From assembly GCA_017407905.1 (NCBI GenBank), contig JAFQVS010000040.1, positions 1-39,464 of the forward strand: DNA of 39,464 nt, read 5' to 3'. Below the pieces are notes generated by a model. The model searched no databases. It saw only the letters and a list, made by a program, of their open reading frames with translations, and had not been told where the DNA came from. This document shows positions 1 through 39,464 of the stretch, in pieces (within the stretch, counting starts at the first letter, position 1; the number at the start of each line of letters is the position of its first letter). A program made the translations under genes and the position numbers. The DNA comes from Bacteroidaceae bacterium. Its GTDB lineage: Bacteria; Bacteroidota; Bacteroidia; Bacteroidales; Bacteroidaceae.

Positions 1-30
1 ACTTAGTCGCTTGTAAACAAGCGTCTAAGT
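1..30. repeat. 30-base interrupted inverted repeat at window edge
   Basis: The outer arms ACTTAG and CTAAGT enclose the inner arms CGCTTG and CAAGCG, separated by a T/T mismatch and a TAAA loop. It could be the terminator stem of a gene lying to the left, or an element end. No U-tract follows on the plus strand, and the sequence on the other side is outside the window. The rest of 31-198 is AT-rich and shows no gene. Confidence 0.5.
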
Positions 31-198
31 AGCGGTTAAACATACCTCGCACTTTTTCCTTAAAACAATCGAACCTACATTGAATTTCTTTTTTATGGTG
101 CAATATTTAATTAAAAATAACCTTTTGCACGTATTATATGCAACTGTTCTTGAAAATTATAAATAAATTATTGATTCTTGTTCACAATTTACTGAGCC

Positions 199-239
199 AA
201 AAAAAATGGTCGGACAATCAAAAAAATATATCCGACCAT
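199..239 (-). terminator. intrinsic terminator after the amidase gene
   Basis: A 9-bp stem (ATGGTCGGA with TCCGACCAT) is followed on the minus strand by a run of T. It lies about 20 bases past the stop codon of the minus-strand amidase gene and so ends that two-gene operon. Confidence 0.8.
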
Positions 240-260
240 AAAAAAGACATTCGCACCCCC

Positions 261-3203
261 TTAGTTTAGCAAGAAGCGCATAATGGCACCCATAAGCAGG
301 CTGCGCTGCTGCTCATCCACAATAGTCTCAAAGGGGAAGCTCGTGCACAGCGTGCGATACTGCTCGGCGTATGCAACGCCTGCGCTCTGCTTGCAACCGT
401 CAAAGACAAACGACACAAAGGCATTATCGACGGGTACAAGAATATCGGGCGAGGCAACCGCATAGCAACGCTCGTTAACCGTGCGGCAGATGCTCATATT
501 AAGATTAGAGCCGAAGATTCTATTCTCGGTGGCATTATGCACCGAGCCGCCATAGTCGTACTTAAGCAGGGAGCGGATGAAGGCCCTGTCCTCGTCGTTC
601 TTGGACATATCACTTGCAATGTGTGCTCCGCTGACGAACAGACGTCCGCCCGAGGCACAATAGTCTGTGAGGGCCCGTTGCAAGGCCTTAGGAAAGGTCT
701 TATAGGGACGGCTGTAGCCGAGCTGCGTGCCCGCACTACCCTGCTTCTCGGCGCCCAAGATAAGGTCAACGGCGCTGTACCCCGCTAGCGTCGCGCACCC
801 CTCGATGAGTGCCTCGCTACTGCACGATACAAAGGAAAATCCGTTTGCGGCCAATGCCTTGCCGTGAACGCGCGGATAGTCGAATGAGTTTCCGGCAATG
901 AGCATACCCTCGTAGTCGTTTCCGCTTAGTCCGAGGCCATTCTCGTAGCCTATATTTACGCGCTCAAAGTCGAGCTGTCGGCCGCAATACTCGGGGGTGG
1001 CAATATAGGCGAGGCCGGGGTCGGCGTCAATGTCGAAGCCTGCCTTTGAGGGGGTGTTAACCTCGGCGGGGCCGCTGAGACGGTGGAAGCCGTTGACGAT
1101 GAGCACGCGCTTCTCGGCCTCGGGGTTATAGTAGGCTGCAAGCGTCTCGCTGGGGAAGCTCTCGCCTCCGTCGTTGAGCGCCGTAACCTTGAATCCGTAA
1201 AGCACATTATCGACAAGAGGCACCGTGCAGTCGGTACCCTCGACAATTTTTCCATTGTCGAATCCTCCGTCGCCCACGCGCGTGTAGAGGATATATTTCT
1301 GCGGCGCGGCGGTAGGTTCGAGCCTATCCTCGACGGGCGCCCAACTGAGCCGTACGCTCTTGCCCTCGGCAAAAGATATTGCAAAATTCTTCACCGGCAG
1401 AGGCTGCACGCAATAGTCGCGCCCTTGCAGAAAACAGAGCTGTTTCAGGAGCGCCTTATAGACGGCACGCGCAACGGTGAATTTAAAGCCCGGGTCGTGC
1501 CCCAAGCACATATCGGCAAAATTCTGGTGCGAGAGCGACTCGAAAATCATCGCAGGCACAGCCGGCAGACGCGACTCGCTGTAACTCTTGTCTATTATTC
1601 CGCGAACAGTCCATTTAATGCCATAGAGCGCCGCAATATCATCATAGACACTCCTGAGCACCGTGCCCACAATGTCGCGCGCCATATAACGCGAGTGCCC
1701 CGTCGCCACTGTGTCGCCATTATATTCGGTGGTAACAATTCCCAGCGAGCCTATAAGCTCGTCCTCGGCCGAAAAGCCAGCATCGGAGTGGAAGCCAAAG
1801 GTCATCTCAATGGGCACGCCGAGGCCCGTCGTGTCGGGGTTATATATCGAGCCGCCCGTAAGATGGTTAACGGCGTGCGAACGGCAGTTAATATCGTCGG
1901 TATAATCGCGCTTACCCTCGGAGGGCGAATAGACCTCATACGGGAATCCGCCCCACTGAAGAGCGTATCGGGCACCCTCAAGATAGCGCGGCAGAGCGCT
2001 TACCGTGGGGATACTGTCGCCGCGGGCCACCACTCCCATTCCCCCGCCAAAGCGCACGGCATCGGCGCTGACGATACCCTTCGAGGCGCTTGCATTGGAG
2101 AGCATCACCACCTGCTCGTCGTGCGCACCTTTTTTAAAATTGAACGTCCCCAGATAGACCCACGTGCCGCCGCCCATCTTCTGGTTCACGCGAAACTCGG
2201 TTATCCCTCCTGCGTGCAGCACACTGTAGTGCGCATCATCGACCGAATTTTCGGTTGTTTGGTAGGTTACATAGACGGCGTAACGGCCATCCTCGGGAAT
2301 TTCGGGCTTCCACTTTGCAAGTGCTGTGGCATTTTTTGCATTGCCGCTTGTGGGGGTCGAGCGCGACGTTCCACCGGCAAAGGGATTCTCGTAATCGACA
2401 AAAAAGCCGTCGCGCAGGCGGAACCCGCCGCTGCTGACATCCCACTGCTTTTTGTCGGTCTTTCCTTCGAGATACTGCGAGGCGCCAAAGACAACGTCAT
2501 TATCGACAATTACACTGCGAGGCTGCCAATCGCGCTCGCGCGGAGTATAGACGATGGCCCCCGCATTTTCGAGCATAGGCATAAGAAAGGGGACGACAAT
2601 AGACTGCGTGAAAAGGTCTTCGGTGGTGCAATAGAGCGCGGGACGTTGCCACTCCCACGTGCCCTCGTCGTTCGAGAAGACCCGCCCGTGGCTCTGCCAC
2701 ACGGCAAGATGCCTGCCCGAGAGGCCCTTTGCGGGGCGATAAGGGCGCGAGATATTCTCGACCCACGGAGCGCCCGTGTAACTGAGGTCGCCCCAATGGC
2801 GGCTCGGGTCAATCTTTTTCTTCGGACGCAGGATATTGGGAATGAGCTTTTCGATGGGCTGTCGGTGGGCGATGAGCTCTATTTTGTATCGGCGCATATC
2901 TTTGGGAAGCACCTCGCGCAGGTCGGCGTAAATTTTCTCGACAAGCTCGGGGGTGAAGCGTTGCGCCGCAAAATTGCTGTTGGCATAGATAGTTATCTTG
3001 CGTGCTCGCTTATTGACCACAATATTGTTGCGCTTACGTTCGAGACGACAGTTTTTTATTCTAAAATCGTCCGATTTATACTCGGTAAAATATTTCTCTA
3101 TGGCACGAGTAAGCACTTTGTCGGCACGTTGTGCCGACAAAGTGAAAAAGCATAACACACAAAAAGTGAATGTTATAAGCCGCCTAATATCTGTTATGTG
3201 CAT
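261..3203 (-). CDS. secreted N-acetylmuramoyl-L-alanine amidase-like protein with golvesin-like insert (often annotated xanthan lyase)
   Basis: This 980-residue protein begins with a signal peptide (about residues 1-25). Residues 160-585 look like a zinc amidase of the Amidase_3 type. Candidate zinc ligands are His172 (motif WQSHGR), Glu195 (TTEDL) and His472 (GFHSDAG), with a catalytic Glu at 555 (IFESLSH). Residues about 265-386 form a golvesin/xanthan-lyase-type beta domain (ENPFAGG ... SADAVRFGGG) placed inside the amidase fold. A fibronectin-III-like segment follows (about 605-700), then a C-terminal domain of unknown role. Related Bacteroidales proteins are commonly labelled xanthan lyase, but the visible catalytic residues point to peptidoglycan cleavage. 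It lies 5 bases after the small gene upstream, so the two are probably co-transcribed. The fold assignment rests on motifs only. Confidence 0.82.
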   Translation of the reverse strand: MHITDIRRLITFTFCVLCFFTLSAQRADKVLTRAIEKYFTEYKSDDFRIKNCRLERKRNNIVVNKRARKITIYANSNFAAQRFTPELVEKIYADLREVLPKDMRRYKIELIAHRQPIEKLIPNILRPKKKIDPSRHWGDLSYTGAPWVENISRPYRPAKGLSGRHLAVWQSHGRVFSNDEGTWEWQRPALYCTTEDLFTQSIVVPFLMPMLENAGAIVYTPRERDWQPRSVIVDNDVVFGASQYLEGKTDKKQWDVSSGGFRLRDGFFVDYENPFAGGTSRSTPTSGNAKNATALAKWKPEIPEDGRYAVYVTYQTTENSVDDAHYSVLHAGGITEFRVNQKMGGGTWVYLGTFNFKKGAHDEQVVMLSNASASKGIVSADAVRFGGGMGVVARGDSIPTVSALPRYLEGARYALQWGGFPYEVYSPSEGKRDYTDDINCRSHAVNHLTGGSIYNPDTTGLGVPIEMTFGFHSDAGFSAEDELIGSLGIVTTEYNGDTVATGHSRYMARDIVGTVLRSVYDDIAALYGIKWTVRGIIDKSYSESRLPAVPAMIFESLSHQNFADMCLGHDPGFKFTVARAVYKALLKQLCFLQGRDYCVQPLPVKNFAISFAEGKSVRLSWAPVEDRLEPTAAPQKYILYTRVGDGGFDNGKIVEGTDCTVPLVDNVLYGFKVTALNDGGESFPSETLAAYYNPEAEKRVLIVNGFHRLSGPAEVNTPSKAGFDIDADPGLAYIATPEYCGRQLDFERVNIGYENGLGLSGNDYEGMLIAGNSFDYPRVHGKALAANGFSFVSCSSEALIEGCATLAGYSAVDLILGAEKQGSAGTQLGYSRPYKTFPKALQRALTDYCASGGRLFVSGAHIASDMSKNDEDRAFIRSLLKYDYGGSVHNATENRIFGSNLNMSICRTVNERCYAVASPDILVPVDNAFVSFVFDGCKQSAGVAYAEQYRTLCTSFPFETIVDEQQRSLLMGAIMRFLLN

Positions 3204-3208
3204 ATATT

Positions 3209-3484
3209 TTATTGGGCTGCGAGGGCGTTTATCTTGTCCAAAATAGCTTTTGCATCCTCGTTGAACGACATACTCACGGTGTCGAAATATTTGCGTGCGG
3301 GAAGCCCCGGCTCGACGTGGCTCACACGTGCAATATACTCCTTGTTAAGAGCGAATATGCTGTTAAACACCTCAATCCACTCGGCAGCATCGGCCTTTGA
3401 GTCGTACGATGCAAAAAACGCCTGTGTAGCCAGCTGGTCGGCTATATAAGTAATCACTTTTTTGTAATTTTTTCTACTTGCCAT
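3209..3484 (-). CDS. conserved small hypothetical protein (91 aa)
   Basis: A short, mostly helical, charged protein with no signal peptide or membrane segment. I do not recognise a named domain. The reading is supported by a good upstream promoter (TTG, 20 bases, TATCTTTA), by tight spacing of 5 bases to the downstream amidase gene, and by normal amino-acid composition. It is probably cytoplasmic and the first gene of the operon. No function can be assigned. Confidence 0.7.
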   Translation of the reverse strand: MASRKNYKKVITYIADQLATQAFFASYDSKADAAEWIEVFNSIFALNKEYIARVSHVEPGLPARKYFDTVSMSFNEDAKAILDKINALAAQ

Positions 3485-3516
3485 AGTTCAATACTGTTTA
3501 AAATTAAATACAGTTG

Positions 3517-3547
3517 TAAAGATATACTTTTATTCGCAAAGTAACAA
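3517..3547 (-). promoter_or_regulatory. Bacteroidetes-type promoter for the small gene/amidase operon
   Basis: On the minus strand a TTG (-33 element) is followed after 20 bases by TATCTTTA, close to the TAnnTTTG -7 consensus. It sits about 35 bases upstream of the ATG at 3484. Confidence 0.6.
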
Positions 3548-3594
3548 CAAAAGAGAAAAATCTGCACAAAATTTAAATAATTTTATTGTGCAAC

Positions 3595-3620
3595 GCATAA
3601 AAAAGCCCTTTATGCTTTTT
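3595..3620 (+). terminator. terminator-like hairpin in the pfp upstream region
   Basis: GCATAAA and TTTATGC form a 7-bp stem around a 7-base loop, followed at once by five T and then ATATT. It lies 71 bases before the pfp start codon on the same strand, and no plus-strand gene precedes it within the window. It may be a leader attenuator, or chance in an AT-rich stretch; no leader peptide was found. Confidence 0.4.
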
Positions 3621-3690
3621 ATATTCACAAAAAAAAGCGAAATTTGCCCATATTTTGTGCATTCAATAACCTTTAATAATATTAACAGAT

Positions 3691-5337
3691 ATGAAGATTA
3701 GCGCATTGCAAAAAGCAAGGGCAGCTTACGAGCCCAAATTGCCCCAAGCACTGAAAGAGGTAGTAAAAGTTTGCGAGGGTGCAGCAACCGAGTCGGTAGC
3801 CGACCAAGAGGCTATTAAGTCGATGTTCCCCAACACATACGGCCTGCCCATCATCACATTCGAGAAGGGTGGCGAGGCAGTAGAGTATCCCGCAATAAAT
3901 GTAGGTGTTATTCTATCGGGCGGCCAAGCTCCCGGCGGACACAATGTAATTGCCGGCCTTTTCGACGGAGTAAAGAAGCTGAACCCCGCAAGCCGTCTCT
4001 ATGGTTTCTTGATGGGTCCCGGCGGATTGGTTGACCACAAATATATGGAGATTACCCCCGAGATTATGGACGCTTACCGTAACACCGGTGGCTTCGACAT
4101 TATCGGCTCGGGCCGTACAAAGCTCGAAAAGACCGAGCAGTTCGACAAAGGCCTTGAGATTATCAAAGAGCTTGGCATCAAGGCTCTTGTAATCATCGGT
4201 GGCGACGACTCGAACACAAACGCCTGCGTCCTTGCCGAGTATTACGCAGCAAAGAACACCGGCGTACAGGTTATCGGCTGTCCCAAGACAATCGACGGCG
4301 ACCTTAAGAACGCTTACATCGAGACATCTTTCGGATTCGACACCGCTTGTAAGGTTTATTCCGAGGTTATCGGTAACATACAGCGCGACTGTAACTCGGC
4401 TCAGAAATATTGGCACTTTATCAAGCTGATGGGCCGTTCGGCATCGCACATTGCTCTTGAGTGCGCACTCCAGACACAGCCCAACTACTGTATCATCAGC
4501 GAGGAGGTAGAGAAGAAGGCTCTCTCGCTCGATGACATTGTTACAGCCATCGCACAGGCAGTTGCCAACCGCGCCGCAGCAGGCAACAACTTTGGTACAG
4601 TGCTTATCCCCGAGGGCCTCATCGAGTTTATCCCTGCAATGAAGGCTCTTATTGCCGAGCTCAACGACCTTCTTGCTCACAAGGGCGAGAAGTATGCAGC
4701 CGTTGCGCCCGAGGAGCAGCGTCAATTCATCATCGACCTTTTGTCGAAGGACAATGCAGCCGTTTACGCAAGCCTCCCCGCAGGCGTTGCCCGCCAGCTG
4801 ACAATGGACCGCGACCCCCACGGCAACGTACAGGTATCTCTCATCGAGACCGAGAAGTTGCTCTCTGAGATGGTTGCAGGCAAGCTCGCCGCTTGGAAGG
4901 CCGAGGGTAAATATGTTGGTAAATTCAATCCTCAGCACCACTTCTTCGGTTACGAGGGTCGTTGCGCAGCCCCCTCGAACTACGACGCCGACTACTGCTA
5001 TGCACTCGGTTACAACGCATCGCAGCTCATCGCAGCAGGAAAAACCGGTTATATGTCATCTATCCGCAACACAACAGCTCCCGCAGCCGAGTGGGTTGCA
5101 GGCGGTATCCCCATCACAATGATGATGAATATGGAGCGTCGCCACGGCGAGATGAAGCCCGTAATCCAGAAGGCTCTTGTTGACCTTGAGGGTGCCCCCT
5201 TCAAGACATTTGCAGCCAACAGAGAAAAGTGGGCTAACGAGACTTGCTACGTATATCCCGGCCCCATCCAATATTTCGGACCGAGCGAGGTATGCGACCA
5301 GACAACCGTAACATTGGCTCTGGAGCAGGCTAAGTAA
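3691..5337 (+). CDS. pfp: diphosphate--fructose-6-phosphate 1-phosphotransferase (PPi-PFK)
   Basis: This enzyme phosphorylates fructose 6-phosphate with pyrophosphate instead of ATP, a reversible step of glycolysis/gluconeogenesis in the cytoplasm. At 548 residues it fits the long PPi-PFK group related to the plant beta subunit. Visible signatures are the phosphate-binding loop GGQAPGGHN (about 77-85), GGDDSNT (170-176) and PKTIDGD (198-204). The Asp at 173 in GGDD and the Lys at 199 are the residues that distinguish PPi-dependent from ATP-dependent enzymes. The muramidase gene starts 9 bases after its stop, so the pair may be co-transcribed. Many Bacteroidales use a PPi-PFK, so this is expected. 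Confidence 0.95.
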
Positions 5338-5346
5338 TAAAAAAGA

Positions 5347-6210
5347 ATGGCCGAAGCCACAAAGAAAAAGAATAATCCCGGCGGACGGAAGCAAAAAACT
5401 TCCGCCCGCCGCTTATCATCGCCCCGCAAGAAACAGAAGAAGCAGGGCGACCTTCCCGGATGGGTGTATATTGTTGCGGCTACGCTCGTATCGAGCCTTG
5501 CAATTGCAGCCGTCTATTATATATTCTTCCGCCCCTATTTTTACCGCTTCCGCCCCTGCTACGGCGAGCGTCATTATGAAATATGTATGCCTTTGGGCTA
5601 CTCGATATACGGTATCGACGTCTCGCGCCATCAGGGCACCATTGATTGGGAGGCATTAAAGAGTGGCGACGGAAAAAGTGCGCCCGTGCAATTTGTATAT
5701 ATGAAAGCAACCGAGGGCAGCGACTTTACCGACAAGAATTTCGAGACGAATTTTGCAAGCGCCAAGGCACAAGGCTTTGTTCGCGGAGCCTACCACTATT
5801 TCAGCCCTCACTCGGGCGGGCTCGCACAAGCCAATATGTTCATAAAGACCGTAAAATTACAAAAGGGCGACCTTCCGCCCGTGGTTGACGTCGAGGAGCG
5901 CCCAAAAGACAAGCAACGCTTCATTCAGGAGCTTAAAATATTTATCGCAAAGATTGAGGAGCACTATGGCGTAAAACCCATAATATACTCGTACAAAAAA
6001 TACAAGGAGCACTATCTGTCGGAGCCCTTTTTCAACAAATACCCTCTGTGGGTGGCCCACTATTATGTGAGCAAGCTCGACGAGAATATCGAGTGGCTTA
6101 TGTGGCAATGCTCCGATATTGGACAGCTGCCGGGAATTGAAGAAAATGTCGATATTAACATTTTCAACGGCACGCAGGAGCAATTCAAAAGTATTCTGAT
6201 TAAACAATAA
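5347..6210 (+). CDS. membrane-anchored GH25 family muramidase (lysozyme)
   Basis: This 287-residue protein has a strongly basic N-terminus (about 1-36), one membrane segment (about 39-61) and a GH25 catalytic domain (about 86-287). The GH25 hallmarks are Asp91 in YGIDVSRHQG and the DxE pair Asp181/Glu183 in PPVVDVEE, with KATEG and YHYF motifs between them. The family hydrolyses the beta-1,4 bond between N-acetylmuramic acid and N-acetylglucosamine. The topology suggests an inner-membrane enzyme acting on periplasmic peptidoglycan. It follows pfp by 9 bases, though the two products have no obvious shared pathway. It converges with the rluD-type gene 15 bases away. Confidence 0.9.
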   Translation: MAEATKKKNNPGGRKQKTSARRLSSPRKKQKKQGDLPGWVYIVAATLVSSLAIAAVYYIFFRPYFYRFRPCYGERHYEICMPLGYSIYGIDVSRHQGTIDWEALKSGDGKSAPVQFVYMKATEGSDFTDKNFETNFASAKAQGFVRGAYHYFSPHSGGLAQANMFIKTVKLQKGDLPPVVDVEERPKDKQRFIQELKIFIAKIEEHYGVKPIIYSYKKYKEHYLSEPFFNKYPLWVAHYYVSKLDENIEWLMWQCSDIGQLPGIEENVDINIFNGTQEQFKSILIKQ

Positions 6211-6225
6211 GAGGCCTTGCGCGCA

Positions 6226-7344
6226 CTACTCGCGGTAGCCTGCGCTTGCAGCCGAGTAGTTGCGCCACGCATCGAGCAGAGCGCAAAAGTCTTCGGGCAG
6301 CGGAGAGTCGAAGTGCATCATCTGCTTTGTTGTCGGATGCACAAAGCCCAATGTCTTTGCGTGAAGCGCCTGACGCGGGCAGGCCTTGAAGCAATTCCTC
6401 ACAAACTGACTATACTTATTAAATTGCGTTCCGCGCAGAATTTCGTCGCCGCCATAAACGTCGTCGTTGAAGAGAATGTGCCCGATGTGCTTCATATGCA
6501 CGCGAATCTGATGCGTGCGCCCCGTCTCAAGATTACACTCGATGAGCGAGACGTAACACAGACGTTCGAGCACGCGATAGTGCGTTACGGCGTGCTTGCC
6601 TATTGCATCGTCGGGCGAGACGGTCATTTGCAGGCGGTTGCGAGGGTTACGGGTGATATTCCCCACGACGGTTCCCGTATCGTCTTTTGGGACGCCCCAC
6701 ACAAGGGCATTATAGGTGCGCTGCGTTGTCTTATCGAAAAACTGTCGTCCGAGAAAAGCCTTCGCATAGGCTGTCTTTGCAACCACCAAAAGTCCCGAGG
6801 TATTTTTGTCTATTCGATGCACGAGGCCCACCTGCGGGTCGTTGGCGTCGAACGAGGGATTGTCCCTCAGATGCCACGCAACAGCGTTTATGAGCGTGCC
6901 GTGAGTGTTTCCGCAGCCCGGATGCACCACAAGCCCCGCAGGCTTGTTAACCACCATAAGCTCGTCGTCCTCATAGACAATGTTAAGGGGAATATCCTCG
7001 GGCACGATGGTGCTGTCGTACTCGGGGCGGTTCATTGTGATTACAATCTCGTCGAGCGGCTTTACTTTGTAGTTGCTCTTTACCACCCTGCCGCCCACGG
7101 CAATATTGCCTGCGTCGGCCGCCTGCTGAATCTTATTGCGCGAGGTATTTGCAAGGTGGTCGATAAGGAATTTATCTATGCGCACGGGCGATTGCCCTTT
7201 ATCGGCCACCAGATGAATTTGGCGCATAGGAAGCTCGCCCTCAGACGTCAGCCCTTCGAGCTCGTCGAGCTCGGCAGCCTCGTCGTCAAACTCCATTAGA
7301 ATATCGTTGTCGAGCATACTCTTATTCAAACCAAGATTCATCAA
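6226..7344 (-). CDS. rluD: RluA/RluD-family 23S rRNA pseudouridine synthase
   Basis: The protein converts specific uridines of large-subunit rRNA to pseudouridine. It has an acidic N-terminal extension (about 10-35), an S4 RNA-binding domain (about 53-105) and the RluA-type catalytic domain. The catalytic Asp is 179 in HRIDKNTSGLLV. The annotated start overlaps the upstream PASTA gene by 23 bases. An in-frame ATG at 7317 would remove the overlap and nine residues, and is equally plausible. The pair is translationally close and likely one transcript. The exact rRNA target (RluD-type sites) is inferred from family only. Confidence 0.9.
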   Translation of the reverse strand: MMNLGLNKSMLDNDILMEFDDEAAELDELEGLTSEGELPMRQIHLVADKGQSPVRIDKFLIDHLANTSRNKIQQAADAGNIAVGGRVVKSNYKVKPLDEIVITMNRPEYDSTIVPEDIPLNIVYEDDELMVVNKPAGLVVHPGCGNTHGTLINAVAWHLRDNPSFDANDPQVGLVHRIDKNTSGLLVVAKTAYAKAFLGRQFFDKTTQRTYNALVWGVPKDDTGTVVGNITRNPRNRLQMTVSPDDAIGKHAVTHYRVLERLCYVSLIECNLETGRTHQIRVHMKHIGHILFNDDVYGGDEILRGTQFNKYSQFVRNCFKACPRQALHAKTLGFVHPTTKQMMHFDSPLPEDFCALLDAWRNYSAASAGYRE

Positions 7345-7897
7345 CTATGGGAGCAGTGGCCTCTTTATCCTCGCCGCTGCCAATGACAAGCACCACCGTC
7401 GAGCCCACGGGGATGGACATTCCGTTGCGCAGAGTGTCGCGCCCCATCATAAGCGAATAGACCCAATCGGCCTCACCCTCGACCTTTATGCTTGTGCCTA
7501 ACTTAAAGCCAGCCGCACGCAGACGAGCCTCGGCCTCTCGCAACGAGCAATTGTCGATGACGTCGGGGACAATTTGTGTGGGAACGTGGCTCGAACTCAT
7601 TGTAAGCTCTATCTTGCGTCCCTTCTTGACGCTGGCATTGGCAATGGGGCGCTGTTCGAGCACTTGGTCCTCGCCCACCCCTTTGACATATTTATAATCG
7701 ACTATCTCAAAATCGAGGTTCTTACTGCGCAACGCCTCGGCAGCATCGCCCAGCTGCATCCCGCAAACATCGGGGACGGCAATTACCTTGCCGTGCTGCG
7801 TATAGCTGTCGAGCCACGCAAGGGCAATAAAAGGGGTAGCCAGCAGCACAGCCAGCATCGCGAGCAAATTTATTATTATAATCTTCTTTTTTGTCAT
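7322..7897 (-). CDS. PASTA domain-containing membrane protein
   Basis: 191 residues: a basic start, one membrane helix (about 6-26) and two PASTA domains (about 37-102 and 105-175) facing the periplasm. PASTA domains bind peptidoglycan fragments or beta-lactams in other proteins. No kinase or penicillin-binding catalytic domain is attached, so its job is unknown, although a cell-wall contact is likely. It is the first gene of a transcript continuing into the pseudouridine synthase, a pairing that is common in Bacteroidales as far as I recall. Confidence 0.88.
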   Translation of the reverse strand: MTKKKIIIINLLAMLAVLLATPFIALAWLDSYTQHGKVIAVPDVCGMQLGDAAEALRSKNLDFEIVDYKYVKGVGEDQVLEQRPIANASVKKGRKIELTMSSSHVPTQIVPDVIDNCSLREAEARLRAAGFKLGTSIKVEGEADWVYSLMMGRDTLRNGMSIPVGSTVVLVIGSGEDKEATAPIVDESWFE

Positions 7898-7901
7898 ACT
7901 G

Positions 7902-7932
7902 CAAAAGTAAATAATTTTAATCTAATAAGCAA
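7902..7932 (-). promoter_or_regulatory. consensus promoter with almost no 5' UTR (PASTA gene)
   Basis: TTG, 20 bases, then TACTTTTG, a perfect match to TAnnTTTG. The -7 box ends only four bases before the ATG, so transcription should start at or very near the start codon. The 308-base gap 7898-8205 holds this promoter, the divergent promoter at 8147 and otherwise only AT-rich sequence. Confidence 0.65.
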
Positions 7933-8146
7933 TTGTAAACACTCTTAAATATCGAGTTGCCATTAAACTCGTATAATTTGCAAAAATACAAACAAACGAG
8001 CGAAATAGACAAAGTTTACTTTGGCATTTTACAGCGAGTGAAGAAAATTTTCGCTCGAAAAGCAAGGAAAAGAAAAAAAGAACCACCCACAGAGCAAAAT
8101 AATAGTTAAGCAACCAAAAAGATAACCATTCTAAATATAATTTAGC

Positions 8147-8177
8147 TTGCTCACTTGACACTTTTATATTATCTTCG
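8147..8177 (+). promoter_or_regulatory. promoter of the DUF4468-to-DUF4421 gene run
   Basis: TTG (8147-8149), 20 bases, then TATCTTCG (8170-8177), a good TAnnTT(T/C)G match. It lies about 28 bases before the ATG at 8206 and probably drives the five-gene plus-strand run. Confidence 0.65.
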
Positions 8178-8205
8178 CAAGCAGAATATAAAACCAAAAA
8201 AAATT

Positions 8206-8796
8206 ATGAAAAAAATAATCCCCCTTATAGCACTAATGCTTTTTGCAGCAACAGCAGAGGCACAGCTCTTCAAGCCCCGTCAGAAGAAAGCCACAAAGAC
8301 CGAGTACAGCATAGGCACCGTACCCGTCGAGAATGGCCGCGTAGTGTTCCGCGAGAGGATTGAGGCCCCCGGCCTCGACGCTGCACAAATAATGCAACGT
8401 GCACGCGATTGGTACAACAACCGTTACGTCGAGCCCACCATAATATCGGCCAAAATACAAAAAGACGAGGCCTCGACCTTCGAGACAAAAGCCGAAGAGT
8501 ACATTGTATTCACAAAAAAACTCCTTGTGCTCAACCGCGCAAGAATATACTATTTCCTGACGCTCAACTGCTACGACGGCGGCTGCGAATTTATAATGTC
8601 GAGAATAAGCTATTGGCACGACGATGAGAATCCCGACGGCGGCGTGCGCTACACAGCCGAGGACATTATCACCGACGAAAAAGCCTTCGACGAGAATAAA
8701 AAACTCAAAAAACAGCCCGAGCGTTTCCGCACAAAGACCATCGACCTTAAGAACAGCCTCGTCGATGAGCTAAAGAGACAATTAACAACAAAATAA
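8206..8796 (+). CDS. DUF4468 domain-containing secreted protein
   Basis: 196 residues with a clear signal peptide (about 1-20, ending TAEAQ). The start at 8206 was chosen over one 51 bases upstream because only the later one puts the signal peptide at the N-terminus and lies downstream of the predicted promoter. The body matches the DUF4468 pattern (VENGRVVF, then IMQRARDWYNNRY), a family common in Bacteroidetes with a TBP-like fold and no known activity. It is likely periplasmic or surface-exposed, and is first in a run of envelope genes. Confidence 0.8.
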   Translation: MKKIIPLIALMLFAATAEAQLFKPRQKKATKTEYSIGTVPVENGRVVFRERIEAPGLDAAQIMQRARDWYNNRYVEPTIISAKIQKDEASTFETKAEEYIVFTKKLLVLNRARIYYFLTLNCYDGGCEFIMSRISYWHDDENPDGGVRYTAEDIITDEKAFDENKKLKKQPERFRTKTIDLKNSLVDELKRQLTTK

Positions 8797-8805
8797 CCTC
8801 TCGCC

Positions 8806-8976
8806 GTGAAGAATATAGACAAAATAAGAAACATTCTGAACATACTATTCTACATAGGAGTAGTAGCAACAATAATCCTATACATTGCCACCGACGGCGG
8901 CAAGCCCTATTTTTACACAGGCGCAGTTACACTATCCATAAAAATGTTAGAATATATACTGCGCTTCGTCCTCTGA
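8806..8976 (+). CDS. 56-residue single-pass membrane protein (GTG start)
   Basis: A small reading frame starts at GTG 8806, nine bases after the DUF4468 gene, and ends at TGA 8974-8976, nine bases before the porin gene. It encodes a short charged N-terminus (KNIDKIRN), one hydrophobic segment (about residues 9-26) and a second, weaker hydrophobic stretch near the C-terminus. The space between its neighbours is filled almost exactly, which supports it as a real gene of the operon. There is no ATG alternative near the start. Function unknown. Confidence 0.62.
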   Translation: MKNIDKIRNILNILFYIGVVATIILYIATDGGKPYFYTGAVTLSIKMLEYILRFVL

Positions 8977-8985
8977 TTAAAATTT

Positions 8986-11187
8986 ATGAGCAGCAGACTA
9001 CTATACATACTACTGCTACTGACCGCCCCACTCGTAGCAAGCGGACAGAGCTTTAAGACAGGAAACACCAACCGCATAAGCACGGGCGGCACAGGCGGCT
9101 TCGGCAGTGGCGAGGTCTTTAACCCCTTCGGCGAGAGAGACACCACAAAATCGGAGCACAAAGAGGTGCCGATGGAGATACACCAATGGCACATAGACGA
9201 GCTATTGGGTAATCCTCTGCCCGTCAACGCCGACACCCTTCAGCACCTGTACCAAAATTGGCATTTAACCGAAGGGATGAACGGCGAATATAATTTCTTG
9301 GGCAATATGGGCGCCCCCCGCCTATCGAGAATATTCTTCAACCGCCCCTCGGACACAAAATACAATTTCCTGCAACCCTACGACTATTTTCTAACACGCC
9401 CCGACGAAATATTCTTCACCGACACAAAATCGCCCTACACCAACCTCAGCTACAACGAATCGGGCGACAAAATAACCGGCGACGACCGCTTCCGCGCCTA
9501 TTTTGCCACGAACGCGGGACGTAAATTCGGAGTAGGCTTTCTCTTCGACTACCTTTACGGTCGCGGCCGCTTCGACAATCAATCGACCGCATTTATGAAT
9601 TTCTCGCTATTCTCATACTATCGCAGCGACCGCTACAACTACCATCTGCTGGCAAGCCGCTACCATATGAAAATGGCCGAGAATGGAGGAATCACCGACG
9701 ACCTTTACATAACAAACCCCGAAAAAACCGACGCCGCCAGCAGTTCATTCGGCACAACAGACATTCCCGTAAAGCTCGACCGCACGTGGAACCGCAACGA
9801 GCTCTACACCGCATTCTTCACCCACAACTACAATTTCGGATTCAAAAAAAGAGTGCGCAAGGACATAAGCCCCGACAGCTTAGCCATTGAGGTAGCAAGG
9901 CTAATGGAGGAGTATCGCGACACCACCCGCACCATAAGCCCCTCCGACTCGCTTCAGCTGGCACACATTGCCGACAGCGTAGCCCGCCGCGACGCCGAGG
10001 AGTATGCCGAATACGAGCAACGCTTTATCCCCGTGGCGCGCATCACCCACACAGCCAATTTCGAGTCGAACCGCCACGAATTTATCTCGCACGAGCAGCC
10101 CTACAACTACTACGCCGACCGTTTCCTGCGCTACGACTCATTAGACCGCACCGACTATTGGAGCATAAAAAACACCGTCGCACTGACCCTGCGCGAGGGC
10201 TTCAGCAAATGGGCAATAGCCGACGTATCGGCCTACGCATCATACAAATACAGCAGCTACAAACTGCCCGACACACTCGCAAATGCGCAAGAGTATCGCC
10301 GCCGATACACCGAGCACACAGTGATGATTGGAGCACAGATTGAGAGCAACCGCAGCAAGCACCTTACCTACCGCCTCAGAGGCGAGACAGCCGTATCGGG
10401 CGACGACCTCGGCGCATTCCTCTTAGAGGGAAAAGGGCGTCTGAACATACGCCTGCTGCGACAGGACGCCCACATTCACGCCTCGGCATTCATAAAGAAC
10501 AACCGCCCCTCGTTCTACTATCGGCACTACCACTCGGAGCACTATTGGTGGGACAATAATCTCGACAAAGAGTTCCGCACACGCATCGAAGGAGGCTTCG
10601 CCCTCGACAAATGGCGCACCCGCATAAAGGCAGGAATAGAGAACATCAAGAATTACACCTATATTGCCAACCACTCGCAGCGCGCGACATACGGCTATCT
10701 GAGCCGCCTCGCCGTAGCACAAGAGAGCGGCAACATACAGATACTCTCGGCCACGCTGAACCAAGATTTTAAGTTCGGCCCGCTGCACCTCGACACAGAA
10801 TTTACCTATCAGAACAGCAGCAACAAGAGTGTGCTCCCCCTGCCCGAGCTCAATCTATACGCCAACCTCTATCTAAAGTTTAAAATTGCAAAAGTACTGA
10901 ACACCGAGCTTGGTGCCGACGTTCGTTATTTCACACCCTACTACGCCCCCGACTATTCGCCGGCATTAGGAGAGTTTGTGCAACAGAACGCAGCCGACAA
11001 GGTAGAAATTGGCAACTACCCGATAGTAAACATCTACGCCAACTTTCTGCTGAAACAGACACGTTTCTACGTAATGTACTACCACATAAACGAAGGAACA
11101 GGCAACAAGAGGAGTTTCCTTGCACCCCACTACCCTATGAGCCCGAAGGCACTGTGGCTGGGACTATCGTGGAATTTCTACAACTAA
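8986..11187 (+). CDS. putative porin (Bacteroidetes outer-membrane beta-barrel)
   Basis: 733 residues with a signal peptide (about 1-20, ending ASGQ) and a long body of alternating aromatic/hydrophobic strands rich in Tyr, Asn and Arg, ending in an aromatic residue (NFYN). The N-terminal block (HQWHIDELLGNPLPVNADTL) and the GAPRLSRIFFNR motif are typical of the Bacteroidetes 'putative porin' family. It should sit in the outer membrane; substrate unknown. A charged insertion (about residues 285-345) could be an extracellular or periplasmic loop. It is centred in a co-directional run of envelope genes. Confidence 0.85.
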   Translation: MSSRLLYILLLLTAPLVASGQSFKTGNTNRISTGGTGGFGSGEVFNPFGERDTTKSEHKEVPMEIHQWHIDELLGNPLPVNADTLQHLYQNWHLTEGMNGEYNFLGNMGAPRLSRIFFNRPSDTKYNFLQPYDYFLTRPDEIFFTDTKSPYTNLSYNESGDKITGDDRFRAYFATNAGRKFGVGFLFDYLYGRGRFDNQSTAFMNFSLFSYYRSDRYNYHLLASRYHMKMAENGGITDDLYITNPEKTDAASSSFGTTDIPVKLDRTWNRNELYTAFFTHNYNFGFKKRVRKDISPDSLAIEVARLMEEYRDTTRTISPSDSLQLAHIADSVARRDAEEYAEYEQRFIPVARITHTANFESNRHEFISHEQPYNYYADRFLRYDSLDRTDYWSIKNTVALTLREGFSKWAIADVSAYASYKYSSYKLPDTLANAQEYRRRYTEHTVMIGAQIESNRSKHLTYRLRGETAVSGDDLGAFLLEGKGRLNIRLLRQDAHIHASAFIKNNRPSFYYRHYHSEHYWWDNNLDKEFRTRIEGGFALDKWRTRIKAGIENIKNYTYIANHSQRATYGYLSRLAVAQESGNIQILSATLNQDFKFGPLHLDTEFTYQNSSNKSVLPLPELNLYANLYLKFKIAKVLNTELGADVRYFTPYYAPDYSPALGEFVQQNAADKVEIGNYPIVNIYANFLLKQTRFYVMYYHINEGTGNKRSFLAPHYPMSPKALWLGLSWNFYN

Positions 11188-11216
11188 TCTAAAGGAGAGA
11201 CAAGGAGGCAACATAT

Positions 11217-12197
11217 ATGAATATAAACATTAAATGGGGCTTTATAGGCTGCGGCGTAGTAACCCAAAAGAAGAGCGGCCCTGCATTCAACCTTATTCGC
11301 GGCTCGCAGATAGTAGCCGTGATGGGACGCGACAAAGAGCGCACCCGCGCATACGCCAAGCGATTTAACATTCCCCGATGGTACACCGACGCGCAAGAGC
11401 TCATCGACGACCCCGACGTCAACGCAATATACATTGCAACGCCGCCCTCGTCGCACGCCACATACGCCATTATGGCAATGAAGTCGGGCAAGCCCGTATA
11501 TGTCGAAAAACCCCTCGCCGCCAACTACGAAGATTGCGCCCGCATCAACCGCATATCGCGCGAGACAGGCGTCCCCTGCTTCGTCGCCTATTACCGTCGT
11601 TACCTCCCCTATTTTAACAAAGTAAAAGAGCTGCTGCCGCGTCTGGGCAAGACTCTGAACGTGCAGATACGCTTCGCAGTGCCCCCGCGCGACCTCGACT
11701 ACAACCGCGACAATCTGCCGTGGCGCGTACAGCCCGACATTGCCGGAGGCGGATACTTCTACGACCTTGCAGCGCATCAGCTCGACCTTCTGCAAGATAT
11801 GTTCGGCTGCATATTAGAGGCCGAGGGCTACACGGCCAATCGCGGCGGTCTGTACGAGGCCGAGGACACCGTAAGCGCCTGCTTCAAATTCGAGAATGGA
11901 ATACCCGGCTCGGGCTCGTGGTGCTTCGTCTCGAACGAGCTTGCCCGCGAAGACCACATCGAGATTTTCGGCAGCAAGGGAACGCTCAAATTCTCGGTAT
12001 TTACATTCGAGCCCATCCTATACACAGGCGAGAATGGCAGCGAAGAGTTTGTCGTCCCCAATCCCACATACGTACAGCTGCCACTGATAAAAAATGTCGT
12101 GGAGCATCTGCAACACACGGCAGTGTGCACCTGCGACAGCGTAAGCGCAACACCCACCAATTGGGTGATGGACAAGATTCTGGGTAAGATACTCTGA
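11217..12197 (+). CDS. Gfo/Idh/MocA family oxidoreductase
   Basis: 326 residues. The N-terminal Rossmann fold shows GFIGCG (8-13) for NAD(P) binding, and the catalytic EKP motif is at 97-99 (VEKPLA). The C-terminal half is the usual alpha/beta substrate domain (GGGYFYDLAAHQLDLL). These enzymes oxidise or reduce sugars, sugar acids or related polyols; the substrate cannot be read here. No signal peptide, so it is cytoplasmic. A strong Shine-Dalgarno (AAGGAGG, 8 bases before ATG) is unusual in this phylum, where such motifs are mostly weak. Confidence 0.9.
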   Translation: MNINIKWGFIGCGVVTQKKSGPAFNLIRGSQIVAVMGRDKERTRAYAKRFNIPRWYTDAQELIDDPDVNAIYIATPPSSHATYAIMAMKSGKPVYVEKPLAANYEDCARINRISRETGVPCFVAYYRRYLPYFNKVKELLPRLGKTLNVQIRFAVPPRDLDYNRDNLPWRVQPDIAGGGYFYDLAAHQLDLLQDMFGCILEAEGYTANRGGLYEAEDTVSACFKFENGIPGSGSWCFVSNELAREDHIEIFGSKGTLKFSVFTFEPILYTGENGSEEFVVPNPTYVQLPLIKNVVEHLQHTAVCTCDSVSATPTNWVMDKILGKIL

Positions 12198-12224
12198 AAA
12201 AAGTGCCTTAAACAAGCATATAAT

Positions 12225-13313
12225 ATGCAGGCAACAGGCTCGACATATAATGCGGCAAAAGCAATGCTCCTGTGGGCACTGCTACTACTCATAAGCCCCT
12301 ATTGCAACGCTCAAGACCTGGGGCACACACTGCTAAAATACCCCGAGCGCATATTAGACCTCACACAGCTTGGAATAGACAAGACCGAGGGGATAATAAA
12401 CAAATACCTCGACGACAAAGACAGCCTCTACATAAGCCCCAACAAATACAAACTGACGCTAATGGCGCAGTATATAAACAACTACGAGTATTACCGCTTC
12501 TCGCAGCCCGACAAAGGACAGAGCATCACCCTGATGCCCGAGAGCAACGACAAATTAGGCTTTTACATCGGCTGGAAGTGGATATTCCTCGGGTGGGCAT
12601 TCGACCTAAACAAAAATAAAGCAAAGAGCGATTGGAATTTCAGTTTCTACACAGCCCGAGTGGGCATCGACATATTCTATCGCAAGCGCAGCAGCGGATT
12701 CAGAATAAAAGAGCTGAAAGGATTTAAGAACGCAGCAGGCGAGGAGATAAAAAATTACAGTCGCAGATTCGATGGAATATCCGTCAGCCAGCGAGGCATA
12801 AACGTATATTACATATTCAACAACAAGCACTTTTCGTACCCCGCCGCATATAGTCAGACGACTAATCAGCTGCGCAGCAGCGGCACATTTATCTTGGGCC
12901 TTAACTACTCGGAACAGTCGTTTAACATCGACACAAAGAAATTAGACAGCCCGATTCAGTCGGCAATGTCGCCGGCGCTTAAATTTGACATTGTCAGATA
13001 CAAGGATTATAGTATAAATTTGGGATACTCCTACAATTGGGTCTTTGCAAAAAACTGCCTTGCCAATATATCGTTGACTCCGGCCATCGGCTATAAAAAC
13101 ACCTCGTTCAAGCTCGACAGCAGCAAGGATTTTATAGACAACATAAATTTCGACCTAATAACGCGTGCGGCCGTTGTATATAATAACACGCGCTATTTTA
13201 TAGGTGCGTCACTAATATCTCACACCTACTCGTATCGTCGCAGCAGCCTCTCCATTGTAAACGGATTCGGCACGCTGAACATTTATGCGGGAATAAATCT
13301 GTTCAAGAAATAA
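12225..13313 (+). CDS. DUF4421 domain-containing protein, probable outer-membrane protein
   Basis: 362 residues with an N-terminal hydrophobic export signal (about 13-30, ending YCNAQ). The body has the DUF4421 pattern (LGFYIGWKWIFLGWAFDL and repeated amphipathic beta strands), suggesting a small beta-barrel. It starts 27 bases after the oxidoreductase gene and is last in the plus-strand run; a bidirectional terminator follows immediately. No function is known for the family. Confidence 0.8.
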   Translation: MQATGSTYNAAKAMLLWALLLLISPYCNAQDLGHTLLKYPERILDLTQLGIDKTEGIINKYLDDKDSLYISPNKYKLTLMAQYINNYEYYRFSQPDKGQSITLMPESNDKLGFYIGWKWIFLGWAFDLNKNKAKSDWNFSFYTARVGIDIFYRKRSSGFRIKELKGFKNAAGEEIKNYSRRFDGISVSQRGINVYYIFNNKHFSYPAAYSQTTNQLRSSGTFILGLNYSEQSFNIDTKKLDSPIQSAMSPALKFDIVRYKDYSINLGYSYNWVFAKNCLANISLTPAIGYKNTSFKLDSSKDFIDNINFDLITRAAVVYNNTRYFIGASLISHTYSYRRSSLSIVNGFGTLNIYAGINLFKK

Positions 13314-13348
13314 AAAGGCCATCCTCCAAGTAAGAAGAATGGCCTTTT
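13313..13348. terminator. bidirectional terminator between convergent genes
   Basis: AAAAGGCCAT and ATGGCCTTTT form a 10-bp stem whose ends supply a U-tract on either strand. It lies between the DUF4421 gene (plus) and the FadL-like gene (minus). Confidence 0.82.
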
Positions 13349-13367
13349 AAGCGCTATTTTTTTCTCT

Positions 13368-14936
13368 TTAGAATCTCATACCCACAGAAACAACAAATTT
13401 ACTCTTTTTATCATCGACGGCGGCCGACGGGTTAATATACTCGGCGTCGTAGAAGGGGTAAAAGTCGGCCTCTTGACGGGTGTAAACGTATGCCGCATCG
13501 AAATAGAAGGAGTTGCCACGATAGCCGAATCCTGCCGTATAGTTATTCGTTGCGAAGTTGTTCAGATACTCGGTGTTTGTATCGACATACGAGAGCATAT
13601 ATTTTGACGCGCTCTTTTTGTAAGGCGCCGTCGTGTGGTTGTATCCGCATCGGATGCTGAAATTCTTGTCGAGCATAAGCTCGGCTCCCACCCTGAATTT
13701 ATGCACCTCGCGGAGATTATTCTCAAATTCCGCCTCCATTTCGGGCATACTGTAGCCACCCTCATACTCCATAGAGGCCGATGAATAGTCGGTATATTCA
13801 TACTCGGCATTCAGCGCCAGAAAATCGCCAAATGTGTATGCCGCGCCGACGTTAAAAGTCCACGGCGTCTCAAGATGATAGTCGAGAAAATAGTCGCCGC
13901 CGTATGCGTAGTCGTAGCTGCGAGTATCCATCTGCCCCGTAGTATATTCTGTGAGCTGCCCGTTTATAACAGCCTCGGCGGGCTGTCCGTTTATTGCGGC
14001 CGACATACGGTCGGTGAGCGAGTACCACGTGGGCGAGTGCACCGACGCTCCTATGCGAAAGGATGAGTAGTAGAAGGGACGCACGATGATACCGAATTTC
14101 ATATCAATACCCTCACCGCGCGTATCGTACCAATTGTTCAGCGTGTAGATGGGGTCGTACGCGTCGTCCTCGCCATACACTGAGTAGCGGCTGTAATCGA
14201 CATAATGCGCACCGACGGTAAAGCCCAAATATACCTGATTATTAAGATTGAACGACACGTTAAGGTCAACCTCATCGACCCCGCCGCGCTCTTCGCTGCG
14301 GTAACTCAAAGAGGTTGGGCTGTACATCGGAACGCCCTCGTCTATGATTGTACCGTCGGCACTCTCCTCGCCTGCAAAGAGCAGTCCGCCATCGGCACCC
14401 AGCAGCGCCAGCCACGGATAAGAGAGGGAGGTGTAGTGCTGATAGCTCATATTGGTTATATCGAACGGATTATTGTTGTAGAGTTGCTGCATCTGAAACA
14501 TCTGTGAATATCCGCCCGATGCGCCTGCCATTGCAAATTCCCGTTGCAGATTATTGCGACGCTTGTAGTTGAAGCCTACGTTTATAAATTCCAGCGAGCC
14601 GCTTGCAGCCCTGTACGAGAACATTGCACCCACATTATCGAACGAAAAGACGGTTTTATCATTCTTGAGTGTCGTGCCCAGATAATCGGCATCTATCTTG
14701 TGTGTGGTTACGCTTCCCGTTATTGAAAGGTCGCTTGAGCGATAAAGGGCTGCCCCGGCGGGGTTAACCCCGAGCACCGAAAGGTCGGCACCCAATATGC
14801 TCATCGAGCCGCCCATTCCCACGAATCGCGCCGTACCCGTAAGCCCGGTGTCTATCAGACGCACTGCCTCGTAGGTACTCTGTGCTGCTGCGCTTGTTAC
14901 CACCGCCAGCAAGGCTGTAAATATATATTTTCTCAT
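13368..14936 (-). CDS. FadL/OmpP1-like outer-membrane protein
   Basis: 522 residues with a signal peptide (about 1-18, ending SAAAQ). The N-terminal block (GTARFVGMGGS ... LGVNPAGAALYRSSDLSIT) resembles the hatch region of OmpP1/FadL/TodX-type barrels, and the remainder consists of alternating beta strands rich in Tyr and Gly, ending in an aromatic residue (VGMRF). The family carries hydrophobic compounds across the outer membrane; the substrate here is unknown. It lies 76 bases after the Arg/Ser/Gly-rich gene on the same strand and may share its transcript. Confidence 0.8.
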   Translation of the reverse strand: MRKYIFTALLAVVTSAAAQSTYEAVRLIDTGLTGTARFVGMGGSMSILGADLSVLGVNPAGAALYRSSDLSITGSVTTHKIDADYLGTTLKNDKTVFSFDNVGAMFSYRAASGSLEFINVGFNYKRRNNLQREFAMAGASGGYSQMFQMQQLYNNNPFDITNMSYQHYTSLSYPWLALLGADGGLLFAGEESADGTIIDEGVPMYSPTSLSYRSEERGGVDEVDLNVSFNLNNQVYLGFTVGAHYVDYSRYSVYGEDDAYDPIYTLNNWYDTRGEGIDMKFGIIVRPFYYSSFRIGASVHSPTWYSLTDRMSAAINGQPAEAVINGQLTEYTTGQMDTRSYDYAYGGDYFLDYHLETPWTFNVGAAYTFGDFLALNAEYEYTDYSSASMEYEGGYSMPEMEAEFENNLREVHKFRVGAELMLDKNFSIRCGYNHTTAPYKKSASKYMLSYVDTNTEYLNNFATNNYTAGFGYRGNSFYFDAAYVYTRQEADFYPFYDAEYINPSAAVDDKKSKFVVSVGMRF

Positions 14937-15012
14937 AATATCTATTTTTTACTTATCATCCTTATTTCAAAGAGTGTCTCGGGCCCCCATAAGGCCTAAA
15001 GTCTGTCAAGTA

Positions 15013-16182
15013 TCAGCGACGACCGCCGCGTGAGCCTCCGCCACCGCCGCGTGAGCCTCCGCCACCGCCGCGCGAGCTGCTGCCGCTACCGAACGACGAA
15101 CGGCTGCTGCCACTCGAAAAGGAGCTGCGGCTGCTCTTGCTGCGCTCGCCCGACGATGAGCGCTCGACCTTTGACGAGCGTGTGGTTGTGCGGGTGCTGC
15201 TGGGACGGTCGTAGGTCTTTTCGCGGTTGCCGTTGCCGCCTCCACGTACCGCCGTTCTTTTTGGACGTTGCTCACCGCCCACTCCACGATAGTTTGTTCT
15301 GTTTTGTCCGCGTGTAGCATCAACGGTTGTACCCTCGGTGCGGCGCGAGGCATCGCCTCGACGCACACTGCCCGTGCGCTCGACGCTTGTACCCGTGCGG
15401 CTGCTGCCACGGCTGCGGCTCGTCGATACTGCTCCGCGGTTGCCGCTCTGTGCAATGCCGCCCTGCGCAAACTCGCCTCGACGCGCACCGCCCGTGCGCT
15501 CAATGCTCGTTCCGCGTGCGATGCTTGTTCCGCCACGCATATTTGTGATGGGAGGCACACGCCCGTCGCGATAATGTCCGCCACCGGCAAAGTGTCCGCC
15601 GAAATGCGGGTGATAGTGTCCGTGGTATCCGCCGTGCCACCAATGGTGCGGAGTGTGCCAATGTCCCCAACAGTCATAATGACCCCACGAGTAATAAGGC
15701 CACCCCCAGCTCCACGACCACGAGGCGTGATACCACGGGGTATATACCGGATAGAGCTCCCAATAGATGCCATCGTCGTAAAGTACCCAATTGTCAATGT
15801 CGCTTGTATAGACAACGTCCCAATACCACGGACTGCTGACAATCACTCGGCGGGGGCTGTGGAAACGCACGATGCGCGACGAGTAGTAATAATCGGCAGT
15901 CTCCTCGTCGGCAGCGGCCTCTTGATACTCCTCTTCCTCGCTGTACTCATCGTCGTAATACTCGCTATCGGCAGCCGAGGGGCGACGGTTATACTCGTCC
16001 TCGTCGCGCTGGGGCAGTTGCGCCGCTTGAATGCGCTCCTGAGTGGTTACAAACTCATTATCCTTAGTCTCGACCTCTTTAGCTTTTTTCTTTTTGGGGA
16101 CAAAATACATATCGTCCACCTGTGCCATCAATCCCAATGGGAGAAACAACATCAAAAATAACAAAAAACGCCTCATAGTCAT
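15013..16182 (-). CDS. secreted protein with Arg/Ser/Gly-rich repetitive tail
   Basis: 389 residues from the ATG at 16182 (another ATG is at 16176; an upstream GTG at 16209 would put extra charged residues before the signal peptide). After the signal peptide (ending LGLMAQ) come an acidic Glu/Tyr-rich stretch, a Trp/His/Tyr-rich central region (WYWDVVYTSDIDNW, then many H and W), and a long basic tail. The tail contains repeats of the type RGTSxERTGxxRRG and ends in poly-Gly/Ser/Arg (SRGGGGG). I do not recognise a catalytic domain. The Trp/His-rich block suggests metal or surface binding, but that is only inference. A -7-like TAAATTCG lies at 16214-16221. Confidence 0.72.
   Translation of the reverse strand: MTMRRFLLFLMLFLPLGLMAQVDDMYFVPKKKKAKEVETKDNEFVTTQERIQAAQLPQRDEDEYNRRPSAADSEYYDDEYSEEEEYQEAAADEETADYYYSSRIVRFHSPRRVIVSSPWYWDVVYTSDIDNWVLYDDGIYWELYPVYTPWYHASWSWSWGWPYYSWGHYDCWGHWHTPHHWWHGGYHGHYHPHFGGHFAGGGHYRDGRVPPITNMRGGTSIARGTSIERTGGARRGEFAQGGIAQSGNRGAVSTSRSRGSSRTGTSVERTGSVRRGDASRRTEGTTVDATRGQNRTNYRGVGGEQRPKRTAVRGGGNGNREKTYDRPSSTRTTTRSSKVERSSSGERSKSSRSSFSSGSSRSSFGSGSSSRGGGGGSRGGGGGSRGGRR
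15023..15077. repeat. 21-bp tandem repeat, about 2.6 copies
   Basis: The 21-base unit beginning CCGCCGCGTGAGCCTCCG is repeated twice exactly and a third time with changes, encoding the SRGGGGG units at the C-terminus of the basic tail. Such runs can change copy number by slippage, which here would lengthen or shorten the tail without a frameshift. Confidence 0.75.
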
Positions 16183-16235
16183 ATATTTTTTGTGTTTATA
16201 CTCTTTCACACTGCGAATTTAGGCATAATAAATAA

Positions 16236-16277
16236 GAAAAAAAGGGAAAATCCCCTACTAATTTGTGGGGATTTTCC
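16236..16277 (-). terminator. intrinsic terminator of the ilv operon
   Basis: GGAAAATCCCC and GGGGATTTTCC form an 11-bp stem followed on the minus strand by eight T. It is 50 bases after the ilvC stop, so it closes the ilvDBNC operon and separates it from the downstream secreted-protein gene. Confidence 0.88.
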
Positions 16278-16326
16278 TATTTTGCAATAATCGCAACAGG
16301 CGACTATTATCGAGTGGAGCAGTTTT

Positions 16327-17376
16327 TTACTTTGCCTCGTTCTCGGGACGCAGCTGACGAACAACCTCGGCGGTGCGCCACATTTCGCTCTCGTGCAGAG
16401 CCTTGAGCTCCTCGTTGAGCTTCTCGCGATAATCGGGCTGCGAGTTTGAGTCGATTGAAATTTGTGCCTCACGACCGCTCTTAACCGACTCGTACAGCTG
16501 ATACATCACGGGCTTTATAGCATCGTGGAAGGGGCCCATCCAATCGAGGGCGCCGCGCTGCGCTGTTGTCGAGCAGTTGGCATACATCCAATCCATTCCC
16601 TTTGCGGCGAACAGAGGCATAAGCGACTGTGTAAGCTCCTCGACTGTCTCGTTGAAAGCCTCCGAGGGGGTGTGTCCATTCTCGCGCAGAACCTCGTACT
16701 GTGCAAGCAGAAGACCCTGAATAGCACCCATAAGCGAACCACGCTCGCCCGTAAGGTCGGAAACGGCCTCGCGCTGGAAGGTTGTCTCGAACATATAACC
16801 CGAGCCTATTCCGATGCCGAATGCAATTACGCGCTCCATTGCCCTGCCTGTTGCATCCTGATAGATTGCGTACGACGAGTTTAGTCCGCGGCCTTCGAGG
16901 AACATTGTGCGCAGCGATGTTCCCGAGCCTTTGGGAGCCACCATAATTACGTCAACGTCGGCGGGGGGAACAATGCCTGTGCGGTCGTTCCAATTTATTC
17001 CGAATCCGTGCGAGAAATAGAGAGCCTTGCCCGCTGTCAGATAGGGAACAACCTTAGGCCATACGGCAATCTGCGCTGCGTCCGAGAGCAGCATACAGAT
17101 GATTGTTCCCCTCTCGGCTGCCTCTTCGAGAGAGAAGAGTGTCTCGCCGGGTACCCAGCCGTCGCTCACAGCCTTATCGTAGGTCTTTCCCTCGCGCTGA
17201 CCGACAATTACATTAAAGCCGTTGTCGCGCAGATTGCAAGCCTGTCCGGGGCCCTGTACGCCGTAGCCCAGCACAGCAATAGTCTCGTTTTTCAAAATCT
17301 CACGTGCTTTCTCAAGCGAAAATTCTTTGGGAGTGATTACATTCTCAATTACTCCACCAAAATTCATCTCTGCCAT
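16327..17376 (-). CDS. ilvC: ketol-acid reductoisomerase
   Basis: It converts 2-acetolactate or 2-aceto-2-hydroxybutyrate to the dihydroxy acid with NADPH and Mg2+, the second step of valine/isoleucine synthesis. 349 residues, the length of the short (class I) enzyme. The Rossmann loop GYGVQGPGQ is at 37-45. The APKGSG segment and the C-terminal helical domain with conserved acidic residues (SDLTGERG, ETVEELT) match the family. It is last in the ilvD-ilvB-ilvN-ilvC operon, 41 bases after ilvN, and is followed by a strong terminator. Confidence 0.96.
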   Translation of the reverse strand: MAEMNFGGVIENVITPKEFSLEKAREILKNETIAVLGYGVQGPGQACNLRDNGFNVIVGQREGKTYDKAVSDGWVPGETLFSLEEAAERGTIICMLLSDAAQIAVWPKVVPYLTAGKALYFSHGFGINWNDRTGIVPPADVDVIMVAPKGSGTSLRTMFLEGRGLNSSYAIYQDATGRAMERVIAFGIGIGSGYMFETTFQREAVSDLTGERGSLMGAIQGLLLAQYEVLRENGHTPSEAFNETVEELTQSLMPLFAAKGMDWMYANCSTTAQRGALDWMGPFHDAIKPVMYQLYESVKSGREAQISIDSNSQPDYREKLNEELKALHESEMWRTAEVVRQLRPENEAK

Positions 17377-17417
17377 AATTTTTGCAATATTTTAATGTTA
17401 ATTTATTGTTATAATAA

Positions 17418-17969
17418 TTATTCGCGTGTGCGGTTGGCATCCTCGTCAAAGACGTATAGCTGCTCGGTTAGATGCTCAATGACGTCGCGCGTAACGGCAA
17501 TGTGTCCCGATTTTACAAATTGCAGCACACACTCCTCGGCCGCAAACTCCTTATAGAGTTTTATGATTGTCTCGGTCTTACCCGTCTGCTCTACCACCGT
17601 ATAGGTTGAGTTTATCTCAATAACGCGGGCGTTGTTGTGCCTTATTATGCGCGATATTTGTTTATTATCCAATAGTTTAGGGGTAGATATTTTATACAGG
17701 GCAACCTCTTGTACGAATATCTCATCCTCGGTATAATAGTTGGCGCGCAGAATGTCGATTTTTTTCTCTAAGCGCTTTACTACTTTTTGTATAATCTCCT
17801 CCTCGCTCCACAGTGAGAGTGTGTAACGGTGCACGCCCTCAATCGAGGACGACGATACGTTTAACGTCTCGATATTCATCTGACGGCGGGTAAACTCGGA
17901 AGTAACCTGATTCAGCACACCTGCAAGGTTCTCGGAATATATGATTACAGTATATAATTTCTTGTCCAT
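17418..17969 (-). CDS. ilvN: acetolactate synthase small (regulatory) subunit
   Basis: 183 residues with an N-terminal ACT domain (about 1-78: YTVIIYSENLAGVLNQV ... MNIETLNVS) and a C-terminal IlvN domain. The subunit activates the catalytic subunit and makes it sensitive to feedback by valine. It starts 6 bases after the ilvB stop, consistent with stoichiometric co-translation. Nothing is missing relative to the usual architecture. Confidence 0.93.
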   Translation of the reverse strand: MDKKLYTVIIYSENLAGVLNQVTSEFTRRQMNIETLNVSSSSIEGVHRYTLSLWSEEEIIQKVVKRLEKKIDILRANYYTEDEIFVQEVALYKISTPKLLDNKQISRIIRHNNARVIEINSTYTVVEQTGKTETIIKLYKEFAAEECVLQFVKSGHIAVTRDVIEHLTEQLYVFDEDANRTRE

Positions 17970-17975
17970 ACTCTT

Positions 17976-19667
17976 TTACTCTAAGACCATATCACATATT
18001 GAGGCTCCGGGGGGAATCATCGGCATTACGTTGTCCTCTTCCTCTACTGCGACGTGCAGTAGGAAAGCTCCGGGCGTCTCTATCATCTCGCGCACGGCGT
18101 CGGCAAGCTCTTCGCGCTTTACTACCAGACGCGAAGGGATTCCGTAGGCCGAGGCTATCATATTGTAGTCGGGGTTCATCATCGGTGTCCACGAGTAACG
18201 ATTGTTGTAGAACATCTCCTGCCACTGACGTACGTTGCCCAGATAGTTGTTGTTCATAAGAATCATTTTCACGGGGACACGCTGCTCCATTATGGTTCCA
18301 AGCTCCTGCATATTCATCTGGAAGCCTCCGTCGCCCATAAAGACGCACACTGTTCTATCGGGAACGGCCATCGAGGCGCCTACCGCGGCCGGAAGGCCGT
18401 AGCCCATTGTTCCGAGGCCGCCCGAGGTGAGCACGCTGTGAGGCTTTGTATATTTGAAATATCGACAGGCCATCATCTGATTCTGTCCCACGTCGGTTAC
18501 GAGTATCGCGCTGTTGTTTGTGGCATCGCTTACGCATCGTGCCACCTCGCCCATTTTTATGGGGCCCTCTTTGGGGTTGAGTGCCTTGTCGATGACACGT
18601 TCCTGCTCTATTGCATCGTAGTCGGCGAAGCTCTCAATCCACTCTTTATGGCTGCCCTCGGGCATAAGCTCGGTGATGAGCGGAAGCGTCTCCTTGCAAT
18701 CGCCAATGACGGGAATATCTGCTTTTACGCATTTGTCAATCTCGGCACGGTCTATGTCAAGATGGATTATTTTGGCCTGCTTGGCGTATGTTGTAAGGTC
18801 GCCCGTTACGCGGTCGCTGAAGCGCATTCCGATGGCTATTATTACGTCTGCCTGATTGGTGTTTATGTTGCAGCTGAGGTTACCGTGCATTCCCAACATT
18901 CCCATTGTCAGAGGGTAGTCGCTGGGCAGAGCCGAGAGGCCCAGCAGTGTACGGGCAGCTGGGATATTTCCTTTTTCGAGGAAGGCTTTCAGCTCTTCGT
19001 GTGCTTCGCCAAGTTCGACGCCCTGCCCCACAAGAGCATAGGGACGCTGCGCACGGCCAATAAGCTCGGCGGCGGCCTTTACGGCCTCGGGCAGAGGCTT
19101 GGGATAGGGTACGTAGCTGCGTATCTTGCCCAGCTCGGCGGGCTCGTATGCCACCTGCGATACTTGTGCATTTTTTGTAAAATCGAGTACAACGGGGCCG
19201 GGACGGCCGCTGCGGGCAATATAGAATGCGCGGGCAACGGCCCAAGCAATATCCTCGGCACGACGTATCTGGTAGCTCCATTTGCTAATGGGTTGCGTTA
19301 CGCCCACGAGGTCAATTTCTTGGAACGCATCGGTGCCGAGCACTCCCGAGGCTACCTGTCCGGCAATTACCACAATGGGGGTGCTGTCGAGAATAGCGTC
19401 GCTTATTCCCGTGAGTGTATTTGTTGCACCGGGGCCGCTTGTTACAATGCAGACGCCCACCCTGCCCGAGCTGCGCGCATAGCCCTCGGCGGCGTGTGTT
19501 GCGCCCTGCTCGTGTCGCACCAGCACCTGTCTGAAATTGTGTCGGTGGTCGTACATTGCGTCGAACACGGGCATTATTGAGCCTCCGGGATAGCCGAATA
19601 TGGTGTCAACGCCCTCGTTCATTAGTGCACGCATAAGGGCTTCGGCTCCTGTTATAATCTCTTTCAT
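17976..19667 (-). CDS. ilvB: acetolactate synthase large (catalytic) subunit, biosynthetic
   Basis: A thiamine-diphosphate enzyme making 2-acetolactate from two pyruvates, or 2-aceto-2-hydroxybutyrate from pyruvate plus 2-oxobutyrate. 563 residues: an N-terminal ThDP-binding domain with the catalytic Glu53 (RHEQGA), a central FAD-type domain, and a C-terminal ThDP domain with GDGG (445-448) and NNNYLGN (472-478), the metal/ThDP motif. The paired ilvN gene identifies it as the anabolic enzyme. It lies 21 bases after ilvD. Confidence 0.95.
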   Translation of the reverse strand: MKEIITGAEALMRALMNEGVDTIFGYPGGSIMPVFDAMYDHRHNFRQVLVRHEQGATHAAEGYARSSGRVGVCIVTSGPGATNTLTGISDAILDSTPIVVIAGQVASGVLGTDAFQEIDLVGVTQPISKWSYQIRRAEDIAWAVARAFYIARSGRPGPVVLDFTKNAQVSQVAYEPAELGKIRSYVPYPKPLPEAVKAAAELIGRAQRPYALVGQGVELGEAHEELKAFLEKGNIPAARTLLGLSALPSDYPLTMGMLGMHGNLSCNINTNQADVIIAIGMRFSDRVTGDLTTYAKQAKIIHLDIDRAEIDKCVKADIPVIGDCKETLPLITELMPEGSHKEWIESFADYDAIEQERVIDKALNPKEGPIKMGEVARCVSDATNNSAILVTDVGQNQMMACRYFKYTKPHSVLTSGGLGTMGYGLPAAVGASMAVPDRTVCVFMGDGGFQMNMQELGTIMEQRVPVKMILMNNNYLGNVRQWQEMFYNNRYSWTPMMNPDYNMIASAYGIPSRLVVKREELADAVREMIETPGAFLLHVAVEEEDNVMPMIPPGASICDMVLE

Positions 19668-19688
19668 CGGTTATCTGTTTTTGGTTGT

Positions 19689-21491
19689 TTAGTCTATTAT
19701 TCTCACTCCACCCTTGTCGGCCGAGCTCACCATATTAGCGTATGCTCTGAGGCTTTTCGAGACTACGCGGTCGCGTGTCAGGGGGAACATTTCGCGTGCG
19801 GCAAGTTCTTCGTCGCTCAAGCGTACGTTTATCGTGCGGTTGGGAATGTCAATGTCGATAATGTCGCCGCTGCGCAGCTTGCCGATATTACCTCCTGCGG
19901 CTGCCTCGGGCGAGATGTGGCCGATGCTCAGTCCCGATGTTCCGCCGCTGAAGCGGCCGTCGGTGATAAGGGCGCACTCTTTGCCCAGATGGCGCGATTT
20001 TATATAGGAGGTGGGATAGAGCATTTCCTGCATTCCCGGGCCGCCTTTCGGGCCCTCATATACTATTACGACAACGTCGCCTGCCTGAACCTCGCCACCG
20101 AGAATGCCCTCGACGGCGGCGTCCTGCGAGTCGAATACTTTTGCCGTGCCTGTGAATTTCCAGATGCTCTCATCGACGCCTGCTGTCTTTACAACGCATC
20201 CGTCCTGAGCTATATTTCCAAATAGTATGGCAAGGCCGCCGTCCTTTGTATAGGCGTGCTCAAGGTCGCGTATGCAGCCGTCGGCGCGGTCGCTGTCGAG
20301 CGTCTCGTACATATTGCTCTGCGCGCCCATCTTGTTGCAGAAAACATTTGCGGGGGCGGTGCCGTAGATGCGTCGGGCCTCGGGGCTCACCGTCTCGGCT
20401 GTAACCGAGTAGCGCTCAATATCTTCGGCAAGGGTGGCACCGTTTACTCGCTTGAGTGCGGTGTTCAGAAGGCCGCCCTTTGCAAGCTCGCCCATAATGC
20501 CGATGATGCCACCCGCGCGGCCGCAATCCTGCACGCTGTATTTTGCGGTGTTGGGGGCCAATTTACACAGACAGGGGACGGCACGGCTCAGACGGTCAAT
20601 GTCGCTCATACAAAAATCGACCCCGGCCTCTTGCGCCACTGCCAAAAGGTGCAGTATGGTGTTTGTCGAGCCGCCCATTGCAATGTCCAGCGTCATTGCG
20701 TTGAGGAAGGCCTCGCGCACGGCGATGCTGCGCGGAAGCACGCTCTCGTCGCCCTCTTCGTAGTATTTCATTGCGTTCACTACTATCTGACGAGCGGCGT
20801 CCTTGAGCAGTTGCACGCGGTTGGTGTGTGTAGCCAAAATTGTGCCGTTGCCGGGCAGCGACAGACCGATGGCCTCAGTGAGTGAGTTCATTGAGTTGGC
20901 CGTGAACATTCCCGAGCAGCATCCGCAGCCGGGGCACGAGCGTTTCTCAATCTCGGCAAGCTCCTCGTCGCTGACGCTTGTATCGGCAGCCTTTACCATT
21001 GCCGAGATAAGGTCGAGGTTCTGTCCCTGCCACGTACCCTTTTCCATCGGGCCGCCCGAGACAAAGACGGTGGGAATATTCAAACGCATCGAGGCCATTA
21101 ACATTCCCGGGGTTATCTTATCGCAGTTCGAGATGCACACGAGCGCATCTACCTTGTGGGCGTTGCACATATACTCGACGCTGTCGGCTATAATATCGCG
21201 CGAGGGCAGCGAGTAGAGCATTCCATCGTGTCCCATTGCAATGCCATCGTCTATGGCTATTGTGTTAAACTCGGCTGCGTAGCATCCGAGCTTCTCAATC
21301 TCTTGCTTAACAATCTGTCCCGCCTCGTGCAGATGAGTGTGTCCGGGCACAAGCTGTGTAAAAGAGTTTGCTATTCCTATAATAGGCTTGCCGAACATCT
21401 CGCGTTTCATTCCGTTGGCAATCCAAAGGGCGCGGGCTCCTGCCATACGTCGTCCCTCGGTACACTGTGCGCTTCTTAATTTTATTTTCAT
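19689..21491 (-). CDS. ilvD: dihydroxy-acid dehydratase
   Basis: It dehydrates 2,3-dihydroxy-isovalerate or 2,3-dihydroxy-3-methylvalerate to the 2-oxo acid. 600 residues from the ATG at 21491; a longer frame to 21554 is rejected because it would add a non-conserved stretch. Fe-S ligand candidates are Cys123 (CISNCDK) and Cys191 or Cys192 ([11 protein letters not shown], 186-196). It is the first structural gene of the operon and lies about 100 bases downstream of the attenuator terminator, so read-through of that terminator controls the whole operon. Confidence 0.95.
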
Positions 21492-21590
21492 AATTCTCTT
21501 ATATTGTGCCCCGCTGCCCTTACGATGTGCGCCTTGCAGAAAAAAGCGACACATTTTTGTTTAATAAGCAGCCGAGGCCTCTTTTGTTTA

Positions 21591-21623
21591 TAAAAAAAGC
21601 CCTTCTCATATACAGAGAAAGGC
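21591..21623 (-). terminator. attenuator terminator of the ilv leader
   Basis: GCCTTTCTC, a 7-base loop and GAGAAGGGC form a 9-bp stem (one G-U), followed by seven T. It lies 27 bases after the leader-peptide stop and about 100 bases before ilvD, on the same strand. With the leader peptide it fits transcription attenuation. Confidence 0.85.
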
Positions 21624-21649
21624 ATCTTATTTTAGATACATAGCCAATC

Positions 21650-21718
21650 TCATCCCACTGTTTCCGATAGGACGACAATAGCGTTAATAATGACTGAATT
21701 ATTATATTGGCTGTGCAT
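21650..21718 (-). CDS. ilv operon leader peptide (22 aa)
   Basis: A 22-codon frame from ATG 21718 to TGA 21650 whose core reads VIINAIVVL: seven of nine residues are Val, Ile or Leu, and eight of 22 overall. It has an AAGGA ribosome site 5 bases before the ATG and a consensus promoter about 25 bases upstream. A 7-base block in its first codons (AGCCAAT) is exactly complementary to ATTGGCT one base after its stop codon. This is the structure expected of a branched-chain amino-acid attenuator; stalling at Val/Ile codons would favour read-through into ilvDBNC. Being a leader, its peptide product need not have a role of its own. Confidence 0.82.
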   Translation of the reverse strand: MHSQYNNSVIINAIVVLSETVG

Positions 21719-21742
21719 AATATTCCTTTTTCTTAACAGCTG

Positions 21743-21773
21743 CGAATGTAATGCAATTTTTCTGCACCACAAA
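21743..21773 (-). promoter_or_regulatory. ilv operon promoter
   Basis: TTTG (21770-21773), 19 bases, then TACATTCG (21743-21750), close to the TAnnTTTG consensus. The start of transcription would fall some 15-20 bases before the leader ATG. Confidence 0.7.
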
Positions 21774-21889
21774 ACAAAAAGCAAAAAAAATAGCAGAAAG
21801 AATATCAAAAAAACATTTTTTGCTTAAAAGTGTAAATAAAATTGTTCCCCAAAAAGGCTTTTTCGGCTACAAAAGGTCTTTTATTGGTT

Positions 21890-21932
21890 AAAAAAATATA
21901 ATCCCGACTTTGCATAGAAAGAGGGGATTATA
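21890..21932 (-). terminator. intrinsic terminator downstream of panE
   Basis: TATAATCCC and GGGATTATA form a 9-bp stem with an inner CTTT/AAAG pairing, followed on the minus strand by seven T. It lies 137 bases past the panE stop and before the ilv promoter. Confidence 0.75.
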
Positions 21933-22013
21933 AATTTTTATTCGTTTATCACATTCATTTACATAAATAGTGAATATTTTTACAAAAAGACATCGACTAT
22001 CGGCAATTGCGCT

Positions 22014-22062
22014 GTTTTTTTCGACAATTTGCGGCCGGGGCGGCCGATTATCGCAAAAAAAA
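22014..22062. repeat. GC-rich hairpin flanked by T-run and A-run (reversed terminator layout)
   Basis: CGACAAT, TTG bulge, CGGCCG, GGG loop, CGGCCG, ATTATCG. On both strands the T-run comes before the stem and the A-run after it, so neither strand gives a normal terminator. The flanking runs can themselves pair and extend the stem beyond 20 bp. It starts 6 bases after the panE stop codon. Confidence 0.65.
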
Positions 22063-22068
22063 TGCCTC

Positions 22069-23079
22069 TTAAACAAAGAATTTAAGATTGTCGAACGAGG
22101 GCGAGAGCTCGCCCTTCTCGATGCGATGCACAATGCTCACCACCGCATCGTTCATAGGCGTTGGCACAGAGACCTTGCGGCCAAAGGCGCTCACAACGCC
22201 GTTAATAGCATCAACCTCGGTCATTTTGCCCTTTTCGAGGTCTTGCAGCATACTCGCCTTCAGAAGCGCGTGCTTGCGTATCGCAATTGGTATTATAAAG
22301 AACGAAAAGGCCTTTTTAATGCGACTTTTATAGTCGAGTAGCTTGACAATATCCTTGCCCTGCACAGGCTCAATCTTGATATTTGCGGCTGCGCACACAT
22401 CAATGCACTCCTTTATGAGCGCCTGCACCACCCGACGCGAGGCCTTGTTACCCGCCGCCTCGCCGAACGTACAGCCCAGCACAGCGCTCATCCCCGAAAA
22501 GGCCGAGTTTATAAGCAGCTTGCTCCAGCGCGAGCCGATGAAATTGCTGTCAATCTCGACCCGTCCCATCTTTTCGAGCAGCCTCTTTACCTCGCCAATA
22601 TGAGCATTGGGCTGCCTATGCAACGAGCCCAGCGAGAAGCTCAACGCCTCGGGGGCGCTTGTAAGCTCGCACACTCCGGGGGCGGTCATTGTGGCACCCC
22701 ACGCTACGGTGCAGCCCAGCACACGCTCGTCGCCCACAATCTCGCCTATTTGCAGCTCGGGGATTCCATTCTGAAGGGTTACTATCACACCGTCGGCAGC
22801 AAGATAGTTTTTCAGATAGGTAACAACCTCGGCATTCTGCTGTTGCTTGGTCATAAGGAAAATAATATCGTACAGGCCCGACATTTCATCGGGGGTGTAT
22901 GCGGTTACCTTTTGCGTAAAATTAACCGTGCCCGTTACGGTTGCACCCACCGTGCGCAGCGCCTCGACGTGCGCCTTATTGCGGTTGATAAGCTCTATTT
23001 CTGCTCCGTTTTTTGTAATGTAGGCGCCCAAAATTGTCCCCAAAGAACCTGCGCCATATATTGCTGCTCTCATAATCAT
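22069..23079 (-). CDS. panE: 2-dehydropantoate 2-reductase (ketopantoate reductase)
   Basis: It reduces ketopantoate to pantoate with NADPH, a step of pantothenate/CoA synthesis. 336 residues. The N-terminal nucleotide-binding loop is GAGSLGTILGAY (about 9-20). The ApbA/PanE C-terminal domain carries a Lys (SRWSKLLINSAF) that matches the catalytic lysine and Asn environment of the family. Ketopantoate derives from 2-oxoisovalerate, the product of the neighbouring ilvC/ilvD pathway, so the location is metabolically sensible although it has its own promoter. An ATG two codons in (23073) is an alternative start. Confidence 0.9.
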   Translation of the reverse strand: MIMRAAIYGAGSLGTILGAYITKNGAEIELINRNKAHVEALRTVGATVTGTVNFTQKVTAYTPDEMSGLYDIIFLMTKQQQNAEVVTYLKNYLAADGVIVTLQNGIPELQIGEIVGDERVLGCTVAWGATMTAPGVCELTSAPEALSFSLGSLHRQPNAHIGEVKRLLEKMGRVEIDSNFIGSRWSKLLINSAFSGMSAVLGCTFGEAAGNKASRRVVQALIKECIDVCAAANIKIEPVQGKDIVKLLDYKSRIKKAFSFFIIPIAIRKHALLKASMLQDLEKGKMTEVDAINGVVSAFGRKVSVPTPMNDAVVSIVHRIEKGELSPSFDNLKFFV

Positions 23080-23095
23080 ATATTTTTATCGGGGG

Positions 23096-23126
23096 CAAAG
23101 GTAGCAACAATTGTTCATTTTAACAA
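23096..23126 (-). promoter_or_regulatory. panE promoter
   Basis: TTG, 20 bases, then TACCTTTG (perfect TAnnTTTG), about 16 bases before the panE ATG. The spacer contains the palindrome AACAATTGTT, a possible operator. Confidence 0.72.
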
Positions 23127-23167
23127 CCTTTACACCGCATTTTGTACCATAGAGCGAATAACAATCT

Positions 23168-23204
23168 CGAGGGCCGCTGCAATAAATATTTGCAGCGGCC
23201 CTCG
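23168..23204. terminator. 15-bp perfect GC-rich hairpin at the end of the PadR operon
   Basis: The arms CGAGGGCCGCTGCAA and TTGCAGCGGCCCTCG are perfectly complementary around a 7-base loop. There is no clear U-tract on either strand. Its place between the DUF4252 stop and the divergent panE promoter suggests a termination or mRNA-end stem. Confidence 0.6.
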
Positions 23205-23216
23205 CCCAATATTATT

Positions 23217-23251
23217 AAGAAGCTGTTTAAATTTCTAAAGAGTTTTTTGCG
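23217..23251. repeat. solo end of the MITE-like repeat
   Basis: AGAAGCTGTTTAAATTTCT followed by AAAGAGTTTTTTG closely matches the left end of the 192-bp element at 35661. Only this one end is present here, directly after the DUF4252 stop codon. Confidence 0.6.
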
Positions 23252-23253
23252 TG

Positions 23254-23739
23254 TCAAAAGTTTAGCAAGGAGTTAAGCGTCTCATTATCACTCTCTACCT
23301 CAATAAAGCCGCAGCCATCATCGCCACACATTAGTATGAGGATTTTCAGGTACCCCTTACATTTTTGCAGATAGACGCTTAAAGCACCCTCGTCGTCGCC
23401 CAATCGCAAAAGACCCTCGTAGGCCGATGGGACGGCGTCGGCCGCCTCGCGTGCAAACGCCTTTTTAGTTTCGGCACGGCATTCGTCCAATTGCAGGAGG
23501 CGTACGCGTCGCACTCCCTTGCGGCGCATCTTCTCGACAAACGAATCGAATTTATCAAGCTCTTTGTCGCCGCTCTTTTCGGTTATTTTTATTTTGCCTA
23601 TTTTCTGCAACTCCTCGATTGAGGCTGCATACACCGCCCCATCGACTTTTTTGTATTTGCGCACCAAGCGGTCGAGGCTGTCGGCCTCGACCGAGGCAGC
23701 AACCAGCAGCAGCGCAAAAAGAAGAATCACTCTGTTCAT
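23254..23739 (-). CDS. DUF4252-like secreted protein
   Basis: 161 residues with a signal peptide (about 1-19, ending SVEA). The body resembles DUF4252 (small Bacteroidetes proteins of unknown function): an acidic/basic alternating helix region, then a hydrophobic KILILMCGDDGCGFIEVES segment with two Cys near the C-terminus. It follows the large PspC gene by 11 bases and is last in the PadR-controlled operon. Confidence 0.65.
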   Translation of the reverse strand: MNRVILLFALLLVAASVEADSLDRLVRKYKKVDGAVYAASIEELQKIGKIKITEKSGDKELDKFDSFVEKMRRKGVRRVRLLQLDECRAETKKAFAREAADAVPSAYEGLLRLGDDEGALSVYLQKCKGYLKILILMCGDDGCGFIEVESDNETLNSLLNF

Positions 23740-23750
23740 AATATCATTAT

Positions 23751-25448
23751 TTATAATGTATCCGAGGGCTCAAAAAACTCATCGTCCTCTTCCTCGTCCC
23801 CGTCTGTAATATCGACCCTTATTCTGCTATGCACCGAATACTGCGAGGCAATGGGGTTAACGAGCAATCCAGCGATAGTGTCGTTGCCACCGATATACAG
23901 ACGCGGATTTCCGTTAACGGGGAACATAATCTCGAACGGGAATTTACCCTTTTGCGCAGCATTGCCATACTGTACACTGTCCGAGGGCATCATATAACGC
24001 AGCTGCACGCCGTCGGTGGTGGAATTAAGTTCCATAGAGGCTCCGATGGTTGCATCGAGGCCCACAAGAAGCTCATTCTCGAGGCTGTCCCACACGAAGC
24101 GAATATTACCCACGCTGTCGCCCAAGAGAGAAATATCAAGCGAGCTTGCGTCAAACTCGCGGTTCCTTGTATCGCCCGAGCCTGTGCGCCACAGGTCGCG
24201 GCCGATGAATCGCAGAGACACTCTATCGTCGTCGGCGCCGTTGGTTGCCATTTTAGCGTCGATGGCAAAGGGCAGATTTTCATCGTCCCACGCAACGTAG
24301 CGAGCCGATTGTGCCTGCTCGATATTTTTACGGATAATATCCTCCCAATAATCCTCGTCAAAATAGCGTCCGTCGATAATGTGTTGCTCTATATTCTCCC
24401 ATCCGCCATTTTCTTCGACAATAGTATATATTTTATGACAAGCGAGCACAAGGGTGAGAAGCCATCCGATTATTATCGTCAATTTTATATAGATATTAAG
24501 CGGACGACACACGCCACTCTTTTTCAGTATCCAATGAACAAGCGCAAACAGCGGCAAGGCCAAGAGAATAATTACATAAATGTTACTGAAGATAGCACCG
24601 CCCAAAATGGCACAAAAAGCAAAAAGCGCCACCAAAAACACAAACAATACAATAGCCAGCGCAAACAGCACGGGAAGCCCCACAAGAAGCAGCACCGCGA
24701 AGAACAGAATCTTTACCGCCGTGGCCAGACAACCGTTTGTCTTTGGGGACGCAAGCTCGGCCATTGCAATATTGTAGTTATTCCTCCACGCACTCTCGAA
24801 GGCCGCCGCACTATACTCCTCGGCAACGGGCTTACGCATACGGGTAATATCCATTATGCTGCGCGCCTTAGGGATTATAGCCCAAGCGAGGCAATAGAAG
24901 AGCAGCAGCAGAAAGGCCAAGCTCCCGCCCAATGAGAAGCTCGCAACAAAGAACAATAAATATATAACACGTGTCAGCGCAACGCTCCAGCCGCAATATT
25001 TTGCCACTCCCGCGAGCACTCCGCCGATAAATTGGTCGTACGGGTCGCGGAACAGTTTCTTGCCCAACAGCATCGCAGCGCGCCACGGCGCCTCGTCGGC
25101 CCCAGAGGCCTCGGACGAGGATTTTTCGGCATCCTCTTTCGGCTGCTCGTGCTGCGATTTTGTCTGCGGCTCGCTCTCCGGACGAGCCTCGCAGTGGGCT
25201 GCGCCAAAGGGCAGCCCGGCCTCATCGAGCACACTCCTCACAAGCTCAATTGTTACAATGCCATCGACGCCCACAAGCGCTTTTAGCTTAGAGGCAACAG
25301 CCTGCTCGACCTCGGCAACCTTCAACTCCTCGCCCCTGCCTTTGAAATGCTCGGTAACCTTCTCGATGAACCGTTCGAGCAGTTCAAGAGCATCCTCGTC
25401 GAAACGAAAAGTTACTCCGCCTAAATTTACGTTAAATGACCTTTTCAT
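23751..25448 (-). CDS. PspC domain-containing membrane protein (long form)
   Basis: 565 residues. The N-terminal ~95 residues (MKRSFNVNLGGVTFRFDEDA) are paralogous to those of the PspC gene two positions upstream. A PspC domain follows at about 150-215 (KKLFRDPYDQFIGGVLAGVAKYCGW plus two membrane helices), then three or four more membrane helices (about 245-350), and a C-terminal beta-rich region of about 200 residues likely outside the cytoplasm. PspC proteins sense or respond to inner-membrane stress in proteobacteria; here the role is inferred only. No PspA or PspB gene is adjacent. Confidence 0.82.
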   Translation of the reverse strand: MKRSFNVNLGGVTFRFDEDALELLERFIEKVTEHFKGRGEELKVAEVEQAVASKLKALVGVDGIVTIELVRSVLDEAGLPFGAAHCEARPESEPQTKSQHEQPKEDAEKSSSEASGADEAPWRAAMLLGKKLFRDPYDQFIGGVLAGVAKYCGWSVALTRVIYLLFFVASFSLGGSLAFLLLLFYCLAWAIIPKARSIMDITRMRKPVAEEYSAAAFESAWRNNYNIAMAELASPKTNGCLATAVKILFFAVLLLVGLPVLFALAIVLFVFLVALFAFCAILGGAIFSNIYVIILLALPLFALVHWILKKSGVCRPLNIYIKLTIIIGWLLTLVLACHKIYTIVEENGGWENIEQHIIDGRYFDEDYWEDIIRKNIEQAQSARYVAWDDENLPFAIDAKMATNGADDDRVSLRFIGRDLWRTGSGDTRNREFDASSLDISLLGDSVGNIRFVWDSLENELLVGLDATIGASMELNSTTDGVQLRYMMPSDSVQYGNAAQKGKFPFEIMFPVNGNPRLYIGGNDTIAGLLVNPIASQYSVHSRIRVDITDGDEEEDDEFFEPSDTL

Positions 25449-25482
25449 AATATCTATAAAGTTATCTGTTTACACACCTTTT

Positions 25483-25872
25483 TTATCTTGCACTCTCAAT
25501 CCAACCGTTGTAACCTTTGTCAAGCTCGACAACGTCGAAGCCCATCATCGAGAGTATCTCGGCGGCTTTTTTACTGCGTCGGCCGCTGCGACAATATACG
25601 GCCACCGTTCGCTTTTTATCGAGCAGACTATCGGCCGCCTCACCAAAATGTCCGCTGTTAACGTCAATATTTATGCTGCCGTCGATGCTGCCCGCAGCAT
25701 ACTCCCCGGCCGTGCGGACGTCAACAAGCTGCACACCCTCGCTCCCAATCGCGGCGGCAAACTCCTCGACGGAGACAGAGCTCACCCTCCCCTTGCCATG
25801 GACTTTTTTCTCGACTGAGAGACTGCAAGAGATAAGTATCAATAATACGAGAAGAAAATATATCTTTTTCAT
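25483..25872 (-). CDS. rhodanese-domain lipoprotein (PspE-like)
   Basis: 129 residues from the ATG at 25872. A lipoprotein signal ends in the lipobox LISC (Cys16), and a single rhodanese domain (about 30-125) has the active-site loop CRSGRR with Cys94. Such domains transfer sulfane sulfur, e.g. from thiosulfate to cyanide or thiols. It would be anchored in the periplasm. The gene lies between two PspC genes, which recalls E. coli pspE, a periplasmic rhodanese ending the psp operon. An in-frame ATG at 25893 exists but would put extra residues before the signal. Confidence 0.85.
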   Translation of the reverse strand: MKKIYFLLVLLILISCSLSVEKKVHGKGRVSSVSVEEFAAAIGSEGVQLVDVRTAGEYAAGSIDGSINIDVNSGHFGEAADSLLDKKRTVAVYCRSGRRSKKAAEILSMMGFDVVELDKGYNGWIESAR

Positions 25873-25894
25873 AATCAAAAATTTAAGTAGCATT

Positions 25895-26896
25895 TCACAA
25901 AATAGAAATTATATTAAAACATCCGTACCCCACTGCCGACATTATAAGAGAGACCTGCATAAATGCCAGAATCCAATCAATGAGTAACAGCAGTTTCACC
26001 GAGCCTCCTATTGCGCCCCACTGCTTCGAGAGCACAAGCACAATTGCAATCACGGGGATGGCCACCAACGAAATAACTCCTATCCAGCAGAAAATAAGCA
26101 TAAAGGGCAGCATTCCATATCCCATTGTCAATGGTATATTGAAGACACCGAAAACAAACGCACTCAGAAAGAGTATGCACCCCAATATCACAAGCAGATT
26201 GGTTATTCCCTTGTTGTCAACCTCCTTTAGATTGCGTATTATTTTATCTATGGCCGGCTCTTCGTATGTAATTTTTTCGGCAATATTTTCGGGGGTGGGC
26301 TCGACACCCTGCATACGCAGTTTATCGGTTGTTGTAACGGCCAGCGGCACTACCGCCCACATTATCAGATAGATAAGGAACGCCCAAAAGGTTGTAACGA
26401 AAAATAGTATGACAGCAATTACACGCAACAGCGTAACATTTGCGCCCAGATAGGCGGCAAGGCCCGAGATTACACCCGCGAGCAGTTTGTTGTCGCCGTC
26501 GCGGAAAAGTTTCTTGCCCATCGACATTCGCCTTATATACTCCTCGGCCGAGGATGCCGCACCCTCTCTTTTTTCTTCCCTTTTGTCCGAGGGCTCGTCG
26601 CCACGCTCCCCTGTATCGGACGAGGGCTCATCGTCGAGGATTGTTTCGGGCTTTCCCATTCGCGCAATCATCTCGTTCACAAGGCTTATTGTTATTATGC
26701 GGGTACCGTCGGCGCTTACTCGCGCCTCGAAAAGCTCGCCCATACGAGCCTCAATATCTGCGGCAATCTCCTCGCCGCACTCATTGTTCATAAAGCAGGT
26801 TTTTATACTCACAAGATAGTCGTTCAGCTGCTCGTAGGCATCCTCGTCTATCTGAAAAATCCTGCCTCCTAAATTTACATTAAATGACTTTTTCAT
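25895..26896 (-). CDS. PspC domain-containing membrane protein (short form)
   Basis: 333 residues from the ATG at 26896, chosen because it aligns with the start of the second PspC paralogue (MKKSFNVNLGG versus MKRSFNVNLGG). The ~95-residue soluble N-terminal domain is followed by an acidic linker, the PspC domain (GKKLFRDGDNKLLAGVISGLAAYLG with hydrophobic helices) and further membrane segments up to the C-terminus. It starts 45 bases after padR. A role in envelope-stress response is inferred from the family. Confidence 0.85.
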   Translation of the reverse strand: MKKSFNVNLGGRIFQIDEDAYEQLNDYLVSIKTCFMNNECGEEIAADIEARMGELFEARVSADGTRIITISLVNEMIARMGKPETILDDEPSSDTGERGDEPSDKREEKREGAASSAEEYIRRMSMGKKLFRDGDNKLLAGVISGLAAYLGANVTLLRVIAVILFFVTTFWAFLIYLIMWAVVPLAVTTTDKLRMQGVEPTPENIAEKITYEEPAIDKIIRNLKEVDNKGITNLLVILGCILFLSAFVFGVFNIPLTMGYGMLPFMLIFCWIGVISLVAIPVIAIVLVLSKQWGAIGGSVKLLLLIDWILAFMQVSLIMSAVGYGCFNIISIL

Positions 26897-26941
26897 ATAT
26901 GCTGTTTTTCTATTTTTCAAAAAATAAATTCTCTGTGGCAC

Positions 26942-27268
26942 TCAGAGATTTTTTATGCCATCGACTGTTCCCGCAAGCTGCCTCCAGCTCTCGTCGAGGG
27001 TGGCAAGCACAGCCTTGCCCGCGTCGGTCAGTTTGTAATATTTTCGGGGCGGCCCCGAGGGGCTCTCCTGCCATTCGTAGTCGAGCAGTGCCTCTTTCTT
27101 CAGCCTCGAAAGCAGCGGATACAGAGTACCCTCGACCACTATCAGATTGGCCCGTTCGAGCTCGTCGATAATATCCGAGCTGTAATACGATTTTTTATCG
27201 AGAAGCAGCATTACGCAATATTCGAGCATTCCTTTACGCATCTGCGACTTTACATTCTCTACATACAT
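26942..27268 (-). CDS. PadR family transcriptional regulator
   Basis: 108 residues, the short PadR type: a winged helix (about 10-85: GMLEYCVMLLL ... VVEGTLYPLLSRLKKEALL, the recognition helix and wing) and a C-terminal helix for dimerisation (LATLDESWRQLAGTV). PadR proteins usually repress their own operon and are released by a ligand or stress. It is the first gene of the PspC/rhodanese/DUF4252 operon and has a palindrome over its own promoter, which fits autoregulation. In Bacteroidetes, short PadR genes often precede PspC genes. Confidence 0.92.
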   Translation of the reverse strand: MYVENVKSQMRKGMLEYCVMLLLDKKSYYSSDIIDELERANLIVVEGTLYPLLSRLKKEALLDYEWQESPSGPPRKYYKLTDAGKAVLATLDESWRQLAGTVDGIKNL

Positions 27269-27331
27269 AATTCTTTGTTTTTCGGATTACTGTACAGAGG
27301 CCCGCTTTATACGGCCTTCTCTGTTACGCAG

Positions 27332-27367
27332 CAAAAATATGTATTACTTTAGTACCTTGCAATACAT
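27332..27367 (-). promoter_or_regulatory. padR operon promoter with overlapping palindromic operator
   Basis: TTG (27360-27362), 20 bases, then TATTTTTG (27332-27339; perfect TAnnTTTG). ATGTATT (27361-27367) and AATACAT (27339-27345) form an inverted repeat that spans the -33 element, the spacer and the first base of the -7 box. Binding there would block RNA polymerase, consistent with PadR autorepression. Confidence 0.68.
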
Positions 27368-27417
27368 AGTAAGCATTTTAACACTATTTTAACAGTGGCC
27401 GGATTTTTCGCACGGAC

Positions 27418-27468
27418 AAAAAAAGAGACACATAATAAATACAGAGTTTATTATGTGTCTCTTTTTTT
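27418..27468. terminator. 22-bp perfect inverted repeat, bidirectional terminator
   Basis: A7 + GAGACACATAATAAA, a 7-base loop, then TTTATTATGTGTCTC + T7. U-tracts result on both strands. It follows the small minus-strand gene ending at 27499 and insulates it from the padR operon. Confidence 0.88.
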
Positions 27469-27498
27469 ATTGGGAAAGAATCCGACGAGAGGGGGGGA

Positions 27499-27702
27499 TT
27501 ATCTCTCTTTCTCGTTAACTTTATGACGTTTACGGCGCATTATCAGCTTTTTCTCAAGCAGATAGGCGCGTATCTTATCGGTCTTTTCGCTGTCGATATT
27601 TCGTCCGTGGGCAACATCATATACAAGGTCGGGCATACAAAGGAATTTGAGCGCCGTTTTCAGATAGAACATTTTATGCGACGAAGCAAGGAATCGGAAC
27701 AT
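27499..27702 (-). CDS. small basic hypothetical protein (67 aa)
   Basis: A 67-residue frame with a hydrophobic start and a strongly basic C-terminus (MRRKRHKVNEKER). A second ATG at 27672 would give 57 residues. No known domain. Support comes from the perfect terminator 31 bases after the stop and from plausible composition (LVYDVAHGRNIDSEKTDKIRAYLLEKKLI). An overlapping plus-strand frame (27523-27714) looks less natural. It stands alone. Confidence 0.5.
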   Translation of the reverse strand: MFRFLASSHKMFYLKTALKFLCMPDLVYDVAHGRNIDSEKTDKIRAYLLEKKLIMRRKRHKVNEKER

Positions 27703-27804
27703 ATTTTTTATTGAAGATTAGTTATTTTATTGTTATTTTTCTAATTAACGCAAATATAACACTTTTTGTTTAAAGCAATATAATAATATTGCCAAAATTA
27801 TAAA

Positions 27805-27865
27805 GGCGTTTAAATTTCTTATATTAGGCAAGGGAATAAGGGAGGTTTTATAAATTTAAACAGCC
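27805..27865. repeat. miniature (61-bp) version of the GTTTAAATTT inverted-repeat element
   Basis: GGCGTTTAAATTT and AAATTTAAACAGCC face each other across about 34 bases. The ends match the core of the 35661 element (GCTGTTTAAATTT). It lies in the upstream region of the permease gene. Confidence 0.5.
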
Positions 27866-27949
27866 TCTGAAGAGTTGAACATAGAGAAGTTTTTTTTGTT
27901 ATTGCATTTATGAAGATTACGTAAAATATAAACAAAAAAATCGGATTTT

Positions 27950-29410
27950 ATGTCAACAAATTTAGGAAAAACCGTGAAATTGAGTGTAATGACACTCGCA
28001 ATTATGAATGTTACAGCCGTTGTCTCGCTGCGCGGACTACCGGCCGAGGCCGAGTATGGGCTGAGCTCGGCGTTCTATTATCTGTTTGCTGCCATCGTGT
28101 TTCTTATCCCAACTTCTTTTGTCGCTGCCGAGCTGGCCGCAATGTTCCAAGATAAGCAGGGAGGAGTGTTCCGCTGGGTGGGCGAGGCTTTTGGTAAGCG
28201 CACGGGCTTTGTGGCAATATGGTTGCAGTGGGTCGAGAGCACAATATGGTACCCCACTGTGCTTACTTTCGGTGCAGTGTCGCTGGCATTCATAGGAACG
28301 GACAGTGCAAAGGATATGGCGCTGGCCTCGAATAAGATATACACGCTGGCGGTTGTTCTTATCATATATTGGACGGCCACTTTTATCTCGCTCAAGGGCC
28401 TCGGATGGGTCAGTCGGGTGTCGAAAATAGGCGGTCTTGTGGGCACCATCATCCCCTCGGCACTGCTTATGGTGCTTGCCGTGGGCTATCTTCTGAGCGG
28501 CGGAGAGTCGCAGATGGATTTTAGCGGCAGCTTCTTCCCCGACATTGCCCGATTCGATAATCTTGTGTTGGCCTCGGGAATTTTCCTTTTCTATGCGGGA
28601 ATGGAGATGTCGGGCGTGCACGTATCCGAGATGGAGAATCCCTCGCGCAACTATCCGCGTGCGGTGTTTATCGGCGCGGCCATCGCGGTGCTGATTTTTG
28701 TGCTCGGAACATTCTCGCTGGGAATTATTATCCCTCAGAAGGATATTAACCTTACGCAGAGCCTTTTGGTGGGCTTCGACAGATATTTCGACTATATTCA
28801 CGCCTCGTGGCTCTCGCCCATAATTGCCATTGCACTTGCTTTCGGTGTGCTCGCGGGTGTGCTGACGTGGGTGGCCGGCCCCTCAAAGGGACTTTTTGCG
28901 GTGGGAAAGGCCGGCTATCTGCCTCCGTTTATGCAGAAGAGCAACAAGATTGGCGTGCAGAAGAATATATTGCTCATTCAGGGAGGGTTGGTTACGTTCC
29001 TCAGCCTGCTTTTTGTCGTGATGCCCTCGGTGCAGAGTTTCTATCAGATTCTCTCGCAGCTGACAATCCTTTTGTACCTTATTATGTATCTGCTGATGTT
29101 TGCGGCTGCAATTTACTTGAGATACAGTATGAAGGACGAGAAACGCCCCTTCCGCATCGGTAGAAGCGGCAACGCGCTAATGTGGATTGTGGCAGGAATG
29201 GGATTTTTGGGCAGTCTGCTGGCCTTTGTTCTGAGCTTTATTCCCCCTGCGCAGATTGCCGTGGGCAGCACCACAGTGTGGTATTTGGTGCTTGTGATTG
29301 GCTGCATTGTTGTTGTCGGGGCACCGTTTGTAATATATGCGATGCGCAAGCCTCATTGGGTTGACCCCGATGCGCAATTCGAGCCCTTCCATTGGGAAGA
29401 GAAAAAGTAA
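27950..29410 (+). CDS. APC-superfamily amino-acid antiporter, GadC-like
   Basis: 486 residues with about 12 membrane helices. It belongs to the amino-acid/polyamine/organocation superfamily. The segment LQWVEST..WYPTVLTF and the start (SVMTLAIMNVTAVVSLRGLPAEAEYGL) are characteristic of the glutamate/GABA antiporter group. The hydrophilic C-terminal tail (PHWVDPDAQFEPFHWEEKK) resembles a short form of the plug that closes GadC at neutral pH. No decarboxylase or glutaminase gene adjoins it within the window, so the substrate is unproven. A terminator follows 50 bases after the stop. Confidence 0.82.
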   Translation: MSTNLGKTVKLSVMTLAIMNVTAVVSLRGLPAEAEYGLSSAFYYLFAAIVFLIPTSFVAAELAAMFQDKQGGVFRWVGEAFGKRTGFVAIWLQWVESTIWYPTVLTFGAVSLAFIGTDSAKDMALASNKIYTLAVVLIIYWTATFISLKGLGWVSRVSKIGGLVGTIIPSALLMVLAVGYLLSGGESQMDFSGSFFPDIARFDNLVLASGIFLFYAGMEMSGVHVSEMENPSRNYPRAVFIGAAIAVLIFVLGTFSLGIIIPQKDINLTQSLLVGFDRYFDYIHASWLSPIIAIALAFGVLAGVLTWVAGPSKGLFAVGKAGYLPPFMQKSNKIGVQKNILLIQGGLVTFLSLLFVVMPSVQSFYQILSQLTILLYLIMYLLMFAAAIYLRYSMKDEKRPFRIGRSGNALMWIVAGMGFLGSLLAFVLSFIPPAQIAVGSTTVWYLVLVIGCIVVVGAPFVIYAMRKPHWVDPDAQFEPFHWEEKK

Positions 29411-29458
29411 TGGACACTCTGTCGGCCCCGCAATTTTGCTCGTATAGAGACTGACAAC

Positions 29459-29496
29459 AAATAAATGTGCCACCGTGTGCGGTGGCACATTTATTT
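29459..29496. terminator. 17-bp perfect hairpin terminator between convergent genes
   Basis: AAATAAATGTGCCACCG and CGGTGGCACATTTATTT around a TGTG loop. The AT-rich stem base serves as a weak U-tract on both strands. It separates the permease and sialidase genes. Confidence 0.82.
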
Positions 29497-29541
29497 ATGC
29501 TCTTTTAAAAGATACTTTATTTCTTCTCTTTAAAATGCTTA

Positions 29542-32500
29542 TTACTTTACAAATATCTTCAGGCCATTAGAGGTTACATAGATTCCGCGAGCGGGGTTCT
29601 TAACCTCGCGTCCGCCGAGGTCGTAGAATTTAACAGCCTCGCCGTCGGTTGCAATATTCTCGATGCCTGTTGGAACCTCACTAATCTGAAGTACGTCGCC
29701 GCTGCCGCTACCTACGTAGTAGGCGCTGTTGGCTGCAATTGTGCCCGCGGCCGCTGCGCGTTTCTTCATTGTCTTTCCGCTAAGCGTATAGACCTCGCTA
29801 CCCGACACTGACGCCGACTTTAGCGTGCCCTTGAGGCTGTTATTGTAACCCTCGGGCTGTGCAACCTCGGCCACTGCCTCAACAGCGAGTGTGCAATCGC
29901 CAGCCTCGCCCACCAAAATGACGGGAGTATTGGGCATAACAGTCTCGCCTGCATACTCGGTAACGGCAAGAGCCTCGACACCGTCAATTGTTACGGCCTC
30001 GCCCGTAGTATAGGCCTTAACGCCTTCGGGGAGTGTGTAAGCGAAAGGATAGTTAACGGCTGCGAAGCCTGCCTCGTTTATTGAGACTGTGTAGCTGTCG
30101 AGTGGCTCGATGTACCACAGTGAGGCCTCGGCAGTGGGTGTCCACGGCACAAGGCGGGTGTTGTCGCCCGCAAGATGCAGACCACTGTTGCCGCCTGTCT
30201 TATTGGTGCAGATTACCGAGCTGCGGCCATCGACTGTGCTCTCGATTCTCCAAACGCCGGCAGCGCTCTCGTCGCTTGTTACGATGGGCTGTGTCTCGTT
30301 ATTTCCTAAGGGGCCGAGGAAATACTCGAAGTTTCCGTTGTACAGATAATACTCGCCCTCGTTCTTTGCGGGAACAAATGAGAACAGCTGATTGGCATTG
30401 CCGATATTAGATTTTGCTGTTGACACGCGCGACGCCTCGGGGTTCAGATAGAGCGTTGCGTTGCTGCGTGCCACATTGCGCAGACGGTACCAAGCGCCCG
30501 CCTCAACCTCGATGCGGGGCAGATTCTGAATCTGAGCATTGATGGCCTCGTAGCCCTGACGCGAGGGAGCAGCCTTGTAAGCCTCGATAATCTCGGCTAT
30601 AAGCTCCACAGCCTCGGGAAGAACCGAACCAACATATTTCTGCTCGCCCACTGCAATAGAAGCGGTCTTCTCCTCGATAGCCTCGGCCACAACAGCGTTG
30701 GCATCAACCTCGCCGCAATAGGTATAGGCACTGTCGGTGATATACTCAATTGTGTAATTCTTGTAAACGATTGTGTAACCGCCGCCGCTTGTGCCGTGAG
30801 TATCCTCCTCGTACAAGAATCCGATTGTGCTATCCTGCTGCCAGCACATTGTCGAGTAGGCCGAAGAGAGATAGCTCGATTGATGCTTGCCGTCCCAATT
30901 TGCCGCGATGCTGTCGGCCGAGACAAAGTCCTTAAGATTTTCGAGCTCCTTATAATATATACCTACGTTTGTACGGCCGCTTCCGAAGGGCAACGACTGC
31001 AAAAGGAGGAACATCTTCTTATTATCGGCGTTGCGTGTTACGGGGAGCAGCAGCACCTCGCCGTTGCAAGAGTTTGAAAGAGCGGTAACACCCTTGTTCG
31101 ATGCGCCCGAGAATACCATTGTACCCCAAGAGCCCTCGGCCTTCTCGCTGTTTGTAAACGAGTAGATATTGTAGTAGCGACCGCCATTGCAACGCGAGCT
31201 GATGAGGATTGAGCCATCGGGGAGCTCCTCGACCTTAGGCTCGTCGCCGCCCGAGGGAACGGGAGCTGTCTCGACGCCGCCAAGAACATCCCAGCTCTCG
31301 CCGAAATTATCGCTGTATAGTACAAAGTTTGTGTAAGCGGCATTCTTGTTCTTCAGAAGCACCGCGCAGTAGAGACGATAGTATTTATCGACCTTAATAT
31401 TACGGCTCTGAACAATCTTACCCGAACCAATGAACATTGCCATCACAGGGCCGTGATTTTGGCTCTTGTCCCACATTGCATAAATATCATCGGCAATATC
31501 AACAGGAGCGCTCCAATTTTGGCCATTGTCGTCGCTGTAGAAACGTGCGATATTCTGGTGGTTGTTACGTGTTCCGCCGGGGAACGAGACGTTACCCGCG
31601 CAGCTGAGCACCATCACACGGGGGCTCTCGCGGTCGGCAACGATACAGGGGTCGCCGAATCCCACGTTCATAAAGTCGGGCGATTGCTTGCCCTTACCCT
31701 CGACGATGGGGAAAATCTCGCCCCAAGTAACGCCATTATCCTTGCTTATGCGAGCGTGAAGGTCGATGCGGCCATAGCTTGCCATTCCAATGTCGGCACG
31801 ACTATGACGATAGTCGGCAACAGCGATAATGTCGCCATTGTAGGCAGTGGCGATTGCGGGGATACGATAAGGGATTGCCGCTGACGTAGGCGTGGGGAAC
31901 ACCTCGAAGCAGGGCTCGGGCTCCTTTGTATCGGGACGCAGCGTTACGCAGAACTTAGAGAATGTGATTCCCTTGTTGGCACCACTCTGCACGAATGTTA
32001 CGATGCGCGCAGGCTCGGCTACCTCGACGGCGAGGTGCTGCTTCTGGGCCGACGACTTATAATTCTCGCCCTCTACGGCGAGTGTGAGCGAGTAAGAGCC
32101 ATCGCCGCCTGTGTTGGCATAGTCGAAGCTATATGCTGCAACCACGTAACCCTCGGGAGCCGTCAGAGTGTAAGTAGAGCTCTGCGACTGTCCCGAATAA
32201 CCGGCAATATAATCGCCATCGACGGTCATATTATTAGCGCTTGTCGAGAGTGAGAAGCCCTCGCACTTGCTGCTCTCCCATTTCGAGTGCCACGTTTTAT
32301 TTGCGTTGCTGGCAGTAAACTCGCCCTCGGCTGCAAGAATCTCGATTGACATTACAGCCGCCTCGAATTGCACGGTCGAACCAGCGTCCATACCCTCGGC
32401 CCAGAAAGCCAATTTTCCAATGCCTCCGAAATTGTTGATGGCATAGTTTGTACCGTGAATCTTCACAAAATAACCATCGACATTATCTATTTTATTGGAT

Positions 32501-32919
32501 GTTGCAATGTCCCAAGTGCCAATGTAACCCTCGGGCAAAGCATCTGCGGGCTGCATAATGGGGAACGTCGAGCCGCCTGTGCCGCCGTAGCCTGCAATGG
32601 CGCTCATTTTTGTGTGCGACGCAAGCACCTTATCGGCACCCGCCTGCTTGTTGTAGATAGCATAACCCTCGGTACCTTTATCGACGAAGCACCAAAGGTC
32701 TTTATCCTCGTAAGATGTTGTTGCACGACCAACGGCAATGTGGTCGGCACCCGCATTATCCGAGATGATTGAACCGCCTGCGCCTATGCGCATAAGATAC
32801 CAAGTAGTGTTCGGAGCAAATTGTCCGTCGGCTACCGTAGTTGTCTGAAAGGGAGCTTGTGCCCACGAGAATGCGGCGACAAGAAGTCCCAAGAGAGTGA
32901 ATAGTAGAGATTTTTTCAT
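29542..32919 (-). CDS. multidomain GH33 exo-alpha-sialidase with C-terminal sorting-like tail
   Basis: 1125 residues with a signal peptide (1-20, ending SWAQ). N-terminal domains (about 25-330) are probably carbohydrate-binding. The sialidase propeller (about 340-740) has the RIP motif (YRIP 351-354), Asp-boxes at about 392-399 (SKDNGVTW), 462-469 and 536-543, arginines fitting the triad (352, 576, 649), a Glu near 565 and a Tyr near 688 as the nucleophile pair. A ricin-like region follows, and the last ~40 residues (KFYDLGGREV ... ARGIYVTSNGLKIFVK) resemble a type A sorting domain of the type IX secretion system. The enzyme would release sialic acid from host glycans at the surface. No other nan genes are adjacent. 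Confidence 0.88.
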   Translation of the reverse strand: MKKSLLFTLLGLLVAAFSWAQAPFQTTTVADGQFAPNTTWYLMRIGAGGSIISDNAGADHIAVGRATTSYEDKDLWCFVDKGTEGYAIYNKQAGADKVLASHTKMSAIAGYGGTGGSTFPIMQPADALPEGYIGTWDIATSNKIDNVDGYFVKIHGTNYAINNFGGIGKLAFWAEGMDAGSTVQFEAAVMSIEILAAEGEFTASNANKTWHSKWESSKCEGFSLSTSANNMTVDGDYIAGYSGQSQSSTYTLTAPEGYVVAAYSFDYANTGGDGSYSLTLAVEGENYKSSAQKQHLAVEVAEPARIVTFVQSGANKGITFSKFCVTLRPDTKEPEPCFEVFPTPTSAAIPYRIPAIATAYNGDIIAVADYRHSRADIGMASYGRIDLHARISKDNGVTWGEIFPIVEGKGKQSPDFMNVGFGDPCIVADRESPRVMVLSCAGNVSFPGGTRNNHQNIARFYSDDNGQNWSAPVDIADDIYAMWDKSQNHGPVMAMFIGSGKIVQSRNIKVDKYYRLYCAVLLKNKNAAYTNFVLYSDNFGESWDVLGGVETAPVPSGGDEPKVEELPDGSILISSRCNGGRYYNIYSFTNSEKAEGSWGTMVFSGASNKGVTALSNSCNGEVLLLPVTRNADNKKMFLLLQSLPFGSGRTNVGIYYKELENLKDFVSADSIAANWDGKHQSSYLSSAYSTMCWQQDSTIGFLYEEDTHGTSGGGYTIVYKNYTIEYITDSAYTYCGEVDANAVVAEAIEEKTASIAVGEQKYVGSVLPEAVELIAEIIEAYKAAPSRQGYEAINAQIQNLPRIEVEAGAWYRLRNVARSNATLYLNPEASRVSTAKSNIGNANQLFSFVPAKNEGEYYLYNGNFEYFLGPLGNNETQPIVTSDESAAGVWRIESTVDGRSSVICTNKTGGNSGLHLAGDNTRLVPWTPTAEASLWYIEPLDSYTVSINEAGFAAVNYPFAYTLPEGVKAYTTGEAVTIDGVEALAVTEYAGETVMPNTPVILVGEAGDCTLAVEAVAEVAQPEGYNNSLKGTLKSASVSGSEVYTLSGKTMKKRAAAAGTIAANSAYYVGSGSGDVLQISEVPTGIENIATDGEAVKFYDLGGREVKNPARGIYVTSNGLKIFVK

Positions 32920-32969
32920 AAAAAATAATTAAAGAATTGTTTTTCAGTTTTTTGTTATGTTCGGAACGC

Positions 32970-33012
32970 ATAATCCCAAACTTTACAAAAATATTGTAAA
33001 ATTCGGGATTAT
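32970..33012. promoter_or_regulatory. nested inverted repeat upstream of the sialidase gene
   Basis: Outer arms ATAATCCC/GGGATTAT and inner arms TTTACAA/TTGTAAA, centred about 70 bases before the sialidase ATG. It may be an operator or a leader hairpin; it has no U-tract and is therefore not a clear terminator. The remainder of 33013-33124 is AT-rich with a weak GGCC stem near the mutS2 end. Confidence 0.5.
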
Positions 33013-33124
33013 CAATTAAATATTTTGTTAATTTTATAAAATAATTTAAATAGAGCGACGCAAAGCGGAGTATATTAAATAAGGCCCGAGCCTTTAAGGC
33101 CGGCGCAAAGAGTGCATAATTCTA

Positions 33125-35653
33125 TCATTCAAGCTCGATTACCGTAATTCCCGCACCGCCGAATTGTACGTGCTCGTCGTGAAAGGTGCGCACTGCGGGC
33201 TGTGTGCTAAGATATTGACGCACAAGGGTACGCAAAATTCCGTTACCTGTTCCGTGCAGAATACGCAGCCTGCGCACACCGCACACCGTTGCATCGTCCA
33301 GAAAGAAACTCACCGCTTGCAAGGCCTCGTCGCCGCGCATTCCGCGAATATCAATCTCGGACTTAAAATTGAGGCGTTTATTATGCAGATTTTCCTGTGT
33401 CTCGCTTGTGAGGAACGAGACTTTACGCACCTCTTCTTTGGGCGCCTCGGCCGGTTGCAGACGCGCAAGAGCAACGGTCGATTTTATGCTTCCGAAGCGC
33501 ACCACGGCGCAATTTTTGTTTACCGACATTATCTCGCCCACGCTCTGTTGGCCCACTATGCGCACATACATTCCCATCTCGAATTGCGGCTGTCGTGGGC
33601 TGCGAGGCTGCTCAGAGGGCTGCGAGACAGCCTCGGCACCCGCCTTTGTCGCGCCCTTTTTACCCGCGCCCTTGCGCCGCTGCTGACGCGCCATTATGCG
33701 AGCCATCTCACGGTCGGTGCGCATCTGCTGCTCTTGCGCGGCGAGCGTCTCAATCTGTTTGCTAAAGTCGGCAAGCTCTTGGCGCGCCTTGCGGGTACGT
33801 TCTTTCTCGGCCTTAGCCTCGACAATTGCACGTATAGTGTTCTCAATCTTTGCGTTAGCCTCGCGCAAGAGACGCTCGGCCTCGGCCTTCGCATCGTGCA
33901 GAATCTCGCGGCGGCTCTTTTTAATTTCGTCGGTCGAGCCTTGAACCTTCTCTAAAAGTTCGTCGAGCTCTTTCTCTTTTTGATGCACACTGCGGCGCTT
34001 CGTCTCCCAATAGCGCTTGTCGCGCACAATATCCTGCAAATATTTATCGCTCTGAATATAGTCGCTTCCCACAATCTCGGAGGCGTCTTTTATAATCTCC
34101 TCGGGCAGGCCTATTTTGCGCGCAATCTCGACGGCAAAAGAGCTTCCCGGATTGCCTATCTGAAGCATAAACAGCGGGCGCATCTCGGCGCGGTCGTACA
34201 GCATTGCGCCGTTTACGACGCCGGGGGTGGAGTCGGCAAAATGTTTCAAATTCTGATAGTGGGTGGTGATTATTCCGTACGCGCCGCGACTGTTGAAGCG
34301 TTTGAGGATGGCCTCGGCGATGGCTGCGCCGATGAGCGGCTCGGTGCCGCTTCCAAACTCGTCTATGAGGATGAGCGAGCGAGCGTCGCAGCTGCGCAGC
34401 GTCTGCTTCATATTCAGCAGATGGCTCGAATAGGTACTAAGGTCGTCCTCGATGCTCTGCTCGTCGCCAATATCAATGAAAAGGCTCTTGAAAAGGCCGG
34501 CCCTGCTGCGCTCGTGCACGGGGACGAGCAATCCGCACTGCAACATATACTGCAACAGTCCCGCGGTCTTCAGGCAGACAGATTTTCCGCCTGCGTTGGG
34601 ACCCGAGATTAGCAGGATGCGACGCTCGGCATCGAGCGAAATATCGAGGGGCGACATTCGGCGGCCGTGCTTGCGCAACGATAATTCGAGCAGAGGATGC
34701 ACCGCGGCACCCCAATCAATCATCGGGCAGTCGGCAAGCACCGGCTTTATCGCCCCGAAGCGCTCGGCAAGCAGAGCCTTTGCGCGGATAAAATCCATCA
34801 CCCCCAAAAAGGCGTAAGCCTGCAAAAGTTGAGGCACGTGCGGGCGCAATTCGTCCGAGAATTTTGTGAGGATGAGAATCACCTCGCGACGCTCCTCGGC
34901 TTCGAGCTCGCGTATGCGGTTGTTGGCCATCACAACCTCGGCGGGCTCTATAAACACTGTCTTTCCGCTGGCCGACTCGTCGTGCACGATGCCGCCCATT
35001 TTGCGTTTGAGGGCGGGTGCGACGGGAATCACCAGACGTCCGTCGCGCAGTGTGGGCGAGGCATCCTTCTCGACAAGGCCCTCGGCCTGTGCGCGTCACA
35101 GAATATTGTTCAGCGTGCGCGATATTCCGTTCGAGGTTCGCGTAAGCTCGCTGCGAATGGAGGCCAGCGCAGGCGAGGCACTATCCTTTACGTGGCCGAA
35201 TTTATCGACAATGGCGTCAATGGAGCGGATAATCTGCGGAAAAGCCTCGACGCCCGAGGCCTGCGAGCGCAGACGCGGATAGAGGCTCACGGCCCCCTCG
35301 GCGCCACCCTCATCACTCTCCCGGCGCAGAAGCGCAAGCAGACGCCCGATGGTATCGAGCGAGCGTCGCAGAGAGAAAAGTTCCTCCTCGCCCATATACA
35401 TTCCCGGGATGCGGATACGTTGCAGCGGCTCGCGCACGTCGAAATAAAAATCATTCGGAAAATTCTGTTCCAGACGCAGCAGACGCACAAACTCATCAGT
35501 CTCGCACAGACGAGCCTCGACCGCACCGTAGTCGCTCAGAAAGCACATTTCATCGACGCACTCGCGCCCCAGAGCACACAGACAAAGCTCCTTGAGCATC
35601 GCACGCACAGCATCAAATTCTATCTTTTTCTCAAAATTCTGCGGATATATCAT
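33125..35653 (-). pseudogene. mutS2: mutS2 interrupted by one in-frame TGA
   Basis: The full gene would encode about 842 residues. Residues 1-185 (35653-35099) give the N-terminal MutS2 core and end at TGA 35098-35096. The same frame then continues without break (RAQAEGLVEKDASPTLRDGRLVIPV) through the clamp, the ATPase (Walker A GPNAGGKS, Walker B LILIDEFGSG) and the C-terminal Smr domain (IDIRGM, LHGTGNG). The stop replaces a codon where relatives have Arg (ILRQAQAEG type), so a CGA-to-TGA transition is the simplest explanation. A GTG at 35032 could restart translation of a 635-residue fragment that keeps the ATPase and Smr domains. No other lesion is visible. MutS2 acts on branched DNA or collided ribosomes, depending on species. 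Confidence 0.85.
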
Positions 35654-35660
35654 AGCATTT

Positions 35661-35852
35661 AGAAGCTGTTTAAATTTCTAAAAGTAGTTTTTTGTATATT
35701 GGAAGCTGTTATTTCGTAGTTTTTTATGTTCAAAAATGACTATTTTCTTCTTTTTCTCGGTTACGTAGCCCGCTACGCGCCCTACAAAAAATAATAAAAC
35801 ATTCTATTTTTGACCTATAAAAAACTTAACGATATAAATTTAAACAGCTTCT
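35661..35852. mobile_element. 192-bp MITE-like palindromic element
   Basis: Perfect 17-bp terminal inverted repeats (AGAAGCTGTTTAAATTT). The interior is itself largely an imperfect palindrome (AGTTTTTTAT ... ATAAAAAACTT; TTCAAAAATGA ... TTTTTGACC) with a central CGTAGC/GCTACG hairpin. No coding capacity. Related ends occur at 23217 and 27805. It sits 8 bases upstream of the mutS2 start and fills most of the 373-base gap 35654-36026. The family is inferred, not matched to a database. Confidence 0.68.
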
Positions 35853-35998
35853 TAATTTCTGCGCGAAGATACTAAAAAGCATCTACATAAATAAATACAA
35901 ATTAAAATAAGCTGTAAAATTTACCCCAATGTTCCCCGACAAATACTTTTCTTCAAAAAATTTGAAGGTAAATTCGCACAAATTACATTACTTCTTGC

Positions 35999-36006
35999 TA
36001 TCTTCG
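35999..36006 (+). promoter_or_regulatory. -7 element for the hydrolase/Mur-ligase pair
   Basis: TATCTTCG matches TAnnTT(T/C)G and lies 20 bases before the ATG at 36027. A -33 TTCG is present at a 22-base spacing, which is less ideal. Confidence 0.5.
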
Positions 36007-36026
36007 CAAGAATTTAAGAGCTTGGT

Positions 36027-36785
36027 ATGATTTTCAGATACAATAACCATAATATATTCATCGACAAGCAGGGCGAGGGCGAGCCTGTGCTGTTGTTGCA
36101 CGGCTGGGGCTGCACGCACGAGATATTCAAGGCGCTGCAACAGTTGTTGGCACAGAAATACACGGTCTATAATTTCGATTTTCCGGGCTTTGGAGCCTCG
36201 GACGAGCCCTCCGAGGTGTGGGGTACCGAGGAATACACCGCAATGGTCGAGGCCTTTGTAAAGGAGCATAATATTGAGCGTCCGGCGCTTGTCGGGCACT
36301 CGTTCGGCGGCAGAATAAGCATTATATTCGCATCGCGCAACGAGGCCGCGCGCGTGGTGCTTGTCGATGCTGCCGGCATAAAGCCCAAGCGTCCGCTAAA
36401 GTATTATTATAAGGTATATACGTTCAAGCTGCTAAAGTGGCTGTGCAACACTTTTCTGCCCAAGCAGAAGGCACAGCAGATTATCGACAAGCGTCGCAAG
36501 GGAGCAGGGTCGAGCGACTACAATAACGCCTCGCCCAAAATGCGCGCCATACTCTCGAAGGTTGTAAACGAAGACCTTACACCGCTTCTGCCTAAGATAA
36601 AGGCCCCGACGCTTCTCTTTTGGGGCAATCTCGACACCGCCACCCCTCTGTCGGACGCAAAGACAATGGAGCGCCTCATCCCCGACGCAGGCCTTGTAAT
36701 TGCCCACGGCACGGGACACTTCTCGTTCCTCGAAAATGCAGGGCTTTTTGCCGCAGTAATAAAGAATTTCTTTAAAATAGACTGA
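36027..36785 (+). CDS. alpha/beta-fold hydrolase
   Basis: 252 residues with the oxyanion HGWG motif (25-28), the nucleophile elbow GHSFGG (Ser92), a probable catalytic Asp in the GNLDTATPLSD segment and His in GTGHFSF near the C-terminus. No signal peptide, so cytoplasmic. The substrate is unknown; esterase and C-C hydrolase are both possible. It ends 2 bases before the Mur-ligase-like gene and is very probably translated with it, hinting at a link to cell-envelope precursors. Confidence 0.88.
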   Translation: MIFRYNNHNIFIDKQGEGEPVLLLHGWGCTHEIFKALQQLLAQKYTVYNFDFPGFGASDEPSEVWGTEEYTAMVEAFVKEHNIERPALVGHSFGGRISIIFASRNEAARVVLVDAAGIKPKRPLKYYYKVYTFKLLKWLCNTFLPKQKAQQIIDKRRKGAGSSDYNNASPKMRAILSKVVNEDLTPLLPKIKAPTLLFWGNLDTATPLSDAKTMERLIPDAGLVIAHGTGHFSFLENAGLFAAVIKNFFKID

Positions 36786-36787
36786 TT

Positions 36788-38335
36788 ATGGAGCACTATA
36801 ATATAATTTATGCGATAATAGCGACGGCAATGTACCTTATCGTTGCAAAGTACGACATTCATATGTTCCAACTGAGCTCGTACCGTTACAGCCGCTATTT
36901 TCGATGGTTGGTACCGGCGAACATCTTTTCCTTTAAAAGAGGGGTTGCGCTTTTAGCCTGTGCCTCGGCTCTGCTGCCCGACTTTTACGGATTGGGACTT
37001 TTGTCGGGCGTAACAATTGTGGCAGCAACCCACGCACTGCGCGAGAAATTCAAGACCCCGCTCGTATATACTATGCGCGTCAAGCGACTATTTGCCACCA
37101 ATATTTTACTGTTTGCGGCAATAGCAGCCGCGGCTGTGATATTCCTAAGCAGCCACGCACCCATAATAATAGGTGCCGCCATCGTACTGTCGAACCTTAT
37201 AATGCTGCTTGCCAACCTCATAAACACCCCCATAGAAAAAGCCATCAACCGACACTACTACAACGACGCAAAGAAGATTATCCGCTCGCACAAAGGGCTT
37301 ATTATAATAGGCGTTACGGGCAGCTTCGGAAAGACAAGCACAAAGAATTATCTTGCCAGCCTCTTGGCCGAGAAATACAACGTGCTTGTAACACCGGGCA
37401 ATTTCAACACTCTGCTGGGCGTTGTGCGCACGGTGCGCGAGCAGTTGCGCCCCTACCATCAGGTGTTTATCGTCGAGATGGGCGCCAAGCAGCCCAACGA
37501 CATTAAAGAAATTTGCGACCTTGTGCACCCCACGATAGGCATCGTAACGGCCGTGGGCGAGATGCACCTCGAAACATTTAAATGCGTCGAGAACATACAA
37601 AAGACAAAATTCGAGCTCATCGACTCGCTGCCCCCGGACGGCCTCGGAGTGATAAATTTCGACTCTCAGCTCATAAGAGACTACAAAGGCACCACGAGCC
37701 GCTGCCGTGTGCTGAGATACGCCGTTGAGCAGAAGGCCGATTTTTGCGCCACCGATATTATCTATAATGGTAGCGGAGTATCCTTTACGCAGGGCGCCGA
37801 CCGCTTCGAGAGCCGCCTTCTGGGCCGAGGCAACCTTCTGAACATACTCGCCTCGATAGCCGTAGCCGACCATTTGGACGTGCCCCGCACAAAACAGAAG
37901 AATGCCATCGCCCGCCTGCAACCCGTCGAGCACCGCCTCTCAATGAGCCGCACAGGCGGCCTCACAATCCTCGACGACGCCTATAACTCGAACCCGATGG
38001 GGGCACAAATGGCACTCGAAGTACTTAAGAATTTCAGCGTGGGCGAGGGCAATAAACGCATAATCGTTACCCCGGGCTTTGTCGAGATGGGCAGCCGTCA
38101 GGCCGAGGCCAACAAAGAGCTGGGACGCAGCATCGCCTCGTGTGCCGACTATGCAATAGTGGTTAACGCCACCAACCGCGCGGCCATAAGCAGCGGCATA
38201 CAAGAGGGGGGAATGCCCGACGATAGAGTATTTCTTGCCGACTCACTTGCCGAGGCACGCGTCCATCTGGGCAGCATCCTAAAAGCCGGCGACGTAGTCC
38301 TGTACGAGAATGACCTCCCCGACAATTTTAAGTAA
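36788..38335 (+). CDS. membrane-anchored Mur-ligase family protein (MurF-like)
   Basis: 515 residues. The first ~150 are hydrophobic with about four membrane segments. The Mur-ligase ATP-binding loop is GVTGSFGKTST (about 175-185), followed by the central domain (VEMGAKQPNDI, a MurF-like signature, and VGEMHLETF) and the C-terminal domain (LDDAYNSNPMGAQMAL). The soluble part resembles UDP-MurNAc-tripeptide D-Ala-D-Ala ligase. Ordinary MurF lacks the membrane part, so this is likely a second, specialised ligase that acts at the membrane; the substrate is not known. The acquired methyltransferase gene starts right after it. Confidence 0.83.
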   Translation: MEHYNIIYAIIATAMYLIVAKYDIHMFQLSSYRYSRYFRWLVPANIFSFKRGVALLACASALLPDFYGLGLLSGVTIVAATHALREKFKTPLVYTMRVKRLFATNILLFAAIAAAAVIFLSSHAPIIIGAAIVLSNLIMLLANLINTPIEKAINRHYYNDAKKIIRSHKGLIIIGVTGSFGKTSTKNYLASLLAEKYNVLVTPGNFNTLLGVVRTVREQLRPYHQVFIVEMGAKQPNDIKEICDLVHPTIGIVTAVGEMHLETFKCVENIQKTKFELIDSLPPDGLGVINFDSQLIRDYKGTTSRCRVLRYAVEQKADFCATDIIYNGSGVSFTQGADRFESRLLGRGNLLNILASIAVADHLDVPRTKQKNAIARLQPVEHRLSMSRTGGLTILDDAYNSNPMGAQMALEVLKNFSVGEGNKRIIVTPGFVEMGSRQAEANKELGRSIASCADYAIVVNATNRAAISSGIQEGGMPDDRVFLADSLAEARVHLGSILKAGDVVLYENDLPDNFK

Positions 38336-38372
38336 CCACCAAGAAAAAAGACCGTACAAGCAAGCGCAATTT

Positions 38373-39161
38373 ATGGATTCTGCAATTGACAAGAATGATT
38401 GGAAACATAGCGATATAAATGTAGATAGTTTGTGGTTAATTCCCGAAAGATGTAAAAATGGGAAACATAAAAATATTTATCACGGGAATTTCGTACCTCA
38501 AATTCCCAACCAACTAATAAGAAGATATACCAACGCAGGAGACACTGTTCTTGAGTTATTCTCGGGAAGTGGCACTACTTTATTTGAATGCGAAGAATTA
38601 CAAAGAGACTATATTGGATTTGACATAAACAGCAACATTATTGACTATGTAAATAGCAAAATGATTGACTGTACAACAATAAAATACACCGTAGAAAATA
38701 TAGATGTAACCAATACTCTTGATTTTTCAAATGCTATTGAAAAGTGGTTGACTGACAACAATAAGAAGTATGTAGATTTTGTAATTGCTCATCCGCCTTA
38801 TTTAGATATTGTAAAATTCACAGACAATGAAAGAGATTTATCCAATATCACAGATATAGACATATTTATAAATGAACTGATAAAAGCAATAGGTTGCGGC
38901 CTTAAATATCTTAAGACAGGAGGTTATTTTGCTATTATAGCAGGAGACATTTACAAAAACAGTGAAGTTGTTCCATTAGCCTTTAAAATAATGGAAGCAA
39001 TTAAAGATAACCTGAACGTAAAGATGAAAGGAATAATTATTAAAAACATCGAAGGCAACAGAGGAAAGTTAAAGACACAAGATATTTGGAGATACAGAGC
39101 TCTAAAAAGCGACTATTATCTATTTAAACACGAGTATATATTTGTTTTTAAGAAACAATAA
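38373..39161 (+). CDS. DNA methyltransferase of a probable type II restriction-modification system
   Basis: 262 residues from the ATG at 38373. A longer frame from 38310 overlaps the Mur-ligase gene and its extra residues derive from that gene's end, so it is rejected. The AdoMet-binding motif is LELFSGSGTT (60-69), preceded by a motif X-like HGNFVPQIPNQLI. The catalytic motif IV appears as AHPPYLDI (HPPY 140-143), typical of N6-adenine or N4-cytosine enzymes where D/S/N-PPY is usual. The gene is clearly more AT-rich than the genes to its left, with Lys/Asn/Ile-rich codon use, a sign of transfer. The nuclease-like gene starts 1 base after its stop. Confidence 0.82.
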   Translation: MDSAIDKNDWKHSDINVDSLWLIPERCKNGKHKNIYHGNFVPQIPNQLIRRYTNAGDTVLELFSGSGTTLFECEELQRDYIGFDINSNIIDYVNSKMIDCTTIKYTVENIDVTNTLDFSNAIEKWLTDNNKKYVDFVIAHPPYLDIVKFTDNERDLSNITDIDIFINELIKAIGCGLKYLKTGGYFAIIAGDIYKNSEVVPLAFKIMEAIKDNLNVKMKGIIIKNIEGNRGKLKTQDIWRYRALKSDYYLFKHEYIFVFKKQ

Positions 39162-39162
39162 T

Positions 39163-39464
39163 ATGACAAAAACAGACTTATTTATAGAATTGGCACACCC
39201 CGACAAAGACGGCAAAAGCCGCTGGGTATATACAAAAGAATTTATAGGGAAATATGCAGAATTGCAGTTAGGAAATGGAGGCAGTTGGTGTCGTGCAAGC
39301 TCGTCATTGGCCAAAAAATATATAACCTCAAATCCGCAACCTATAGGGTTTAGTGGGATTTTGCTTGCAAAGCGACAAAATTCATTTTATTGTACATATT
39401 TCTTGCACAACAGAAATGTCGCAGACACAAAATCCCCTTACCCCATAAAGCGACTTGAGGTAAT
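39163..39464 (+). CDS. likely restriction endonuclease, 5' part (cut by window end)
   Basis: The first 100 codons of a frame open to the window edge. Residues include LFIELAHPDKDGKSRWV, GNGGSWCRASS and LAKKYI, a pattern I associate with type II restriction endonucleases of the HNH kind, though the catalytic part lies outside. It follows the methyltransferase stop by 1 base and has the same AT-rich composition. Function is inferred mainly from pairing with the methyltransferase. Confidence 0.6.
   Translation, partial: MTKTDLFIELAHPDKDGKSRWVYTKEFIGKYAELQLGNGGSWCRASSSLAKKYITSNPQPIGFSGILLAKRQNSFYCTYFLHNRNVADTKSPYPIKRLEV

Follow-up and report, generated by a model that had tools for sequence, protein, structure and literature searches.

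What controls the branched-chain amino-acid (BCAA) operon ilvDBNC in this member of the Bacteroidaceae, and does the short reading frame ahead of ilvD take part in that control? The window, that is, the whole stretch of 39,464 nucleotides that was analysed, is a single contig from a 2.3 Mb assembly with 84% completeness. A prediction made from its letters alone (the original prediction) had proposed that ilvD is preceded by a complete transcription attenuator with a Val/Ile/Leu-rich leader peptide, and every element that it named was found within 21592-21773 on the minus strand. Comparison over many genomes supported the core of this proposal, a ribosome-mediated attenuator controlling ilvDBNC, and corrected its pairing scheme. 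It is therefore our firm expectation that 21592-21773 acts as a ribosome-mediated transcription attenuator of ilvDBNC, most likely keeping the BCAA genes off unless these amino acids are scarce.

The four genes are consecutive on the minus strand, and the profile matches of each exceeded an NCBIfam cut-off.

19689..21491, minus strand: ilvD, dihydroxy-acid dehydratase (TIGR00110 and NF009103 above cut-off; start placed from homologues)
17976..19667, minus strand: ilvB, acetolactate synthase large subunit (TIGR00118 above cut-off)
17418..17969, minus strand: ilvN, acetolactate synthase small subunit (TIGR00119 above cut-off)
16327..17376, minus strand: ilvC, ketol-acid reductoisomerase (TIGR00465 above cut-off)

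By ilvD similarity, the closest named relatives were metagenome assemblies of Bacteroidaceae and Prevotellaceae (89-81%) and Phocaeicola (79%). Promoter-like boxes and a leader reading frame lie upstream of ilvD.

21770..21773, minus strand: TTTG, putative promoter element of the -33 type (sequence)
21743..21750, minus strand: TACATTCG, putative promoter element of the -7 type, TAnnTTTG-like with one mismatch
21650..21718, minus strand: leader peptide ORF MHSQYNNSVIINAIVVLSETVG, 22 codons, ATG at 21718, stop TGA at 21652-21650
21668..21694, minus strand: control codons V9 I10 I11 N12 A13 I14 V15 V16 L17 (sequence and codon comparison)

A Bacteroidetes-type promoter had been predicted, and Bacteroidota-type boxes are indeed present, with a spacer of 19 nt between TTTG and TACATTCG; both TTTG as a -33 box and this spacing agree with the usual consensus. 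The -7 consensus TAnnTTTG is quoted for a Flavobacterium in PMC9723704, and TTTCG or TTTTG boxes resembling TACATTCG were seen by eye in relatives. The leader of 22 codons with the core VIINAIVVL was present as described, its stop 158 nt from ilvD. The SD-like AAGGA assigned to it is also present (21728-21724, minus strand), but a Shine-Dalgarno role for this motif was rejected because Bacteroidia ribosomes have been reported to fail to recognise Shine-Dalgarno sequences (PMC9976891). AAGGA is thus probably not what starts leader translation.

Within the window alone, the run of Ile/Leu/Val codons was not significant (shuffle p 0.124), and the case is made by comparison with relatives. Regions before ilvD were collected from 129 loci (L002-L130; L001, a duplicate of the window, was left out of all counts), and a fixed rule was applied, namely an ATG-initiated ORF of 14-50 codons with its stop 55-165 nt before ilvD and at least 7 of 12 codons for Ile, Leu or Val. 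BCAA-rich leaders were found before ilvD in 18/36 same-genus loci and in 49/78 other loci, the latter being what remained after 3 of 81 were dropped for short upstream sequence and including L075, which is titled Fibrobacter. None was found in 12 loci with clearly non-Bacteroidota titles, three of which (L098, L108, L111) have an upstream sequence shorter than 220 nt. When the cut-off was raised from 7 to 8, the rule selected 11/36 same-genus loci, 48/78 other loci and 19/2276 control windows from other loci. Setting the 12 loci aside by title, leaders occupied the same spot in 67/114 loci; examples are MMNLHTSVNLAVLHIIRVVVVASRA (Candidatus Bacteroides pullicola, L045), MITSTSINLSLLDIISVVVVPSRA (B. 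graminisolvens, L054) and MLSFNVIIIVIIISIVIIRMRIREDVHIQ (Marinifilum, L090). Among the 11 loci titled Prevotella, Prevotellaceae or Marseilla, nine were without a leader (L033, L036, L040, L042, L043, L046, L047, L052, L055) and two had one (L053, L066). For 17 leaders, taken from the genus and from L032, a close relative, Ile, Leu and Val made up 42.5% of the codons in frame vs. 26.7% and 15.8% in the alternative frames. The in-frame share was 51.7% in 46 other leaders, and the alternative frames of both sets lay at 12%-27%; this comparison is descriptive, as the leaders entered had been picked as rich in these residues.

Two further observations were made during this survey. By eye, ilvD of L102 (an Odoribacteraceae assembly) is preceded by two successive units, each made of a leader and a terminator. 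Genome G002 (7% contamination) carries two different ilvD copies, one with a leader and one without (L021 and L116), and is probably a mixture of species.

At the original cut-off, 69/2276 control windows passed the rule, so short, AT-rich ORFs rich in Ile, Leu and Val are not rare. This could be taken to mean that the leader is a chance ORF lying next to the terminator of the panE-like gene upstream. That gene, however, ends at 22069, approximately 450 nt upstream, with promoter-like boxes in between, and the swap and spacing results described below are not expected by chance; we regard a chance origin as scarcely credible. The pairing segments of the proposed attenuator are listed next. Percentages of cells below refer to alignment A1, which consists of 21 chosen same-genus sequences.

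21667..21675, minus strand: strand 1 (UCGUCCUAU), built of control codons and pairing around the stop codon with GUGGGAUGA (83.1% of cells; fold)
21650..21658, minus strand: 3' side of hairpin 1:2 (GUGGGAUGA), including the stop codon (fold and pairing count)
21643..21651, minus strand: strand 2 of the antiterminator (GAGAUUGGC), overlapping the stop codon (cross-genome match and pairing count)
21634..21637, minus strand: upper part of the antiterminator, AUCU, pairing with 21627-21624 (66.7% of cells; weakly conserved)
21624..21627, minus strand: upper part of the antiterminator, AGAU, pairing with AUCU at 21634-21637
21615..21623, minus strand: strand 3 (GCCUUUCUC), terminator 5' arm, common to antiterminator and terminator (invariant in the 21 sequences)
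21599..21607, minus strand: strand 4 (GAGAAGGGC), terminator 3' arm (100% of cells paired)
21592..21598, minus strand: U-tract of the intrinsic terminator, 7 T (sequence)
21706..21712, minus strand: AGCCAAU in codons 3-5, which can pair with AUUGGCU at 21648-21642 as a lineage-specific added cover of strand 2

The predicted intrinsic terminator before ilvD is present: GCCTTTCTC (21623-21615) and GAGAAGGGC (21607-21599) form a 9-bp stem followed by seven U, 100 nt before ilvD. A simple scan found it to be the sole terminator-like site in 21480-22080, a count that is not significant given 0.7 expected in shuffles. The fold energy of the window RNA was matched by 1/200 shuffles (z -2.79). A hairpin with a following T-run was also found by script in 63/67 candidate leaders; the exceptions were L018, L053, L102 and L115, of which L018 and L115 do show one on inspection. 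These terminators bear on whether the upstream ORF might act on the translation of ilvD, through re-initiation or exposure of the start site, rather than on transcription termination. Such a role would agree with a report that leader genes in Bacteroidetes peak 11-14 bp before structural genes, which was taken as re-initiation (PMC4833913). Here, in contrast, the leader stop is 158 nt from ilvD with the hairpin and U7 in between, and the terminators recur with the leaders; a purely translational role is very unlikely, and control of transcription termination remains our reading.

The antiterminator differed from that originally proposed. The pairing of GTATCT with AGATGC did not hold up as the main pairing, and it persists as the upper extension (AUCU:AGAU) of a core formed by GAGAUUGGC and GCCUUUCUC, which was paired in 98.0% of cells. 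No covariation was seen for the antiterminator within the genus because strand 3 is invariant there, and neither hairpin 1:2 nor the terminator showed covariation beyond shuffles in the 21 same-genus sequences. As the stems were therefore unprovable by covariation in the genus, cross-genome swaps were used.

Across genomes, the conserved alternative pairing joins a strand overlapping or following the leader stop to the terminator 5' arm; the window has GAGAUUGGC and GCCUUUCUC, and other loci often have UGAGAAAGG and CCUUUCUCA. In 48/63 leaders, the match of strand 2 to the 5' arm of the terminator was significant against shuffles (p <= 0.05; mean z -2.95). When partners were exchanged among 35 unique strand-3 types, own pairs reached -12.2 kcal/mol vs. 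-9.9 kcal/mol for permuted pairs and 0/20000 permutations were as good, a result that, like the other swap tests, is an average over genomes with relatedness ignored. The same outcome (0/20000) was obtained for the 25 rows with diverged arms, that is, arms lacking CCTTTCTC. As read from these sequences, the match between strands 2 and 3 is co-variation across genomes, relatedness being ignored. L006 was left out of the swap, hairpin, ribosome-folding and shuffle-control sets, its terminator having been miscalled.

Other pairings in the original scheme were of narrower scope. A second candidate antiterminator, AGAAAAAGG with CCTTTCTCT, is seen when the truncated window RNA is folded; it was rejected, as its 5' segment is kept, by eye, in the nearest relatives L003 and L004 only. 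The exact complementarity of AGCCAAT (21712-21706) and ATTGGCT (21648-21642) was confirmed in the window and is shared by L003 and, one base shorter, by L004, but it is not general. Folding without a ribosome gave this pairing P values of 0.81, 0.22 and 0.71 at three transcript lengths. TAATAAT and ATTATTA are likewise both present; they hardly bracket the regulatory codons, as had been supposed, because ATTATTA is itself codons 10-12 (Ile-Ile-Asn), so that the pair encloses little beyond S8-V9 and excludes the IVVL run. Together, the two pairings form in 47.7% of cells in the 21 same-genus sequences vs. 29%-43% when slid, and they were rejected as general parts of the mechanism.

The position of strand 2 was consistent with control by a ribosome. 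Geometry was assessed in 57 rows, since 5/62 rows with dG above -8.5 were left out here and in the hairpin 1:2 test. The start of strand 2 was 13-22 nt downstream of the last control codon, counted from that codon's first base, in 53/57 rows and between -1 and +9 nt from the first base of the stop codon in 45/57 rows; in 11/57 rows it was well inside the ORF and not at the stop. A ribosome covers approximately 12-13 nt beyond its A-site codon. Given the 13-22 nt spacing, a stalled ribosome should therefore expose strand 2 and a terminating ribosome should cover it. In L007, L008, L021 and L023, the reading frame closes earlier and the strand 2 sequence stays in place; thus, the constraint on the RNA is separable from that on the peptide. 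The common strand 2 sequence, (U)GAGAAAGG, found at 21643-21651 in the window and in relatives, also appears complementary to the 16S rRNA tail of Bacteroidota, possibly by coincidence.

Folding of only the RNA beyond the ribosome pointed in the same direction. Strand 3 was captured (P > 0.5) in 59/62 rows when the stall was placed on the last control codon vs. 2/62 when the ribosome stood at the stop, the window itself showing a modest contrast in this simulation of all rows (0.72 stalled vs. 0.42 at the stop). Shuffled spacers also captured strand 3 (null mean 0.51 vs. 0.77), and the values of 35/62 rows were reached by <= 2/50 shuffles; hence the difference between the stalled and stop positions arises partly because more RNA is free when the ribosome is stalled. 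In the window's RNA, as long as strand 4 had not been transcribed, stalls at I14-L17 gave a P(2:3) of 0.97-0.99 and stalls at V9-I11 one of 0.70-0.89, compared with 0.00 for a ribosome at the stop. When half of strand 4 had emerged, the values were 0.82-0.96 (I14-L17) and 0.01-0.18 (V9-I11), so the first three control codons look like poor switches. Once strand 4 was complete, the terminator was favoured in every state (P(3:4) 0.99-1.00); the model therefore needs the antiterminator to form first, and timing matters. When the RNA on both sides of the stalled ribosome was allowed to pair, P(2:3) was 0.00 even before strand 4 because AGCCAAU:AUUGGCU takes strand 2.

Hairpin 1:2, the potential protector of strand 2, was less uniform. 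Swapping each leader coding strand against its own strand 2, with relatedness ignored, gave 0/20000 permutations as good for 41 rows outside the genus and 126/20000 for 16 genus rows; the result for 7 Bacteroides-like rows was not significant (2566/20000). The hairpin was weak relative to shuffles, with z below -1.64 in 6/16 genus rows and 12/41 other rows. In the window, AGCCAAU:AUUGGCU adds to this hairpin.

The region combines end-product codons in the leader ORF and an intrinsic terminator before ilvD with an antiterminator, GAGAUUGGC:GCCUUUCUC, that uses the terminator 5' arm and so excludes the terminator (98.0%; swap 0/20000), and its strand 2 is predicted to be free at the control codons and covered at the stop (53/57; 59/62 vs. 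2/62, with the shuffle control partly unfavourable). The parts, the codon bias, the conservation of the pairings, their co-variation across genomes and the spacing are established by sequence and comparison. From these we infer the following course of events. Transcription would start near 21740, and a ribosome would translate the 22-codon leader. With charged Val, Ile and Leu tRNA plentiful, the ribosome would reach UGA and cover strand 2, pairing 3:4 would form, and the polymerase would stop at the U-tract. On starvation, when these tRNAs run short, it would stall on the control codons, holding strand 1 within it and leaving strand 2 free just downstream; strand 2 could then capture strand 3 before strand 4 is made, so that the terminator would come too late and ilvDBNC would be co-transcribed. 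If the leader were not translated, hairpin 1:2 (joined here by AGCCAAU:AUUGGCU) and the terminator would form, and expression would stay low.

The leader is not present throughout the genus. An ilvD tree was built from 30/36 same-genus loci and four outgroups, with leader labels assigned by hand (L022 and L024 carry the label VVL though their leaders are weak, with 5/12 codons). Thirteen rows formed one clade (support 100/99) in which the VVL leader had disappeared (11) or given way to an Ile-rich one (2), a single evolutionary event. The clade mostly retains a terminator-like hairpin, L017 having a different one. A full leuA was missing in 9/13 of its genomes and present in 4/13, several of the assemblies being incomplete. 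As only one clade is concerned and leuA is present in 4/13, the association of leader loss with the absence of leuA is not independent evidence, and no cause is claimed.

Same-genus loci without a VVL-type leader, mostly with a terminator-like hairpin, comprise L015-L017, L020, L025-L031, L112, L113, L116 and L130. By eye, L028-L030, L112 and L130 have in common a TGT(T/C)CGG...TTCCG segment, some with a very short VVV ORF. L018, L019 and L115 have Ile-rich leaders (e.g., MYMRNSVIIAIGIIIQSTF) and belong to genomes without a full leuA; these leaders possibly reflect a retuning of the sensed amino acid.

The persistence of a terminator-like hairpin in most of the 13-row clade, where the VVL-type leader is absent or Ile-rich, might be explained by a terminator that is constitutive or that responds to something else (a protein, a small RNA or a metabolite), the short ORF being incidental; the codon run in the window, not significant by itself, could be read in the same way. 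Such a terminator, however, would leave unexplained why BCAA-rich leaders stand at the same spot in 67/114 loci with strand 2 at the stop codon, and why leaders before hisG or trpE carry His or Trp codons. An Rfam search covering T-boxes, riboswitches and amino-acid leaders gave no match at the gathering score in the window and 14 loci (three of them hisG loci). We judge a constitutive or differently sensed terminator to be improbable and continue with ribosome-mediated attenuation.

His-rich ORFs (at least four His in six codons) on the right strand, with a stop <= 350 nt from hisG, were found in 18/23 hisG loci, and in 21/23 when at least three His in six codons were accepted. Counted anywhere, they occurred in 20/23; applying strand and distance gave 18/23 (L132 is on the wrong strand and L152 is far away). 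The window's own genome has such a leader, MQLHNGHHHLSYAV, 90 nt before hisG (L138:1348-1410, contig C58). Trp-rich ORFs were located closely upstream of trpE in five of the best six of 19 loci (L184-L189), all from other families; those of L186, L187, L188 and L189 (WWW or WW) were convincing, with two in tandem in L188, that of L185 was unconvincing, and L184 had no Trp-rich ORF near trpE. No trpE match was obtained in 19 genomes of the window's genus. BCAA leaders directly before leuA were absent in the genus and present in 3/26 loci overall (L154, L162, L167; all other families), and a Thr/Ile leader before thrA was found in 1/24 loci, a weak one in another family (L203). The leaders rich in His or Trp that precede hisG and trpE make attenuation look like a general tool rather than an oddity of ilv, which suggests that it is a general strategy for amino-acid operons in these bacteria.

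On balance, we lean towards the view that, across Bacteroidales, ribosome-mediated attenuation is how ilv, his and trp operons are generally controlled and that this control is ancestral. Transcription and translation would then have to be tightly coupled, and ribosomes blind to Shine-Dalgarno sequences would have to initiate efficiently on leaders. In one sub-lineage, the leader would have been taken apart or shifted to Ile, in part together with the loss of leuA, with the terminator mostly kept. Together, these leaders define a precise set of attenuators that recurs widely in a phylum dominant in the gut, and no Rfam family matched in the loci scanned. Attenuation needs the first ribosome to be close to RNA polymerase; therefore, the leaders make coupling in Bacteroidota testable, as well as how short leaders start without Shine-Dalgarno pairing. 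From their sequences, one can also read which amino acids are sensed as limiting in a gut bacterium.

No ilv leader in Bacteroidales was described in the titles and abstracts of matching open-access PMC papers. A comparative survey from 2010 by Lopatovskaya and others, cited in PMC4833913, may already predict some of these leaders, and the available text of a 2010 survey of premature terminators (PMC2965389) contains no word beginning with 'bacteroid'. The mechanism is classical attenuation, which is already known; it is its wide extent in Bacteroidales that we did not find described. The attenuators of ilvGMEDA, ilvBN, trp, his and leu in Escherichia coli are the classical cases of ribosome-mediated attenuation. 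The element studied here resembles them in having codons for pathway products in the leader, mutually exclusive pairings (2:3, 3:4 and a putative 1:2), and a terminator before the first structural gene. It differs in phylum and sequence, in a strand 2 that usually overlaps the leader stop, often as UGAGAAAGG, in the gene order ilvD-B-N-C, and in a leader presumably translated by ribosomes that reportedly do not use Shine-Dalgarno pairing.

Leader-based control of BCAA genes has also been described in other phyla. An attenuator with three hairpins has been proposed for ilvBNC of Corynebacterium glutamicum (PMC11857589); this is likewise a leader attenuator of an ilvBNC operon, in Actinobacteria, and is likened here by its description in the available part of that source and not by sequence. 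A leucine-rich attenuator peptide of the BCAA genes has been reported in Staphylococcus aureus (PMC5794164). As here, a BCAA leader peptide attenuates BCAA synthesis genes, but S. aureus belongs to Firmicutes, and its peptide is Leu-rich and reportedly acts beside CodY. Closer to the window, ORFs reminiscent of leader peptides have been noted in 5' UTRs of B. thetaiotaomicron (PMC7366714). The original prediction knew of no characterised case in the phylum, a statement that needs a footnote for Flavobacterium psychrophilum, for which strong indications were reported that leader peptides attenuate amino-acid operons, short of mechanistic proof (PMC9723704). That species belongs to Flavobacteriaceae, and the available part of the account names neither an ilv leader nor an antiterminator; the species shares with the window the phylum and 5' regions that are structured and contain leader peptides ahead of operons for amino-acid biosynthesis.
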